Origin: Anaerolineae bacterium
GTDB lineage: Bacteria > Chloroflexota > Anaerolineae > Anaerolineales > Villigracilaceae
NCBI GenBank assembly: GCA_018645405.1
Contig: JABGOQ010000087.1
Location: forward strand, 1 to 64,000
Length of the DNA stretch: 64,000 nt
Reading direction: 5' to 3'
Under the pieces are notes generated by a model. It searched no databases and was not told where the DNA came from. It saw only the letters and a program-made list of their open reading frames with translations. The stretch's first letter is position 1, and the number at the start of each line of letters is the position of its first letter. Positions 1 through 64,000 of the stretch are shown here, piece after piece. The position numbers and the translations under genes are program-made.

Positions 1-39
1 AGTAATGGCCAGAAATGGTTTAAGGGTTTTTGTATTCAT
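1..39 (-). CDS. Start of an unidentified CDS running off the left edge
   Basis: Only the first 13 codons lie in the window, reading MNTKTLKPFLAIT. The start is supported by an AAGGAG ribosome binding site at 47-52, seven bases upstream of the ATG at 39-37. The TetR gene ends 20 bases upstream on the same strand, so the two are probably co-transcribed and this gene is a likely target of that regulator. The sequence is turning hydrophobic, as at the N-terminus of a membrane protein, but too little is visible to name a family. Confidence 0.7.
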   Translation of the reverse strand, partial: MNTKTLKPFLAIT

Positions 40-58
40 TTTATTTCTCCTTTATTTC

Positions 59-685
59 TTAGTTAGTTAGATTTTCAATCAAAAAGTTAAACGAGCCTTT
101 GGGGGCGCGTAATTGTGCTTCGATCAGAGCTGGGAAGGCCATCGCCCGGCGGATGAGTTCTTCCTGGCTCCAGGGATGGATACCCAAATCCGTCAGGAAC
201 TGGATGCCCGTCAAAAGCAACTCTCCACTCTCCAAGGGATATTCGGTTTGAAAAACACCCTCATCGCAACCCTGCTGGATCACTTTGGCATATAACGGAG
301 CCAAGCCAGAGATCGTTACCGCCAATTGACGCGTTTGCATGCCCGCGTTCCCCGGACGGTGCAGGTGTTCAAGAATTTCTTCTTGTTCATCAGCCACTTG
401 CCCAGAGGTGATCAAAAGTCGCATTTTATCGAGTGCGTTACCAGAACTTTCATCTAGGGTGGTTTGCATCCCAGCCAGATATTCCACCACCGACTGCTCG
501 ATCACAGCCTCGAGCAAATCTTCCTTCGATTTGAAATAATGATAGATCGTGCCCTTAGCAATGCCCACTGCATCCATCACATTCTGCATTGTTGTTTTTT
601 CATAGCCCTTGCTACGGAAAAGTTCGGCTGCTGCTAGGATAATCTCTTGCCGCCGTTCTTCAGGTTTCTTTACAGTTCTAACCAT
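59..685 (-). CDS. TetR/AcrR family transcriptional repressor
   Basis: This 208-residue protein has the size and layout of a TetR repressor. The N-terminal helix-turn-helix spans about residues 10-58, with the family pattern AAELFRSKGYEKTT followed by GIAKGTIYHYFKSKEDLL. The C-terminal ligand domain is not conserved enough to predict an inducer. The ATG at 685 has a GGAG site six bases upstream. A 23-bp palindrome at 738-760 overlaps its promoter, so autorepression is likely. It is followed 20 bases later by another gene on the same strand, which is probably regulated with it. TetR proteins in such two-gene units usually control an exporter or a membrane or detoxification protein, but the partner is cut by the window edge. 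Confidence 0.93.
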   Translation of the reverse strand: MVRTVKKPEERRQEIILAAAELFRSKGYEKTTMQNVMDAVGIAKGTIYHYFKSKEDLLEAVIEQSVVEYLAGMQTTLDESSGNALDKMRLLITSGQVADEQEEILEHLHRPGNAGMQTRQLAVTISGLAPLYAKVIQQGCDEGVFQTEYPLESGELLLTGIQFLTDLGIHPWSQEELIRRAMAFPALIEAQLRAPKGSFNFLIENLTN

Positions 686-728
686 CTATTAGCTCCATTT
701 ACAATTGGTTTATATTTCAATATAGGGG

Positions 729-760
729 ATTGTATCATATTGACCGACGGTCGGTCAATA
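729..760 (-). promoter_or_regulatory. TetR-type palindromic operator overlapping a sigma-A promoter
   Basis: Positions 738-760 form an odd-length palindrome with perfect 11-bp arms, core TGACCGAC-G-GTCGGTCA, a typical TetR operator shape. On the minus strand a -35 box TTGACC (753-758) lies inside the palindrome. A -10 box TACAAT (729-734) follows after an 18-bp spacer. Repressor binding would cover the -35 element of the regulator's own promoter. Confidence 0.85.
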
Positions 761-813
761 GCGAGTTTGCAAACTAACTCCCCTATTCCAAGAAAATCTT
801 CTTAATAGCAAAA

Positions 814-846
814 AGCCTTCCAAGATTATCCACGTCTTGGGAGGCT
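814..846 (-). terminator. Possible second intrinsic terminator
   Basis: A 12-bp stem with one G-T pair (814-825 with 835-846) and a 9-nt loop is followed on the minus strand by TTTTT. It lies between the HAD-gene terminator and the TetR promoter, so it may act as a backup stop for the his operon. The rest of the 686-988 gap shows no gene. Confidence 0.5.
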
Positions 847-942
847 CATGAAAAGAGCGCGATTTCTGAGAGGGAAAGCTATCTAGAATAGTTCAATAAA
901 TACCCTGAAGAGCTCTGAGCATATGAATAAGGCTTAGTATAG

Positions 943-980
943 AAAAAAAAGCGGATGTGATTTCTCACATCCGCTTTTTT
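943..980. terminator. Bidirectional intrinsic terminator ending the his operon
   Basis: A perfect 10-bp GC-rich stem (951-960 with 965-974, 4-nt loop) is flanked by an A-run on the left and a T-run on the right, so it can work in both directions. It sits 8 bases past the last gene of the histidine operon. Confidence 0.9.
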
Positions 981-988
981 CATCATAT

Positions 989-2020
989 TTAGAAAATCTC
1001 TTTCAAAGCCAAATTAACATTTTCAAAAACTTGCGCTCCCTGCGCTTCTAAATATCCTGCTTTAACGGGCGAATTTGTGATGCCAAATTTATTCGCCTTC
1101 ACATCTAAGCCCTGCCCGCGCAACAACTCCCCCATCGCGCCTGCACTTATGATTCCAGCAGGTGTATCTTCTAAAATCCAAATTTCATAGCCATCTAAAC
1201 GCATAATATCATCAGAAAAATCGCCTTTTGTTGCGGCGTGGGCTTCTTGCAAGCACTGATTCGATTCCTTGCCAAAACTCGCTAAAACTGCCGACAACGC
1301 ATGAATTGGCGAAGGCTTTGAGTAATTTGCCGCTTCTCCACCAAATTTCTCCGCCAGCCAGCCCATATCGCCATAGCCCGATACAGGGATTCTCTCCAAT
1401 CCCGTTAGTTTCTGCGCGTATTTTGCATCTGGCATCTCGCGCGTGGGGCGATTTGTCATAATCGCACATCCATACTCAGATATTTGAAGCCAATCAAAAA
1501 GCTGTTTTTTAGAACTCACACTCAGTAGCGGCTTGTCATACTCATAAAGATAGCTTTCTACGCCCAACGAAGATTTCATCCCGTAGATTTCTTCAAATCC
1601 CTCGCTGCCTAAAATCATTTCCTGAAAAATATCAAAGGGAAAAGATTGAATTGTCTCACTATTTTGGATGATGGCAACTGGGCGCGCAGGGTCAACGCCT
1701 GCCTCTATCGCCATGCGAGATACAGCTCGCTCTAGTCGGATACGAACGGGAATTTCGGCTTGCTCCCCTTTAATAAACGCGAAGAGCGGAGACAAATCGA
1801 ATGTACCGTTAATCAAAAGCACTGCCATACATGCCGCAGAGGAATGCCACTCGCTAGAGATTCCCATGCCCTCGAAACGAGCAATATCCTCATTTGAGAG
1901 ATCTACGTCGAAGCCCAATTCTTTTGCGCCCAAGCGGACAGTATCTTTAAAGGCTTTATGATAACCATGCGATTCGATAAGAACGCCATCTACATCGAAG
2001 ATGATAATTTTTTTATCCAT
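989..2020 (-). CDS. HAD-superfamily phosphatase, last gene of the his operon; candidate histidinol-phosphatase
   Basis: This 343-residue protein is a HAD hydrolase. Motif I is IFDVDGV, with nucleophile Asp9 and acid Asp11. A motif II threonine lies in AIMTNRP near residue 189, the motif III lysine in YSKPSP near 235, and the motif IV acidic pair in ILEDTPAG at 284-285. About 170 residues separate motifs I and II, a large cap. The ATG overlaps the hisE stop by one base (TAATG), so translation is coupled. Every other histidine enzyme is encoded upstream, but no HisN/HisJ-type histidinol-phosphatase is visible in the window. That makes this protein the best local candidate for the step. The family assignment is secure; the substrate is inferred from position only and could be another phosphate ester. 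Confidence 0.85.
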   Translation of the reverse strand: MDKKIIIFDVDGVLIESHGYHKAFKDTVRLGAKELGFDVDLSNEDIARFEGMGISSEWHSSAACMAVLLINGTFDLSPLFAFIKGEQAEIPVRIRLERAVSRMAIEAGVDPARPVAIIQNSETIQSFPFDIFQEMILGSEGFEEIYGMKSSLGVESYLYEYDKPLLSVSSKKQLFDWLQISEYGCAIMTNRPTREMPDAKYAQKLTGLERIPVSGYGDMGWLAEKFGGEAANYSKPSPIHALSAVLASFGKESNQCLQEAHAATKGDFSDDIMRLDGYEIWILEDTPAGIISAGAMGELLRGQGLDVKANKFGITNSPVKAGYLEAQGAQVFENVNLALKEIF

Positions 2021-2292
2021 TATTTATGCCTTTTACGAAGTTCATCTTCTACATCACTTAATGTCAAGTCTTTCGCACTTAACAAAACCAGCGTATGATA
2101 AAAAAGGTCGGATATTTCTTCAATAATGCGTTGATCACCTTGCCCCTTCGCGGCGATGATGACCTCGACAGCTTCTTCGCCAACTTTTTGCAAAACTCGA
2201 TCTTCGCCCTCAGCGAATAAGCTCGCTGTGTAGGATTTTTCGGTGGGGTTGGCTTTACGCTCTTCGATAATTTCAAATAATTCGTTTAGCAT
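2020..2292 (-). CDS. hisE: Phosphoribosyl-ATP pyrophosphohydrolase
   Basis: This 90-residue protein catalyses the second step of histidine synthesis, hydrolysing phosphoribosyl-ATP to phosphoribosyl-AMP and pyrophosphate. It is a short all-alpha MazG-like fold. The metal-binding acidic residues are visible in VGEEAVEVIIA (residues 37-47) and EEISDLFYH (58-66). The length is normal for a stand-alone HisE, and HisI is encoded by a separate gene just upstream. That contrasts with the HisIE fusion of enterobacteria. Its stop codon overlaps the start of the HAD phosphatase gene. The 106-base gap to hisI holds a palindromic repeat. Confidence 0.95.
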   Translation of the reverse strand: MLNELFEIIEERKANPTEKSYTASLFAEGEDRVLQKVGEEAVEVIIAAKGQGDQRIIEEISDLFYHTLVLLSAKDLTLSDVEDELRKRHK

Positions 2293-2310
2293 TTTCTCAT
2301 TTCCTTTTCA

Positions 2311-2386
2311 TCACAAAGACACAGAGAGCACAAAGTTTTTCTTTGCGAACATAAAGAGGTTCTTCATGTACTTTGTGTCTTTGTGG
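2311..2386. repeat. Imperfect intergenic palindrome between hisE and hisI
   Basis: The left arm starts CACAAAGACACAGAG and the right arm ends CTTTGTGTCTTTGTGG, which are near reverse complements. Words such as CACAAAG, ACACAGAG and CACAAAG recur about every 10 bases within the left arm. It resembles the other his-operon gap elements in architecture but not in sequence. Confidence 0.75.
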
Positions 2387-2398
2387 TAAATCTTCTCT

Positions 2399-2749
2399 CT
2401 ATTTTCTACTCTCTACTTCTCGATAAAAACAACTCCGCGCCCCCGTATGACAGGCAGATCCTGCAGGTTTTACTAAGAGCAAAAGCGTATCAGCATCACA
2501 GTCTATCAGAATTTTACTGATATTCATAAAATTACCCGAAGTTGCGCCTTTGAGCCAGAGTTCTTGACGGCTTCGGCTCCAGAAGTAAGCTCTCTTTTTT
2601 TCAAGCGTTAATTGAAAAGATTTGGCATTCATCCATGCCATCATGAGAATTTCTTTGGTGGCTTCATCTTGTACAATCGTGGGAATTAAGCCGCGCTCGT
2701 TGAATTTCAGTTTACTAGTATCGGTGAAGATCTCAAAATTTTTACTCAT
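2399..2749 (-). CDS. hisI: Phosphoribosyl-AMP cyclohydrolase
   Basis: This 116-residue protein opens the purine ring of phosphoribosyl-AMP, the third step of histidine synthesis. The family signature is complete: LMMAWMN near residue 36, [16 protein letters not shown] around 57-72, then the metal site CDAD near 84 and CHTGARSCF near 100-108, which supplies the zinc-binding cysteines. The length fits the monofunctional, homodimeric form, consistent with a separate hisE downstream. The gene lies between purH and hisE on the same strand, within one transcription unit. Confidence 0.96.
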
Positions 2750-2769
2750 AATCTCTCTATTTGGCAGAG

Positions 2770-2802
2770 AGACCTGACAGGTTTTAGAAACCTGTCAGAT
2801 CT
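2770..2802. repeat. Inverted repeat of the CCTGACAGG type between hisI and purH
   Basis: Two 15-bp arms (2770-2784 and 2788-2802) match at 14 of 15 positions around a 3-nt centre. There is no T-run on the exit side, so it is a folded repeat more than a terminator. The same CTGACAGG word forms the stem of the terminator at 12976-13008. Confidence 0.75.
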
Positions 2803-2807
2803 TCTTG

Positions 2808-4340
2808 CTAATGTTTAAAATGTCTCACACCCGTCAAAACCATCGCAATGCCCAACTCATCTGCTTTGGCAATGACTTTTTCATCTCGAATTGAGCCGCC
2901 GGGTTGGATAATGGCTGTCACGCCGAGTTTGGCGGCTTCTTCTACACCATCAGGGAAGGGGAAGAAGGCGTCAGATGCCATGACAGAACCTTTTGCTTCA
3001 TCGCCAGCGCGTTCACCAGCGATGCGGACACAATCTACGCGGTTGGGTTGCCCGCCACCAATGCCAACGGTGAAGTTGCGCTCATCATCGCTTTTGGCGA
3101 GCAAGATGGCGTTCGATTTAACGGGTTGGACAGCTTTCCAGGCAAATCGGAGGGCATCCATTTCTTGGGCAGTGGGCTGTTTTTTTGTGGGGATACGCCA
3201 TTCGGGCGAATCGCCTGGGTCACCGGTATCCACTTCTTGGCGCAAAAATCCACCCACAACGGCACGCAAGTCGTGGGTCACGCGCGGCGCGTCCAGTTCC
3301 ACTTCCAAGAGACGTAGATTTTTCTTTTTGGCGAGGAAAGCACGCGCATCCGCATCAAAAGATGGGGCAATAATACACTCGACGAAGAGCTTGCCCATCT
3401 CATCCACAAAATCGGCGTTGACTTCACGATTGCTGGCAATGACGCTGCCGAAAGCCGAAACGGGATCGCTGGCAATGGCGAGGGCGACCGCATCTTCGAC
3501 AGAAAAAGCGGTGGCGATGCCGCAGGGGCTGAGATGCTTGACGACCACGACTGCGGGGGTATCGAAATTCAGAACGGCGTTCCATGCGCCATCGAGATCG
3601 AGCATATTATTATAGGAAATGGGCTTGCCTTGCAGGAGTTTTCCACCCATCGGGGTTGCGCCAGGATTTTCGGCATAATATGCCGCGCTCTGATGCGGAT
3701 TTTCGCCATAGCGTAGGGTTTGGATGGGGTAAAGAGTGAGATTGATGGGCGTGTTCTTACCGCTGTCCTTCGCGGCGTTTTCTAGCGCGGCAAAATAATT
3801 TTGGATGGCGTTATCGTAGCGCGATGTGGTCACGAAGACTTTGGATGCCATTTTTTGACGGAATTTCTCGTCGTTGAGACTCGCCACGTCATCGGGATAA
3901 TCAGCGGGGATGCTGAGGGTGGTGACACGCGCAAAATTCTTCGCCGCTGCGCGCAAAAGTGCCACGCCGCCGATGTCTATATTTTCAATTGCCTTCTCAA
4001 GGGTGACATCGGGCTGGGCGATAACTGCTTCAAAGGGGTAGAGGTTGACGACTACCAAATCGATGGTTTGCCAGCCTTGCGCGGCGAGGTCGGCGCGGTC
4101 TGCGTCTGTATCACGTGCCAAAATCCCGGCGTGGATGGCGGGATGCAGGGTTTTTACGCGCCCGTCAAACATTTCTGGTGCGCCAGTGATTTCGGCAACG
4201 GGCGTTACGGACAATCCCGCTTCTTTGAGCGCGCGGGCTGTCCCGCCGCTGGCGACCAAACGCCAATCGGCTGCTGCGAGTTTTTTGGCGAGTTCGATGA
4301 TGCCTTCTTTGTTCCAAACTGAGAGTAGGGCTGTTTTCAT
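2808..4340 (-). CDS. purH: Bifunctional AICAR formyltransferase / IMP cyclohydrolase
   Basis: This 510-residue enzyme performs the last two steps of purine synthesis: formylation of AICAR and cyclisation to IMP. The N-terminal MGS-like cyclohydrolase domain covers about residues 1-195 and includes LVASGGTARAL and VNLYPF. The C-terminal transformylase domain follows, with RYGENPHQ and the catalytic KHLSPCG motif. The start at 4340 is chosen because MKTALLSVWNKEG is the usual N-terminus and a GGAG site precedes it; a longer upstream extension is not family-like. It sits between hisF and hisI. AICAR is the by-product of HisF/HisH, so its placement joins histidine synthesis to purine salvage of that by-product. 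Confidence 0.97.
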   Translation of the reverse strand: MKTALLSVWNKEGIIELAKKLAAADWRLVASGGTARALKEAGLSVTPVAEITGAPEMFDGRVKTLHPAIHAGILARDTDADRADLAAQGWQTIDLVVVNLYPFEAVIAQPDVTLEKAIENIDIGGVALLRAAAKNFARVTTLSIPADYPDDVASLNDEKFRQKMASKVFVTTSRYDNAIQNYFAALENAAKDSGKNTPINLTLYPIQTLRYGENPHQSAAYYAENPGATPMGGKLLQGKPISYNNMLDLDGAWNAVLNFDTPAVVVVKHLSPCGIATAFSVEDAVALAIASDPVSAFGSVIASNREVNADFVDEMGKLFVECIIAPSFDADARAFLAKKKNLRLLEVELDAPRVTHDLRAVVGGFLRQEVDTGDPGDSPEWRIPTKKQPTAQEMDALRFAWKAVQPVKSNAILLAKSDDERNFTVGIGGGQPNRVDCVRIAGERAGDEAKGSVMASDAFFPFPDGVEEAAKLGVTAIIQPGGSIRDEKVIAKADELGIAMVLTGVRHFKH

Positions 4341-4359
4341 TTTTATTCTCCAAAAATAA

Positions 4360-4431
4360 AACCGCCAAGACGCAGAGTGCGCCAAGTTTTTTATAGAGAC
4401 GCCAAGAAAAAACTCGGCGTTCTTGGCGGTT
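4360..4431. repeat. Imperfect intergenic palindrome between purH and hisF
   Basis: The left arm AACCGCCAAGACGC is answered by a right arm that is its near reverse complement, ending CTTGGCGGTT. CGCCAAG recurs at roughly 10- to 20-base spacing. It lies between the hisF stop codon and the purH ribosome binding site. Confidence 0.75.
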
Positions 4432-4436
4432 GAAAA

Positions 4437-5195
4437 TCACATAATTCGTACGGGGATATTTCTTCTACGCAACTCTTCTTTCACTTCTGTAATTGTCAAT
4501 ACTTTGTCGTGAAAAAGCGATGCGGCTAAGGCGGCATCTGCTCCACCCAATGTCACAGCTTCGGCGAAATGCCCCACGTTTCCCGCTCCGCCGCTGGCGA
4601 TGACGGGCACATTTACCGCGTCTGCGATTGCGCGGGTGAGTGCCAAGTTATAGCCGGCGAGCGTCCCGTCTGCGTCCATACTGGTCAGCAAAATTTCGCC
4701 CGCGCCCATTTCCACGCCGCGCCGCGCCCATTCTACTGCGTCCAATCCAGTCGCTTTTCTGCCGCCGTGCGTATAGACGTCCCAACTTTCGCCTTTCTTT
4801 TTCGCGTCAATCGCCAAGACGATACACTGCGCCCCAAACTTTTTTGCGGATTCGGATAAAAGTGCGGGATTTGCCACAGCAGATGAATTGATCCCGATCT
4901 TATCTGCCCCTGCCAGCAGAGCGAGACGCGCGTCTTCGACAGAGCGGATGCCGCCTCCAACAGTAAGCGGCAAAAAAACTTGCTCGGCGACCCTCCGCAC
5001 AACATCGAGCATGGTCTCTTTACCCTCGTGCGTTGCGGATATGTCGAGGAAGATTAGTTCGTCGGCTCCCATCTCATCATAGGCTTTTGCCTGTTCTACA
5101 GGGTCGCCCGCGTCTCGCAAGCCGACAAAGTTGACTCCCTTAACCACGCGCCCTTCTTTTACGTCTAAACAAGGGATGATTCTTTTTGCTAACAT
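4437..5195 (-). CDS. hisF: Imidazole glycerol phosphate synthase, cyclase subunit
   Basis: This 252-residue (beta-alpha)8-barrel uses ammonia delivered by HisH to convert PRFAR into imidazole glycerol phosphate and AICAR. The catalytic aspartates are visible as Asp11 (IIPCLDV) and Asp130 (VLAIDAK). The two phosphate-binding loops GGGIRS (80-85) and ASGGAG in the C-terminal half are present. The length is standard and the N-terminus [12 protein letters not shown] is family-typical. It lies downstream of hisA and upstream of purH, so the enzyme that uses its AICAR product is made next in the operon. Confidence 0.98.
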
Positions 5196-5204
5196 GAGAA
5201 CCCC

Positions 5205-5265
5205 TTACGTAAAACGTATTGTGTAAAATGTAAAAAAACTTCGTGCTCTTCGTGTGACTTCGTGG
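5205..5265. repeat. Periodic repeat words between hisF and hisA
   Basis: CTTCGTG words recur three times between 5239 and 5265 at about 10-base spacing. They are preceded by an ACGTAAAACGTA-type stretch from 5205. No good pairing arm for the CTTCGTG block is seen here, so this looks like a half element of the palindromic class found in the other his gaps. Confidence 0.55.
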
Positions 5266-5271
5266 ATTCTT

Positions 5272-5997
5272 TTAACATTTGATAGCCTCCTCTAGCGTGA
5301 TGTGATTTTCATAAAGCGCGCGTCCGATAATCACTCCACTCAAACCTGCTTCTTTGACTTCTCGGACATGTGCCAGCGTTTTGATTCCGCCGGAAGCGAT
5401 GACATCTAGTCCCGTTTTTTCTGCCAATTGACGCGTGTTCTTTGTATCGTTGCCAACACTCATTCCATCTGTGGCGATGTTGGTGTAATTGATTCTCGTC
5501 GCACCGATGTCCACTAATGCCTCAGCAAATTCAAAGAGAGAGCGATCCGAGGGCTTTTGCCATCCACGCGCCATAAGGGCACCATCCCGCGCATCCAAGC
5601 CGAAGACAATTTGTTCAGCTCCAAATTTGTCTATTGCTTTCTTTGCAAAGGAGAAATCTTCGAGAATGGACGTGCCTACAATAACACGAGTGAAGCCAAG
5701 ATTAAGGGCATTTTCAATATCGGAGAGAGTGCGGATGCCACCGCCCAACTGCGTGGAGATTTTGTCTCCACATGCTGCGATAATTTTCTCAAGAGCGGCA
5801 TAATTCGCTTGAGTATTTTCGCCGAATGCGCCATCAAGATTGATGAGATGCAACCAAGTTGCGCCCTGCGAGAGCCATTTTTGGGCAACTTCAACGGGGT
5901 CGTTACTATATTCTTTTTGCTGATTTGGGTCGCCCTGACTCAATCGGACAACTTGCCCGTTGCGCAGGTCGATGGCGGGGTAAATGGTGAAGGTCAT
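5272..5997 (-). CDS. hisA: ProFAR isomerase
   Basis: This 241-residue (beta-alpha)8-barrel isomerises ProFAR to PRFAR, the step before HisF/HisH. The catalytic aspartates are Asp10 in YPAIDLRNG and Asp135 in FGLDARDG. The phosphate-binding loops GGGIRT (85-90) and ASGGIKT follow the usual spacing. The start at 5997 is preferred over a longer reading because MTFTIYPAIDL is the conserved N-terminus and AAGGAG lies just upstream. It is co-directional between hisH and hisF. No trp-pathway priA role can be judged from sequence alone. Confidence 0.97.
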   Translation of the reverse strand: MTFTIYPAIDLRNGQVVRLSQGDPNQQKEYSNDPVEVAQKWLSQGATWLHLINLDGAFGENTQANYAALEKIIAACGDKISTQLGGGIRTLSDIENALNLGFTRVIVGTSILEDFSFAKKAIDKFGAEQIVFGLDARDGALMARGWQKPSDRSLFEFAEALVDIGATRINYTNIATDGMSVGNDTKNTRQLAEKTGLDVIASGGIKTLAHVREVKEAGLSGVIIGRALYENHITLEEAIKC

Positions 5998-6013
5998 ATT
6001 TTGCTCCTTAATG

Positions 6014-6106
6014 GAACGCGAATTGCGCTGATTGTGCGGATTCTCGCAGATTTTAAAAGCCAAAAAAGTTTTTAAAAATCCGCGCAAATCCGCAGAATCC
6101 GCGTTC
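6014..6106. repeat. Imperfect intergenic palindrome between hisA and hisH
   Basis: The left arm begins GAACGCGAATTGCGC and the right arm ends AATCCGCGTTC. Words of the type TCCGC/GCGGA recur at about 10-base spacing in both arms. The right end touches the hisH stop codon at 6106, so the element fills the gap up to the coding sequence. Confidence 0.75.
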
Positions 6107-6717
6107 TATATTTTTTCAACAAAGTTTCTCAAAATCTGCAAGCCTATTTTCTGGCTTTTTTCGGGGTGAAATTGCACTCCGTAGATATTTTCTGCGTTCA
6201 CAATGGATGTGAATTTAATACCGTATTCTGTGCTGGCGAGTGAGCGCGCGGCGTTTGCTGTCTCACAATAATATCCGTGATTGAAATAAACGTAGCTCTC
6301 GTCTGGGAGTTCGCTGGTGAGCGGATTTTCCTTTTCAAAAGCGATTGTATTCCAGCCAATTTGCGGGATTTTGAGCGATTTGTCTTCAAAGTCAAAGCCG
6401 AGGACGCGTCCGGGCAAAATCCCCAACCCTTCATGGATGCCGTGTTCGTGTCCCTCGTCAAAAAAAAGTTGCATCCCCAAGCAGATGCCCAAGAGCGGTT
6501 TTCCAGATGCGGCGAATTCTTTGATGACAGGAATGAGATTATTCGCTTCCAAGCCATCCATGCCGTCTTTGAACGCGCCAACGCCGGGCAAAATTGTTTT
6601 ATCGGCGGTCAAAATTTTCTCGACAGAGTTCGTAATTTGCGCCTGCCCGCCCACAAACTCAATCGCCTTTTGAACGGAGTGAAGGTTGCCTGCGCCGTAG
6701 TCTATGATTGCTATCAT
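6106..6717 (-). CDS. hisH: Imidazole glycerol phosphate synthase, glutaminase subunit
   Basis: This 203-residue class I glutamine amidotransferase hydrolyses glutamine and channels ammonia into HisF. The nucleophile Cys79 lies in GICLGMQ, and the catalytic His184 and Glu186 lie in QFHPEKS. The start at 6717 gives the canonical MIAIIDYGAGN; an AAAGGA site lies just upstream and the longer open frame has no family support. The gene is separated from hisB by 34 bases and is followed by hisA. Such linkage of the glutaminase, isomerase and cyclase genes is common in his operons. Confidence 0.97.
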   Translation of the reverse strand: MIAIIDYGAGNLHSVQKAIEFVGGQAQITNSVEKILTADKTILPGVGAFKDGMDGLEANNLIPVIKEFAASGKPLLGICLGMQLFFDEGHEHGIHEGLGILPGRVLGFDFEDKSLKIPQIGWNTIAFEKENPLTSELPDESYVYFNHGYYCETANAARSLASTEYGIKFTSIVNAENIYGVQFHPEKSQKIGLQILRNFVEKI

Positions 6718-6751
6718 TTGATTTCCTTTCATTAGTGAATTTACGAAGTTT

Positions 6752-7339
6752 TTATATTTTTCCTTTTGAACTCGGTACAATGTCAGCCCTGCGCTTGTCA
6801 ATCTGTGTTGCCGCATCGAGTGCGCGGGCGAATGCCTTGAAAAGGGCTTCGGCGATGTGGTGATTGTCTTTGCCGTATAAAACGCTCAAATGCAAATTGG
6901 ATTTACTCGTCACCGCAACCGATTCAAAGAAATGTTCAATCAACGATGTTGGAATTCCTGCGACGTCGGAGCTAACCCAATTTATTTGGATGACGGAATA
7001 AGGTCTGCCCGACAAATCGAGGATGACGCGTGCGAGCGCATCGTCCATGGGGACACTTGCTTCTGCCATTCGGCGGATGCCCTGCTTTGAGCCAAGTGCC
7101 TGACCAATCGCGTCCCCAAGCACTAAGCCGCAATCTTCGATGGTGTGATGATAGTCAATATGCAAGTCCCCTTTTGCCTGCAAATCAATATCCATCAGCC
7201 CATGCAAGGCGATTTGGGTGAGCATGTGGTCGAAGAATCCGATGCCGGTGTTGATGTTGGCAATTCCTGTCCCATCAAGATTAAGAGAGAGAGAAATATC
7301 GGTTTCTTTAGTTTTTCGGTTGCTTGTAGTTTTTCGCAT
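6752..7339 (-). CDS. hisB: Imidazoleglycerol-phosphate dehydratase
   Basis: This 195-residue protein dehydrates imidazole glycerol phosphate to imidazole acetol phosphate. The manganese-binding histidines are visible in GFFDHMLTQIALHG, DYHHTIEDCG, SLIEHFFES and DNHHIAEALFKA. It is the monofunctional form: no HAD histidinol-phosphatase domain is fused to it as in enterobacterial HisB. That leaves the phosphatase step to another protein, and the operon's last gene is the local candidate. The start at 7339 follows an AAGGAG site; the upstream open frame reads through intergenic repeat. Confidence 0.97.
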   Translation of the reverse strand: MRKTTSNRKTKETDISLSLNLDGTGIANINTGIGFFDHMLTQIALHGLMDIDLQAKGDLHIDYHHTIEDCGLVLGDAIGQALGSKQGIRRMAEASVPMDDALARVILDLSGRPYSVIQINWVSSDVAGIPTSLIEHFFESVAVTSKSNLHLSVLYGKDNHHIAEALFKAFARALDAATQIDKRRADIVPSSKGKI

Positions 7340-7358
7340 AAAAACTCCTTGCTGAACT

Positions 7359-7448
7359 GCATTGCACTTGAAGTGAAACGGAAAGTGCGTTGCAGTTTGG
7401 GTGGTTTTGTAAGACCCGATGTGCAACGCATCCTATCGGATGCAATGC
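7359..7448. repeat. Intergenic palindrome between hisB and hisC
   Basis: The outer arms are GCATTGCAC (7359-7367) and a complementary GCAATGC (7442-7448). Inner GTGCGTTGCA and TGTGCAACGCA words also pair. The element fills most of the hisB-hisC gap. Confidence 0.65.
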
Positions 7449-7452
7449 ACAC

Positions 7453-8535
7453 CTACATTTTCTTCAAAGCTTTCAACACTGCATCCACTTGCTCAGGCGT
7501 GCCAACGCTGATGCGGATATGGTCGTCTAAGCCGGGTTTGTTGAAGTAGCGGATGAGAATGCCTTGTTTTGCCAAATCCGCTTTGAGAGCGGCGGCATCT
7601 CGCCCGACGACACGGCAGAGAATGAAGTTGGATTGGGATGGATAGGGTTCTAAATAATCTACCTTCTGTAACTCTGCATAAAGTCGTTCACGTTCGGCGA
7701 TGATTTTTTGACCGATTTCTTCGAGTTGGTCGGCGTGACGGAGGGCGGCTAGCGCAGCTTCACTCGCGGCAACGGAAACATTATAGGGCTGTTTGGCTGT
7801 CCAGAGATAGGGCATCAGCCAAGAGGGGAAGACTCCGTATCCAACTCGGAGACCGGCTAGCCCTGCCCATTTGCTGAAGGTGCGGAGGACGATTAAATTC
7901 TCTCTTTTAGCGACTTCTCGGATCTGCGTTGAGGCGGGCGGGGCGAATTCCATGTAAGCTTCGTCGAGGACGAGGAGCAGATTCTGTTTCAGCAAGGCAT
8001 CCAGCAATTTGGGGGCAAGCAAGCCTCCATCAGGGTTGTTCGGCGTGGCGAGGAAGAAAATCTTCGGCTGATGTTCAGCAATCGCGTCGAGGAGGGCATC
8101 CGCATCCACAGAAAAATCATCCAAACGAGGAATATCAATTATCTGCCCACCGTTGATGGCAGTGTCGAAGGCGTACATCCCAAAAGTTGGAGGGCAATTG
8201 AGAATGGTGTCGCCGGGATTGATGAAAAAGCGGAGGAGAAGATCAATAAGCTCGTCGGCACCCGCTCCGGCAAGGATATTTTCAACGGGAATTTGGTGAT
8301 AATCGGCAAGGGCGCGGCGGAGAAAACGGCTCTCGGGGTCGGGGTAAATGTGGGCGTAGGGCAGGCTGTAGAGGGCATCGGCGACGGCGGGGAGAATGCC
8401 GTAGGGGTTTTCGTTGGCATCAAGTTTGATAATTTTCTCAGCGGGAATGCCAAGTTGCTCGGAAAGTGCCTCGAAGGGGAGGATGGGGGTATAGGGTTCG
8501 AGGTCGAGGAGGTGGGGTCTTAGAAGATTTTTCAT
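7453..8535 (-). CDS. hisC: Histidinol-phosphate aminotransferase
   Basis: This 360-residue PLP-dependent fold-type I aminotransferase converts imidazole acetol phosphate and glutamate into histidinol phosphate. The N-terminal part has LDANENPYG, the substrate-phosphate region. The PLP-contact NNPDGG and the aspartate in LVLDEAYMEF come mid-protein. The Schiff-base lysine lies in TFSKWAGLAGLRVGYG. Length and order fit HisC. The ribosome binding site is weak, so expression may depend on readthrough from hisD. The gap to hisD is occupied by a 95-base palindromic element. Confidence 0.95.
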   Translation of the reverse strand: MKNLLRPHLLDLEPYTPILPFEALSEQLGIPAEKIIKLDANENPYGILPAVADALYSLPYAHIYPDPESRFLRRALADYHQIPVENILAGAGADELIDLLLRFFINPGDTILNCPPTFGMYAFDTAINGGQIIDIPRLDDFSVDADALLDAIAEHQPKIFFLATPNNPDGGLLAPKLLDALLKQNLLLVLDEAYMEFAPPASTQIREVAKRENLIVLRTFSKWAGLAGLRVGYGVFPSWLMPYLWTAKQPYNVSVAASEAALAALRHADQLEEIGQKIIAERERLYAELQKVDYLEPYPSQSNFILCRVVGRDAAALKADLAKQGILIRYFNKPGLDDHIRISVGTPEQVDAVLKALKKM

Positions 8536-8550
8536 TTTAGGCTACTTTTT

Positions 8551-8645
8551 TTCACCACAGAGGACACGGAGTTCACAGAGTTTTTTGAGAAAAAAGAGAA
8601 GACCAAAAGGCTTTTCTCAGTGCTCTCTGTGAGCTCTGTGGTGAA
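8551..8645. repeat. Imperfect intergenic palindrome between hisC and hisD
   Basis: The left arm begins TTCACCACAGAGGACACGG and the right arm ends GAGCTCTGTGGTGAA, close reverse complements. CACAGAG/CACGGAG words repeat at about 10-base spacing in the left arm. The two arms are joined by about 40 bases of AG-rich sequence. Confidence 0.8.
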
Positions 8646-8665
8646 TCTCTGAGCGAAATTCATCA

Positions 8666-9982
8666 TTATGCATTCATCATTCTGATTTTAGACGCGTTCG
8701 CGTGCGCCGCGAGCTTCTCTGTATCCGCAAAATCGGCGGCGATGGGGCTGAGAGCAGCGGCGGTTTCGGGATCGAGGGCAACCACGCTAGAGACTTTGAC
8801 GAAATCGAGCAAGTTCAGTGGTGAAGCAAAACGGGCTGTGCCGCCAGTGGGCATGACGTGGCTGGGGCCAGCGACATAATCTCCGAGGGCTTCAAAGGAG
8901 TGTTCGCCGAGAAAGAATCCACCGGCATTGTTGATTTTATCCATCAAGGCTTTGGGATCGCGCACGGCGAGGCAAAGATGCTCTGCGGCGTAATCGTTTG
9001 CCAGTTTGGAAGCTTCTTCGAGGGTGGGGATAACAACGATTCCACCTTTATTTTCAAGAGATTCTTCGATGATTTCCGCACGGGAGAGTTTTGCAGTCTG
9101 CTCCGTGACTGCTGCCTGCACTTTTTTCGCAAAATCGGCTGAAGTGGTGAGCAAAATTGCACTCGCTTGCACATCATGCTCTGCTTGAGCGAGCAAATCT
9201 GCTGCCACCCAAGCGGGATTTGCCTCCTCATCGGCGATGACCATTGTTTCTGTTGGTCCCGCTAAACCGTCAAAACCAACCAAGCCATAAAGTTGCTGTT
9301 TGGCGAGTGTGACGAAGAGATTGCCTGCGCCGACAATTTTATCTACACGCGGCAAGGTTTCTGTCCCAAAAGCCATCGCCGCAATCGCTTGTGCGCCACC
9401 GACTTGGCAAATCTCGTCCACACCACAAATATATGCTGCCGCCAAAATCGAATCATGCGGATTTGGCGGGGTGCAGACAACCACATCCTTTACGCCCGCA
9501 ACTTGGGCGGGAATGACGCTCATCAGCAGCGACGATGGCAGCGGCGCAGTCCCGCCCGGCACATAAATGCCGACGCGTTCAATCGCTGTGAAACGCTGAC
9601 CAATTTCTCCGCCCATTTCATTCGTCAGCCAACTGGTGACGGGCTGTCTCTCGTGAAAATCACGAATCCGCGTAGCAGATTTCTCCAAAACTTCCTGCAA
9701 GCGAGCGGAGATGCGCTCATAAGCAGCAGCCAGTTCATCTTTGCCGATTTTGAAATTTGGTTCGTCAAAGCGATCGAGGGTCGCATTCCATTTCTGCACC
9801 GCCTTATCGCCATCTTCGTCAATAGATTGAAGAATCTGCATCACCGCCTGATGCGGCATCACGCCCTCGCCAAAAACAGACTCTGTCCTCGCAAGGGTGG
9901 CGGGAGAATAGCTGTCTTGGTAAATTGGATTGCGTTTTAGTAAATCTTTCTTTGCTTCTTCAAGTTGATAGATTTTAATCAT
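8666..9982 (-). CDS. hisD: Histidinol dehydrogenase
   Basis: This protein of about 438 residues oxidises histidinol twice with NAD to give histidine, the last pathway step. Conserved segments include GIYVPGGTAPLPSSLLM, VGGAQAIAAMAFGTET, GPTET, LAQAEHD, the catalytic Glu-His in AAEHLCLAV, and GPSHVMPTGGTAR. A TTG-initiated frame opens at 9994, but the GGAG in that TTGGAG is better read as the ribosome binding site for the ATG at 9982. The gene follows hisG and precedes hisC, the usual arrangement. Confidence 0.97.
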   Translation of the reverse strand: MIKIYQLEEAKKDLLKRNPIYQDSYSPATLARTESVFGEGVMPHQAVMQILQSIDEDGDKAVQKWNATLDRFDEPNFKIGKDELAAAYERISARLQEVLEKSATRIRDFHERQPVTSWLTNEMGGEIGQRFTAIERVGIYVPGGTAPLPSSLLMSVIPAQVAGVKDVVVCTPPNPHDSILAAAYICGVDEICQVGGAQAIAAMAFGTETLPRVDKIVGAGNLFVTLAKQQLYGLVGFDGLAGPTETMVIADEEANPAWVAADLLAQAEHDVQASAILLTTSADFAKKVQAAVTEQTAKLSRAEIIEESLENKGGIVVIPTLEEASKLANDYAAEHLCLAVRDPKALMDKINNAGGFFLGEHSFEALGDYVAGPSHVMPTGGTARFASPLNLLDFVKVSSVVALDPETAAALSPIAADFADTEKLAAHANASKIRMMNA

Positions 9983-10014
9983 CATAATCTCCAAGTTTTG
10001 GCTCTGTTTTTTTC

Positions 10015-10080
10015 AACGCGAATATTTTTTAAATAAAAAACTTTTATTCGCGTCATTCGCCAATTCGCAGCATTCGCGTT
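10015..10080. repeat. Imperfect intergenic palindrome between hisD and hisG
   Basis: The outer arms are AACGCGAAT and ATTCGCGTT. The right half carries four ATTCGC-like words at about 9- to 10-base spacing. It sits just downstream of the hisG stop codon in the operon. Confidence 0.75.
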
Positions 10081-10092
10081 AAAAAACAAGGC

Positions 10093-11091
10093 TCATTCCA
10101 GTGCTTTTAGCATCGCCGTTAATTCTTCAGGCTCTTCTTCAAAAATATAATTCACATCCGAGACGACCACGCCGCTGCCCCCCACCGCGCGGATTTCACG
10201 AATCGCTTCATGCAGTTCAGATTTCGCCACAATCAGATGCACCGCGAACCAATTCTCATCGTCCCGTGTAATGACTTGCGAAATGGTCGGTCCCTGTAAG
10301 CCACCAATCACATCCTGCTCAAAAATTTTCGATGCAACACTTTCAGGAGAATCCCCGCGGATATTCGCAAAAATCGCCAAACGGTCTTCTGCTCGCAAAT
10401 ACGCGCTCAAAACTTCCAAAAGTTGCACCGCAATCTCCCGCACATCTTCATTTTCCTTCAAACGCGCCTTGTTCGCAATCAAACAAGCCTGCGCTTTCAA
10501 AATCTCGCCACCCCCCAAAATCTTCAAATGGTTGTCTCGCAAAGTCGTGCCCGTTGAGACAATATCCATAATCAAATCGGCATAGCCTACGGTTGGCGAG
10601 ATTTCTAAAGTGCCTTCTGCTTGGATGATTCTAAACTGGATGCCGCTATTCTGCTTAAGAAATTGCGTAGTCAGATTTGGGAATTTGGACGCAATTTTAA
10701 GTTCGCGTTTTAGGCTTGCTTCCATTATGGACAGATCGGCGAGGGAATTAACATCTTCCCACTCCTGCGGCACAATCATATTCAAGGAGCATTTTCCAAA
10801 CCCCAATTTTTGATGCAATTCAAGAATATCGCCATTCTCACCTTTCTTCTCAAGGAAAATATCGCGTCCTGTAATGCCAAAATCCACGCTCCCGTCGCGT
10901 ACACTATAAACAATATCCGTAGGACGCTGAAAGATAATCTCCACATTCGGAAAACGTGGAATAGTCGCCATATACTGGCGTGGATTCGGCTTATAAACCT
11001 TAAAGCCCACCTTGGCGAGTAGCTCCTTGCTCTTCTCTCCCAAACGTCCCTTGCTAGGGAGGGAGATTCTGATTTTACGGTCTTCTTGCAT
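10093..11091 (-). CDS. hisG: ATP phosphoribosyltransferase, long form
   Basis: This 332-residue enzyme commits ATP and PRPP to histidine synthesis. The N-terminus RISLPSKGRL and the later DIVSTGTTLRDN loop (PRPP binding) are family signatures. The C-terminal roughly 100 residues form the regulatory domain of long HisG (for example GPTISQV and VGGSGVVVSDVNYIF), which normally confers feedback inhibition by histidine and makes HisZ unnecessary. No hisZ is present in the window. The start at 11091 follows an AAGGAG site. It is the first structural gene of the operon. It is preceded by a leader with a histidine-rich small ORF and a terminator. Confidence 0.96.
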   Translation of the reverse strand: MQEDRKIRISLPSKGRLGEKSKELLAKVGFKVYKPNPRQYMATIPRFPNVEIIFQRPTDIVYSVRDGSVDFGITGRDIFLEKKGENGDILELHQKLGFGKCSLNMIVPQEWEDVNSLADLSIMEASLKRELKIASKFPNLTTQFLKQNSGIQFRIIQAEGTLEISPTVGYADLIMDIVSTGTTLRDNHLKILGGGEILKAQACLIANKARLKENEDVREIAVQLLEVLSAYLRAEDRLAIFANIRGDSPESVASKIFEQDVIGGLQGPTISQVITRDDENWFAVHLIVAKSELHEAIREIRAVGGSGVVVSDVNYIFEEEPEELTAMLKALE

Positions 11092-11115
11092 AAATGCTCC
11101 TTTTATTTTTTCGAA

Positions 11116-11140
11116 CACGGAGTTGCACGGATTACGCGGA
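11116..11140. repeat. Half element of the periodic repeat class upstream of hisG
   Basis: CACGGAGTT, CACGGATT and CGCGGA words follow one another at 8- to 10-base spacing between the attenuator terminator and hisG. The opposite arm is absent. The same words form the left arm of the element at 58671-58770. Confidence 0.55.
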
Positions 11141-11162
11141 GAAAGATTTTATGGCTATGGAG

Positions 11163-11200
11163 AAAATAAAAAAGCACTTCCCGTGTCGAGGAAGTGCTTT
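11163..11200 (-). terminator. Candidate his attenuator terminator
   Basis: An 11-bp perfect stem (11171-11181 with 11190-11200, 8-nt loop) is followed on the minus strand by a T-rich tract of pattern TTTTTTATTTT. It lies downstream of the histidine-rich leader ORF and upstream of hisG. It would therefore stop transcription before the first structural gene unless an alternative fold forms. Confidence 0.85.
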
Positions 11201-11229
11201 TGAAAATTTACTGAGTTTTTCTGAAATTG

Positions 11230-11325
11230 CTACGAAATCTCAATCACCTTAAAGCAAACACACCCGACTTGATTGTCAGTTTTATGGGCGTGACGATGAT
11301 GAAGGTTGCTGAATACTTTTTTCAT
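11230..11325 (-). CDS. hisL: Histidine-rich leader peptide of the his operon
   Basis: This 31-codon ORF starts MKKVFSNL and continues His-His-Arg-His-Ala-His at residues 9-14. It ends with TAG 30 bases before the attenuator stem. Four histidine codons in six are unusual and sit where a stalled ribosome could influence folding of the downstream RNA, as in classical histidine attenuation. There is no Shine-Dalgarno site. The candidate -10 box ends only 10 bases before the ATG, so the transcript may be almost leaderless. Only a 6-nt complement (11251-11256 against 11195-11200) is obvious as an antiterminator pairing. The mechanism is therefore inferred. Confidence 0.7.
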   Translation of the reverse strand: MKKVFSNLHHRHAHKTDNQVGCVCFKVIEIS

Positions 11326-11335
11326 AACAGGGACG

Positions 11336-11364
11336 AGTTTATCACAGCAAAAGAGATGGTGCAA
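11336..11364 (-). promoter_or_regulatory. Candidate promoter of the his operon
   Basis: On the minus strand TTGCAC (11359-11364) and TAAACT (11336-11341) are separated by exactly 17 bases. The -10 hexamer and spacing match the metK promoter at 12854-12882. Initiation would fall one to four bases before the leader ATG. Confidence 0.65.
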
Positions 11365-11375
11365 GAAAAATTGCA

Positions 11376-11411
11376 TTAAAAAGACCTCGAGTATTTTTAT
11401 ACTCGAGGTCT
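11376..11411 (-). terminator. Intrinsic terminator of metK
   Basis: A perfect 12-bp stem (11382-11393 with 11400-11411) with a 6-nt loop is followed on the minus strand by TTTTTAAT. It begins 10 bases past the metK stop codon and separates metK from the his operon promoter. Confidence 0.9.
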
Positions 11412-11420
11412 CGCATAAAT

Positions 11421-12632
11421 CTATACGCCAGCAGCAGCTTTTAATGCTTCTGCTCTATCTGTGCGTTCCCAAGTAAACTCGACATCTTCACGCCCAAAAT
11501 GACCATAGGCTGAGGTCTGACGATAAATTGGTTTACGAAGGTCAAGGTCACGAATAATTGCACCCGGGCGCAAATCAAAATGTTCATCAATCAGGGCTGA
11601 AATTTTATCGTCTGAGATTTTCCCAGTACCAAAAGATTCAACATTGATAGAAAGTGGATGCGCAACACCGATAGCATAGGCAAGTTGAATTTCACAACGA
11701 TCGGCAATGCCAGCCGCAACGATATTCTTTGCAACCCAACGCGAAGCATAAGCTGCTGAGCGATCTACTTTCGTGGCATCTTTACCAGAGAAAGCACCAC
11801 CACCATGACGTCCCATCCCACCATAAGTATCTACGATAATTTTTCGGCCAGTCACACCAGCATCACCCATAGGACCGCCAATTACAAAACGTCCAGTGGG
11901 ATTAACGAAGATTTTCAAATGATCATCCACCATATCGGCAGGCAAAATGGGATTAATCACATGCTCAATAATCTGCGCACGAATATCTTCGGCAGAAATG
12001 TCAGGGGCATGTTGTGTACTAATGAGCACTGTATCTACACGTTTAGGTTGCCCTTTTGAATACTCAATCGTTACTTGGCTTTTCCCATCTGGGCGTACCC
12101 AATCCAAAGTTCCGTTTTTGCGAACTTCGGTCAAACGTAAAGTTAGCTTATGAGCCAAATAAATAGGCATAGGCATCAGCGTGGGGGTTTCATTACAGGC
12201 GTAACCAAACATCATGCCCTGATCGCCCGCGCCAATGGCTTCAATCTCAGCTTCGGTCATTTCGCCAGATTTTGATTCAAGGGCCTCATCCACACCCATC
12301 GCAATATCAGAACTCTGACTGGCAACAGCAGAAAGAACACCACAGGTATTCCCATCAAAGCCTTTTTTACCGCGATCATAACCAATCTCGTTTACAACTT
12401 TGCGGACGAGTTTATCAAAATCTACATAGGCTTCAGTCGTAATTTCGCCTAATAACATTACATAGCCAGTTTTAATTGCAGTCTCACAAGCCACTCGAGA
12501 TTTCGGGTCTTGCTCCAAGCAAGCATCCAAAACTGCATCGCTGATCTGGTCACACATCTTGTCAGGATGACCCTCAGTCACAGATTCAGATGTGAACATC
12601 AGGCTTTCGGAAGTCATAAAAGTTGTACTCAT
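11421..12632 (-). CDS. metK: S-adenosylmethionine synthetase
   Basis: This 403-residue enzyme makes S-adenosylmethionine from methionine and ATP. The signature motifs are intact: [16 protein letters not shown] near the N-terminus, the ATP-binding [12 protein letters not shown] in the middle, and the P-loop-like [19 protein letters not shown] in the C-terminal third. Length is normal. The ATG has a GAGGTG site upstream. A SAM-I riboswitch with its own terminator occupies the 5' leader, so the gene is switched off by its product. It is monocistronic, with its own terminator at 11376-11411. Confidence 0.98.
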
Positions 12633-12644
12633 TTTTCACCTCAT

Positions 12645-12685
12645 AAAATAGAAAATGCCCTTCAGGTATTCTTGAAAGGGCATTT
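12645..12685 (-). terminator. Expression-platform terminator of the SAM riboswitch
   Basis: A stem of about 11 bp (12653-12663 with 12675-12685) is followed on the minus strand by TTTTCTATTTT, ending shortly before the metK ribosome binding site. It is the expected OFF structure of the upstream SAM aptamer. Confidence 0.85.
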
Positions 12686-12711
12686 GTCGCAAAAAAAATT
12701 GCACGGCTGCC

Positions 12712-12821
12712 CTCTCATCTTCCAGAAATTTCACTGCCGGAATTAGCACCTTGATTTTTTATAAAAAAACTAGGTTGCCGAGGCTTCAAAGGGCCGGTCC
12801 CTCCGCCTCTCTGGATAAGAG
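12712..12821 (-). promoter_or_regulatory. SAM-I (S-box) riboswitch aptamer
   Basis: Read on the minus strand, the P1 stem is CTCTTATC (12814-12821) with GATGAGAG (12712-12719). Between them are the S-box consensus blocks AGAGAGGCGGAGGGAC, CCTTTGAAGCCTCGGCAACC and AAGGTGCTAATTCC in the right order. SAM binding should stabilise P1 and let the downstream terminator form, closing metK expression. Confidence 0.96.
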
Positions 12822-12853
12822 TTGCCGTATTGGGGCTATTTAATTGTGGCGGG

Positions 12854-12882
12854 AGTTTACCATAGCGAATAAAACAAGTCAA
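12854..12882 (-). promoter_or_regulatory. Promoter of the metK riboswitch transcript
   Basis: TTGACT (12877-12882) and TAAACT (12854-12859) on the minus strand are separated by 17 bases. Initiation would fall near 12847, about 26 bases before the aptamer. The -10 hexamer and spacing equal those proposed for the his operon. Confidence 0.8.
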
Positions 12883-12966
12883 ATTTTGGATAGGAAACAT
12901 CGCATCACCCCTGAATTTTAACTTGATTCCCTTTACAGAAATTGAATTGAAAACAATATCTACGGT

Positions 12967-13008
12967 TAAAAAATAAGCCCTGACAGGATTTGAAATCCTG
13001 TCAGGGCT
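12967..13008 (-). terminator. Intrinsic terminator after the FGE-fold lipoprotein gene
   Basis: A perfect 15-bp stem (12976-12990 with 12994-13008), 3-nt loop, is followed on the minus strand by TTATTTTTT. Its stem carries the CCTGACAGG word also seen at 2770-2802. The flanking sequence 12883-12966 shows nothing else recognisable. Confidence 0.88.
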
Positions 13009-13064
13009 ATTAAATTTAGCGGTAATTTTTCTCTACCAACTAACGCTATTTTAGCGGAAGCAAA

Positions 13065-14015
13065 TTAGTTACCAGAAGCGCAGCGGAAACCGATTTTCGG
13101 AGATGATTCACCGTGGAATTCAGGAGAATCCATATCGTTGGCATCAGGGTTTGGTCCACTGGCATGACCACGATTGGTAACGCGGATATCCTTCTCCACA
13201 TCCTGATAAGAACCACCACGAATAACGCGCAGTTGAGAAAGCATTCCCTTTGCCGCAAGGGGACCAGAAGGATTGGCGGCAACCGCAAGAGAGTAATAGC
13301 CTGCATCATAAAAATCGGAGACCCACTCCCAGACGTTACCAGACATATCAAGGACGCCATAAGGGCTGGCACCTGCCGGGAAACTGCCTACGCGAGAAAC
13401 ATCATTGATCTTATGATCAAAGTTAGCACGCGAAGTATCAGGACGCTCATCACCCCAAGGGAAACTGCGGAAGTCATCACCGCGAGCGGCACGCTCCCAT
13501 TCTGCTTCGGTCGGAAGACGTTTGCCAGCCCATGAACAGTAATCGGTTGCATCGCCCCAAGTGACATAAATAACTGGGTAATCGGCATATTCTTCGGTGT
13601 TAAAATATTTCTGGTGCTTTTCAGATCTGAAGAAATCGGGCGGTTCACAAGCCCCGTCTTGTACACAAATCATATACATAGCATTGGTAATTTCAAGTTT
13701 ATCCAACCAGAAAGCTGACATGGAAACCGCGTGATCAGGTTTCTCATCTTCCTCTGCTTTCACATCGAGACCGCCCATGCGGAAGCTACCCTCAGGGATG
13801 AAGACCTGCACCATTCCATCCACAGGGGAAACACGCTCTGAACCAGCTTCGGTAGATTGATCAGCTGGAGCTGCGGTCGCATTAAGCGGAACCGGTGTGG
13901 CAGTAGGAAATGCAGTAGCAAGAGGAATTGGTGTCGGTTCAGCATCTTGACCTACTCCGCCACAAGCGGCGAGGAATAGCATTAGAACCATTAATACGGG
14001 AAATAGTTTCTTCAT
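13065..14015 (-). CDS. Lipoprotein with an FGE-sulfatase (formylglycine-generating-enzyme-like) domain
   Basis: This 316-residue protein starts with a lipoprotein signal ending FLAACGG, so Cys18 is probably lipidated. A Pro/Thr-rich linker follows, to about residue 65. The rest is an FGE-sulfatase domain: IPEGSFRMGG, LDKLEITNAMY, YPVIYVTWGDATDYC, GKRLPTEAEWERAARG, GNVWEWVSD and RVIRGGSY. The cysteine pair that carries out catalysis in true formylglycine-generating enzymes, expected after RGGS, is absent. A non-catalytic binding role at the cell surface is therefore more likely than sulfatase activation. The ATG has an AAGGAG site. It is flanked by its own terminator and by a divergent response regulator gene. 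Confidence 0.9.
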   Translation of the reverse strand: MKKLFPVLMVLMLFLAACGGVGQDAEPTPIPLATAFPTATPVPLNATAAPADQSTEAGSERVSPVDGMVQVFIPEGSFRMGGLDVKAEEDEKPDHAVSMSAFWLDKLEITNAMYMICVQDGACEPPDFFRSEKHQKYFNTEEYADYPVIYVTWGDATDYCSWAGKRLPTEAEWERAARGDDFRSFPWGDERPDTSRANFDHKINDVSRVGSFPAGASPYGVLDMSGNVWEWVSDFYDAGYYSLAVAANPSGPLAAKGMLSQLRVIRGGSYQDVEKDIRVTNRGHASGPNPDANDMDSPEFHGESSPKIGFRCASGN

Positions 14016-14196
14016 TTGATTCTCCTTGAATCGTTATTTTTACCTATGCTCACAGTATATCGGTGGTCTTTTTTTTTTGTTATCACCCAATGGTCACAAT
14101 TTTGTATTATTTCGTGACTTTGTGCGACTAATGACTTATAATGTCTTCATAAAGAAAATCAACCGCCTAGAAATAAACTACTTACAGGAAAAATCC

Positions 14197-14883
14197 ATGC
14201 CCTCAGAAACTAAAGCAATTCGAGTTCTAATCGTCTGCGATCAAAGTGATACCGCCCCTCTGTTGGGATATATGATTCGCGAAAAAGGACTGAATGCGAT
14301 CATCGAAACTTCTGTGCAACGAGCATTGGATCGCGCAATCGAAGTCATGCCAGATCTAATTGTGATTGATGTAAATGCGCCCCACTCAGAACGGATTGCC
14401 CTTGCAAAAAAATACCGCTCTCTAAGCAGAAAGCCGGTTTTGCTCTTTTTACCAACTCACCATGAAACCGAAATTCTGGAAGCCTACCACGCGGGCGTTG
14501 ACGAGTGTATTGTAAAGCCAGTTAGTCCTGCTATTTTTCTGGCAAAAATTGCATCTTGGGCTAAACGTAGCACAACCGCTCCCCTACGCCCACTCACAGC
14601 TCCTCAACTTCGGCTCAACTCCGCCAAGCGTCTTGCTCGCACAGCAGAGGGAGAAAAGATCAGCCTCACCAATCTCGAATTTCGTCTTTTAGGTTTGCTA
14701 ATGAATCGCCCCGGACATGTCTTCAGAAACGAGGAGATTATCCTCGCCGTTTGGGGCATTTCTGACCAAAGTGATCAAACCGCTCTCAAAAACGTCGTTT
14801 ATCGTTTACGAAAAAAACTAGGCGATAGTCGAGAATATATGATCCAAACTTCGCCGGGGGGCTACAGTTTTACTGAAGATTAG
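14197..14883 (+). CDS. OmpR/PhoB-type response regulator
   Basis: This 228-residue protein has an N-terminal receiver, with the phospho-acceptor aspartate in LIVIDVNAP and the conserved lysine in CIVKPVSP. A C-terminal winged-helix DNA-binding domain follows (LTNLEFRLLGLLMNRPGHVF and VVYRLRKKLGD). The acidic pocket after beta-1 reads VCDQ, a weaker version of the usual pair. The start at 14197 follows AGGAAAA and begins MPSETKAIRVLIV; the longer upstream reading has no family support. No histidine kinase is adjacent, so it is an orphan. Its stop codon overlaps that of the convergent C39-like gene, leaving no room for a terminator between them. Confidence 0.92.
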   Translation: MPSETKAIRVLIVCDQSDTAPLLGYMIREKGLNAIIETSVQRALDRAIEVMPDLIVIDVNAPHSERIALAKKYRSLSRKPVLLFLPTHHETEILEAYHAGVDECIVKPVSPAIFLAKIASWAKRSTTAPLRPLTAPQLRLNSAKRLARTAEGEKISLTNLEFRLLGLLMNRPGHVFRNEEIILAVWGISDQSDQTALKNVVYRLRKKLGDSREYMIQTSPGGYSFTED

Positions 14884-16100
14884 CGTACAAAATCGAGCGC
14901 GTACTCTGCGTCCAAGTAATCTGGACGATGATGCAATGCACTCTCCCAATTGGTAATTGCCTTATCAAAATCACCCTGCCGATATAACGCCCAACCCCGC
15001 CAAAGCAACGCCTCCTCTGAATTTGGGGTGCGCTGCAAGGCATATTCTGTCAATGTGAGTAAATCTTCTGTACGATGATCCTGAAATGAAGCAATAAAAG
15101 GTCCAAACTGATAGCGCATCATTCGCTGGGGGAGACCCAAACTGCGCGCCATATCATAAGCATTGGCGGATTCGGTATACCTTTCAAAATAAAGCAAATT
15201 CGATCCTAAATTAAACCAGGCATAAGTATCTTCTGGATTTACTTGAGTCGCACGTTGGGACGCTTGCAACGCGTTTAGACGGTTGGTCTCTTCACTCCAA
15301 TCATCTCCCAATAACTCCTGCAATTCAGCCTCATCTTCGGGGAGATAAATTAGCATATAGACATGGTTAAAAGGTTGCCAATCTTCTTCAATTCTCTCAT
15401 AAGAGAGGGTTTGATTCGCCCCGTGATAAGAATCCTGCCCGACGAAGGTTTGGCTTTCATCATCATAGGCCGTGAGAAGCATATAATGCGCAGCCCAGAG
15501 ATCGTCGTTCGGCCAGTAGGCATCGTCAAAGTGGAAGGTTTCTTCGATCAGAACCGGATAACCGGCGGCAATCAGTTTTTTGAGCAGAAGCAAATTCCCA
15601 TTTACGCGGTATTCCGCACGCAGCCATCCCGCATAATTACGAACGTAGTAGACCATCTCTTCGGGATTGACATTGCGATCCTGCGGAATCGGTTTGATGA
15701 GATCAGAGATGTCAAATTGGTCCCCATCCCAACCGTAATAACGTAAAGCCATCGTCAGAGATGCAGGGCCACAATTATTCATATCTTGTAATTCATACGC
15801 AGGGACAGGCAGCGAAGCCTGTGCAGGCAAGGGCACAGACCTTGCTGTTAAGGTAGGCTGCTGTGTCGGAGTAATCGTCTCAAGCGTGGGGATGATGCTC
15901 TGAGGGGTCGGGCTGGCTAACCTAGTTGGGGCAGGTTGTGCAGTTGGCACTGGTCCAGCGGGGTTAGCCACACCGCGTAAGTAAGTTTTAGCAATTTCAA
16001 TTCGCCAACTCAACCGTCGCTTAATCGGAGGGTATTGAGAAAGAGCAAGCCCTAAAACAATTAGCGCAAGAATGAAAAGGGGTATTTTCTTTTTTGACAT
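14880..16100 (-). CDS. Membrane-anchored C39-like peptidase domain protein with TPR repeats
   Basis: This protein of about 406 residues begins with a membrane anchor (FILALIVLGLALSQY) and a Pro/Thr-rich linker. A C39-like papain fold follows: the likely catalytic Cys is in NNCGPASLTMALRYYG, the His in WAAHYMLLTAYDD and the Asp in FVGQDSYHG. The last roughly 130 residues are tetratricopeptide-like. The start at 16100 gives MSKKKIPLFILAL. No Shine-Dalgarno is seen, but TAAACT ends seven bases upstream, suggesting a leaderless message. The class II aldolase gene ends 28 bases upstream on the same strand. A surface or secreted role is likely; bacteriocin processing is not implied because no ABC transporter is fused or nearby. 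Confidence 0.85.
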   Translation of the reverse strand: MSKKKIPLFILALIVLGLALSQYPPIKRRLSWRIEIAKTYLRGVANPAGPVPTAQPAPTRLASPTPQSIIPTLETITPTQQPTLTARSVPLPAQASLPVPAYELQDMNNCGPASLTMALRYYGWDGDQFDISDLIKPIPQDRNVNPEEMVYYVRNYAGWLRAEYRVNGNLLLLKKLIAAGYPVLIEETFHFDDAYWPNDDLWAAHYMLLTAYDDESQTFVGQDSYHGANQTLSYERIEEDWQPFNHVYMLIYLPEDEAELQELLGDDWSEETNRLNALQASQRATQVNPEDTYAWFNLGSNLLYFERYTESANAYDMARSLGLPQRMMRYQFGPFIASFQDHRTEDLLTLTEYALQRTPNSEEALLWRGWALYRQGDFDKAITNWESALHHRPDYLDAEYALDFVR

Positions 16101-16128
16101 GGCAACGAGTTTACCAGAAGGAATCCCT

Positions 16129-16782
16129 TTATCTTTGCCCGTAATGATTTTTCTTATAATCTTGCATAGCTCTAATATCTTCTGCTGAAATGAGATGCGG
16201 CGTACCGATATTGAGTGCCAAGATATAAATATGGGCAGATTTTTCAACTACATGACAAACGGTCAATGCGGTTTTCATATCTTCACCAGTGCATAAAGTT
16301 CCATGATTGGGCAAAAGTACAGCATTACGTTCTTCTCCCAAACCTACTGCCACATTTTCCCCAAGTTCCTTTGTTCCTGGTAAAGCATAGACCGAGCAGA
16401 CAATTTTATCGCCAACAATTTGAGCAAAATCTTCGCTCACAGCGGGTAGTTCCATCCCGTTGACTCCCAAAACTGTTGAGTAAAGCGGATGGGTGTGGAT
16501 AACCGCATTGACATCTGGACGAGCACGGTAAACGGCGATATGGGTTTCTTTTTCGATGGACGGGACTCGTTCCCCATCAACGACATTTAGATCAAGATCT
16601 AAAACAACAATATCGCTGGTTTTGATCGCACGATAATCCATCCCACTAGGGCTGATATATACCAAACCCGTTTCAGGGTCGCGTGCGCTGATATTGCCCC
16701 ATGTTCCTACTGTAAGACCTTCTTCGAGCATTGTCTTTCCAGAATCTACAATTATTTTTTTATAACTTTCATTGATTTTCAT
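16129..16782 (-). CDS. Class II aldolase/adducin family protein (L-fuculose-phosphate aldolase-like)
   Basis: This 217-residue protein has the class II aldolase fold that cleaves short sugar phosphates with zinc. Family motifs are GTWGNISARD, YISPSGMDY, the likely catalytic Glu in PSIEKETH, the zinc ligands of HTHPLYS and the third histidine near HVVEKSAHIY. Length is normal. The exact substrate (fuculose-, rhamnulose- or methylthioribulose-type) cannot be told from sequence, and no sugar kinase or isomerase gene is next to it. It lies upstream of the C39-like gene on the same strand. Confidence 0.9.
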   Translation of the reverse strand: MKINESYKKIIVDSGKTMLEEGLTVGTWGNISARDPETGLVYISPSGMDYRAIKTSDIVVLDLDLNVVDGERVPSIEKETHIAVYRARPDVNAVIHTHPLYSTVLGVNGMELPAVSEDFAQIVGDKIVCSVYALPGTKELGENVAVGLGEERNAVLLPNHGTLCTGEDMKTALTVCHVVEKSAHIYILALNIGTPHLISAEDIRAMQDYKKNHYGQR

Positions 16783-16808
16783 TTTTTATCCTTTTATCTT
16801 ATACAGTG

Positions 16809-16836
16809 AAAACGCCAAGTTTTCACTTGACGTTTT
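16809..16836. terminator. Possible terminator after the TPR-protein gene
   Basis: An 11-bp stem with one mismatch (16809-16819 with 16826-16836) has short A and T tracts on its sides. It lies 30 bases past the stop of the minus-strand TPR gene. It belongs to the CGCCAAG word family seen at 4360-4431. Confidence 0.5.
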
Positions 16837-16865
16837 AGTAACTTAATTATGGATTATTCTACTGA

Positions 16866-19178
16866 TCAAGTTTGAATTTTCGCCAGAGCCTGACGATATT
16901 CTTCCACATTCGATGGCTCCATACTCAAAATCATATTTATTGTTCGTACGGCTTGCTCATTCTCCCCAACTTCCAGAAACATTTCAGCAGCAGTATCAAA
17001 ACTTTCAATCGCTTTTTCTTTTTTATCTGAATTACGATATTGCTCAGCAAGAATACGATGTAATTGCGGAACAGTCGAGTGGCTGTTAAGCAAATCTTCT
17101 ATTAATTCAATAACATCGTTTTCATCAGAAGGATGTTCTTCCAAATAATTCAGGTAACTATCTAATTCACTCAAGCCCTGCGATCTATTTGCCAATTTCA
17201 AATTTAAGTCTATCAAACTCTTTCGAGACTCTCTATCTTCTGGAAGAAGCGTACGGATTTGTTCAAAAACTCTAACCGCCCTCTTCCAATCAAGACGTTG
17301 CATATCAATATCTGCCATACGTTGCAAAATATGGACATTCCATGAACGTTCAGCGTTGCCCTGTTGTGCAGCGCGCAGCGCAGTTGTGTATGTTTTGCGT
17401 GCCATATCCAATTCGGCGAGGCGATAATAAATTTCTGCCAAATTAAGATATTCACGGATAGCATCGTCAATTTGTCCTCGCGCAGTCAATTGGTCAATCA
17501 ACTTTGTGCGAGATGAGAGATTCATCGGTGCAAGTTTAATGATCTTCCGTAAAAAAACAGTAGCTTGATTTGCTTCGCCACGAATACTATATGCTTCAGC
17601 GATCACACCAAACTTCGCAATCGCTTCTTCATTACGTTCTTCTTTGATAAGGAGATCGCCAATCAAGGAATGGAGGGGAAGGTAAGTGGGGGCATATGTA
17701 ATTGCTTGATAAGCCTCATCCATAGCGGAACGCATATGGCCCAAACGTGCCAGCTCGTGGATACGACTCATTGACCCTAATACCTGACCGCTCTGTGCTT
17801 GAATCAAAATCTCAGCTAACGGCATGGGCATCTCGCCATCTGAACTAGGAAGTTCCTTACGAGAATTCCGAAGATTTTCACGCCAATTTTCTTTCATCAA
17901 CATTTCTTCAACATTATCGCAAAGGCGAAGGTGAGCTTCTTCATCTTCTTCGCGAGATTGCGCTTCGATCAATGGCTCATAAAGTTGACGCAAGGCATCA
18001 GCTTGGTCATCAGGAACAAGCATAGCATCAGCAATCTTTAAAGCTTCAAGATATTCTGCTGCTGCAGCGGGAATGCGCCCCAAAAGCCGAAGATTTTGAC
18101 CCATCAACAAACGCGCAGCAAGCCCAAAATCCGCGTGTTTGACCGCATGTTGAAGATGACGCATAGCACTCTCAAGCCGCTCGCCATTTGAGCGGAGCAT
18201 CCCCAAATTAAAATAGAGGGCAGGATGCTCGAATCCAGCTAAAAGGGCATGTGCCAATTCGTCCGCAGCGAGTTCATTTTGATTTTTCGATTGAGCGTCA
18301 ATTGCTTGCCCCAAATGCAAAACGATCTTGGTTTGCTCCATTTTTTTTAGTGATAACTGCGCAGTGCCATGCATAATGGCTTGCAACCCTTTGCGCTCTT
18401 TTTGCCCATCACTTACATCAGAATATTCAAAAAGAATTTCAGCAAGAATCATCAAAGCTTTTTGTCTCGCTTCTTTGACAGGATCAGCACTACTGGATAC
18501 TTCTTTTTTGGGAGCGTTCAATTGCTTAACTTGTGCTATGCGAAGCGGGCCTGTACCACCCTTTGGACGGATCGGCTTTGGCAAAAGTTGTCCGCTACTT
18601 AGCAGGGCTTGCGCTTGTTGTGCTGCCTGATTGCCAGGCATAATTTTCAAAGCACGCTCTACAAGTTCGGAGGCTTTATCTTTTTTTCCTGAACGCTGCA
18701 TTAGACTAGCAAGGGCGAGATATTCAGTAACCGCTCGCTTCTTATTACCCAAACGTTCATGAACCAAAGCAAGACGGGAATGTGCCAAAATATGTTCTGG
18801 ATCAAGTTGAGTAACACGTGACCAGTTCTCAATTGCTTTATTAGCATCTTTTTGATTCAGATATAAGTCCGCAGCTTTAATCGCTGCCGTAACTGCGGCA
18901 TTCAAATTCCCTAAACGCTCAGATAATTGGGCTCTTTTCTCAAAAGGAATGGGATCATCAGGAGAAACTTCAGATAAACGCTGATACGTCTGCAAAGCTT
19001 CATCAAACTCCTGCAATTGATACAGGGCTAACCCCAAGCTTGTAAGTGCCTTAGGATGATCTGGTATCTCAGCCAATGCCTCACGATAGGAAGTTACGGC
19101 TTTATCCCACAATTGATCCCATGCTGCGGAATGACCGCTACTCATCGCCTTCTGGAAGAGTTCTTTTTGATCTGTCAT
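16866..19178 (-). CDS. Large TPR-repeat protein
   Basis: This 770-residue protein is made almost wholly of tetratricopeptide-like helices, for example KAVTSYREALAEIPDHPKAL, EALQTYQRLSEVSPDDP and KAIENWSRVTQLDPEH near the N-terminus. More arrays follow around residues 470-640 and at the C-terminus. No signal peptide or membrane segment is visible, so it is probably a cytoplasmic scaffold. A linker at about residues 195-225 separates two repeat blocks. It lies downstream of polA on the same strand with a 44-base gap and no terminator, so co-transcription is possible. Its partner proteins are unknown. Confidence 0.85.
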   Translation of the reverse strand: MTDQKELFQKAMSSGHSAAWDQLWDKAVTSYREALAEIPDHPKALTSLGLALYQLQEFDEALQTYQRLSEVSPDDPIPFEKRAQLSERLGNLNAAVTAAIKAADLYLNQKDANKAIENWSRVTQLDPEHILAHSRLALVHERLGNKKRAVTEYLALASLMQRSGKKDKASELVERALKIMPGNQAAQQAQALLSSGQLLPKPIRPKGGTGPLRIAQVKQLNAPKKEVSSSADPVKEARQKALMILAEILFEYSDVSDGQKERKGLQAIMHGTAQLSLKKMEQTKIVLHLGQAIDAQSKNQNELAADELAHALLAGFEHPALYFNLGMLRSNGERLESAMRHLQHAVKHADFGLAARLLMGQNLRLLGRIPAAAAEYLEALKIADAMLVPDDQADALRQLYEPLIEAQSREEDEEAHLRLCDNVEEMLMKENWRENLRNSRKELPSSDGEMPMPLAEILIQAQSGQVLGSMSRIHELARLGHMRSAMDEAYQAITYAPTYLPLHSLIGDLLIKEERNEEAIAKFGVIAEAYSIRGEANQATVFLRKIIKLAPMNLSSRTKLIDQLTARGQIDDAIREYLNLAEIYYRLAELDMARKTYTTALRAAQQGNAERSWNVHILQRMADIDMQRLDWKRAVRVFEQIRTLLPEDRESRKSLIDLNLKLANRSQGLSELDSYLNYLEEHPSDENDVIELIEDLLNSHSTVPQLHRILAEQYRNSDKKEKAIESFDTAAEMFLEVGENEQAVRTINMILSMEPSNVEEYRQALAKIQT

Positions 19179-19222
19179 AAAGTTGATCTCATTTTTTGAA
19201 TCAAAAAATTATGTTTTGCGTA

Positions 19223-22003
19223 TTATAAATCGCCCCACCTTAGGCCTGAACGGGCTTCGGTGGTCAAAGGTATATCCAATGAATATGCCGACTCCATCGC
19301 GTCGGTTACGACCTTAATAGTAACATCCAATTCGTTTTCTGGACACTCAATAACTACTTCATCGTGAACTTGCAATAACACCTTGGCTTGCAAACTTGCA
19401 CCTTCAATCGCTTTTGACACATCCAGCATAGCGATTTTCATTATATCTGCCGCTGTTCCTTGAATGGGCGCATTGATCGCAGCACGTTCTGCATTATTTC
19501 GAAGTTGTTTATTCACCGGATTTTTTAGCGCAGGGAAATATCGTCGTCGCCCTAACAAAGTTTCGACATACCCCTGATCTGCTGCCACATTCCGAATACT
19601 ATCTAAATATCGCTTCACACCGGGGAATTCTTCAAAATAAGAGGCGACAAAATCTTCTGCTTCTGCCAAAGTTAACTCTGTAGAGCGCGTCAACCCAAAA
19701 GCAGACATACCGTATATCAAACCGAAATTGACCGCTTTCGCATCGCGCCGCATATCTTTGGTGACATCTTCCAACTTTACACCATAAATCCCTGCCGCTG
19801 TAGTGGCATGAATGTCTTGCCCTGAATTAAAGGCAGCTATCATCGTCTTGTCTTGAGCCATATGTGCCACAATCCTTAATTCAATTTGAGAGTAGTCAAT
19901 TGCCAACAAGACATTTCCTCCAGCGGCTATAAAGCCTTTGCGCACGCGCCGTCCTAACTCTGAACGGATGGGGATATTTTGCAAATTTGGATTAGATGAA
20001 GCCAAACGCCCCGTTACCGAACCTGTTTGGTTGAAAGAAGTATGCACACGCCCTGTTGCAGGGTTGAGCGCAGCAGGCAACGCATCCACATAAGTTGATT
20101 TCAATTTTGCTAACTCACGCTGTTCCAAAATCAAATCCACAACAGGGTGGTCTCCACGCATCCCCTCCAATACCGAAGCAGACGTGGAATAATGTCCGCT
20201 TTTGGTTTTGCGTGTACGATCAGGTGGTTGCAAACCCAACCGAGTAAAAAGAACTTCTGAAAGTTGTTGGGTAGAGTTAAGATTAAACGCCTTCCCAGCC
20301 AGTTCAACCACTTCTTTTTCGATCTCTGCCAAGCGCGTTCCTAATTGCATTGAAAACTCTTCGAAAAATGGTATGTCTAATAAAATGCCTGCCATTTCCA
20401 TTTTCATTAAGACATCAACAAGAGGCATTTCTATCTCATCAAGCAATTTAGTTGAGTTAGCCCCTACCAAATCTTTCTGTAAAAGGGGATAAAGTTGTAG
20501 GCAAATTTCCGCATCCGCGGCGGCGTAGGGCGCGGCATCTTCAATTGCCACTTCTGCCATGCTAATCTGGCTCTTCCCTTTGCCAATCAAAACTTCAATC
20601 TCTGTCATCTGCTCACCCAGCCGCATAAATGCCAATTTCTTCAAGCCCAAATTGCGTGAAGCTGGGTCGATTAACCATTCGGCAATCATTGTATCGAAAG
20701 AAAGCGGCGCAACCTGCAAGCCATAACGAGCCAGCATAATTACGTCATATTTTAGATTATGCCCAATTTTTTGAATATCTGGATTTATCAACGAGGGACG
20801 CAAGGCATCTAAAACTTCATCCAGCGGCAACTGTTTTCCATTATTATGACCAGTCGGGATGTAAAACCCTTCACCCACTTCAACAGCAACTGAAATCCCA
20901 ACCAAATCTGCTTGCATTTCGTCTGTGGATGTCGTCTCTGTATCAAGGGCGATCATTGTAGCGGCTTCGAGTTTTTTTGCTAGTGCGACCAGTGCTTCGC
21001 TCGTGTCCACAACTTGCGTGGCAATGGAGACAGGTTGTCTCGGTGAGGAAAGTGTTGGTGCACCCTTCCCGCCGAAGAGGGAAAGCTGGTCTCCTGCTGC
21101 GGGCCCTGCATCTGGAAGAGGAGTTTGCGTTAACTTGTTAAGACGATTGATGAGAGAATGAAATTCGAGTTCCCGGAAAAGCTCAGTGACAGCGGGCACA
21201 TCTAATTCGGTAGCACGCGCTTTCTCAATATCCAGAGATATGTCCAAATCGGTGTGGATGCGCGCCAAATCTCGGCTCAGGTAGGCGGCTTCTTTATCGG
21301 TAGCAAGTTTGGTCTGGAAGCGTTTCGGTATTTCATCCAGATGAGCATAGATATTATCTAGAGTTTCATATTCTCCAAGTAATTTCTGCGCGGTTTTCGT
21401 CCCAATTCCGTAAACACCGGGGATATTATCGGAGCTATCCCCCATCAGAGCTTTCATATCCACAACCTGATCGGGGCGCACACCAAGCTTTTTCACCACA
21501 TCAGCAGGATAATAATCACGCGCGTCGCTCATGGAACGCCCTGGCAAATTGACAATAACGCGCTCATCTACAAGTTGGAGCAAGTCTCGATCACCAGTGA
21601 TGATTTTTACACCAAGTCCCTCTTTGGATGCTTGCAAGGCGACACTGCCTAGAACGTCGTCAGCCTCGAAGCCTTCCATTTCGAGACGCGGCAAGTTGAA
21701 AATATCCACCATTTGCCGGATGCGCTCAATTTGCGGGCGAAGGTCATCGGGCATTTTAGCGCGTGTGCCTTTATATTCAGGGTACATCTCATGGCGAAAT
21801 GTTTTGCCCACATCAAAAGCGACTGCCATATAATCTGGTTTGTCATTTTCAAGCAGACGCAAGAGAACACTAGCAAAACCATAAATACCGGCCGTTGGTT
21901 CGCCTGATGCTGTTTTCCAACGATCAGGTCCTCCAGCACTGAGGGCAAAATAAGAACGATAGGCTAGGGCATGTCCATCAATTAGGTAAAGGGTTGGGGG
22001 CAT
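19223..22003 (-). CDS. polA: DNA polymerase I
   Basis: This 926-residue enzyme has all three Pol I domains. The N-terminal 5' nuclease begins YLIDGHALAYRSYFAL and has FEADDVLG and DSSDNIPG. The 3'-5' exonuclease keeps its acidic motifs (ALDTETTSTDEM, GHNLKYD and YAAADAE), so proofreading is probably active, unlike in many bacterial Pol I proteins. The polymerase domain has the O-helix RRDAKAVNFGLIYG and the metal ligands in AIDYSQIELRI and VHDEVVIE. Pol I fills gaps and removes Okazaki primers. No Shine-Dalgarno is apparent before the ATG. The neighbours are a TPR gene downstream and the receiver-Y1 fusion gene upstream. Confidence 0.98.
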   Translation of the reverse strand: MPPTLYLIDGHALAYRSYFALSAGGPDRWKTASGEPTAGIYGFASVLLRLLENDKPDYMAVAFDVGKTFRHEMYPEYKGTRAKMPDDLRPQIERIRQMVDIFNLPRLEMEGFEADDVLGSVALQASKEGLGVKIITGDRDLLQLVDERVIVNLPGRSMSDARDYYPADVVKKLGVRPDQVVDMKALMGDSSDNIPGVYGIGTKTAQKLLGEYETLDNIYAHLDEIPKRFQTKLATDKEAAYLSRDLARIHTDLDISLDIEKARATELDVPAVTELFRELEFHSLINRLNKLTQTPLPDAGPAAGDQLSLFGGKGAPTLSSPRQPVSIATQVVDTSEALVALAKKLEAATMIALDTETTSTDEMQADLVGISVAVEVGEGFYIPTGHNNGKQLPLDEVLDALRPSLINPDIQKIGHNLKYDVIMLARYGLQVAPLSFDTMIAEWLIDPASRNLGLKKLAFMRLGEQMTEIEVLIGKGKSQISMAEVAIEDAAPYAAADAEICLQLYPLLQKDLVGANSTKLLDEIEMPLVDVLMKMEMAGILLDIPFFEEFSMQLGTRLAEIEKEVVELAGKAFNLNSTQQLSEVLFTRLGLQPPDRTRKTKSGHYSTSASVLEGMRGDHPVVDLILEQRELAKLKSTYVDALPAALNPATGRVHTSFNQTGSVTGRLASSNPNLQNIPIRSELGRRVRKGFIAAGGNVLLAIDYSQIELRIVAHMAQDKTMIAAFNSGQDIHATTAAGIYGVKLEDVTKDMRRDAKAVNFGLIYGMSAFGLTRSTELTLAEAEDFVASYFEEFPGVKRYLDSIRNVAADQGYVETLLGRRRYFPALKNPVNKQLRNNAERAAINAPIQGTAADIMKIAMLDVSKAIEGASLQAKVLLQVHDEVVIECPENELDVTIKVVTDAMESAYSLDIPLTTEARSGLRWGDL

Positions 22004-22053
22004 AAGGGATTGGGGGAGGTTATAGGATGAGAGATTTGTGATTCAATATGTAG

Positions 22054-22141
22054 GTAATGCGTAATGTTTTCAGGGAGAGGAAGATTGTCTTGCTGTCCTA
22101 ACCACTATCATTTTCTTACGCAATACGAAATACGTACTACG
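22054..22141. repeat. Imperfect intergenic palindrome between polA and the Y1-fusion gene
   Basis: GTAATGCGTAA on the left pairs with TTACGCAATAC on the right, at 10 of 11 positions. The right arm then continues with TACGAAATACG-type words at about 10-base spacing. It ends 31 bases beyond the stop codon of the receiver-Y1 transposase-like gene. Confidence 0.65.
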
Positions 22142-22172
22142 CTTTTAGAAGAACCCCCTCAACATATCTTAT

Positions 22173-23891
22173 TTACGCACCTTGTCGCTCACGGGTATGC
22201 TTGATATAGTCTTTGACCAGCTTTGAAGGGTGTGGCTGGCTACCACCCATAATAAGATAACCAGGTGCCCAAAAATCACCTGAAGGGTTTTCTTTTTTCT
22301 GCCGAGGAAAGTCGCCAAAGATTTTCTCTGATGTTTGCTTGCGCATAATGCGCATGAGGTATCCCGGTGATGCAGTTGGAGGAACATGGATTACCCACTG
22401 CAAATAATCGGGGCGCACAGAGAGATGCTCTAGCCGCCATCCAAAGGCAACGCAGATATTTGGCATCCATTCTGAAAGACGCTCAGCGATATCACCTGTA
22501 AGGTGGTGGGTACTAAAGCGTGGAACTAGTAGACAAGCATAAGTTAGATCGTATGTGCCCGATGGAGAAGGTTCGAGAATTATGCGCCCAGCAACTTCGG
22601 TTATCGAACGAGGGCGCGTTTCAATCAGTTCTTCGGGGCTTGGCTTTCGAATTGGCGTTTCTGGGCGGGCGGATTTTGAAATTCTGGTTGCATCAAGATC
22701 GATGTCTATACTTTGACGAGGTTGCGCTACCTGAACACGCGTTTGATTAAAATCAACCTGTTCCTGTTTTTTTTCAAAGAAATCGCTGGCTTGAATTGCT
22801 GGGGATCGCTCCTGTAAAGAATTAACAGAAGGCTCATTTTGCCTGCTTGTTTTCGCTTTCGCAAAGGGATTAGGCATTGGCTCATTAGCCAAAGATGCTA
22901 ACGAGGGTTTTGGAGGGCTAGGTGTACTCGTAGGCGCTGAAGTTTTTATATTAGCAGATGCACTTGTTGGTGTAGGGTTTGGAATATTTTCCAATATTTC
23001 AGAGATTGGAGGAAGAGCATTATCTCCTCCATCTTCAAAATCAAAAAGGTCAATGAGATCTTTATTATCGCTCTCTTCCAATGGTGGTTTTATTTCAGAC
23101 GATGTTTTTTCTTCCAGAGAAAAGGCAAGGGAATCGGCTAAATGCGTTGCCTGGCGACGAATCGCACTAAATGGTGTTTCAGCATCGAAGATCATTGCCA
23201 GGTTAGTTTCATCTGCAAGTTCTGTGGAGAAGAGCATATGCTCTGCTTGTGTTGTATCAAGACGAAGGAATTTTAGCAAATCCCCCATTTTTTTATCTCG
23301 ACCAACAATTTGCACAAGTTCAGCAGATGCTTCTTCTGAAAGCTGACCGGCATAAGCCCACATCTCTCCGTGACGGATGATGAGCGCAGCCTGGGCAGAT
23401 GATTCTAGTGTTAGGCGAGTGAGATGTTGAGCAGCTTTGCTTACGTCTCTCATCCAAGCAAGAGTCTCTTTTTCTTTGGCGGCACTTTCTGCTTGGTTCA
23501 AAACTTTTTCATTTTCAGCATAAGGAAGAGACAGCGCAGGTCTTTCATCTTCTGTTAGGATACGAAGAAGGTCGGGGATGAAAAAAGGTTTACGGAGAAA
23601 AGTCCAAGGGCGGAGAGCATCAAGACGGGGGGCTGTTTGGTTGGCAGCAATAATGACAAGGCGCAAATTAGAATCTGTTGCACGCAGAGCAAGCCCAAGA
23701 TCAAGGATGGAATCGTTCTTCAAATCCGTATCCAAAAAGACGTGGGAAAATTCCTGGCCTTCTAGTTTGTATATAGCCGCGGCTCTATTATCCACAATCT
23801 CAACATGAGCTGGGCGCGTTTCTTCTAGGCTTTGGCGAATATGTTCTCCAAAACTAGGTTGCGAGGTGATTACAAGCAATGAAAGTGTCAT
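22173..23891 (-). CDS. Receiver-like / Roadblock-like protein fused to a catalytically degenerate Y1 (IS200/IS605 TnpA-type) transposase domain
   Basis: This 572-residue protein has three parts. Residues 1-115 form a receiver-like domain with Asp in VFLDTDL and Lys in FLRKPF, but without the acidic pair after the first strand. Residues about 145-255 resemble a Roadblock/LC7 module. A low-complexity Pro/Ser linker follows to about 430. Residues 445-572 match IS200/IS605 TnpA: strands, HVPPTASPGYLMRIMRKQTSEK, the FWAPGY tryptophan region, and a final helix with Tyr562 in KDYIKH. The HUH motif of the family (DHxH before VPP) reads DYLQ here at 495-498, at the same spacing. Both metal-binding histidines are therefore lost, and strand transfer is unlikely. 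I infer a domesticated DNA- or RNA-hairpin-binding protein. The start at 23891 removes a 13-residue upstream extension. Confidence 0.85.
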   Translation of the reverse strand: MTLSLLVITSQPSFGEHIRQSLEETRPAHVEIVDNRAAAIYKLEGQEFSHVFLDTDLKNDSILDLGLALRATDSNLRLVIIAANQTAPRLDALRPWTFLRKPFFIPDLLRILTEDERPALSLPYAENEKVLNQAESAAKEKETLAWMRDVSKAAQHLTRLTLESSAQAALIIRHGEMWAYAGQLSEEASAELVQIVGRDKKMGDLLKFLRLDTTQAEHMLFSTELADETNLAMIFDAETPFSAIRRQATHLADSLAFSLEEKTSSEIKPPLEESDNKDLIDLFDFEDGGDNALPPISEILENIPNPTPTSASANIKTSAPTSTPSPPKPSLASLANEPMPNPFAKAKTSRQNEPSVNSLQERSPAIQASDFFEKKQEQVDFNQTRVQVAQPRQSIDIDLDATRISKSARPETPIRKPSPEELIETRPRSITEVAGRIILEPSPSGTYDLTYACLLVPRFSTHHLTGDIAERLSEWMPNICVAFGWRLEHLSVRPDYLQWVIHVPPTASPGYLMRIMRKQTSEKIFGDFPRQKKENPSGDFWAPGYLIMGGSQPHPSKLVKDYIKHTRERQGA

Positions 23892-24044
23892 TTCGTTTAA
23901 AATTTTATCATGCACAAGACAGGTAAGCAAGCCTGTCTCTGGGGGGAGGTGGACATTTTTGTTAGGTGTTGATTTAGAAACTCAGCTTGACTTTTGGGTA
24001 CTCTTTGTGCTATCAATAGGAAAACTATTTTGAGAGGTTATTTA

Positions 24045-24890
24045 ATGCATCGAGAACGTGTTTCTGATAATGTTTATTGGTTCCAGAGTGATGTTTATGC
24101 GCAAGTTACAGCTGGTGTTGTTGTTGGTCCTAAGTGGTCGGTATTAATCGATACATTAGCTCTCCCTGAGGAAGCCAATGAAATCCGTGATTTTGTGGAA
24201 CATAATCTACAATCCAAAATACGCTATGTTATTAATACACATTATCACGCTGATCATTCATGGGGAAATTGTTTTTTTCCAGACGCAACGATTATTGCAC
24301 ATACTCGGTGTCGTGAACTTTTAGCTGAACAAGGTATTCCTGCGTTAAAAGAGGCAAAAAAACAAAGTCCGATTTTTGAACAAGTTGAAATTGTTTTGCC
24401 AAATATGACCCTTGATAATGGCGAGATGATTTTACAAATTGGGAAAAAACATTTGAAAATTATCCCTGCCCCCGGTCATAGTGAAGACGGGATTGCTATC
24501 TCGGTTGTTGAAGACCGCGTTCTTTTTGCAGGGGATACTTTTATGCCTATCCCCTATCTTCTTGATGGGAATATTGAAGAATTGCGCGGCTTCTACGAAG
24601 TAGTGCGAAATATGACTTTGGAAAATATCGTCCAAGGACATGGCGAAGTCATTCTACGCGGAGAAGTTGAACCGACTATTGATGGAAATCTTGAGTATAT
24701 TGCTTTAATCGAAAAAATCGCCAGAACAGCATTACGCAGAAAAGCTCCAATGGAGTATTTAGCGAAACAAGATATAGAAAAATGTGGAAAAAGCCGCATT
24801 CTTCTTGGTGGGTTGGCCACAGGGCTGCATGAACAAAACCTGCAATATGTCTACGACCTTGCTCTTAAAAAAGCAAAAGCTGAAGCATAA
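24045..24890 (+). CDS. Metallo-beta-lactamase fold hydrolase
   Basis: This 281-residue protein carries the MBL metal-binding signature THYHADHSWGN near residue 80, then PGHSEDG and FAGDTFMP, and a C-terminal histidine in QGHGEV. The fold binds two metal ions and hydrolyses a thioester, lactone or phosphodiester bond; the substrate is not predictable here. The start at 24045 follows GAGAGG and gives MHRERVSDNVYWF, a normal N-terminus for the family. The gene stands alone, divergent from the Y1-fusion gene and convergent with plsY, with a shared terminator at 24979-25013. Confidence 0.9.
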   Translation: MHRERVSDNVYWFQSDVYAQVTAGVVVGPKWSVLIDTLALPEEANEIRDFVEHNLQSKIRYVINTHYHADHSWGNCFFPDATIIAHTRCRELLAEQGIPALKEAKKQSPIFEQVEIVLPNMTLDNGEMILQIGKKHLKIIPAPGHSEDGIAISVVEDRVLFAGDTFMPIPYLLDGNIEELRGFYEVVRNMTLENIVQGHGEVILRGEVEPTIDGNLEYIALIEKIARTALRRKAPMEYLAKQDIEKCGKSRILLGGLATGLHEQNLQYVYDLALKKAKAEA

Positions 24891-24978
24891 GAACTGATAA
24901 AGTTTTCGCCAAGTAATTTCGTAGAAATACCTAAACCGCAAATCCAATTTAAGTTTTTGAAAGATCGTTGATTAAAGA

Positions 24979-25013
24979 AAAAGCCCTCAAAAATTATATT
25001 TTTAAGGGCTTTT
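24979..25013. terminator. Bidirectional terminator between convergent MBL and plsY genes
   Basis: AAAAGCCCT pairs with AGGGCTTTT around a long AT-rich, partly paired loop, with A and T tracts on both sides. It serves two convergent genes. Confidence 0.8.
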
Positions 25014-25035
25014 AGTTATCGGATACTATATTTTT

Positions 25036-25710
25036 CTATTCGCTTCTTGTCTCGCCCTCTCCCCATACTTTCTTTTTCGCTCGCCAACCGTGTAAACGCT
25101 CTTCTCCCGCTAGCAGGCGCTTGATATTAGGACGCAATGCCCAAACCAGCAGAAGTTCAGCCAAAACACCATAAAGGACGTAAACCCAGGGTCCGTCAAA
25201 AAACAACGCCCGGATAATAAAAATCACCATTGCAATCAAAGCCGCACTCATTGTTGTTACAGAAGCGTAGCCTACAGCAAAAAAAATGAATAGCCCAACG
25301 GGGAAAACGATCAAAATCGAGGGAGCCCATAAACCCAACGCCCCACCTACACTAGCAGCCCCACCAGCTCCACCGCCTAAACGAATCTTTCCGTTTTCGC
25401 GCTCTACTAAAAAGATCGAATAATTATGCCCGACAATCGCAGCAATTGGTGCGAGAACTTCCACCAACTGACTAGCATTAAAGGCTTGCGCTATCCACAC
25501 AGTGCTAGCAGCTTTTAAAATATCCAAAATCCCAGTTGCAAAGCCGGCCCAAAAACCAGCTGCGCGCATTACATTCGTCCCTCCTGTGCGTCCGCTTTCA
25601 ACCTTCCGCACATCTTTTCCTGTTCGCATTTTGACAATTAACAAACCAATCGGAACCGATCCGATCAAATACCCAAGAAGCACCACAAGAGTGCCTTGAA
25701 AAAACTCCAT
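25036..25710 (-). CDS. PlsY-like glycerol-3-phosphate acyltransferase with altered catalytic loop
   Basis: This 224-residue membrane protein matches PlsY in hydrophobic profile and in motifs LLGYLIGSVPIGLL near the N-terminus, SGRTGGTNVMRAAG, and GHNYSIFL. PlsY makes lysophosphatidic acid from acyl-phosphate and glycerol-3-phosphate. Two departures from the family are clear. The usual GNPGATN loop reads GRTGGTN. The GGKGVAT loop is displaced by an insertion and reads GGGAGGAAS. A third oddity is the charged C-terminal tail. The start at 25710 follows GGAGG. It may be a divergent active PlsY or a paralogue with another acyl-transfer role. Confidence 0.82.
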   Translation of the reverse strand: MEFFQGTLVVLLGYLIGSVPIGLLIVKMRTGKDVRKVESGRTGGTNVMRAAGFWAGFATGILDILKAASTVWIAQAFNASQLVEVLAPIAAIVGHNYSIFLVERENGKIRLGGGAGGAASVGGALGLWAPSILIVFPVGLFIFFAVGYASVTTMSAALIAMVIFIIRALFFDGPWVYVLYGVLAELLLVWALRPNIKRLLAGEERLHGWRAKKKVWGEGETRSE

Positions 25711-25829
25711 TTTTGCCTCCAAAACTAATCTGCCTATGGTAACACTAATTATTGCGCACGGTTACTCTTTGGATGAGAAAATCGGTACGCACCCAACCTC
25801 AACTTGCCCCCGTTATGAAAACTTTTTCT

Positions 25830-26642
25830 CTACCCAAGCAAAATGCCTGCAACCCAAACCAAAAGCAACATCACCAAAGGCTCAGTCAGTGCTCTTCGGA
25901 GAGGAATCCCCTCCAACAAACTGGCAATCAAACTTGTCAATGTATATAACGTGCCCAACAGAAAAATGCCATAACGAATAGGAGAAATCGGCAAATAATG
26001 CAAGCCTGCTGCCAACTGAATCCCAATTATCGCAATCCCAGCAGACCAAGCCAACTCCCAACGACCTCCTACACGCAGATGCAACGTTCGTAGGCTAACA
26101 AAAAATGTAGCTAAAAATAACGGTGGCGTTAGTAAAAAGAGACGGGTATTTGAATATCGCAAAGCAAGCGTCAAAATCAAATAGAGTGAAAAAGAAATCA
26201 CAGTTAGCACAACCATCGCTGTTGGGTAACTGGTATCACCAGGGCTAACAACTACATACTCCGCCCAAAATACCAAAACCAGAAGAAGCCCGCCCAACCC
26301 AAAACCACCCCACCATAGAGATCCACCTGGGAGTAGATAAAGCGGCACGCCTAAAACCAATGCAGTCAATGTCGGCACAAGCCAATGCTCCACCGTAGGC
26401 TTTTTCTCCAGCAATGGATGATCACGCAGTAGCCAGTCCATCCCGGTTGCAGTTAACCCTGAAGCCAGAATAATAACGACAAGACGCAAATCAAAATCAA
26501 AATGGATTATCCGTCCGAAAACCTGAAATCCCAATCGATAAGCAGAACCAGATAATAAGCGCGTTAAGGCAAAAGCCAGCAAAACGGTTGCTGTCAAAAC
26601 ACTAATTCGATTGGTATCAGGGAGGTAACGATTTGTTTTCAT
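25830..26642 (-). CDS. Polytopic membrane protein of unknown function
   Basis: This 270-residue protein is strongly hydrophobic, with about eight predicted membrane segments and short loops. I recognise no catalytic or transport motif. The N-terminal MKTNRYLPDTNRIS is cytoplasmic-like and the C-terminus ends inside a membrane helix. A purine-rich AAGAGAAG precedes the ATG. It is followed by plsY on the same strand after 119 bases and is divergent from the next membrane protein gene, so it may form a unit with plsY. Its function is unknown. Confidence 0.75.
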   Translation of the reverse strand: MKTNRYLPDTNRISVLTATVLLAFALTRLLSGSAYRLGFQVFGRIIHFDFDLRLVVIILASGLTATGMDWLLRDHPLLEKKPTVEHWLVPTLTALVLGVPLYLLPGGSLWWGGFGLGGLLLVLVFWAEYVVVSPGDTSYPTAMVVLTVISFSLYLILTLALRYSNTRLFLLTPPLFLATFFVSLRTLHLRVGGRWELAWSAGIAIIGIQLAAGLHYLPISPIRYGIFLLGTLYTLTSLIASLLEGIPLRRALTEPLVMLLLVWVAGILLG

Positions 26643-26738
26643 AGGGCTTCTCTTGGAGACATACCTTATTGTACCTGTCTCCTAAAGGGATGCCAAGAGC
26701 CAGCTAAAAACAAGCCGTTATGGTAAAATTGAAAGGTT

Positions 26739-29667
<2,929 letters not shown>

Positions 29668-29710
29668 CCTACCTCAAGTCGCTTTCTCGCATTCCAAATA
29701 AGAAGTTCAC

Positions 29711-29738
29711 AAAATCGGTCTCATCGCAGACCGATTTT
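29711..29738. terminator. Intrinsic terminator after gyrB
   Basis: A perfect 11-bp stem (29711-29721 with 29728-29738) with a 6-nt loop ends in TTTT and starts with AAAA. It lies 44 bases past the gyrB stop. Confidence 0.82.
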
Positions 29739-29819
29739 GTTATGAAATAACCATCTTCAAGCAAGATAATCTAGTGTAAAATTCTTATACGGCTATTCTG
29801 TGAAGCGACAAGGTATATT

Positions 29820-32800
29820 ATGAGCATCTCTCAACCTATTGAAAAGAAAGAACCCTTCAACCAAGCACTAAAAAATACCGTTCTCATCTATCAAGCGATT
29901 GCAGTCATCGCCTTTATTTTCATCCCTATAGCCGCCATCCAATGGTCAAATCTCCCTTTTATGGGCGCATTTGTCGAACACACGATGGTCTTCAATGGTA
30001 TTGGCCCCACAAGGGAAAGCACAGAAAATGAAGCGTGGCAACTTTTTGATGCTGGTCTCACACTTGGAGATCAACTCACAAAAATCAACGGAGAAAATAT
30101 AACGAGCGCGAAAGAAATAAGCGAAGCTCTCTCAACTTATTCACCGAACGACGAAATTCAAATCACTTACTTAAACGCAGAAGGCAAAGAACTAGGTAAG
30201 ACTGTCAAGCTGATAGCCTTCCCCACATCTGACAAAATCAAATACTTCGTCATTCCTTATGGAGTTGGCCTGGTCTATCTCATACTCGGTTTATGGATGT
30301 CCAGACTACGCCTTTCAGAAAGTGCCGGGCGCGCCTTTATTCTTTTTGCCACTTCGTTTTCACTAGGCTCTGCCGCACTTTTTGACCTATACACCACCCA
30401 CACCCTAACCATTTTATGGACTTTTTCCGTTGCTATTGCTGGCGGTGCCTTATTGGATTTATCTCTAACCTTCCCACAAGAATTCAATTTCACAAAAAAA
30501 TATCCTTTCTTTCGCCGAATCGGATACGGCATCGCTCTTGTATTAGGCTTGCTTGCGCTCCCCAGCATCTATAACCTTCAGGTACCTATAGATTACGTCC
30601 AAAAATGGCAATATATCTACGGGTTTACAGGCTTTTCCGTTATATTCTTCATCGGTGCCCTCTTTGTTCACGGATATACCGATAAATCGCCAGTCGCAAA
30701 ACAACAAATAAAAATGGTATGGTGGGGCATCCTTCTCTCCTTCGCCCCACTGGGAATTTGGTTATTCATCTCCTTCTTCCGCTCGATGAATTTCAGTCCC
30801 TATCTCTTCATCCCAACAATTGGCTTCCCTCTAATAACTGGCTATGCGATCTTACGCTACCGCCTCTTTAGAGTAGACTATCTTTTCAGTCGTGGAATAC
30901 TGGTTATCAGCCTAAGTGCGATGGCAAGTATTGGCTACGGTCTAATTCTTTGGGGGGCAGGTTTGATTTCAGGAACACAAATCCCTGCAAATAATCCTTG
31001 GGCGATCGGTGCCTTTATAGCTTTTCTAGCCTTCATTATGCTCCCCATACGAGAGCGTGTCCAAACAACTATTGATGCCGTTGTCTTTCGAGGAAAGCAT
31101 GCCTTTCAAGAACAACAGCAAAAATTTGGTCAGAAAATGACCAACGCAAAAGACTTGCTAGAAATCACAACTGCTCTTCAAGATGCGATTAATGAAAGTA
31201 TGTTGCCAAATATCTTACATACCTACATCCTTGACCCAGCAAGCAATCAATATAATGCAATGGTTTATAAAGGAAAATCAACTAGTGATATCCGTTTTAC
31301 CAGTCACAATCCACTGGTAAAGACTCTCTTAAATGAAAAGCGTTCTCTCTATCTTGACCCAGTAAATCCACCCGAATCACTTGAAGGAGAAAATACCCGT
31401 TTGGCATTGCTCAATGCCTCCCTTTTTGTTCCGCTCAAAAGCATCAATAAACTTATGGGCTGGGTCGCGATGGGGCTACGCCGTTCTGGAGACCCCTACA
31501 GCAGTCACGAACTTGATTTTCTTGAAAACTTGAGCAACCAAGCAGGCATAGCAATTGAGCGTGCGCAAGTTGTTGTTAATATGGAAAAACAAGTCGAAGA
31601 AATGAACGCGCTCACCAGAATCTCTCAAGGTGTCAGTATTACCCTTTCCTTCAACGATGTTCTTGAGCTAATTTTTGCACAAACTACCCAAATTATCCCT
31701 GCAACCGATTTTCATATCACATTAAATAACCCAACAGGCGATTATTTCTACTACGCCTTCTGTATTGAAGACAAACAACGCCTTGACGAAAAAGAAAATC
31801 TTCCGCTTCCCTATAATCAAGGGATTGCGCAATGGGTTGCTCGCAACAGTCGTGCCATTCTATCTCAAGACTATAGCCAAGAGTGTCAACGGCTTAATGT
31901 TGTCCCCTCCTTGCAAAAGATTTATGCCTGGATCGGTGTTCCCCTAAATGCTGGCTCAGAAACCATCGGGACACTGAGCATTGGTAGCCGTGATCCCAAC
32001 ACGACCTTTACCCAAAAGCAGCTTAATCTTCTCCGGGCAATTGCTGATCAAACCGCCGGGGCAATCGTTAAAGCCCGCTTACTTCAAGAAACCGAGCGAC
32101 GCGCCAAACAGCTTGCTACTCTAAATGAAATTACCCAACAACTCACATCAACGCTCGAGCATGAACCACTCCTCCAGAATATTCTCGAAAGCGCAGTCCA
32201 AATTCTCGACTGCGAAGCAGGGAGTCTCTTCATGGTGGACGAAAACACAAATGAGCTGGTTTTCACCGTCATCGTTGGTCCAGCGGCCTCTGATCTGATC
32301 GGGAAACGCCTCCCCGCTGGGAAAGGCATCGTCGGAAAAGCTGTTGAAACACGAGCTCCCGTAGTCGAAAACAATACTCGCGAATCAAAAGACTGGTCAA
32401 AAAGCACCGCAAAAAGCACCGATGAAGAGACCGGGTTCTCCACCCAAGCACTGCTTGCAGTACCACTTCAAGTTAAAGAACGCGTGATCGGTGTTGTTGA
32501 AGTCATCAATAAAAAAGATGGCCTCCCCTTTGTTGATGATGATGAAAACCTACTGACAGCTTTTGCAGGTCAAGCCGCAGTCGCGGTTGAAAACGCTCGT
32601 CTTTATACCCTTACCGACCAAGAACTCAATGCCCGCGTCGAAGAGCTTTCCATCATGCAACGCATTGATAGGGAACTCAACGCCAGCCTTGAAACAGATC
32701 GAGCTATGCGTACCACTCTCGAATGGGCAATGCGCCGTTCTCAGGCAGATGCCGGACTGCTCGGCATGCTTGATGAAGAAGGCGTCCATATCATGGCACA

Positions 32801-33833
32801 AGAAGGCTATGGAAACCAACTCGATAACTACAAAGATAAAGCTTTGCCTCTTGAGCTCCCAGCCATGCTTGACGCATCTGACAGTGGACAATCACAAATC
32901 CATCAACTTAATCCTCTACAACAAGGCGGATTATTGCCTGGAACAAGAACTCAGGTCGCCGTTCCTCTTCATCGAGAAGCAAACGTCGTTGGCCTAATTC
33001 TTCTGGAATGTATCGAAGAAGTCAAAATTGATCTCGCTTTCCTCAGCCGCCTTAGCGACCACGCAGCCATCTCCATTGCCAATGCCCAACTATACGCAGA
33101 AGTTGAAGCCGCAAATATTGCTAAAAGCGATTTTGTCTCCTTTGTTGCTCATGAACTCAAAAACCCAATGACTTCTATCAAGGGATACACTGAATTAATT
33201 GCAGCAGGCGCAGTTGGAGAAATTAACGAAAATCAAGGAAATTTCCTCCAAACCATTCGCTCTAATGTCATCCGTATGTCTACTCTCGTCTCAGACTTAA
33301 ACGACAACTCGAAAATCGAAGTTGGCCGCTTACGTATGGACTTTGCCCCCGTTGAAATTGCAGAAATTATCAATAATGCAGTCCGCTCTACAGATAAACA
33401 AATCGCTGAGAAAAAACAAACTATCTCTCTCGAAGTTCCAGAAGACCTACCCAATATTTGGGCAGATAGCACTCGTGTAGAGCAAGTTCTCGTCAACTTC
33501 GTCAGTAATTCCTATAAATATACACAAGAAGAGGGTGAAATCATTATCGGTGCCGAAGAAGCCGACAATAAATGGGATCCAGAAGGCGCGCCCAAAGTTG
33601 TTCACATCTGGATCAAAGACAACGGCATCGGCATGACTGAAGAAGATCAAGAAAAGATATTCACAAAATTCTTCCGCTCAGAAGATCAAAAAGCACGCGA
33701 AGCACCAGGCACCGGATTAGGCCTTAACATCACAAAAAGCCTCATCGAAATGCAAGGCGGGCGTACCTGGTTTGAGAGCAAATTCAGAGAAGGTACCACC
33801 TTCCACTTCACGATACCGATAGCAGAAAAATAG
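29820..33833 (+). CDS. Multi-domain membrane sensor histidine kinase (PDZ, 7-8 TM, GAF repeats, HisKA, HATPase)
   Basis: This 1337-residue kinase has an N-terminal membrane helix (about 20-42) and a PDZ-like extracytoplasmic domain (about 70-130). A block of about eight membrane helices follows, to about residue 400. Some four GAF-like domains come next (about 430-580, 595-745, 755-915, 930-1080), and then the kinase core. The phospho-accepting His1111 lies in SFVAHELKNPM. The ATPase has VEQVLVNFVSNSYKYT, DNGIGM and GTGLGLNITKSLIE. The PDZ and membrane block suggest sensing of an envelope signal, and the GAF array sensing of small ligands. Eight bases after its stop a FIST-domain gene begins, so the pair probably acts together. 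No response regulator is adjacent. Confidence 0.93.
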   Translation: MSISQPIEKKEPFNQALKNTVLIYQAIAVIAFIFIPIAAIQWSNLPFMGAFVEHTMVFNGIGPTRESTENEAWQLFDAGLTLGDQLTKINGENITSAKEISEALSTYSPNDEIQITYLNAEGKELGKTVKLIAFPTSDKIKYFVIPYGVGLVYLILGLWMSRLRLSESAGRAFILFATSFSLGSAALFDLYTTHTLTILWTFSVAIAGGALLDLSLTFPQEFNFTKKYPFFRRIGYGIALVLGLLALPSIYNLQVPIDYVQKWQYIYGFTGFSVIFFIGALFVHGYTDKSPVAKQQIKMVWWGILLSFAPLGIWLFISFFRSMNFSPYLFIPTIGFPLITGYAILRYRLFRVDYLFSRGILVISLSAMASIGYGLILWGAGLISGTQIPANNPWAIGAFIAFLAFIMLPIRERVQTTIDAVVFRGKHAFQEQQQKFGQKMTNAKDLLEITTALQDAINESMLPNILHTYILDPASNQYNAMVYKGKSTSDIRFTSHNPLVKTLLNEKRSLYLDPVNPPESLEGENTRLALLNASLFVPLKSINKLMGWVAMGLRRSGDPYSSHELDFLENLSNQAGIAIERAQVVVNMEKQVEEMNALTRISQGVSITLSFNDVLELIFAQTTQIIPATDFHITLNNPTGDYFYYAFCIEDKQRLDEKENLPLPYNQGIAQWVARNSRAILSQDYSQECQRLNVVPSLQKIYAWIGVPLNAGSETIGTLSIGSRDPNTTFTQKQLNLLRAIADQTAGAIVKARLLQETERRAKQLATLNEITQQLTSTLEHEPLLQNILESAVQILDCEAGSLFMVDENTNELVFTVIVGPAASDLIGKRLPAGKGIVGKAVETRAPVVENNTRESKDWSKSTAKSTDEETGFSTQALLAVPLQVKERVIGVVEVINKKDGLPFVDDDENLLTAFAGQAAVAVENARLYTLTDQELNARVEELSIMQRIDRELNASLETDRAMRTTLEWAMRRSQADAGLLGMLDEEGVHIMAQEGYGNQLDNYKDKALPLELPAMLDASDSGQSQIHQLNPLQQGGLLPGTRTQVAVPLHREANVVGLILLECIEEVKIDLAFLSRLSDHAAISIANAQLYAEVEAANIAKSDFVSFVAHELKNPMTSIKGYTELIAAGAVGEINENQGNFLQTIRSNVIRMSTLVSDLNDNSKIEVGRLRMDFAPVEIAEIINNAVRSTDKQIAEKKQTISLEVPEDLPNIWADSTRVEQVLVNFVSNSYKYTQEEGEIIIGAEEADNKWDPEGAPKVVHIWIKDNGIGMTEEDQEKIFTKFFRSEDQKAREAPGTGLGLNITKSLIEMQGGRTWFESKFREGTTFHFTIPIAEK

Positions 33834-33841
33834 GCAAAACC

Positions 33842-35053
33842 ATGACTCTAACAGCAGCAGTAGGAATAGCCCAAGCCTTTGATGGGCGAGAAGCAGGCAT
33901 ACAAGCCACGCACCAAGCACTCAAAAAACTTGGTATGGCAACTCCCTCCCTCGCCATTATTGTCGCATCACGCTATTACGATCCTAAAAAAATTGCCGAT
34001 AGCGTCTCCAGCCTCTTAGGAGATACCCCGACAATAGGATTTTCCTCTGCATCAGCCCTCACGAAAGACGGACAAATCAAAAACTCAGTTGCAGTAGCAT
34101 TAATCAGCAGTCCAGAGATCAAAGCAACAGAGCGCTGGATGCCCGGATATGCCCAAAGTGGGCGAGAAACCGCCACGCTCTTAAGTGAACTTGCTTCCGC
34201 TACCGAAGCAGAAAATAAGAAGATACTCTTTTTTGCCGATGGCTTCAACGGTGACGCTGAGCAAATGTGCCTCGCCCTAACAGGGACGCATATTTCACTA
34301 CATGGGGGGCTTTCAAGCGGTAATCCACACACCGGCGCAACATCTCAAATAGCAGGAAGCCAGGCAAGTTCAGGAAGTTTGGCCGCCATGTTAATTGAAG
34401 GGAATCTAAAAATGGGGGTTGGTTCTGATCATGGCTGGCGTCCAGTCGGAAGCCAATTCCGAGTCACTCGCTCGCGTGGATTTTGGATCCGCGCCCTCGA
34501 CGGACGCCCTGCTTCTGAAGCATATTCACAACTCTTTGGCTATCCCGCACGTGATTGGGGTTTCCCACCGCTTAATTATTTGGTGCGTCTCTACCCCTTG
34601 GGCATTGAACAAGGGCAGGAATTGCTCATTCGCTCCCCTTTACGTGTCGAAGCTGACGGGAGTTTCCGCATGAACGCCCCCGTCCGTGATGGGATGGATG
34701 CCTACTTGCTCACTGGTAGCCCCGAGACCTGTCTTGAAGCGGCTCAACGCGCTGCACAAAAAGCAAGGCTTGCCTTGGGCGACGCAAAACCGAAACTCGT
34801 TTTAGTCTTGGCTGATATTGCCTGGCAAATGCTTCTCAAAGCCCAATCAGGGGCAGAGATTACTGCCATTCAAGATGTTCTCGGTAAAGATATTCCCATC
34901 ATCGGCGGATACACCTTAGGGCAAGTTACTCCTGGCAAAGACGGTTCACCACCCGATTTCTTAAACCAACACATCACTGTGATTGCCTTCGGAGAAGAAG
35001 AAAAAGAAGATACAACACTCACAATGAAAAAACCGATTATCAAAGAAGAATAA
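33842..35053 (+). CDS. FIST N/C-domain sensor protein
   Basis: This 403-residue protein has the two-part FIST architecture. The FIST-N half runs from TAAVGIAQAFDGREAG to about residue 215, with TIGFSSASAL and LHGGLSSG. The FIST-C half runs from about 220 to the end, with LFIRSPLR-like and IIGGYTLGQVTP segments. FIST domains are thought to bind small ligands, possibly amino acids or their derivatives, and are often linked to signalling proteins. It is soluble and lies eight bases behind the GAF histidine kinase. The simplest inference is a ligand-sensing partner of that kinase. The family call is good; the ligand is unknown. Confidence 0.88.
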   Translation: MTLTAAVGIAQAFDGREAGIQATHQALKKLGMATPSLAIIVASRYYDPKKIADSVSSLLGDTPTIGFSSASALTKDGQIKNSVAVALISSPEIKATERWMPGYAQSGRETATLLSELASATEAENKKILFFADGFNGDAEQMCLALTGTHISLHGGLSSGNPHTGATSQIAGSQASSGSLAAMLIEGNLKMGVGSDHGWRPVGSQFRVTRSRGFWIRALDGRPASEAYSQLFGYPARDWGFPPLNYLVRLYPLGIEQGQELLIRSPLRVEADGSFRMNAPVRDGMDAYLLTGSPETCLEAAQRAAQKARLALGDAKPKLVLVLADIAWQMLLKAQSGAEITAIQDVLGKDIPIIGGYTLGQVTPGKDGSPPDFLNQHITVIAFGEEEKEDTTLTMKKPIIKEE

Positions 35054-35091
35054 ACCGCCCAATCTTTTCTTCAACAAGCATTATTTTCATA

Positions 35092-35118
35092 AAGCCGAGT
35101 TTTTATAAAACTCGGCTT
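35092..35118 (+). terminator. Intrinsic terminator after the kinase-FIST pair
   Basis: A perfect 12-bp stem (35092-35103 with 35107-35118) with a 3-nt loop is followed by a broken T-rich tract. It lies 38 bases past the FIST stop codon. Confidence 0.75.
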
Positions 35119-35238
35119 CTTAATTGATTTTTCGCTAGAAAACAATTAAACTTTCCCTAACGCCATAGAAAGCGTATAATAACCCCGCAATCGAATTCTT
35201 TATTATCACCATAGATCATTTTATCTATCCAATAACCA

Positions 35239-36513
35239 ATGCCAGAAAATACTGAACCCTTAGCATCCACACAACCTTCACCATCCAGCACCGAACGGAC
35301 ACGCCCCACGCGCGCCCAACGTCGGCGCGCGGCACGCAAGAGAAAAGCGATTCCTTCCGGTGCAGAGGGACGCTCACAACTACTTCAGAATCTTGTTCAA
35401 CGCGCCTACCCCTCTTACGAATTTTTCATCTTCGCCACTTTTAGCGGAGCGATTTTGGGGCTGGGCTACCTTCTTGATTCTCAGGCTTTTCTTGTCTTTG
35501 GCATCCTCATGGCTCCGCTTATGTCGCCCCTCGTTGGGATGATCATCGCTTCTGTTAGCGGGTCAGCAAAATTCTTCATCAAAACGCTGGGGGCTTTTTT
35601 TATCGGCAGTCTCCTTGTCTTTATCACAGGCGCATTGGCTGGTTTTGCCGCTCGCATTTGGCTCCCGCTAACCCTCACCCAAGCCTTTGAGCATTCTCGC
35701 CTATGGTGGCCTGATCTGGTCGTATTGGCATTAGGCGCAATTTTATTAACGGCATCCTTTGTTCGCTCAGAGAAGAAACCCTTCTTGCCAAGTGTGATGG
35801 TTGCTTATGAACTCTTTTTTCCCCTTAGCGCGGCAGCTTTTGGTCTTGCCAGCGGAGTTGGGGATATTTTCCCGCAGGGCATTTTTGTCTTCGCCGCGCA
35901 CCTTGCTTGGGCAATGCTCTTCGGCACGCTCACCCTCTTCTTTTTAGGATTTCGACCACTTAGGGCATCTGGTTGGCTCTTTAGTCTTTTGATTCTGATT
36001 CTTCTACTCGCCGCACTGGGTGGATTACTTTTGCCAGGGACGAATCCCACATCCACAAGCGGAATCCAGCCCACGTCCACGCGTGTTGCGGAGGTGATTG
36101 GCGCACGACCGGATATCTCCGTCACGGAGATTCTCCCCACGCAGACTCCTGCCCCAGTTGCGGAATCCACAAAAAATCCTGCCGCATCAACCCCAACCTT
36201 AGACTTGCTACCCTCTCCAGACATCACTGCTGAACCAATATTTACCCCCACCGTGACCCTAACCGCGCACCCAACCCCACTCTATGCGCTGATTGCATCG
36301 AGTAGTGGCGGGGGGGCGTATTTACGACGAGAACCAGGCGGACCTGTCATTTTGACACTTGATAATAACGAACTGGTGCAAGCCCTAACCGCCCCGCTAG
36401 ATTATGATGGTACCCCCTGGGTGCAGGTAAAAGTGGTGCGCAGCGACCAAAGTTTTGAAGGCTGGATCATTCAGTCTGTTTTGAAAACCGCTACTCCTTC
36501 ACCGGGGTGGTAA
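35239..36513 (+). CDS. DUF389-type membrane protein with C-terminal SH3-like domain
   Basis: This 424-residue protein starts with an Arg-rich cytoplasmic segment. A DUF389-like membrane domain of about six helices follows (about 60-265), with the characteristic FLVFGILMAPLMSPLVGMI motif. A Thr/Pro-rich linker comes next (about 265-350). The end resembles a bacterial SH3 domain (YLRREPGGPVI and WVQVKVV..GWI), which often binds cell-wall peptides. No Shine-Dalgarno is seen before the ATG, but TATAAT at 35175-35180 is a good -10 box. The combination suggests an envelope protein whose tail contacts the wall. The function of DUF389 itself is not established. Confidence 0.82.
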   Translation: MPENTEPLASTQPSPSSTERTRPTRAQRRRAARKRKAIPSGAEGRSQLLQNLVQRAYPSYEFFIFATFSGAILGLGYLLDSQAFLVFGILMAPLMSPLVGMIIASVSGSAKFFIKTLGAFFIGSLLVFITGALAGFAARIWLPLTLTQAFEHSRLWWPDLVVLALGAILLTASFVRSEKKPFLPSVMVAYELFFPLSAAAFGLASGVGDIFPQGIFVFAAHLAWAMLFGTLTLFFLGFRPLRASGWLFSLLILILLLAALGGLLLPGTNPTSTSGIQPTSTRVAEVIGARPDISVTEILPTQTPAPVAESTKNPAASTPTLDLLPSPDITAEPIFTPTVTLTAHPTPLYALIASSSGGGAYLRREPGGPVILTLDNNELVQALTAPLDYDGTPWVQVKVVRSDQSFEGWIIQSVLKTATPSPGW

Positions 36514-36523
36514 AGAAAACCTT

Positions 36524-36570
36524 AGTGATGAGTGGCAGGCGAGGCTCACGTTTCACTCGTCACTTTTCAT
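36524..36570 (+). terminator. Possible terminator between the DUF389 gene and the phosphohexomutase gene
   Basis: AGTGATGAGTG (36524-36534) pairs with CACTCGTCACT (36554-36564), with one wobble, around a 19-nt loop and is followed by TTTTCATTTTTT. It may separate the two genes or be another folded intergenic repeat. Confidence 0.5.
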
Positions 36571-36588
36571 TTTTTACGGAGTAAAAAT

Positions 36589-38049
36589 ATGCCTATTCAT
36601 TTTGGAACCGACGGCTGGCGTGCTGTTATCTCAGACTCATTCACTTTCGCCAATTTACGAATGGTCGCACAAGCCATTGCAGATGCAGTTTCCTCTGGTC
36701 AATTTGACAAGAAAATCAATGGCTCCCCTGAGCCTGATTTGAAGAAAATTGTGGTTGGATTTGATACACGTTTTCTTTCCGATCGTTACGCGGGTGAGAT
36801 TACACGTGTTTTAGCAGCGAATGGTTATACCGTTCATTTGACTCAAGCTGATGCACCGGGCCCCGCCGTGTCTTTTGCGGTGAAGAACCTGAATGCAGTG
36901 GCGGGGATCATGCTAACCGCATCCCATAACGCACCGCGCTATAACGGAATAAAGCTAAAAGCATCCTATGGTGGCTCTGCTTTGCCTGTTCAATGTCGGC
37001 GTGTGGAAGTGTATATCAATGACAACGAAGAGCGCGCTCGGGGTCCCAACTTGATGAGTTTTTCTAAAGCTCGTGCGGCAGGTTTGATCAAGAAATTCAA
37101 TCCGCTCCCTGATTACTATACGCATTTGCGTACTTTGATCGATTCTGATTTAATTGCTGATAATCCCCAAAATTTCGTCGTTGATTCGATGTATGGATCT
37201 GGGCGCGGCGCGATAAAAGGTTTCTTGCAGGGAACAGGCTGTGAAGTAGCAGAAATTCGTCATCACTTAAACCCTGGTTTTGGTGGAATTCATCCTGAGC
37301 CAATTGGGGCAAATTTAGGGGCACTGGCTAGTGCAATTAGTACGGGGATGGGAGATTTTGGTCTCGCCACAGACGGTGATGCAGACCGCATTGGCGCGAT
37401 GGATGGGCGTGGCACTTTTGTTGATCCCCACAAGATCATGGCTCTCGCGCTCAAGCATCTGGTCGAAGTTCGCGGGATGACAGGGGCTGTTGTACGCACC
37501 GTCTCCACCACGCGGATGCTGGACAGACTCGCAAATCGCTACGGGCTAAAAATCTACGAAACCCCTGTTGGCTTCAATCATATCGCTGATTATATGATGA
37601 GCGAGAATGTGCTTATCGGTGGTGAAGAATCGGGCGGCATCTCCTTCAAAGGACATATCCCCGAAGGTGACGGACCGCTTATGGGCTTATTGCTCGTTGA
37701 GATGATTGCAGCAGCAAAGAAACCGCTCCATGAAATGGTACAGGACTTGTTAAATGATGTTGGTCCTGCCCACTATCAACGCACTGATTTACGCTTGAAA
37801 CGCCCTGTTGAAAAAGCAGAGATGACTGAATATCTCACCAAGCAGGCTCCAGCAAAAATTGCCGAGCATAAAGTGGTCGAGGTCAGTGCAAGTGATGGCG
37901 TCAAATATATTCTGGCTGACGACTCGTGGCTATTAGTTCGTCCCTCTGGCACCGAGCCAGTCTTACGCGTTTACGCCGAAGGACGCAGCGAAGCAACTGT
38001 GCAAGCATTGCTCGATTATGGTGAGACAGTAGCAGAATCGGTAGTTTAA
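36589..38049 (+). CDS. Phosphoglucomutase/phosphomannomutase family protein
   Basis: This 486-residue alpha-D-phosphohexomutase interconverts sugar 1- and 6-phosphates. The N-terminus HFGTDGWRAVIS, the phosphoserine loop TASHNAPRYNGIK, the metal loop DGDADRIG, the sugar-binding GGEESGG and the C-terminal phosphate loop RPSGTEP are all intact. The start at 36589 follows CGGAG. Sequence alone does not settle whether glucose-, mannose- or glucosamine-phosphate is preferred. It lies upstream of a clear terminator and is probably monocistronic. It could feed sugar nucleotides to the glycan operon at 41.7-48.3 kb. Confidence 0.93.
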   Translation: MPIHFGTDGWRAVISDSFTFANLRMVAQAIADAVSSGQFDKKINGSPEPDLKKIVVGFDTRFLSDRYAGEITRVLAANGYTVHLTQADAPGPAVSFAVKNLNAVAGIMLTASHNAPRYNGIKLKASYGGSALPVQCRRVEVYINDNEERARGPNLMSFSKARAAGLIKKFNPLPDYYTHLRTLIDSDLIADNPQNFVVDSMYGSGRGAIKGFLQGTGCEVAEIRHHLNPGFGGIHPEPIGANLGALASAISTGMGDFGLATDGDADRIGAMDGRGTFVDPHKIMALALKHLVEVRGMTGAVVRTVSTTRMLDRLANRYGLKIYETPVGFNHIADYMMSENVLIGGEESGGISFKGHIPEGDGPLMGLLLVEMIAAAKKPLHEMVQDLLNDVGPAHYQRTDLRLKRPVEKAEMTEYLTKQAPAKIAEHKVVEVSASDGVKYILADDSWLLVRPSGTEPVLRVYAEGRSEATVQALLDYGETVAESVV

Positions 38050-38078
38050 CTTACACAAAAGGATAATTTACAGGCTGA

Positions 38079-38114
38079 GACCCTAAAGGACAAAATTCCT
38101 TTAGGGTCTTTTCT
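38079..38114 (+). terminator. Intrinsic terminator after the phosphohexomutase gene
   Basis: A perfect 12-bp stem (38079-38090 with 38097-38108) with a 6-nt loop is followed by TTTTCTTT. Confidence 0.9.
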
Positions 38115-38140
38115 TTGCCCTATCTCCTTTGATTTAGCGT

Positions 38141-38146
38141 TATAAT
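38141..38146 (+). promoter_or_regulatory. -10 box of yqeY, probably leaderless
   Basis: TATAAT stands seven bases before the ATG of the next gene, so initiation would fall at or next to the start codon. No ribosome binding site is present. A clear -35 box was not found at 17 bases; TTGCCC at 38115 is 20 bases away. Confidence 0.55.
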
Positions 38147-38153
38147 CCACATC

Positions 38154-38600
38154 ATGGATACAAAAACTGAACTTAACGAAGCTATGAAAGATGCTTTACG
38201 CGCCAAAGATAAAGTTGCCAAACGCACACTAACGATGGTGCGCGCTGCCATTCAGCAAGCCGAAAAAGATCGTCGTGAAGAACTTGATGAGACTGCCGTT
38301 CTTGCAATTCTGCAAAAGGAGGTAAAGTCTCGACACGAGTCTATTGCCGAGGCAAAAAAAGCAGGACGAGATGATCTCGTTGCAGATACAGAGGCTGAGG
38401 TCGTGATCTTGCAAAAATATCTCCCTAAAGCAATGAGCGCAGAAGATTTGCACGCTCTCGCTGCCGAAGTAGTTGCCGAGCTGGATGCCAGCACGCTAGT
38501 CGATATGGGCAATGTAATGAAAGTCCTTATTCCCCGCGTAGCAGGGCGTGCTCCCGGTGGAGAAATTAGCAAAGTTGTGCGAGAACTACTACAAGGCTAA
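38154..38600 (+). CDS. yqeY: GatB/YqeY domain protein
   Basis: This 148-residue protein matches the stand-alone YqeY family related to the tail of the GatB amidotransferase subunit. Features are the N-terminal helical part with MKDALRAKDKVAKRTLTMVRAAI, an ILQKYLPKAMS hinge, and the C-terminal small domain with MGNVMKVLIPRVAGRAPGGEISKVV. The family may act on tRNA or amidation, but its activity is not firmly known. It starts without a Shine-Dalgarno site, directly after a TATAAT box. It is followed by pgpH, ybeY and dgkA in the same direction, so it may lead that operon. Confidence 0.93.
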   Translation: MDTKTELNEAMKDALRAKDKVAKRTLTMVRAAIQQAEKDRREELDETAVLAILQKEVKSRHESIAEAKKAGRDDLVADTEAEVVILQKYLPKAMSAEDLHALAAEVVAELDASTLVDMGNVMKVLIPRVAGRAPGGEISKVVRELLQG

Positions 38601-38651
38601 TTCGATATGTTTTCCATTTCCTTACGGAATATAGAATAAAAAGAGAGATTT

Positions 38652-40784
38652 TTGAGAACACCTGGTTTCCTGGAACAATCCCCTCCCCCTAAGCGTTTTG
38701 TTTTTTTACGCGCATTTGTGCTAATCGTTACTGCGTTAGCAGCTTTTGCCGCGCTGGTACTGCCGCTGGCTCTAAGCCCTGTCGCACTACCTTTAGCTGT
38801 CGGAGATGTCGCCCCGCGCGATTTAGAAGCTCCTTACGCAGTTGACTATATTAGTGAAGTCCGCACAGAGAACGCACGTCAGAGCGCAGCGTTAACGATT
38901 GCTCCAGTTTATACACTCGCTGATCCATCCATTGCACGGGGGCAAATTGAAAGTCTGCGCGGGGTTTTGCTCTATATCAACACCGTCCGCGCAGATGAAT
39001 ATGCCACCATAGAAGAACAAACTACCGATTTGCTCGCATTAGAAGAAATCAAACTTAAAGAAGAAATCAGTACAACGATTTTGACTTTAAACGATACACA
39101 ATGGGAGACAATCCAGCAGGAGGCGTTGAGCGTCCTTGAACAGGTAATGCGAAATAGCATTCGGCAGAGTGATGTGGCGAGTGTGCAGCGTAGCGTTCCT
39201 TCACGCGTTAGTTTGGCGTTGACGGAAACCCAAGCTCAATTGGTCTCGGAGTTAGCACGGGCTTTCATCATTCCCAACAGCCTGTATAGCGATGATTTAA
39301 CGGAAGCAGCCCAGACGTCGGCGCGCGAAGCGGTAGAACCTACCGCTCAAAGCTTTAAGGCTGGAGAAATGATTGTCTCGGGGGGGCAGATCATCACATC
39401 AGAGAATTTAGAAGCATTAGAAACGCTTGGGTTAATCCAATCTGAGGAAGTATGGCCAATATACCTTGGGGCTGGCGTTCTAACGCTAACGCTTTCAATT
39501 TTCTTGTGGCTATATTTCAGCTATCGCCCGACAAAACTACTGAACGATATGCGGAGTCTGATTTCGGCATCAATTTTTTTCCTGATTTTCTTGATCGGTG
39601 CCCGTCTGATTATCCCGAACCAAGCGATTATCCCTTATTTATATCCGCTACCTGCCTATGGATTGCTGATCGCAACACTTTTTGGAATAGATGCAGCATT
39701 TGTACTTATATTTTCATTAAGCTTACTGACAACTTACGGGTTACCAAACGCACTCGATCTGACAGCCTATTATTTAATTTCTTCTTTAATCAGTATACTT
39801 ATTCTTGGAAAGGCTCAACAGGTATGGTCTTTTTTGAAAGCAGGCTTAGCGGTATCGATGGCTGGGCTGGCAATGCTTTTGGTATATTGGCTACCCTCTA
39901 CCAGTACCGATTGGGTTGGGTTAGCGACACTTGCCGCCGCCGCAGCCTTTAGCGGTATCGCTTCAGCAAGTCTAACGCTTCTCTTGCAATTTTCTCTTGC
40001 CCAAATTTTAGGGCTAACAACTACCTTACGCTTGCTTGAAATTTCTCGCCCAGATACACCTTTGCTCCAATTTTTGCTACGCACTGCACCAGGAACATAC
40101 CAACATAGTTTGCAAGTTGCCAATCTTGCAGAACAAGCTGCTGAAAGCATCGGCGCGGATGCACTCTTAGTGCGTGTCGGTGCGCTCTTTCATGATGTTG
40201 GCAAAACGCAAAATCCACTTTTCTTTATTGAAAATCAGGTTCCAGGCAATATCAATACGCATGAGGATCTTGCACCAGAGGAAAGTGCAGAAATTATCAT
40301 TCGGCACGTCACAGATGGCGTTGTTTTAGGACGAAAATATCGCTTACCAAACCGTCTGATCGATTTTATGCGCGAGCATCATGGCACAAATATAACTCGC
40401 TACCAATACGCACAAGCCCTTAAAGACGCTAATGGTGATGTAAATGAGGTTGAGCTTGAAAAATTTCGTTATCCCGGACCTGCACCAAGATCGCGCGAAA
40501 CTGCACTCCTCATGTTAGCCGATGGCACCGAGGCTTGGGCAAGAGCAGACCGCCCACAGAGCGAAGAAGAATTACGCTCTCTGGTACATAAAATGTTTGA
40601 ATCCGTCCAGAAAAGCGGTCAACTTAATAACACTCGCCTAACCTTGCGCGATCTCTCAATAATCAGAGAATCTTTTGTTTCCACACTCCGCGGAACGCTA
40701 CATCCACGCGTTAAATATCCTAAAGAAAGAAACACACCTGCTTCCAATGGCGTGCCCACAATCCCAAGAGAAAAAACAGAATGA
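38652..40784 (+). CDS. pgpH: 7TM-HD cyclic-di-AMP phosphodiesterase
   Basis: This protein of about 710 residues matches PgpH. It has an N-terminal membrane helix and a long extracytoplasmic helical domain (about 50-270), then seven membrane helices to about residue 475, and a cytoplasmic HD domain. The metal-binding HD motifs are HSLQVANLAEQAA, ALFHDVGKT, NTHEDL, REHHGT and LMLADGTEAW. PgpH hydrolyses c-di-AMP and so helps control potassium and osmotic balance. The frame begins at TTG (38652) after AGAGAG; no nearer ATG fits. It overlaps ybeY by ATGA, so translation is coupled. Confidence 0.93.
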   Translation: MRTPGFLEQSPPPKRFVFLRAFVLIVTALAAFAALVLPLALSPVALPLAVGDVAPRDLEAPYAVDYISEVRTENARQSAALTIAPVYTLADPSIARGQIESLRGVLLYINTVRADEYATIEEQTTDLLALEEIKLKEEISTTILTLNDTQWETIQQEALSVLEQVMRNSIRQSDVASVQRSVPSRVSLALTETQAQLVSELARAFIIPNSLYSDDLTEAAQTSAREAVEPTAQSFKAGEMIVSGGQIITSENLEALETLGLIQSEEVWPIYLGAGVLTLTLSIFLWLYFSYRPTKLLNDMRSLISASIFFLIFLIGARLIIPNQAIIPYLYPLPAYGLLIATLFGIDAAFVLIFSLSLLTTYGLPNALDLTAYYLISSLISILILGKAQQVWSFLKAGLAVSMAGLAMLLVYWLPSTSTDWVGLATLAAAAAFSGIASASLTLLLQFSLAQILGLTTTLRLLEISRPDTPLLQFLLRTAPGTYQHSLQVANLAEQAAESIGADALLVRVGALFHDVGKTQNPLFFIENQVPGNINTHEDLAPEESAEIIIRHVTDGVVLGRKYRLPNRLIDFMREHHGTNITRYQYAQALKDANGDVNEVELEKFRYPGPAPRSRETALLMLADGTEAWARADRPQSEEELRSLVHKMFESVQKSGQLNNTRLTLRDLSIIRESFVSTLRGTLHPRVKYPKERNTPASNGVPTIPREKTE

Positions 40785-41239
40785 TCGAAATTCAATATAA
40801 TCCTACTCTTGATAAAAACCTTGACGATACTCTCTTGGCACGAGCCGCACACGTCACATTAGAGCATCAATCTGCTCCAAAGGATGACACGCTCAGTATT
40901 TTATTGACGGATGATGCTCAGATTCAGTCACTTAATCGTGAATATCGTGGCTTCGACACACCATCCGATGTTCTCTCCTTTGACGTACACGAACGTGACC
41001 CGGAAACTGGTTTCCTTTATCTTGGCGAGATCATCATCTCGATTCCCTATGCCGCCAAACAAGCCCAAAAGAACGGACACCCCCTCCAAGCGGAGGTTCA
41101 ACTCCTCATCGTTCATGGGACTTTGCATATTTTGGGGCATGACCATGCCAACCCCACAGAAAAAGCTAAAATGTGGAATGCACAAAGTGAAATATTGACA
41201 CATCTTGGTTTGACAGAAATTAAAATTCAAGAAATATGA
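40781..41239 (+). CDS. ybeY: Endoribonuclease YbeY
   Basis: This 152-residue single-strand RNase acts in 16S rRNA 3'-end maturation and ribosome quality control. The zinc site HGTLHILGHDH is complete, and the family segments NREYRGFDTPSDVLSF and LGEIIIS are present. The ATG overlaps the pgpH stop by ATGA, and its own stop overlaps dgkA in the same way. The pgpH-ybeY-dgkA order is a common bacterial arrangement. Confidence 0.97.
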   Translation: MIEIQYNPTLDKNLDDTLLARAAHVTLEHQSAPKDDTLSILLTDDAQIQSLNREYRGFDTPSDVLSFDVHERDPETGFLYLGEIIISIPYAAKQAQKNGHPLQAEVQLLIVHGTLHILGHDHANPTEKAKMWNAQSEILTHLGLTEIKIQEI

Positions 41240-41610
41240 GCAAATTTATTAAATCCCGCTTACGTTCTTTTTCTTACGCTTTTCAAGGTTGGTATTATGT
41301 TCTCCGCAACGAACAAAATGCCTGGGTCCATGCAGTAATCACTGTGCTGGTCATCTTTCTTGCGTTTTGGTTAGATCTTCCCACACGAGATTGGGCGGTC
41401 ATTCTCCTTGCCATTGTCATGGTCTGGGCAGCAGAGTTTTTCAACACCGCAATTGAGAGCATTGTTGATCTTGTCAGCCCAGATAAGCATCCGCTGGCCA
41501 AGGTTGGCAAAGATGTTGGCGCAGCTGCTGTGCTGATTGCCGCACTAACGTCTGTTTTAATTGGATTGCTTATTCTAGGGCCGCCACTTTTGAAGAGACT
41601 CAATTTTTAG
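41236..41610 (+). CDS. dgkA: Diacylglycerol kinase / undecaprenol kinase
   Basis: This 124-residue protein has three membrane helices and the family motif AAEFFNTAIESIVDLVSPDKHPLAK... in its middle, with the catalytic glutamates and KVGKDVGAAAV following. In Gram-positive-like bacteria this family phosphorylates undecaprenol to replenish the wall-lipid carrier; in proteobacteria it acts on diacylglycerol. Which applies here is not visible. The start overlaps the ybeY stop by ATGA, completing a coupled trio. No clear terminator separates it from the convergent glycan operon. Confidence 0.94.
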   Translation: MSKFIKSRLRSFSYAFQGWYYVLRNEQNAWVHAVITVLVIFLAFWLDLPTRDWAVILLAIVMVWAAEFFNTAIESIVDLVSPDKHPLAKVGKDVGAAAVLIAALTSVLIGLLILGPPLLKRLNF

Positions 41611-41668
41611 AAACCCCATAATCTTTATAGTGCTTGAGGTGGAAAGACAATTAGCAAAAAAAGCTACC

Positions 41669-43726
41669 TTAGCGAAGCGGACAATATTTTAGTTCATCCT
41701 GGATTTCTGCGACCAAGGCATTACTTTTTCCTAATACTCCATCATCTGCCACGCGCTGCCAAAGGGAGCAGAACATTGGTCGCAACCCGGGGTTTTTCTC
41801 TACCGCGATTTTAGTTAACCCTTGGGCATCATCATAACGTCCTAGACGAGTATAGGCTTCGATGAAGGGGAGATATTCCGCCGCATCTGCTGGAGCAAAG
41901 GGGATATTGAAGGCTTTATCACCAAGCTTAGCGACTTTTTCCCAATCACCATCTTGGCGGGCAAGGTCGGCTTTCTCGAAATAGTAGCACCAATTATGCT
42001 CCGGTTCTTCGCCAAAAAGCCAAGTAGGCGGGTTGAAATCATCATTGTTTTTAGAAATCAACTCACGCGGCTTAGAAAGAACTAATGCTGGCGCAAGAAC
42101 ACGCGGCAACGTTAAGCTACCCATTTCCAGATCATCCACACCACGCGGAGCAAACAACATATCTTGATCGTAAACGGGGTCTAAAATCCGTAAGCAGGAT
42201 GGTGGAGAGAAATGTAAAAGTAGCGTTTGGTCTGTATTACCTTCGAATGTCGCCGCAAAATGGTCTTTGAAAATGGGTTGTCCAGCTTTCAGTGATGGCA
42301 AGTCTTCTCCCAAGCGAGCGGAAAGGTAAAAATATTCGTAATCGAGTTCGGTGTCGCTTTGTTCGGGGTTATACGCCCAATTAACCAGAAAGCTAAAAGC
42401 CTCATCGTCATTATGGGGGAAAATACCATCATCTTCTGCCAAAATCAGTGTTCCTGGTGCAATATCAGGCGCGCGCCAAAAAAGCTGTTGAGCAAAAAGA
42501 CGTTGCAAACGCCATTCACTGCGATAAATATCGCCGTTATAAATATGAGTCGTCACTGCCAAAGAAATCAACAAGGCAGCAAGCGTAAATCGTTGAGTCT
42601 TGTTTTTGATGAGCGAGAAAAGCCATGTCAGCAACATGCTTACGCCAAAGATAAATGGGAAGGTAAAGCGATCTTCAGGGAAGGTCAATTGGACGGGGAA
42701 ATTAACCGCATAGAAGGGGATGCCTGCGGCAAGAATTAAAGCAACGGAGAGGAAGAGCCAGTCCCAATCATATTTTTGCGTGGATGCCTCCGCTTCGCGC
42801 GCGACGAGAGACTTGAGATAACTTGCGAGAAGAAATGTTCCGGCGAGAAGAATTGCTCCCATAACGAGGGCAAGCCTGAGGCTGAGTCCGCTTTCGAAAC
42901 CGAAGGGTTGGGAGAAAACTTTTAGCCACGCTCCCAAGCTGACTAGGGGAAGCGCATCCCAGAGCTGAGTCCAAATCCCCAAAACAGAGAAGGAGATCTC
43001 TTCTTGTGCCGAGTAAATGGTTTCCTTATAAAGAAAAAAACGCCAATATAGATACCCTATGAGAGAGATAAGATAAGGAATATAAAAGAGAAATGTTTTT
43101 TTGATGCGTTCTTTGAAATCAAGAGAAGTTGTTGTAAGAGCTATCCAGATAAAGAGGGCGCGGAGGAGTTCCAAGCCAACGAAGTATTCTACCCCCAGCG
43201 GAATGAGGATACTTAAAAAGACAGAAATGGTAATTTTTAGAATGCGATGACGAGGATTTCGAACAGCTTGCGCCACGAGGCTTAACGAGAGGAAGAAAAG
43301 AGCTAATAAACTCCACACATATTGGTAAGTGACAGCGAGCGGTTGCTGCGTAAAACCAGGGTAGACTAAAAAGAAAAAAGCGGTGAGGATATTTTCTGGT
43401 TTTTTGGTCGGAAAGAGGGTTTTTAGTAATTGCCAGAGTGCCAGAGTTGCAAGCCAGCGAGTAAAGATTGCATAAAATTGCCACGCAGCTGGTTTTGTTC
43501 CCAAAAGTAGAGTGAGGAAGCCTTCCCAATATCCACGAATAGGGCGAGTAACTGAAAATAAATTAATCAATCCTTTTGCCCCAAGATGAGCACGCGACCA
43601 AGCGAAAGCCCAATCGTCCCAGTAGAAACCTTGTTGAAAGGCAAAGAGTCCAAAGGAGAGGAGGGCGATAATCGCTAAGATGAGAGGGAAAGACCACTCT
43701 TTGAGTTTTTCTTTGAAAAGTATCAT
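41669..43726 (-). CDS. GT-C-like polytopic membrane protein with helical C-terminal domain
   Basis: This 685-residue protein has about eleven membrane helices in its first 415 residues, then a soluble C-terminal part that ends in TPR-like helices. The early acidic motif WDDWAFAW after the first helix fits the catalytic Asp loop of GT-C polyprenyl-phosphate glycosyltransferases. The family is therefore probable but not certain. The start directly follows the wecE-like stop codon, with no gap. It is the last gene of a five-gene operon that also supplies a polyprenyl-phosphate glycosyltransferase. A model is transfer of a lipid-linked sugar to an extracytoplasmic acceptor. Confidence 0.78.
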   Translation of the reverse strand: MILFKEKLKEWSFPLILAIIALLSFGLFAFQQGFYWDDWAFAWSRAHLGAKGLINLFSVTRPIRGYWEGFLTLLLGTKPAAWQFYAIFTRWLATLALWQLLKTLFPTKKPENILTAFFFLVYPGFTQQPLAVTYQYVWSLLALFFLSLSLVAQAVRNPRHRILKITISVFLSILIPLGVEYFVGLELLRALFIWIALTTTSLDFKERIKKTFLFYIPYLISLIGYLYWRFFLYKETIYSAQEEISFSVLGIWTQLWDALPLVSLGAWLKVFSQPFGFESGLSLRLALVMGAILLAGTFLLASYLKSLVAREAEASTQKYDWDWLFLSVALILAAGIPFYAVNFPVQLTFPEDRFTFPFIFGVSMLLTWLFSLIKNKTQRFTLAALLISLAVTTHIYNGDIYRSEWRLQRLFAQQLFWRAPDIAPGTLILAEDDGIFPHNDDEAFSFLVNWAYNPEQSDTELDYEYFYLSARLGEDLPSLKAGQPIFKDHFAATFEGNTDQTLLLHFSPPSCLRILDPVYDQDMLFAPRGVDDLEMGSLTLPRVLAPALVLSKPRELISKNNDDFNPPTWLFGEEPEHNWCYYFEKADLARQDGDWEKVAKLGDKAFNIPFAPADAAEYLPFIEAYTRLGRYDDAQGLTKIAVEKNPGLRPMFCSLWQRVADDGVLGKSNALVAEIQDELKYCPLR

Positions 43727-44860
43727 TTATAAAACCTTAAACCGAAGAACAGAATCAATCACTTGTTCTTGCTCACTACTACTAAGACCATAAGAAAAAG
43801 GCAAGCGAACAAGCCTGTTGCTAACGTCCTCGGTAATTGGAAAATCGTCTGGTCTTCCGCCAAGGCGGATACCCATATCTGAAAGGTGTAGAGGAAGATA
43901 GTGGAAAACGCTGTGGATGTCATGCTCCCGTAAATAGGCAATAAATTTCTGGCGCGCATCAAGATTTGGGAGAAGTATATAAAACATATGATAGGCTTGC
44001 TCGGTGTGTTCTGGCACTGTGGGAAGTTGGATGTTTTCTTTCTCTGCCCAATCTTTTAGTGCAAAATGGTATGTCTCCCAGAGGGTTTTGCGATAGGCTT
44101 GAATTTTTTCACGTTCTTCGAGTTGAGCATAGAGTACCCCTGCCAAAATATCAGAGGGGAGATAGGATGAGCCGATATCTACCCAAGTATATTTATCTAC
44201 TTGTCCACGGAAAAATCGAGAGCGATTAGTGCCTTTTTCTCGGACGATTTCGGCGCGTTCAACGAGCTTGTGGTCATTAATTAGCAACGCACCACCTTCG
44301 CCACAAGAGAAATTCTTGGTCTCATGAAAAGATTGCGCAGCCATACTCCCAAAAGTACCCATGTATTTACCTTTATATTTAGCAAAAAGGGCATGGGCAT
44401 TATCTTCCAACACAGGGATTTTATGATGCTGGGCAATTCCCATAATTGCATCCATTTCACAACCAACGCCAGCATAATGAACGGGAACAATTGCCTTTGT
44501 GCGTGGAGTAATTGCCTCTTCAAGCTTGGATTCATCTAAATTAAGGGTATCAGGTCTAATATCCACGAAAACGGGATGTGCACCACGCAGGACAAAGGCA
44601 TTCACAGTCGAGACAAAGGTAAAGTCCGGGATGATAACCTCGTCCCCCTCCCAAATATCCAATAGAATCGCCATCATTTCGAGGGCGTGGGTGCAGGAAG
44701 TGGTCAGTAAAACTTTGGGAACGCCCAAAGTTTCTTCGAGGAGAGTATGACATTTTTTCGTGAAAGCACCATCGCCGGAGAGATGTCCGCTTTGCAGAGC
44801 GATTTTGATATTCTCTTCTTCATTGCCAACGGGGACAGGATTATTAAAAGGAATTTTCAT
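43727..44860 (-). CDS. WecE-type TDP-4-amino-4,6-dideoxyhexose aminotransferase
   Basis: This 377-residue PLP enzyme of the DegT/DnrJ/EryC1 class starts IPFNNPVPVGNEEENI, as WecE does. It has GDEVIIPDFTFVST, VLEDNAHAL, and the Schiff-base lysine in SFHETKNFSCGEGGAL. The WecE reaction converts TDP-4-keto-6-deoxyglucose to TDP-fucosamine. It overlaps the GNAT gene upstream by ATGA. The combination of aminotransferase and N-acetyltransferase matches the TDP-Fuc4NAc pathway. The TDP-glucose synthesis genes (rmlA, rmlB) are not in the window, so the precursor would come from elsewhere. Confidence 0.92.
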   Translation of the reverse strand: MKIPFNNPVPVGNEEENIKIALQSGHLSGDGAFTKKCHTLLEETLGVPKVLLTTSCTHALEMMAILLDIWEGDEVIIPDFTFVSTVNAFVLRGAHPVFVDIRPDTLNLDESKLEEAITPRTKAIVPVHYAGVGCEMDAIMGIAQHHKIPVLEDNAHALFAKYKGKYMGTFGSMAAQSFHETKNFSCGEGGALLINDHKLVERAEIVREKGTNRSRFFRGQVDKYTWVDIGSSYLPSDILAGVLYAQLEEREKIQAYRKTLWETYHFALKDWAEKENIQLPTVPEHTEQAYHMFYILLPNLDARQKFIAYLREHDIHSVFHYLPLHLSDMGIRLGGRPDDFPITEDVSNRLVRLPFSYGLSSSEQEQVIDSVLRFKVL

Positions 44861-45594
44861 TTTTCTTCATCAAACCATTTATGAAAAGTATAGAGAGAGC
44901 GATTGAGCTTCATGCCCAAACCTACCCACAAATTTTGAGAGGCGAGATTGGTGATTTGTGTTGAGATAATGAACTCTTTTGCACCCTCTTTATACGCCCA
45001 AGCAAAAGCAGCTTTGATGAGGTTTCGCCCCAATCCTTGCCCTTGTGCTTCTGGAGAGACAGCAAAAAGAGGCCCTTCAACTTCATCAGAGCTATTTTTT
45101 CTCAAAGTCAAAAAACCCTTGACTTGCCCATTTGATTTTGCAACAAGAACTTCATCCGCGATTTCTTTACGGCAAGAACGAACTGCCCAATCGAGATAGC
45201 CTTCATCACAATCGCGTGGATCAAAACGTGGGTCGGCATGATAATGACTTCGATAGTCAGCAAAAGCACTTTGGGTTATTTTTTTAATACGCACTTCATC
45301 TTCAGGCTGTATATAAAACACAGTTTCTTTTTCTCTTGGCAATATATTTTCAGCAGACAAAAGGTAGCGAAAATAGAGCAGTGTATTCATCAAGGAAAAA
45401 TCTTTTGCTTCTAGCGCATGAACCAACTCAATTTTGTCTGTTTCGCAACGCAAGATAAGAAATTCTACATTTTCCTTCTGACAAAACTCTTCGATAAGGG
45501 GTAAATCAGTCAAATTCTGAACAAAAGCACGCGCAGTGCGAAAGCCAAAACGAGTTTCATCAAGAGGAGAAAGAGAGATCGAAGTTTCAGGCAT
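44857..45594 (-). CDS. GNAT acetyltransferase, candidate amino-sugar N-acetyltransferase
   Basis: This 245-residue protein has a C-terminal GNAT fold with the acetyl-CoA loop QGQGLGRNLI and the final NLWVGLGMK strand-helix. An N-terminal half has LTDLPLIEEFCQKE and the SHYHADPRFD segment, reminiscent of WecD. The placement directly before the WecE-like gene, with overlapping stop and start, supports acetylation of the 4-amino sugar made by that enzyme. Substrate assignment rests on this context. The ATG follows only two bases after the stop of the upstream glycosyltransferase gene. Confidence 0.87.
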   Translation of the reverse strand: MPETSISLSPLDETRFGFRTARAFVQNLTDLPLIEEFCQKENVEFLILRCETDKIELVHALEAKDFSLMNTLLYFRYLLSAENILPREKETVFYIQPEDEVRIKKITQSAFADYRSHYHADPRFDPRDCDEGYLDWAVRSCRKEIADEVLVAKSNGQVKGFLTLRKNSSDEVEGPLFAVSPEAQGQGLGRNLIKAAFAWAYKEGAKEFIISTQITNLASQNLWVGLGMKLNRSLYTFHKWFDEEK

Positions 45595-45596
45595 AA

Positions 45597-46559
45597 CTAT
45601 TCTTCTTTTTTATGCTGAAATCCAACTTCATCTCGTATAAGACTCTGAGGTTTTCCCATCAAGCGGAAGTACATCCGAGAGAGATATTCTCCAAAAATGC
45701 CCATCGCAAAAAGTTGCGCCCCAGAAAAAATGGCGATAATTGAAGCGAGGAAGGGAAACCCCGGTACAGGGCTGCCTTGCAAAAAAAAGCGAATAATGAC
45801 ATAAAGAAAAATACCCAAACCGAAGAATGTTAGGCCAAAACCCAGCCAGCTTGCAAGTTGAATGGGAAGAGTACTAAAGCCTGTTATCAGGTTGAATGTG
45901 TGCAAAATCAGTTTTCGAAAAGTATAATTTGAGTCCCCTTCTTTACGAGATGCATGTTGAACAGGAATATATCCAAAGCGTGTTGTTCCCCATGTCAGCA
46001 AAACATCTATAGAAATAAAAGAGCTGCTGTAATCAGCGAACCCATTTCTAAGACTTGTCCGAAAAGCACGGAATGCACCACTTTTTTCAATCCCAACAAC
46101 ACCCAAACTAATCCTTAGAATTTGTTTCATCAACCGAGATGAAAAATTTCGCCACAGAAGATGTGTCTCTTTCTCGGGGTAACCATAAACTACATCATAA
46201 CCCTTCTCTAGTTCTGCCAAAAGTTTATGAATTTCTTTTGGGGGGTGCTGTAAATCATCATCCATCGTAATAATCGTATCGTAAGTTGCGGCTCTAATGC
46301 CTTGCAAAAGTGCATTATGCTGACCATAATTACGCATCAGATGAATGCCACGCAACCAAGCATAATTTCTTCGCAATTCAAGAATTTTTCCCCAACTTCC
46401 GTCTGGGCTACCATCCACAACAAGAATCACCTCATAATCTTCTCCCAAAGCATTCAAAGATTTTTTTAGGCTTTCGACCAAAAATGGAAGTATCTTCTCA
46501 CTTTTATAAACAGGAATAACTACAGAAAGCCCTTTTTCAAAGGGGATGAGTTGCTGCAT
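45597..46559 (-). CDS. Family 2 polyprenyl-phosphate glycosyltransferase
   Basis: This protein of about 320 residues has a GT-A domain with LSVVIPVYKSEKIL, VVDGSPDGS and the DxD-like TMDDDLQHPP. Two C-terminal membrane helices follow (about 230-295), as in DPM1/ArnC/GtrB enzymes that load a sugar onto a polyprenyl phosphate. The ATG at 46559 shares one base with the stop of the glpD-like gene (TGATG); a GTG three bases earlier is also possible. It probably supplies the lipid-linked sugar for the GT-C-like protein at the end of the same operon. Confidence 0.92.
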   Translation of the reverse strand: MQQLIPFEKGLSVVIPVYKSEKILPFLVESLKKSLNALGEDYEVILVVDGSPDGSWGKILELRRNYAWLRGIHLMRNYGQHNALLQGIRAATYDTIITMDDDLQHPPKEIHKLLAELEKGYDVVYGYPEKETHLLWRNFSSRLMKQILRISLGVVGIEKSGAFRAFRTSLRNGFADYSSSFISIDVLLTWGTTRFGYIPVQHASRKEGDSNYTFRKLILHTFNLITGFSTLPIQLASWLGFGLTFFGLGIFLYVIIRFFLQGSPVPGFPFLASIIAIFSGAQLFAMGIFGEYLSRMYFRLMGKPQSLIRDEVGFQHKKEE

Positions 46560-48250
46560 CACAACATGACCCCGTGCTTGCTTGCCATTAAATCAACAGT
46601 TCGAGCAATTTCGGTATTTCTCCGTTTATCGCTCCATCCTAAGGTTTCGGCGAGAATATCCGCTAACTCTACCAAAAGTGGTCGCGTGAGCATTCCTAAC
46701 TTGGCGATATTTGTACGGCGTAAAACCAAATCATTAAGATGGATGACTTTCTCTTTTTTCGCCAAGAAAACAATCTCTCCACGGCTATAGTTTGGTAGTG
46801 ACTCCAAAGATGTATCCTTGCTATCAGAGATAAACATGGCTACCTCTTCAACACGTGTTCCATAGCGCTGATAAAGCTCACCCAGCCTATCAAGAGAGAG
46901 ATTTGTCCACGCAGCAATGCCTTCCAATTTTTGTTTTCGGTCTTCTTGCCTGCGTTCATAATTTCGCCCGCCACCAATAGCCAAATCCCGTGTTGAGATT
47001 TTTCTCTCCATCCCCAAAAAGGCGAGTGATTTATCCGTCACTTGTTCTGCAAAGGCTCGGAAAGATGTCCACTTGCCACCCACCAACGAATAGATAGGGT
47101 AATTCTGCCCCGTCCAAACACCGCTGAGAACCTGAATGGTATGGTCACGGGAGATTTGCCCCGTCGTCTTTGCACCACTATATTCTAGCGGGCGCACACC
47201 AGAAAAGCGAAAAACAATCTGACCACGCGTCACAGAAATATCGGGGAAAACTGTCTCGATCATCTCAAGAAAATAATCTACTTCTTCCTCAGTGCAAACT
47301 GCATCATCTGGATTTTCAATAGGTATATCTGATGTCCCCACTAAAACTTTGTCATGAAGTGGATATATTAGCACAATCCGTCCATCATCATTCTCAAAGA
47401 AGAATTCATGATCGCCAATTGCAGCACGAAGTTCGGAGTTAGCGAGAACCAAGTGCGAGCCTTTGGTCCCGCCAATGAAACGCGCCTTCAAGCCTAAGGT
47501 CGCGTTCGTCTCGTCTATCCAGGGTCCGGCAGCATTAATTAGCAGACGAGGACGAACGTCGTAAAGCTCTCCGGTTAACTCATCCTTCAGGGTAACAAAA
47601 TTCAATTTCCCGCCCTCAAGGCTAATATAATTCAGCGCACGCGCATTGGGGTGGTCTGCTTCCGCGTCGAGGAGCATCTCTACGGCAAGGCGCTCTGGCT
47701 CAGTAATCGCGCCATCATAATAGGTTGCGGCATAGCGAAGAGATGGATTTAAGCGATTCCAGCGCATAAGTGCTTTTTTACGCGAGGTAAACTGATGCTT
47801 CGGAACAGTTTTTTGCTTACGCGTGAAAGCATCATAGAAAATCAATCCTATTTTTATTACCAATGCACCACGTTCGGAGGGACGATCAAGAAAGTTAAAA
47901 AATTTAAGGGGAGCATTGAGCAAGCCAGAGAAAATTTTAAAAATGGGAATAGTTGTAGGCAATGGATGGACGATATGGGGGGCGTTTTTTAGCATCCGAT
48001 TGCGCTCCTGAACCGCCTCACGTACGAGACGAAACTCGCCGTTTTCGAGATAGCGGATACCGCCATGCGCCATATGTGAAGATGCTGCGCTCGCGCCAGA
48101 AGCAAAATCAGCGCGGTCAATAAGAAGTACGTTAACATCATTAAGAGCAAGATCGCGGAAGGTGGCAATGCCATTGACACCAGCTCCAATAATAAGAATA
48201 TCAAGGTTTGGGGACTCTTTAAGTGAAGATAAAATTTCGGTTCGTTTCAT
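46559..48250 (-). CDS. glpD: FAD-dependent glycerol-3-phosphate dehydrogenase
   Basis: This 563-residue flavoprotein oxidises glycerol-3-phosphate to dihydroxyacetone phosphate and passes electrons to quinone. The FAD-binding GAGVNGIATFRDLAL and SHMAHGGIRYLE segments lie at the N-terminus. Family motifs INAAGPWID, GGTKGSHLVL, LVGTSD and the C-terminal DUF-like domain follow. The start at 48250 gives MKRTEILSSLKES; a longer reading lacks support. It heads an operon of sugar-modifying and glycosyltransferase genes and is translationally coupled to the next gene. That is an unusual setting for glpD and suggests a link to glycerol-containing lipids or polymers. Confidence 0.92.
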   Translation of the reverse strand: MKRTEILSSLKESPNLDILIIGAGVNGIATFRDLALNDVNVLLIDRADFASGASAASSHMAHGGIRYLENGEFRLVREAVQERNRMLKNAPHIVHPLPTTIPIFKIFSGLLNAPLKFFNFLDRPSERGALVIKIGLIFYDAFTRKQKTVPKHQFTSRKKALMRWNRLNPSLRYAATYYDGAITEPERLAVEMLLDAEADHPNARALNYISLEGGKLNFVTLKDELTGELYDVRPRLLINAAGPWIDETNATLGLKARFIGGTKGSHLVLANSELRAAIGDHEFFFENDDGRIVLIYPLHDKVLVGTSDIPIENPDDAVCTEEEVDYFLEMIETVFPDISVTRGQIVFRFSGVRPLEYSGAKTTGQISRDHTIQVLSGVWTGQNYPIYSLVGGKWTSFRAFAEQVTDKSLAFLGMERKISTRDLAIGGGRNYERRQEDRKQKLEGIAAWTNLSLDRLGELYQRYGTRVEEVAMFISDSKDTSLESLPNYSRGEIVFLAKKEKVIHLNDLVLRRTNIAKLGMLTRPLLVELADILAETLGWSDKRRNTEIARTVDLMASKHGVML

Positions 48251-48397
48251 GGTTTTGCTTCCCAAATAAAAAGATAAAATATGTATGCAGAATTGTACCG
48301 TATACTGCGGAGAAACTCGGAACACAAATTGCATATTTTTTGATAGATTCTAAGTTCCCTTGCTAATGATTACGCAATACAGAATAGCTACAAATGA

Positions 48398-48403
48398 TAT
48401 AAT
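48398..48403 (+). promoter_or_regulatory. -10 box upstream of the LysM-like protein
   Basis: A consensus TATAAT stands 16 bases before the ATG at 48420. No good -35 box is visible. The preceding TACGCAATAC word also occurs in the periodic repeat at 22115-22141. Confidence 0.55.
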
Positions 48404-48419
48404 GCGGCAGGTAAAAAAT

Positions 48420-49256
48420 ATGATAAAAACGAAATTTCTATTCTTCTTTGGCTTGCCTCTCCTTTTTGCTCTGCTCGTAGGGCTTTCTTTTTCGGCACAA
48501 GCCTCCTCCTCTCCACAATTTGGTGAGTTTCAAACCCCAACTGCGGGCCCTGATGGACGCATCATCTACACCGTACGAGAGGGAGATAATTGTATCCGTA
48601 TTGAACTGCTTCATGGTATTGACAATAATCAACTCCGCGCGCTCAACCCAGAGCTAGATGAGGACTGCACTGTAATCCCCGGTCAAAAAATAATGATTGG
48701 CATTGGCGGTCCTGCTGCTGCACCAACCATCACCCCCGGACCCTCCCCTACTCCAACACAAGTTTTACCCACACCAACACCTTTTAATGGGACAACTGAA
48801 ATCTGCGTCCTTCTTTTTGAGGATAGCAATGGGGATGCCCTCCGCCAGGAAACAGAATTAGGATTGGCAGGTGGCGCAATCAGTGTTACCAATGCTTTGG
48901 GCGGATACTCCGAAACCCAAAATTCGATTAGCGAAATCGACCTTGAGACGGAGGAACCTGCTTCCGTTTGTTTTGCAGATGTTCCTGAAGGAGAATATAC
49001 CGTTAGTGCGGCAATCCCTGATGGCTATAACCCGACAATCAATCTTAGCTATTCACTCGAAGTCCAAGCTGGAGATCGGGCGTTTGTTGGCTTTGGAGCA
49101 CAACCCCAAACATCCACATCTGAAGACCCAACAGAAGAGGGCAATAATTCATCTGCTTTGCTCGGCATTCTCGGCGCAATCTTATTGCTTGGCGGTGCTG
49201 GGCTGGCGTGGTACGCAATGCGAATAAACAAACCCTCAACGAAGCTGAAATATTGA
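48420..49256 (+). CDS. Surface protein with LysM-like and SdrD B-like domains
   Basis: This 278-residue protein has a signal peptide ending near SFSAQASSS. A LysM-like repeat follows (IIYTVREGDNCIRI to PGQKIMIG, about 45-100), then a Pro/Thr linker and an SdrD B/Cna B-like beta domain (ICVLLFEDSNGDALRQETELG, about 120-225). A C-terminal membrane helix ends it (about 245-265). LysM would bind peptidoglycan or chitin-like polymers, and the C-terminal helix would anchor the protein outside the cell. The start at 48420 was chosen over an earlier ATG because a normal signal peptide begins there. It is monocistronic, with a strong terminator. Confidence 0.85.
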   Translation: MIKTKFLFFFGLPLLFALLVGLSFSAQASSSPQFGEFQTPTAGPDGRIIYTVREGDNCIRIELLHGIDNNQLRALNPELDEDCTVIPGQKIMIGIGGPAAAPTITPGPSPTPTQVLPTPTPFNGTTEICVLLFEDSNGDALRQETELGLAGGAISVTNALGGYSETQNSISEIDLETEEPASVCFADVPEGEYTVSAAIPDGYNPTINLSYSLEVQAGDRAFVGFGAQPQTSTSEDPTEEGNNSSALLGILGAILLLGGAGLAWYAMRINKPSTKLKY

Positions 49257-49275
49257 TCAACTTCTCATAACTTGG

Positions 49276-49305
49276 TAGCCAGTTATTCAACTGGCTATTT
49301 TTTTT
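49276..49305 (+). terminator. Intrinsic terminator after the LysM-like gene
   Basis: A perfect 9-bp stem (49276-49284 with 49289-49297), 4-nt loop, runs directly into eight or more T residues. Confidence 0.93.
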
Positions 49306-49353
49306 AGCCTGAACAGGGAGAATTAGAGTTGTATTAGACCAACCAGCGTACGC

Positions 49354-49383
49354 TTGACTTTCAACCCTCAAATTGCGTAAAAT
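49354..49383 (+). promoter_or_regulatory. Promoter of the DnaJ-like gene
   Basis: TTGACT (49354-49359) and TAAAAT (49378-49383) are separated by 18 bases. The ATG lies 53 bases beyond the -10 box. No CIRCE inverted repeat is seen. Confidence 0.7.
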
Positions 49384-49435
49384 AGGATTGTATCTGTCCG
49401 AAAAGAAAACGACACAAAACCCACACAGGTAAAAA

Positions 49436-50365
49436 ATGGAATATAGAGACTATTATAAAATTTTAGGGGTTGAGCGCAAAGCCAGTCAGGATGAGATTAA
49501 GAAGGTCTATCGAAAACTGGCAATGAAATATCACCCTGACAAAAACCCAGACAATAAAGAAGCTGAAGAAAAATTCAAAGAAATCAATGAAGCGCATCAA
49601 GTTTTAAGTGATCCAGAAAAACGCGCTCGTTATGACCAACTTGGCTCATCCTATTCGCAATGGCAACAACGCGGCGCACCCGGTGATTTTAACTGGGGTG
49701 ATTTTTTCGGTGGCGCAGCAGGAAGCGCCCCGCGCGGAGGTTCTCGCCATGTCCGCTATGAGGATGTGGGCGATATGTTTGGTGGTGGCGGTATGGGCGG
49801 ATTTTCAGATTTCTTCGAAGCGATGTTCGGGATGGGAGGTGGTAGGGGTGCGCAAGCAAGTCAAAATCCACGTATGCAACCGCAGCGTTATGAACAGCCA
49901 GTCAACATTTCTTTAGAAGAGGCTCATCAGGGCGCAATCCGCATTTTACAGAGCGAAGGAAAGCGTGTTCAAGTCAAAATTCCAGCAGGTGCAAAAAGCG
50001 GAACAAAAGTCCGCGTTAAGGGAAAAGCCCCTGGTGGCGGGGATCTATATCTTAAGGTAACCGTTGACAAAAACGCAAAATTTGAACGTAAGGAAGATAA
50101 TCTTCATACCCAGACCAGCGTAGATGTATTTACCGCGCTTTTGGGTGGAAAAACACAAGTCAAAACACTCAACGGTAATCTTTCACTGACAATTCCTGCC
50201 GGCACACAGCCAGAACAAGTTATTCGGCTATCAGGTCGGGGGATGCCAAAATTGCGTAGCCCCAAAGATAAAGGTGACCTTTTTGTGCGCGTGAAAGTGA
50301 AAATCCCAAAAGATTTAAGTGAAGAGCAGAAGACTTTATTGAAAGAAGTTGCTGGAAAGAATTAA
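49436..50365 (+). CDS. cbpA: DnaJ-class co-chaperone (CbpA-like)
   Basis: This 309-residue protein has the J domain at residues 1-70 with the HPD motif in [11 protein letters not shown], then a Gly/Phe-rich region (about 75-150), then the two C-terminal substrate-binding beta domains. The cysteine-rich zinc-finger of DnaJ is absent, which places it with CbpA/DnaJ type II. It would stimulate DnaK ATPase and hand over unfolded clients. The ATG follows CAGGT. The HtrA-like protease gene begins 48 bases later in the same direction, so a protein-quality unit is plausible; dnaK is not in the window. Confidence 0.94.
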
Positions 50366-50413
50366 GAATATTATCTCATCTAAAGCGAAACTTGCTTTAT
50401 TTCAGGAGAAAAA

Positions 50414-51547
50414 ATGAAACGAATATTGGTAATTTTATCTGTACTTATCTTGGCTATTCTTTCTTGTCAGGTGACAAGTTCTGAGCTAAATCCAGCCACC
50501 CTTGTGCCTAATGAAGAAAATAGCACAAATGCACCTTCACAAGAAATCTATCTTCCTCCACCTGAGTCTGGAAGTTTAACTGCTCTTTACGAAAGCGCGC
50601 TACCTGGCGTTGTTTCAATCCGTGTTATCACAGATAATGGCAGCGGAATCGGCTCTGGTTTTCTCTTTGACGATCAGGGGCATGTAGTAACAAATTTCCA
50701 TGTTGTAGAAGGGGCAACTGAAGTGGAAGTAGATTTCTCTTCTGGTTTTAAAACCTACGGAACAGTAATCGGTACAGACTTGGATTCAGACTTGGCGGTC
50801 ATTAAAGTAAATATTCCTGCCGAAGAACTTCACCCTCTCCCCATTGGCGACTCAGATTTGCTTCGTGTTGGGCAAACGGTTATCGCTATTGGTAATCCAT
50901 TTGGCTTGAGCGGAACGATGACAACGGGGATTGTCTCAGCTCTCGGACGAACACTTGATTCTATGAATGATGCCCCTGGCGGTGGTTTTTTCACGGCAGG
51001 TGACATCATCCAAACCGATGCAGCCATCAACCCTGGTAACTCTGGGGGACCACTCTTTAATCTCAGTGGTGAAGTAATTGGCATCAACCGTGCTATTCGC
51101 ACAACAAGTTTTTCAGATGGAGGAGAACCTGTCAACTCGGGAATCGGTTTTGCCATCTCTATCAATATCGTGAAACGCGTCGTCCCCAGTTTGATCACAA
51201 AAGGCATTTATGATTATCCCTATATGGGAATCTCATCTCTCAGCGATCTTAGCCTACGTAGCATCGAAGTACTCGGCCTTGAACAACAAACTGGTGCCTA
51301 TATAACAAATATCTCACCAAATAGCCCTGCAGAAGAAGCTGGTCTGCGAGGTGCGAGCCCCAATGGAAATGGTGTCCCCACTGGTGGTGATCTTATTATC
51401 GGCATTGACGGGCAAGAAGTACAGCAATTTGATTCGTTGCTAAAATATCTCATCAACCATAAATCCCCAGGTGACATAGTCACCCTGACCATTCTCCGTG
51501 ATAGCCAAGAGATTGAGCTTGAAATGACCTTGGCTAAGAGACCTTAA
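50414..51547 (+). CDS. HtrA/DegP-like serine protease lipoprotein
   Basis: This 377-residue protein starts with a lipoprotein signal ending LAILSCQ, so Cys18 is probably lipidated. The trypsin-like domain carries the triad His in VVTNFHVVEG, Asp in DLDSDLAVIK and Ser in NPGNSGGPLF. A single C-terminal PDZ domain follows (about 270-375). HtrA proteases degrade or refold damaged envelope proteins. AGGAG lies just upstream of the ATG. It follows the DnaJ-like gene without a visible terminator. Confidence 0.95.
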   Translation: MKRILVILSVLILAILSCQVTSSELNPATLVPNEENSTNAPSQEIYLPPPESGSLTALYESALPGVVSIRVITDNGSGIGSGFLFDDQGHVVTNFHVVEGATEVEVDFSSGFKTYGTVIGTDLDSDLAVIKVNIPAEELHPLPIGDSDLLRVGQTVIAIGNPFGLSGTMTTGIVSALGRTLDSMNDAPGGGFFTAGDIIQTDAAINPGNSGGPLFNLSGEVIGINRAIRTTSFSDGGEPVNSGIGFAISINIVKRVVPSLITKGIYDYPYMGISSLSDLSLRSIEVLGLEQQTGAYITNISPNSPAEEAGLRGASPNGNGVPTGGDLIIGIDGQEVQQFDSLLKYLINHKSPGDIVTLTILRDSQEIELEMTLAKRP

Positions 51548-51643
51548 GACAGTCTTTTATAATTAATTTATGAAGTGAAAGGAGCAACAAGCACCCAATT
51601 TTGTACATTTCGTTCCAATCCAATTTCAAAATAAGGAGTGATT

Positions 51644-52687
51644 ATGTTAAGCGACAAGGCTATAAGTGAACTACTGGATTATAAAAGTGATAACCTTGTA
51701 CTCAGTATTTATCTGAACACTACCGAAAAAACACCAGAAGCCTATAAATTGACCTTACGCTCCATGCTTAAAGGAATTAATATGCCCTCCGATGAGGAGG
51801 CAATTATCCGGTATATTGAACACAAATATTCCAGAGAAGGGCGCAGCCTTGCTCTCTTCTCTTGTGCAGCAGAAAAATTTTTCCGCGCCTACCCTCTTTC
51901 TGTCCCCGTCCACAGCCGTATCCATATCGGAAGCAAACCCTATGTACGTCCGCTCGCAAATATCCTCGACGCGTACGGTGCATACGGTGTCGCACTGGTC
52001 GATAAACAAGGCGCACGCCTCTTCCACTTCCATTTGGGTGAATTAGTTGAACAAGAAGGTGTGATGGGCGATGAAGTTCATCAAGTTAGGGGCGTGCAAA
52101 GTAGCAAAAACCCCGTCAAGCGCAATATCAAAGAATCGGCAGAATTTGCAATGGCATTTTTCGGTGAGAAAAAGGTGCGTCGTATCTTACTTGGCGGAAC
52201 AGAAGAAAATTTAGCACAATTTCAAAATAATTTACCGAAGAAATGGCAAAGCCTTGTTGTGGGTACATTTTCTTTGGGGATGACGGCGAATCAGCACGAA
52301 GTTTTAGATGAGGCGATTAAGGTGGGGTCAGCCGCTGAAGAAAAACGGGAAGCCGGACTCGTCCTGCAAATGAACACCGCCGCGGCAAAACACGCTGAGG
52401 GCGTGGTGGGCTTGCGTGATACACTCCGCGCCTCCCACGAGGGGCGTATTCAGACCTTGCTCGTTGATGAAAACTATCATGCCCCCGGTTATCAATGTGA
52501 GGGCTGTGGGCATCTTGCCGCTGAAAAACAGGATTCTTGCCCCTTCTGTGGCGAGCAATTTGCTAAAATCACCGATGCGGCAGAAGTAGCCGTTCGCAAA
52601 GTGATGCTGGCTGGCGGCGTGGTCGAAATTGTCCGTGATAACCCCAAAATGGCAGAGGTCGGGATTGGTGGACTGCTAAGATATTAG
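51644..52687 (+). CDS. Bacterial eRF1-related (baeRF-type) protein with zinc ribbon
   Basis: This 347-residue protein resembles the bacterial archaeo-eukaryotic release-factor family. It has an N-terminal domain with LVLSIYLNTT, a middle RNase H-like domain including YGVALVDKQGARLFHFHLGE and RRILLGGTEENL, and a C-terminal eRF1-domain-3-like part. A zinc ribbon CEGCG...CPFCG (about 287-308) is inserted there. Members are proposed to act at ribosomes in translation stress, but activity is not established. The ATG at 51644 follows AAGGAG; a GTG at 51638 lies inside that site. It is followed by a 29-bp palindrome. Confidence 0.78.
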   Translation: MLSDKAISELLDYKSDNLVLSIYLNTTEKTPEAYKLTLRSMLKGINMPSDEEAIIRYIEHKYSREGRSLALFSCAAEKFFRAYPLSVPVHSRIHIGSKPYVRPLANILDAYGAYGVALVDKQGARLFHFHLGELVEQEGVMGDEVHQVRGVQSSKNPVKRNIKESAEFAMAFFGEKKVRRILLGGTEENLAQFQNNLPKKWQSLVVGTFSLGMTANQHEVLDEAIKVGSAAEEKREAGLVLQMNTAAAKHAEGVVGLRDTLRASHEGRIQTLLVDENYHAPGYQCEGCGHLAAEKQDSCPFCGEQFAKITDAAEVAVRKVMLAGGVVEIVRDNPKMAEVGIGGLLRY

Positions 52688-52693
52688 ATAATC

Positions 52694-52722
52694 GTAGGGG
52701 TGGGTCTCAGACCCACCCCTAC
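52694..52722. repeat. 29-bp perfect inverted repeat
   Basis: Two perfect 14-bp arms (52694-52707 and 52709-52722) surround one central base, reading GTAGGGGTGGGTCT and its complement. It lacks a T-run, so it is not a standard terminator. It resembles a mobile or repetitive palindrome. Confidence 0.8.
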
Positions 52723-52769
52723 AGAAACAAAACAGGCTTCTTGCCTTATGTCGAAAACAGGAGGTAATT

Positions 52770-53231
52770 ATGACAAAAATAAATAACATAAAACTAATCA
52801 TTTTTAGTGTTCTTATAATAATAACTTTAACCTGTTGTGGAGAGGCACCCCTACCTGTTGAAACACAACTCACTAATCCCTGTGCTTCAGAAGATATTAG
52901 TGCATATATTGCAGGTATTGATGATATAGCAAAACGATTCGAAGGTAAAACAGCCATAGCTGAAAACACCTCGCCTGAAAATCTGGAACTGATTATTAAA
53001 GAAATGCAAGCAATAGGGCAAGAACTTGAAATATTAGATACACCTTCCTGTGCCTTAAAAGTAAAAGCGGCATTAGATAGCTATATCTTCTCAGAGAGCC
53101 AATGTTATTTTGGTAATTATGCTGTTGAAATCTCTGGGAAAGATTCTCAAGAAAAGAAAACTGACTTTTGTAGTTTAGCTTTAGAGCAATTAGCCTATTA
53201 CAATACCCAAAGAAATGCCTTGAGCGAATAA
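52770..53231 (+). CDS. Small lipoprotein of unknown function
   Basis: This 153-residue protein has a signal peptide with the lipobox-like LTCCGE, so a cysteine at 23 or 24 is probably lipidated. The mature part is helical and contains several cysteines (PCASEDI, PSCALKV, QCYFGN and FCSLAL) that could form disulfides. I recognise no domain. A strong AGGAGG site precedes the ATG, and a terminator follows at 53286-53310, so it is likely a monocistronic envelope protein. Confidence 0.78.
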   Translation: MTKINNIKLIIFSVLIIITLTCCGEAPLPVETQLTNPCASEDISAYIAGIDDIAKRFEGKTAIAENTSPENLELIIKEMQAIGQELEILDTPSCALKVKAALDSYIFSESQCYFGNYAVEISGKDSQEKKTDFCSLALEQLAYYNTQRNALSE

Positions 53232-53285
53232 CAGGCACAGATAAAATGTTTTTCTCTTTGGAAACGCTCTATCTAAAATAAAAAC

Positions 53286-53310
53286 GGGTTGCCCATGCAA
53301 CCCATTTTTT
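53286..53310. terminator. Intrinsic terminator between convergent genes
   Basis: A 7-bp GC-rich stem (53286-53292 with 53297-53303), 4-nt loop, is followed by ATTTTTT on the plus strand and bordered by AAAA on the left. It can serve both converging genes. Confidence 0.82.
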
Positions 53311-53343
53311 CTTTAAAGTCTTGGTATCTTGGTAGTTCAAATT

Positions 53344-53988
53344 CTACTCTCTAAACCGCTCTTCTTCCCATACATCTGCCCGATTATGATAGGCACCGTT
53401 CTCCCAATAGCCAAGTCTGTCAGCTGCCATAAACTCAAGTGAGCGCAACCATTTAGCACCCTTCCAAAAATAGGGCGATTCCAACTCCCCCGCCTTCTCA
53501 GGGATGTGCCCAATCACTCCACGTAGAGGATAACCATGATCGGGAGTCAATGGTACACCATCAAAATGCGTAGCGAGCAAAAAGCTCTCTTGCAGAGCAA
53601 CTTCCAAAGGAAGATTAGTTGTGTAGCCATGTTCAGCGTGCTGCATAACATGAGTCACATTTGGTTTGAGTTTAATTAATTCGGCATCAAGCATTGCTTT
53701 GAGTGAAACACCTTCCCAAAGGGTATCGGCTTTGCTCCAAGTTGTGACACAGTGAATATCCATCAAGACTTTGGTACGTGGTAAAGATTGGAATTCATCC
53801 CAGTTCCAGCTTTTTTCTCCTTCCACTTCGCCCCAAACCCGAAAATCCCATGTTGCAGGCGTAAAGGGCGGGATAGGTCCCACATGCAAAACAGGAAATT
53901 TCAGGGTCAGTGATTGCCCTGGAGGCAGACGGTTTTCTTCGCGAATGCGCTCTTCTTCTTTTCGGCGGTCTAGATTAGGTTTATTCAT
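53344..53988 (-). CDS. Molybdopterin-dependent oxidoreductase, sulfite-oxidase family
   Basis: This 214-residue protein is a compact SuoX/YedY-type Mo-pterin domain. The molybdenum-ligand cysteine lies in MDIHCVTTWSKAD, and the pterin-contact segments QHAEHGYTTNLPLEVAL, PDHGYPLRGVIG and KGAKWLRSLEFMA follow. The reaction is probably oxygen-atom transfer. There is no Tat signal: the N-terminus is charged and the protein is likely cytoplasmic, which is unusual for YedY-like enzymes. GGAG precedes the ATG. No cytochrome or membrane partner gene is adjacent. Confidence 0.9.
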   Translation of the reverse strand: MNKPNLDRRKEEERIREENRLPPGQSLTLKFPVLHVGPIPPFTPATWDFRVWGEVEGEKSWNWDEFQSLPRTKVLMDIHCVTTWSKADTLWEGVSLKAMLDAELIKLKPNVTHVMQHAEHGYTTNLPLEVALQESFLLATHFDGVPLTPDHGYPLRGVIGHIPEKAGELESPYFWKGAKWLRSLEFMAADRLGYWENGAYHNRADVWEEERFRE

Positions 53989-54023
53989 ATTTTTTTCTCC
54001 TATGCGAAAATTATACCAATAAG

Positions 54024-54063
54024 AATAAAAAGTGCTGATGAATATTCATCAGCACTTTTTATT
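54024..54063. terminator. Perfect 40-bp bidirectional terminator palindrome
   Basis: Two perfect 20-bp arms (54024-54043 and 54044-54063) with A and T tracts at the ends form a fully symmetric terminator. It lies between the UPF0173 stop and the start of the next minus-strand gene. Confidence 0.92.
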
Positions 54064-54079
54064 TTAAAATCACCTTTTT

Positions 54080-54763
54080 CTAAAACTCGAAACTCTCCCC
54101 CGCTGCCAAAACTACCACTCTGGCTTGCATCTCATCTTCAACGCGATCTGCCCAACTTATTGGGTTTTGAGCAATTAAATCCCAAGTATTGTAGTGGATC
54201 GGGATAACTACTTTTGGTCGCAAAAACTTAACCGCTTTGAGCGCATCATCGGGACCCATCGTGAAATTATCACCAATAGGGATTACGGCAAGGTCAATGC
54301 CCTCATCCCCAATCAGTTGCATATCGCCGAAGAGGCCTGTATCTTGTGCCATATAGATTTTCTTCCCGTCATTGGTTGTCAGCAAAAATCCAGCTGGGTT
54401 GCCGCCGTAGCTCCCATCAGGGAGAGCCGATCCGTGCAATGCAAGAGTCAATTTAAGATAGCCAAAAGGATGCTGGAATCCGCCGCCAAGATGCTGGGGA
54501 TGCACCTTTGATACACCTTGTGTCTCAAACCAGTTTGCAATCTCAAAATTGGAGATGACAAGAGCATCTGTCCGCTCTGCAATAGATACCGTATCCCCAA
54601 CATGATCACCGTGCCCGTGACTGACGAGGATGAAGTTTGCTTCCATTTCATCGGCAGTTACTGGGGCTGAGGGGTTATCCGTAAAAAAGGGGTCGATGAG
54701 CAATTTATGTCCATCTGTTTCAAGACCGAGAGTTGCGTGTCCGTACCATGTAAATTTGTTCAT
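54080..54763 (-). CDS. UPF0173-type metal-dependent hydrolase
   Basis: This 227-residue MBL-fold protein has an N-terminal FTWYGHATLGLE, the metal site SHGHGDHVGD (about 49-58), an AQDTGLFGDM segment and the C-terminal IPIHYNTWDL. This pattern is typical of the UPF0173 (YtkL) family. A phosphodiesterase or lactonase-like activity is possible, but the natural substrate is unknown. AGGAGG precedes the ATG. The gene stands alone, ending at the strong terminator 54024-54063. Confidence 0.92.
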   Translation of the reverse strand: MNKFTWYGHATLGLETDGHKLLIDPFFTDNPSAPVTADEMEANFILVSHGHGDHVGDTVSIAERTDALVISNFEIANWFETQGVSKVHPQHLGGGFQHPFGYLKLTLALHGSALPDGSYGGNPAGFLLTTNDGKKIYMAQDTGLFGDMQLIGDEGIDLAVIPIGDNFTMGPDDALKAVKFLRPKVVIPIHYNTWDLIAQNPISWADRVEDEMQARVVVLAAGESFEF

Positions 54764-55004
54764 GTCTTCCTCCTAGTTGATTGGGTTTTGGCGTGTTGTC
54801 CATTTTTTTGTCGATTCTCTTTATTAAATGGAATCCAGCCAAAGGTGGAGAGCGTTTCACCTCTTTGGTATGTAATTTTAGTATAACGAAAACAGATGAA
54901 AAGTCAATTTTTATCACAGATTCTCATCATCCGTCAAAGCTGATAGTTCCTGATAGCTTCTTTTGGGTAAATTTATGCTCGATGATTTCAAAAGGAGATT
55001 TATA

Positions 55005-55400
55005 ATGGAAATTCCACGTCATTGGCGTTTGAAGAAACAACGATATGGTTTGATTGGTGAAGTTTGCCCCCATTGCGATTCTAAAATTTTCCCGCCCCGC
55101 GACATTTGCCCAGATTGTGGTAAAGAAGCAAAAGATGAATTTGCCTTCAGTGGCGAGGGTGAAGTTTATTCGTACACAACAATTTATAATGCCCCCAGCG
55201 GATTTGAACATACAATCCCTTATACAGTTGCATTAGTGCAGCTAGAAGAAGGTCCTTTAGTGACAGCGCAGCTGACTGATGTGGACGAAGATCATGTTTC
55301 GATTGGGATGCCTGTAGAAATGGTGACGCGCAAATTGCGAGAAGATGGCGATGAGCGGGGCATGTTGGTTTATGGGTATAAATTTCGTCCCCAAGCGTAG
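55005..55400 (+). CDS. DUF35-type zinc-ribbon/OB-fold protein, acyl-CoA associated
   Basis: This 131-residue protein has an N-terminal rubredoxin-like zinc ribbon (CPHCDS...CPDCGK, about 24-43) and an OB-fold (about 55-128). These are hallmarks of DUF35 proteins that bridge acyl-CoA thiolase and HMG-CoA synthase or assist acyl-CoA enzymes. The start at 55005 follows AAAGGAG. No thiolase or HMG-CoA synthase gene is adjacent, so it is an orphan here. It ends before a terminator at 55502. The sequence between 55401 and 55697 contains only two terminator-like hairpins. Confidence 0.87.
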   Translation: MEIPRHWRLKKQRYGLIGEVCPHCDSKIFPPRDICPDCGKEAKDEFAFSGEGEVYSYTTIYNAPSGFEHTIPYTVALVQLEEGPLVTAQLTDVDEDHVSIGMPVEMVTRKLREDGDERGMLVYGYKFRPQA

Positions 55401-55501
55401 GCGGCAACGTAGGCGGCAGAAAAATATCGCTTGGAGGGCATTTTTTCAATCAAATTGTGCTTGGATTCAAGTAGTAAGTGCAACAAAACGAAAGGTCGAA
55501 G

Positions 55502-55528
55502 AAAGAGCGGTCTAGCCGGTCTTTTTTT
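55502..55528 (+). terminator. Intrinsic terminator after the DUF35 gene
   Basis: AAAGAGCGG (55502-55510) pairs with CCGGTCTTT (55516-55524) with one mismatch, around a 5-nt loop, and runs into seven T residues. Confidence 0.8.
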
Positions 55529-55600
55529 GGAAAATTGTTGACATGTTAGGCGTAGAGATAGAGATCAGCACCATTCCCAAGATAGCTTCTTCACAAAACA

Positions 55601-55632
55601 AAAAAAGGTCTGCTGAAAAACAGTCCTTTTTT
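55601..55632. terminator. Bidirectional terminator after the AAA/DUF234 gene
   Basis: AAAAAAGG...CTG (55601-55612) pairs with CAG...CCTTTTTT (55621-55632) around an 8-nt loop and has T-runs in both directions. On the minus strand it stops transcripts from the ATPase gene, whose stop is 66 bases away. Confidence 0.8.
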
Positions 55633-55697
55633 GTTTAAGTTGTCCGCCTTGTAATAACGACTTACCGTGGGTGGTATATTATTGCCAAAGTCCTTTT

Positions 55698-57173
55698 TTA
55701 TGCTGTCCACTTTTGTAGGTCTTGATCTAGCTGAGCTAAGTCCACAAGTCGAATTCCACTTGCGTCCCAATTAGAGTCAGAGGGCAGTTCTTCCATAATT
55801 TGATTTTCGTAAACCAACGCACTTGATGTCCACCCTGAACGAGAAAATCCTGTAAAAAAGATTTGCCAATTTCCTTCTTCTGGAATAATGTTATTCGTTT
55901 TTTTCTCTATCAGCTCCTTAAGCACTTTGGGCTTGGTTTGGCTGCGTGTCCATTTGCACTCACCTAGAATCAAGGTCTTTTCCATAGAATTGAAACCAAC
56001 GACATCCACCTGTGCTTTCGCATTCCATGTGCTGCCTACTTGATCTGGAAGATAAGGAAGTTCCCCTTTTGCCCCGGCTCGGATTGTCCACTCGCGGCAT
56101 ATTTCCTCCCATGTATAAGTGCCGATGAAATCTATGAGATGTTTGCTGATTTCTGCTAGAGCCTGATCTTGTATACCAAGAGCGAGTTGTTCTTGTCGAT
56201 TTTCTAAAAAGCGGAAGTAGAAACGCAGATAGGGATCTGTGATATGGTAACGCCCCGCGCGGGAATTCTTTTTTACAGTTATGGGGATGCGTCTCTCAAC
56301 GAATCCAGAATCCTTAAGTACGCTCAAGTATTTACTCACATGCCCACTTGCCAAGCCTGTGCTGGCAACAATCTCCTTGAGGACATGTGCGCCATTTGCA
56401 ATAGCACTTAGAATGGAAATATAGTTATGTGGATCAGAGACAAAATCTTGCAAGAGTAATTTTGGTTCTGCTTGAAGCAAGTTGTTAGGGGTAAGAAGAT
56501 TATCTTTTATGTTTTGGGAGATCGTTTTTTGTGGGTCTATTCTTTCCCAATAAGCTGGGACTCCGCCAAATATCGCATAAATGGCTACTCTATCTACTGC
56601 CGAGTAATTTGGAAAAAAACGAGCTGTGGCTCCAAAAGAGAAAGGTTGTAGATATAACTGAGCAGAAGCACGACCATATAAAGGGGCTTGATAGGAGAGA
56701 AACTCCCGTTTCATCATCCCCAAATGGGAGCCGGAAAGGCATAAAAAGAGATTGCGCTTAGAAAGAAGATGATCCCATAGATTTTGCAATTGCCCGGCTA
56801 TGTCTGGAGTAACTTCAAGCAGGTAGGTGAATTCGTCTATAAAAAGAGCCAGACGTTCTTTTTCTGCGAGAGAAGCGACTTCCTGAAAAGCTTGTTGCCA
56901 ACTTGCATAGCTAAAATTCTCTGGAGCAGGAGTATTGGGGTTAGTAAAATTATAGACCGCTTGAGAAAATGAGCGTAATTGATTAGCAGATGATGTGTGC
57001 GTTGCAACCCAATAGAGAGCACGTTGCTTGGATTGGCGCATCCATTCTACAAGTAAGGCGGTTTTCCCTACTCGTCGTCGCCCATACAACACTAAAAATT
57101 CAGCATGTGGGGAGTCCCATAACTTTTCTATTTGTTGTAGCTCTTTCCGTCTATCTAAAAAATCAAACCTCAT
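55698..57173 (-). CDS. AAA+ ATPase with C-terminal DUF234 nuclease-like domain
   Basis: This 491-residue protein has the archaeal-type AAA ATPase fold. Walker A is GRRRVGKTALL at about 31-41, Walker B is ALFIDEFTYLL near 112, and a sensor-like SGSHLG follows. A winged-helix region lies at about 255-315. The DUF234 end shows the PD-(D/E)XK-like pattern VDVVGF...ILGECKW (about 395-425). Members are common in archaea and anaerobes and are often gained horizontally; their role is unknown. GAGGTG precedes the ATG. Its promoter region is a large palindrome (57197-57233), suggesting autoregulation. It is followed by its own terminator. Confidence 0.88.
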   Translation of the reverse strand: MRFDFLDRRKELQQIEKLWDSPHAEFLVLYGRRRVGKTALLVEWMRQSKQRALYWVATHTSSANQLRSFSQAVYNFTNPNTPAPENFSYASWQQAFQEVASLAEKERLALFIDEFTYLLEVTPDIAGQLQNLWDHLLSKRNLFLCLSGSHLGMMKREFLSYQAPLYGRASAQLYLQPFSFGATARFFPNYSAVDRVAIYAIFGGVPAYWERIDPQKTISQNIKDNLLTPNNLLQAEPKLLLQDFVSDPHNYISILSAIANGAHVLKEIVASTGLASGHVSKYLSVLKDSGFVERRIPITVKKNSRAGRYHITDPYLRFYFRFLENRQEQLALGIQDQALAEISKHLIDFIGTYTWEEICREWTIRAGAKGELPYLPDQVGSTWNAKAQVDVVGFNSMEKTLILGECKWTRSQTKPKVLKELIEKKTNNIIPEEGNWQIFFTGFSRSGWTSSALVYENQIMEELPSDSNWDASGIRLVDLAQLDQDLQKWTA

Positions 57174-57196
57174 CGTGTATCACCTCACTTTACATG

Positions 57197-57233
57197 CTTT
57201 ATACTTTCAAGTATTATACTCGAAAGTATAAAG
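57197..57233 (-). promoter_or_regulatory. Palindromic promoter/operator of the AAA/DUF234 gene
   Basis: Perfect 12-bp arms CTTTATACTTTC (57197-57208) and GAAAGTATAAAG (57222-57233) surround 13 bases containing TATAAT on the minus strand (57213-57218). A regulator bound to the arms would cover the -10 box. No good -35 is seen. Confidence 0.72.
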
Positions 57234-57275
57234 ATGCGCTGGTGTCTAAGCACACCCACTACGTCTTCAAGGTAT

Positions 57276-57803
57276 TTAGACCATTTCTTCAGCAATTTGC
57301 TTCAAGGAAACAGGAAAATAATTCCAACAGTCTATGCCTACATCCATACTTTTCATATGAGCAGAAAGTCCACAATGGGAATGTCCATAAAGATGCCAAC
57401 TTCCATAATGGGAACGATCCCAAACCTGCATCGAATAATGACATAAGACAATCAAATGTGAACGTCCAAAGATGCTGACTTTAATCGTTTCCAAGGGCGA
57501 CAAAACCTCAACAGGATGCCTAGATTTGGAGATATATTCTCCCTTCGACATCCACTGTTTATCATGCCCACCTGGAATAATTGAGATTTTCCCATTAAGA
57601 CGAGAAAAATAAGCCGTAGCCTGTTCTTCTCCTCCAAGCGTAAAATCGCCTAAGTGGTAAATATTATCATTTGGACTTACAACTTGATTCCAATTTGCTA
57701 TTAAACCCTCATCCATTTCCGAGCGAGAAGTGTAGGGACGATCGCAGTATTTGATGATATTGGCATGTCCAAAATGTGTGTCTGAAGTAAACCAAATGCC
57801 CAT
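57276..57803 (-). CDS. Small metallophosphoesterase
   Basis: This 175-residue protein has the calcineurin-like metal motifs SDTHFGH at the N-terminus, HLGDF, then GGHD in place of the usual GNHD, CHYSM and GHSH. The length matches small phage- and bacteria-type metallophosphoesterases. The Asn-to-Gly change in the third motif may weaken metal bridging. The gene starts three bases after the SWIM-protein stop, so it belongs to that operon. The substrate is unknown. Confidence 0.87.
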   Translation of the reverse strand: MGIWFTSDTHFGHANIIKYCDRPYTSRSEMDEGLIANWNQVVSPNDNIYHLGDFTLGGEEQATAYFSRLNGKISIIPGGHDKQWMSKGEYISKSRHPVEVLSPLETIKVSIFGRSHLIVLCHYSMQVWDRSHYGSWHLYGHSHCGLSAHMKSMDVGIDCWNYFPVSLKQIAEEMV

Positions 57804-57806
57804 TTT

Positions 57807-58655
57807 TCAACTTCTCTCCCCATACGCCAACTCCACCGCCCTCTCACTAATTTTAGAATAAGCATTTTCTAGCAAGGCTTCAATCCCTGGTTTTGGCACA
57901 AAGCTCGCATCTCCTAGTCGTTTGAGCAGGGGTGTTTTGATGGCAGGATTCTGTATACGCACAGAAAATGTGTCCAGCGGCGCGCCAAGTTGAAAAAAGG
58001 TCGAGACGCTTTCATCCAATGGGATAATTTCCTCATCTACTTCTTCCTCGGCAAAATCATCTTCCCCCGCCCTACGTTCCCGAAGAGCGGACATGACTTC
58101 ATCTTGGGTGCGCCCCCTTAGACGGAAGATGAGAAAAGGGTCTTCGTCAAAACGCTCGCCCAAAATATAATGTGCCGCGGCGATATGCTTACAGGGATTT
58201 GCATAATCGGGGCAAGAACACTCTGTATATAAATCGCCGCGCTTTTTGGGGAATAAACTTGCACCAGCTTCTTCAAAGGCTTCTTCTATATCTTGGGGCA
58301 TCTCACCAGCCAAAAGTTGCGCGGTGAATATGGCTTGTTCGGCGAGTGTGTCTATCGCTTCTTCCCATTGAGCGTCTGTCAGAGAAGTGATATTGATTGT
58401 TACTTTATAGGCCTTTCTGCGCGAGCCTTGCACCTTTGCCAGAACGCCATCTTTCTTTTCATCAACCGAGATGACCTGCCCTTTGCGTGCGTAGGTGCGA
58501 CCACGCCCCAGCCTACCCGAATCGACGAGACGCTCTAAAGCAGAAATCCATTGTTGCGCCCACCAACTGGATGCAAAAGCACCGCGTTTACTGCGTGCTT
58601 TGATGCCGTCTTCCACTTCTTTTGCTTTTGTTGGCTTAAAATAATAATAAGACAT
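57807..58655 (-). CDS. SWIM zinc-finger protein
   Basis: This 282-residue protein has a SWIM-type zinc finger ECSCPDYANPCKHIAAAHYIL at about 143-163, with the C-x-C...C-x-H pattern. Before it is a long N-terminal domain starting YYYFKPTKAKEVEDGIKARS, with SSWWAQQWISALE near residue 30. SWIM proteins bind DNA or protein and often pair with Snf2-family helicases. That is so here: the helicase gene lies directly upstream on the same strand. GAGAGG precedes the ATG. A 100-base palindrome separates the two genes. Confidence 0.92.
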   Translation of the reverse strand: MSYYYFKPTKAKEVEDGIKARSKRGAFASSWWAQQWISALERLVDSGRLGRGRTYARKGQVISVDEKKDGVLAKVQGSRRKAYKVTINITSLTDAQWEEAIDTLAEQAIFTAQLLAGEMPQDIEEAFEEAGASLFPKKRGDLYTECSCPDYANPCKHIAAAHYILGERFDEDPFLIFRLRGRTQDEVMSALRERRAGEDDFAEEEVDEEIIPLDESVSTFFQLGAPLDTFSVRIQNPAIKTPLLKRLGDASFVPKPGIEALLENAYSKISERAVELAYGERS

Positions 58656-58670
58656 AGAACCTCTCTTTTT

Positions 58671-58770
58671 TTGTACACGGAGTTACGCGGATTGCACGGA
58701 GAAAAACCTTTTTGTTTTTTTTCGTAACTTTCAAATCTTTTTCCGTGTCTTCCGTGCAATCCGTGTACAA
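58671..58770. repeat. 100-bp palindromic element between the SNF2 and SWIM genes
   Basis: The outer arms start TTGTACACGGAGTTACGCGG and end with a close complement (CCGTGCAATCCGTGTACAA). CACGGAG, CGCGGATT and CACGGAG words recur at about 9-base spacing. The centre is T-rich. It is the largest clear example of the periodic palindromes in the window. Confidence 0.82.
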
Positions 58771-58776
58771 AAATCT

Positions 58777-61700
58777 TTAAAATTTCCTCAAGCTAACTGC
58801 TTTTCGTAGCTCGTCTGTACTCATTTCAGTCATCCACTTTTCACCTGAGCCGACTACCGCATCTGCCAAGGCTTTCTTGGATTCGATCATATCGTCAATC
58901 ATCTCTTCGAGCGTCCCCGTCGTTACAAATTTATGCACCTGCACATTTTGTTTCTGCCCAATTCTAAAAACACGATCCGTTGCCTGATTTTCAACAGCCG
59001 GATTCCACCAACGGTCAAAATGGAAAACGTGATTTGCGCGGGTCAAGTTCAAACCCGTTCCGCCCGCCTTGAGCGATAAAATGAAAATTGACGGGGCAGA
59101 ATCATCTTCTTGAAAACGGCGCACCATTTCATCGCGTTTCTTCGCGGGCGTGCCGCCATGCAAAAATTGAGTTGCTACGCCAAAATGTTTTGGCAAATAA
59201 TCTGTCAAAATTCCGCCCATTTCGGTAAATTGCGTGAAAATCAAGGCACGGTCACCTCGCTCCAAAATTTCTTCGAGCAGCTCGCCCAAACGTTCCAGCT
59301 TTCCACTGCGATTATCGAGTGAAACGCTTCCCGCCTTTTTGCCCGTCTGATGCAAATACTGCACGGGATGATTACAAATCTGCTTCAACTGCATTAGCAT
59401 ACTCAGCACCAGCCCCTTCCGCTTCATCCCCTCGTCTTTCGCAATATCCTCCATCGCATCCTGCACAACTGCTTCATATAAAGTTGCCTGTTCTTCGGTC
59501 AGCGAGCAATAAACCTTCGTTTCCACCTTCTCAGGCAAATCGTCAATCACGGTCGGGTCGGTTTTTACGCGCCGCAAGATAAATGGCGTGGTCAGTTGCC
59601 GCAATTGCGCCACCGCTTCTTTATTTTGATAACGCTCAATCGGCAGAGAAAATTTCTCTCGAAACGCCTTTCTACTCCCTAAATAGCCGGGATTCAAAAA
59701 TTGCATAATCGACCATAATTCTGAAAGCCGATTTTCGACCGGTGTCCCCGTCAGCGCAATTCTGAAGCTCGCATCAATTTTTTTGATTTCCTGCGTTTGT
59801 CTCGCCCCGGGATTTTTGATATTTTGCGCCTCATCCAAAATTACTGCCAACCATTGAATTTTTTGGATGGATTTAGCATCTATACGCGCCAGCGGATAAC
59901 TGGTCAGCACCACATCTTTATCTTGGATAGCTTCTCGGAACGCCCCTGATTTGAGCCTGCTTGCCCCCCGATGGACATAAGTCTGTAAATTAGGCGCGAA
60001 TCTGCCAATCTCCCGCTCCCAATTCGTGACGACCGAAGTCGGCGCGATTAATAAGGCGGGCGCAGAGAGTTTGCCATTCAGCTCTTTTTCGCGCATCAAC
60101 AAAGCAATGGTCTGGATCGTTTTTCCCAGCCCCATATCATCTGCTAAACACGCGCCCATTCCCCATTTACGCAGAAATGCCAACCACGAATAACCATATT
60201 GTTGATAGGGACGTAATGTCCCATCCAAACCTGCTGGCTGGGCTAATTCTTCCAGCTTTTCCGATTTTTCAAAGCTCTCCATCAATTCTTTAAACCAGCC
60301 ATCTGTTTCTACTTGGCTTATTTTTAATCCGCCCGCGGATTCTTCACCGCCTAACCCTAAACGCATCGCTTCGAGCAGAGTCATTTCACCTTCAAATTGC
60401 TGCTTTTTCCAAAAGGCTATCGCCGCTTCAATTTCTTCTGCATTCAACGTGACCCATTCCCCACGAATTTGTACCAGCGGAGATTTTAGATTTGCGAGAG
60501 CTTTAAATTCTTCTTCTGTCAGTTCTGTGTCGCCAAGAGAAAGTTGCCATTGATAGCTGATCAGATTTTGCAATGTCATCTTTCCCGGCGCAACTTTATC
60601 TTTACTCGTTTTTAATTTGGCTTTTACGCCCAATTTTGCCCCTTGCCTATTCCACCACGGCGGGACAAGAATCCCAAAGCCTGCGCCTTCTAAAATGGGC
60701 GCGGTTTCTCGCAAAAAAGAATAGGCATTTTGCGTATCTATGCTCAACTCTGTGGGGACTTTGCTCTTTAAACTCTTTGTGATTGGCGGGAAAAGCCGCG
60801 CCGCGTAACCCAAGCCAGTGAGCAATTTCTCTTGCGGCTGCTCAAAACGATGTACCAAGCGCGTTAATGCACCCTTTGATTTTTTCCAAACTTCATTGGC
60901 GGGGATCAGCAAACTGGAATCGTCTTTTGCCTGAATTAGATAATGCAAATTCCACGCGCCCTTTTCTGAAACGGGTGCTTCCAAACGAAATGCGATGCGT
61001 GAAGTTGCATCCCCCGCAACATGCAGATTTCGCATCCACGCGCGATGACTGGGTTTCAGCAAACGAATTTGTTTCGGAGAAAGTTGAATGGCAGGGTTTT
61101 CTTCAAATAATGCAGAGAGCCAATGAGAAGCAGGCTCACTTTCAGGTTTTGGTGTAGCATCTTTCCCCCAAATACGAGCGAGAGAATCGCAGAAGGTGTT
61201 CAGAAAGCTGGTAAGCAAATTTCGCGAAGAGATTTCTGGGAATTCTGCTCTGCACAAAGGCGGCATTGCTTTTTCTAGTAACGATAGTCGTTGAGCATCG
61301 TGCGGACTATCTAAAACGGGTAGCCAGCGCGCATCTTTTCCCTCAATGATGGGGATGAGCTTTTGCGCGGACAGGGTCTCTAAAGCCAGAGACGCGACTC
61401 TGCTCCAGAAAATGGTAACAAGCCCAACTTCCACGTGCGTTCCGTCTAGGATTGGTTGGGGTGCAGATAATTGTTGGAGAAGGGCAATCGCATCTAAAGC
61501 TGGCACCCAGATTGCATCCACATTAAAAGGATAGAGTGTTTTTTCTGTGGAAGGAAGTGTCCAATTATGAATAAGTTGTGGGGAGGGAGCGGGGATGCCT
61601 TTGGCTTCGGGGAGCTGAAGGGTGATGGTGCGTTTTTCGCCTTCGATATTTGGCGCAACAGCATAAGGGTGCGGTTTCGGCTTGGGGATTTTCGCCACAC

Positions 61701-61812
61701 GCCCGCGCCTTAGCGGAGGCTGAGGCGCATCGGGCGTTTCTGCCCAAAAGAAGATGCCGCTGGGGTCGTCGGCTTTCTGCGGTGGTTGATAGTGGGCGTG
61801 GATTATGTTCAT
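58777..61812 (-). CDS. SNF2/Rad54-family helicase
   Basis: This 1011-residue ATPase has an N-terminal bacterial SNF2-associated domain to about residue 500, then the two helicase lobes. Motif I is ADDMGLGKTIQTIAL near 555, motif II VILDEAQNIKNPG, motif III ALTGTPVENRLSELWSIM, and motif VI QATDRVFRIGQKQNV near 955. Such proteins translocate on duplex DNA and remodel nucleoprotein. Its placement with a SWIM-finger protein, with a split zinc-ribbon gene five bases upstream and a SWIM-associated family protein next door, suggests a DNA-maintenance or defence module. Defence is not proved, as no nuclease or toxin gene is adjacent. Confidence 0.95.
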   Translation of the reverse strand: MNIIHAHYQPPQKADDPSGIFFWAETPDAPQPPLRRGRVAKIPKPKPHPYAVAPNIEGEKRTITLQLPEAKGIPAPSPQLIHNWTLPSTEKTLYPFNVDAIWVPALDAIALLQQLSAPQPILDGTHVEVGLVTIFWSRVASLALETLSAQKLIPIIEGKDARWLPVLDSPHDAQRLSLLEKAMPPLCRAEFPEISSRNLLTSFLNTFCDSLARIWGKDATPKPESEPASHWLSALFEENPAIQLSPKQIRLLKPSHRAWMRNLHVAGDATSRIAFRLEAPVSEKGAWNLHYLIQAKDDSSLLIPANEVWKKSKGALTRLVHRFEQPQEKLLTGLGYAARLFPPITKSLKSKVPTELSIDTQNAYSFLRETAPILEGAGFGILVPPWWNRQGAKLGVKAKLKTSKDKVAPGKMTLQNLISYQWQLSLGDTELTEEEFKALANLKSPLVQIRGEWVTLNAEEIEAAIAFWKKQQFEGEMTLLEAMRLGLGGEESAGGLKISQVETDGWFKELMESFEKSEKLEELAQPAGLDGTLRPYQQYGYSWLAFLRKWGMGACLADDMGLGKTIQTIALLMREKELNGKLSAPALLIAPTSVVTNWEREIGRFAPNLQTYVHRGASRLKSGAFREAIQDKDVVLTSYPLARIDAKSIQKIQWLAVILDEAQNIKNPGARQTQEIKKIDASFRIALTGTPVENRLSELWSIMQFLNPGYLGSRKAFREKFSLPIERYQNKEAVAQLRQLTTPFILRRVKTDPTVIDDLPEKVETKVYCSLTEEQATLYEAVVQDAMEDIAKDEGMKRKGLVLSMLMQLKQICNHPVQYLHQTGKKAGSVSLDNRSGKLERLGELLEEILERGDRALIFTQFTEMGGILTDYLPKHFGVATQFLHGGTPAKKRDEMVRRFQEDDSAPSIFILSLKAGGTGLNLTRANHVFHFDRWWNPAVENQATDRVFRIGQKQNVQVHKFVTTGTLEEMIDDMIESKKALADAVVGSGEKWMTEMSTDELRKAVSLRKF

Positions 61813-61817
61813 AGTTT

Positions 61818-62236
61818 TTATCGGTAGGCGGGTTTGATATCAAAACGCTCTTTGAAATCATGCACATTTTCTTGAGCGTTCCCCATATTTAGCGGTTCTT
61901 TATTCCGTTTGCGCCAAGCCGAAGGAGAAAGTGTGCCGAGAACCAGATATTCGTTCCCGACAATTTCTGGGCGGTCTTCCCTGTGGGATAATACCAACGA
62001 AGTTTCCAATTCGTCTTGATGAACGATCAAAAGATCACACTTTGGGCAGTAGCGGCAACGTTTATTGATTGTGGTTGGATGCTCAGGGTAAACATGGACG
62101 AATAAAGGAACTTTGCGAATCAATGTTTTGCCTGAACATCTCAGACAAGATGAAAATCTCACATCTTGATAGGGATTTAAGATAAACTTGTATTTCGGTG
62201 GCAATTTTCCGAATTGCGCTTTTGATTTTTTCCTAG
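61818..62236 (-). pseudogene. 3' part of a zinc-ribbon-like gene disrupted by the IS element
   Basis: This is the main part of a 145-residue protein whose first seven codons are on the other side of the IS (63419-63441). With the IS and one CTAG removed, the reading frame is restored exactly. The restored protein starts MRKKKKSRKKSKAQ, has CLRCSGK (C-x2-C) and CRYCPKC (C-x2-C-x2-C) and a helical tail. No family is recognised. The gene lies five bases before the SNF2 gene. A start inside the IS at 62294 could now give a chimaeric product with an unrelated N-terminus, but that is not an evolved start. Confidence 0.88.
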
Positions 62237-63418
62237 CGACATGACAGTTTCCCTCATCGATAAGAACAGAGGGAAAAATGAACAAGACCAGCATTTGTTA
62301 TCGCCCTTTCGATAAGTCTCATCCCAATTTGGAAAAGACTTAGGTCTCGCCGTGATTTGACATCCACAAGATGTCGCTTTCCAGTATGAATTGCATAAGT
62401 ACCTGTAGAAATCAACCATAGATACAAAAAGGCAACTGCTAAAGTCAGCCGAGAAAGCCGCAGAAAGCTTCGCAACATAGAGCTTTCCAAATCAAAGCCA
62501 TGCTTCTTCATATCACCGAACATTTCTTCAATCCAGACACGTCTTTTGTAATAGCTCAATACGCTTTTGGTGTTTGGAAAATTTGTAGCTAAACACCAAG
62601 GTTCCTTTTCGCCAATCTTCCAGTAAGCGAGGAGGTTCACCGTATATTTTTTAGATTGTGTGTAGCAAACATCTTCAAGCCAAACTCGTTGTCCTGCCTT
62701 CTCAACAAAATCTCCAAAGGCTTTCCATTGGCTTTCTCCTTTTGGGAGCACGAGAGTATCTGTCTTTTGGCGGAAAACATAGAACCAGCCCCAATTATCC
62801 AGTTCTTTGAGCACTTTTACAGAGCCAAACTCAGTATCTCCTACCAAAATCACCCTTGTACCTTCTGGGATAAGTTTCCTGATGTACGAAAACAAAGCTA
62901 ATTGTTTACTGCCCGTGCTATGCCCACGCACATGTTTGACCCATGTCCAAGCAATGGGAACTGCTCTTCTGCGATAGGCTAAACTAACCATCAAGAGTTG
63001 ATGGGCAAAGCCTACTTTCGTACCATCTACGATCAAACGAATTTCTCCGAGGTTAGCAAACTGTGCTTCTAACCATTGCAGAGCTACTGGCTTATACCAC
63101 TGACGTACCCTTACTGAAGGGTTAGCTAAAAAACGAGATAAGCGACGAGTGATACTCAGTAGTTTTGCTTGACCAGGGACTTTCCCTGCTATTCTGCTCA
63201 AATACACAGAGCGGCTTTGATAAAGGCCGAGCATTAGCCAGACAAAATTCTGAATTTGAGTGATGCGAAACTTTGGATGCAGTTCACGAATTTGCTGAAT
63301 CCATGTATCATTGAGTTGGTTGATTGGCATTGCTTTCTCCGGGTTCTTGTTTTGTAGAGAAAACAACTTTACTCGATTTTGCCTGCCAATCAACCCTTAT
63401 TCTTAAACTGTCATGTGC
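62237..63418 (-). mobile_element. IS4-superfamily insertion sequence, 1182 bp, with CTAG target duplication
   Basis: The 14-bp terminal inverted repeats are CGACATGACAGTTT (62237-62250) and the complement of 63405-63418, matching at 12 of 14. The 4-bp target copy CTAG is at 62233-62236 and 63419-63422. The single transposase gene fills nearly the whole element. CTAG fits the YTAR-type target known for the IS701 group. The insertion split a gene at codon 7. Confidence 0.93.
62254..63330 (-). CDS. IS4-superfamily DDE transposase
   Basis: This 358-residue transposase has the catalytic Asp102 in LIVDGTKVG, Asp165 in LVGDTEFGS and Glu268 in the YREK motif (Tyr261, Arg264, Glu268, Lys275), in the spacing typical of the IS4 superfamily. 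It would cut and paste the surrounding element. The frame is intact, so the element may be active. The start at 63330 follows GGAGAAAG and begins MPINQLNDTW; the longer open frame lacks support. IS701 is the subgroup suggested by the 4-bp CTAG duplication. Confidence 0.93.
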   Translation of the reverse strand: MPINQLNDTWIQQIRELHPKFRITQIQNFVWLMLGLYQSRSVYLSRIAGKVPGQAKLLSITRRLSRFLANPSVRVRQWYKPVALQWLEAQFANLGEIRLIVDGTKVGFAHQLLMVSLAYRRRAVPIAWTWVKHVRGHSTGSKQLALFSYIRKLIPEGTRVILVGDTEFGSVKVLKELDNWGWFYVFRQKTDTLVLPKGESQWKAFGDFVEKAGQRVWLEDVCYTQSKKYTVNLLAYWKIGEKEPWCLATNFPNTKSVLSYYKRRVWIEEMFGDMKKHGFDLESSMLRSFLRLSRLTLAVAFLYLWLISTGTYAIHTGKRHLVDVKSRRDLSLFQIGMRLIERAITNAGLVHFSLCSYR

Positions 63419-63441
63419 CTAGATTTTTTCTTTTTACGCAT
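63419..63441 (-). pseudogene. 5' part of the IS-split zinc-ribbon-like gene
   Basis: On the minus strand ATG (63441-63439) begins the codons MRKKKK plus the first base of Ser7, followed by the CTAG duplication. AGAGAG lies just upstream of the ATG. Joining 63423-63441, one CTAG and 61818-62232 gives 146 codons including the stop, in frame, with no other change. Confidence 0.88.
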
Positions 63442-63483
63442 ATTTTTCTCTCTTTTTTCAAGTCTATCACAAAAGGATTTCCC

Positions 63484-64000
63484 ATGAGCGAATATCAATA
63501 CTACGAATGGCAAAGGCTCGAAAGCCCACTGGCGATTGCTGAGCAAAATGCTGTAGATGCCTTATCCAGCCATATTGAAGTTAGTTCTATGCAGGCGAGC
63601 GTTTCTTATAACTGGAGCAGCTTTAGCCATGACCCAATGAAGGTTTTGGCAAAATACTTCGATTCCTATCTTTATTTTGCCAACTGGGGAAGTTATGATT
63701 TGGCGTTTAGTTTCCCCAAAGGGCTGATTGATGCCGCGCCTCTCGAAGTTTATTTTGATGAAGATCACGTCAACATCACGGTCATTGAAGATAGGCTAAT
63801 TTTGAAATTCGGGAAGCAAGATGAGGAGGGCTATGGCGGTGATTATGCAGAACAGGGGTATCTTTCCACCCTGTCACGCCTGCGTGACGACATCATTCAG
63901 GGAGATTATCGCGTCCTCTACATTGCTTGGCTTAACGCCATGTCAGAGCGATCTTCTTGGTACGAAGAAGATGAAGATGACCCCGAAAATTTTTACCAAG
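63484..64000 (+). CDS. SWIM/SNF2-associated protein, truncated at the right edge
   Basis: An ATG at 63484 with AAAGGA upstream opens a frame of at least 172 codons to the window edge. It begins MSEYQYYEWQRLESPL and contains SSMQASVSYNWSSFSHDP and SYLYFANWGSYDLAFSFP. I recognise this start as a family of unknown function often encoded near SWIM and SNF2 genes; that is from memory and should be checked. The gene is divergent from the split zinc-ribbon gene, with a 42-base shared promoter region. The function is unknown. Confidence 0.85.
   Translation, partial: MSEYQYYEWQRLESPLAIAEQNAVDALSSHIEVSSMQASVSYNWSSFSHDPMKVLAKYFDSYLYFANWGSYDLAFSFPKGLIDAAPLEVYFDEDHVNITVIEDRLILKFGKQDEEGYGGDYAEQGYLSTLSRLRDDIIQGDYRVLYIAWLNAMSERSSWYEEDEDDPENFYQ

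Follow-up and report, generated by a model that had tools for sequence, protein, structure and literature searches.

Does the histidine operon of this Anaerolineae bacterium carry its own regulatory leader, and if so, what does it sense? In the 64,000-nt stretch of DNA analysed here (the window), a first-pass annotation had placed a promoter (TTGCAC-17-TAAACT), a 31-codon open reading frame (ORF) encoding HHRHAH and a strong terminator, in this order, before hisG, and had read them as a putative histidine attenuator. The arrangement proved correct, and all its parts lie on the minus strand, which the annotation had not specified (Table 1). On the same strand, hisG heads a hisGDCBHAF(-purH) operon. 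The purH gene, assigned by Pfam (2808-4385, minus strand), begins after a 51-nt gap 3' of hisF; its product would consume the AICAR given off by HisF/HisH. The upstream neighbor of the his unit is metK with its SAM riboswitch (12712-12821, minus strand). Since metK is closed by a strong terminator of its own (11411-11375, minus strand), which immediately precedes the his unit, the two form separate units. Between the metK riboswitch and the next gene lies a perfect 15-bp inverted repeat, AGCCCTGACAGGATTTGAAATCCTGTCAGGGCT (12976-13008), which is terminator-like on the minus strand.

Table 1. The hisG leader and the his operon in the window. Some start codons in the hisDCBHAF stretch (4437-9994) are uncertain.
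Feature	Position	Strand	Details and basis
Promoter, predicted sigma-70	TTGCAC 11364-11359, 17-nt spacer, TAAACT 11341-11336	minus	Sequence; aligned and equally spaced in relatives
Leader ORF	11325-11230	minus	ATG at 11325, 31 codons, MKKVFSNLHHRHAHKTDNQVGCVCFKVIEIS, stop ends at 11230; without Shine-Dalgarno
His codons, putative regulatory	11301-11284	minus	CAT CAT CGT CAC GCC CAT = HHRHAH
Segment 1, CUGAC	11275-11279	minus	Just past the last His codon; able to form a protector hairpin with segment 2; minimum-energy folds
Segment 2, antiterminator strand	GUCGGG 11268-11263 and GUUUGCUUU 11259-11251	minus	Inside leader ORF; covariation in 33 relatives
Segment 3, terminator 5' arm and loop	11185-11201	minus	AAAAGCACUUCCUCGAC; partner is segment 2 or segment 4
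Intrinsic terminator	13-bp stem 11201-11170, U tract to 11163	minus	Sequence
hisG Shine-Dalgarno	11101-11097	minus	AGGAG; sequence; leader ORF without one
hisG, ATP phosphoribosyltransferase	10093-11091, ATG at 11091	minus	Long form with HisG_C domain; Pfam PF01634 and PF08029
hisD	8666-9994	minus	Pfam
hisC	7453-8535	minus	Named from aminotransferase fold family (Pfam) and operon context
hisB	6752-7426	minus	Pfam
hisH	6106-6816	minus	Named from GATase fold family (Pfam) and operon context
hisA	5272-6087	minus	Named from His_biosynth fold family (Pfam) and operon context
hisF	4437-5195	minus	Named from His_biosynth fold family (Pfam) and operon context

Four His in some six codons of a 30-codon ORF would occur by chance with P ~4e-5, given the His frequency of 2.0% in 4350 codons of neighboring genes. 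The window contains 12 His-cluster ORFs on its two strands, two of which adjoin a promoter-like site. Such an ORF is not unique within the window; the decisive evidence is its conservation in relatives.

The comparison covered the hisG loci of 108 genomes from the order (46 from the same family and 62 from other families), 60 more genomes of the phylum (8 from the rest of the class and 52 from other classes) and 40 further genomes of the class. A His-cluster ORF was defined by at least three His in five codons at most 650 nt upstream of the hisG hit, and was called promoter-adjacent if a sigma-70-like promoter lay 5-12 nt before its start. In the order, such an ORF precedes hisG in 99 of 108 genomes (44/46 in the same family, 55/62 in other families), and 92 of the 108 (41/46 and 51/62) also have the adjoining promoter. 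Of the 99 leaders, 97 have a terminator at the equivalent position after the ORF. The attenuator reading is thereby supported: a lack of conserved His codons in related leaders, named at first pass as a finding that would refute it, was not observed. On the antisense strand, no promoter-adjacent His-cluster ORF was found in the 108 regions of the order, nor in any of the 168 regions taken together. The rest of the class yielded His-cluster ORFs upstream of hisG in 0 of 8 genomes and then in 7 of 40, several of the seven appearing promoter-adjacent. The other classes yielded 3 in 52, none of them promoter-adjacent, for which reason we rejected these three as real leaders and take them as chance occurrences. 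Nearly every hisG-bearing genome sampled from the order has the triple of promoter, ORF and terminator.

The leaders of the relatives have a median of 24 codons (range 11-33) with three to eight His each, and are too short for routine gene callers, as had been surmised for the ORF in the window. Of 505 codons in the His clusters, 292 are CAT and 130 CAC; both are used, and it is therefore the amino acid, not the codon, that is conserved. Beyond the His run and the RNA segments described below, neither the peptide sequence nor the remaining stretches of the leader are conserved.

The absence of a Shine-Dalgarno sequence before the leader ORF, already noted at first pass, was confirmed. By scan, 75 of 99 leaders have a -10 box that ends 6-11 nt ahead of the ATG, most commonly 10 nt, as in the window; several of the exceptions are scan errors in which a later ATG was chosen. 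Because transcription usually starts 6-8 nt past the -10 box, this spacing would leave a 5' UTR of about 0-4 nt. For the window, the expected transcription start lies near 11328, which would make the 5' UTR about 3 nt long. The leader mRNA is likely leaderless or nearly so, and a start at or near the ATG is the likely reason why no Shine-Dalgarno sequence is present.

In the leaders with a terminator, part of the distal ORF has the sequence to pair with the 5' arm and loop of that terminator, and the first antiterminator helix ends within the ORF in 85 of 97. The longest antiterminator helix has 7 bp or more in 49% of the real leaders, against 9% when the leader is shuffled and 18% with the terminator arm of another family. 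This helix-length test, together with a column-based covariation count, replaced a swap of terminator arms between genomes scored by duplex energy, which is a weak test because many genomes share sequences. In the window, the main helix of the antiterminator pairs 11268-11263 with 11190-11185, and the inner part of the antiterminator pairs 11256-11251 with 11200-11195. The first-pass annotation had recognized the latter as the sole, short antiterminator complement; the pairing is indeed present, but it belongs to a longer antiterminator that shows compensatory changes. Altogether, 69 distinct antiterminator helices occur among the leaders.

Covariation was assessed in an alignment of 33 sequences (A1), whose 7-pair helix was scored against 500 shuffles. 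Standard pairs fill 88.5% of cells (82.6% in shuffles), 17 cells show double compensatory changes (6.8 in shuffles) and the covariation score is 0.297 (0.207 in shuffles); by each measure, none of the 500 shuffles scored as high. Examples of compensatory change are GACCGG:CCGGTC, GGTCGG:CCGACC and GATCGG:CCGATC. Sequences of common descent may surpass such shuffles through their shared history alone, which makes a slide control important: when the partner strand was shifted by 1-3 columns, pairing fell to 12-56%. RNAalifold, unprompted, selected most of the same helix. Judged from these comparisons, the antiterminator is real, being dependent on the leader sequence and mutually exclusive with the terminator.

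These elements suggest the following mechanism. Transcription would begin some 3 nt ahead of the leader AUG. A ribosome would therefore initiate directly at the RNA 5' end, with no Shine-Dalgarno sequence. When charged tRNA-His is scarce, the ribosome would linger at the His codons, which immediately precede segment 1, leaving segment 2 free to pair with the emerging terminator 5' arm and loop in the helix supported by covariation. This 2:3 pairing would block the terminator and allow RNA polymerase to read into hisG. When histidine is plentiful, the ribosome would reach the stop codon, and segment 2 would be covered or held in a 1:2 hairpin; the terminator could then fold, ending transcription before hisG.

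We folded 97 leaders in a state before synthesis of the terminator 3' arm, masking 30 nt as the footprint of the ribosome. On average, the leader holds 5.4 bases of segment 3 without a ribosome, 8.8 with a ribosome stalled at the first His codon, 8.3 at the last His codon and 3.9 at the stop codon. In this footprint-masked folding, stalling exceeds the stop state by more than two bases in 67 of the 97 leaders, as would be expected if the position of the ribosome selects the structure, and the reverse holds in four; in some relatives (L003 and L139), the contrast between the states is absent. For the window, the values are 6.8 without a ribosome, 12.1 and 12.4 for the first and last His codon, and 7.5 at the stop codon, a moderate contrast. 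The complete RNA of the window, folded either without a ribosome or with one at the last His codon, has the terminator as its minimum-energy fold both times. Because the terminator wins in both of these states, the switch must act kinetically, by the order of events.

In the window, some 30 nt separate segment 2 from the stop codon. Because a ribosome at the stop codon does not cover this segment, silencing in the window must be done by the 1:2 hairpin. The position and register of this hairpin vary between subclades, and the element that silences segment 2 under plentiful histidine seems to differ between them. By inspection, the putative protector hairpin in the window's genus is an upstream CUGAC:GUCGG pairing, and that in other subclades is CCUGC:GCAGG with segment 2 in its loop.

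Could the terminator and the short ORF be unrelated, the former ending an upstream transcript and the latter a product of chance? The dozen His-cluster ORFs in the window and its many terminator-like sites would allow this, but metK already ends at a terminator of its own, and the conservation data refute it: the triple is near-universal in the order and absent from the antisense and outgroup regions. We consider this explanation extremely improbable. The leader might instead sense histidine or tRNA-His directly, as a riboswitch or T-box, the ORF being incidental. It is structured, with both terminator and antiterminator, and his operons in Firmicutes and Actinobacteria are known to be under T-boxes (PMC9413887). 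Rfam, however, gave just chance-level matches over the window leader at gathering and permissive thresholds. No T-box was found at the Rfam gathering cut-off in the window leader or at 19 related hisG loci, and no Rfam family covers the leader at any of these loci. Furthermore, conservation extends to codons whose third position varies freely and to a start set at the promoter, but not to stretches outside the pairing segments, which makes direct sensing highly improbable.

A further explanation is that the leader works mainly through translation or RNA stability, for example by ribosome release or a peptide with a role of its own, while the terminator is constitutive. It has a precedent in the mycobacterial polycysteine leaderless ORFs, which are described, in the account of Canestrari 2020 given in PMC9031893, as controlling downstream translation. 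At the his locus, the helix that covaries is the one that competes with the terminator, far from the hisG Shine-Dalgarno sequence, and the peptide is not kept beyond the His run and the RNA segments; we regard this explanation, too, as very unlikely. Our favored reading, held with a probability of roughly 0.88, is that the hisGDCBHAF operon is under ribosome-mediated histidine attenuation, and from the sequences we infer that the leader responds to histidine.

To survey the occurrence of this leader, a covariance model (R1) built from A1 was used to search 30 related genomes. All matches of at least 29.9 bits are hisG leaders. Those below 29 bits, which were partly inspected singly, are mostly chance matches; several share the same anatomy of promoter, ATG about 10 nt past the -10 box, codon run and terminator. 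A his-related leader, MKTICTFSLICISLKNRRRCRAVIL, with a terminator lies directly before a tRNA gene in the window's own genome (L264 516-731; G000:C98:27515-27730). Such leaders also occur as L266/L319 (G059) and L320 (G085), thus in three of the nine genomes of the genus, and the anticodons downstream differ (UAU, CAU and UUU). The idea that this leader senses AUA codons is weakened because one copy precedes tRNA-Lys(UUU).

Leaderless Thr-rich leaders with a terminator precede aspartokinase genes (MKSVCFTMSMTTTTSRFSVRNLCLD, L269, G004:C63:59451-59597, minus strand; MFLPWSMTVTTTALRTLREEFVFGRM, L280, G005:C144:1514-1649, minus strand) and are likely threonine attenuators. A leaderless Arg-rich leader with a terminator before argG (MLNENIRRARRPQPTSPQEGWELLR, L267, G104:C25:5811-5947, plus strand) is a possible arginine attenuator. 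Leaderless Thr/Asn-rich leaders with a terminator precede the same gene in two genomes (MKNFFRPTTNDNNTNTRRIYEALAHSYR, L277, in the window's own genome, G000:C95:8772-8915, plus strand; MSKRMNSDVNTTTTMMTNPLFPG, L270, G104:C452:69-206, plus strand). This gene reads like a PLP aminotransferase; its N-terminal fragments had no match in Pfam or NCBIfam. Relatives showed no matching leaders for Trp or branched-chain amino acids upstream of trpE and ilvB; ilvB there closely follows another gene. That leaderless leader-peptide attenuation is general in Anaerolineales, with units for threonine (aspartokinase), arginine (argG) and perhaps more, and with one copy controlling tRNA transcription by ribosome stalling, is a tentative proposal against which we would place the odds.

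In Proteobacteria, leader-peptide attenuation of his operons is a known mode of control; for Firmicutes, it has been predicted (PMC9413887). At the time of a survey in 2010, leader-peptide systems were known solely in Proteobacteria and Actinobacteria, to which the survey added Firmicutes (PMC2965389). In the literature searched, which largely leaves out subscription papers, we found no report of such attenuation in Chloroflexi/Chloroflexota. The enterobacterial his leader (RF00514) likewise combines a His-rich leader peptide, a terminator and a competing antiterminator before hisG. The leader described here differs from it in having no Shine-Dalgarno sequence, an antiterminator strand within the leader ORF and an unrelated sequence, in keeping with the initial expectation that the control could depart in detail from the classical case. 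RF00514 matched neither the window leader nor those of the 19 related hisG loci; its placement in the window, at 19.4 bits (cut-off 49), falls over the metK terminator. In Firmicutes, comparative genomics has predicted candidate his attenuators (Ashniev 2022, PMC9413887) that also have His-codon runs with a terminator and antiterminator upstream of his genes. They are scattered over 17 species, whereas the present leader belongs to another phylum and is near-universal in the hisG-bearing genomes of an order.

Two actinobacterial systems come close in other respects. The Corynebacterium ilvBNC attenuator (Morbach 2000), as summarized in PMC4046766 and PMC10272879, has a leader peptide without a ribosome-binding site and terminator-based attenuation, but serves branched-chain amino acids. 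The mycobacterial polycysteine ORFs, again as PMC9031893 relates them, share the leaderless ORF and the codon run for the controlled amino acid; there, the amino acid is cysteine and the cys operons have no conserved upstream terminator (PMC1262725), in contrast to the intrinsic terminator found here. A device that is nearly fixed throughout an order, as far as its hisG-bearing genomes were sampled, and that apparently operates without a Shine-Dalgarno sequence, would offer a natural test of leaderless translation coupled to transcription termination. As far as its sequence tells, its principle is that of the classical his attenuators; new are the lineage, the unrelated sequence and the likely leaderless start.
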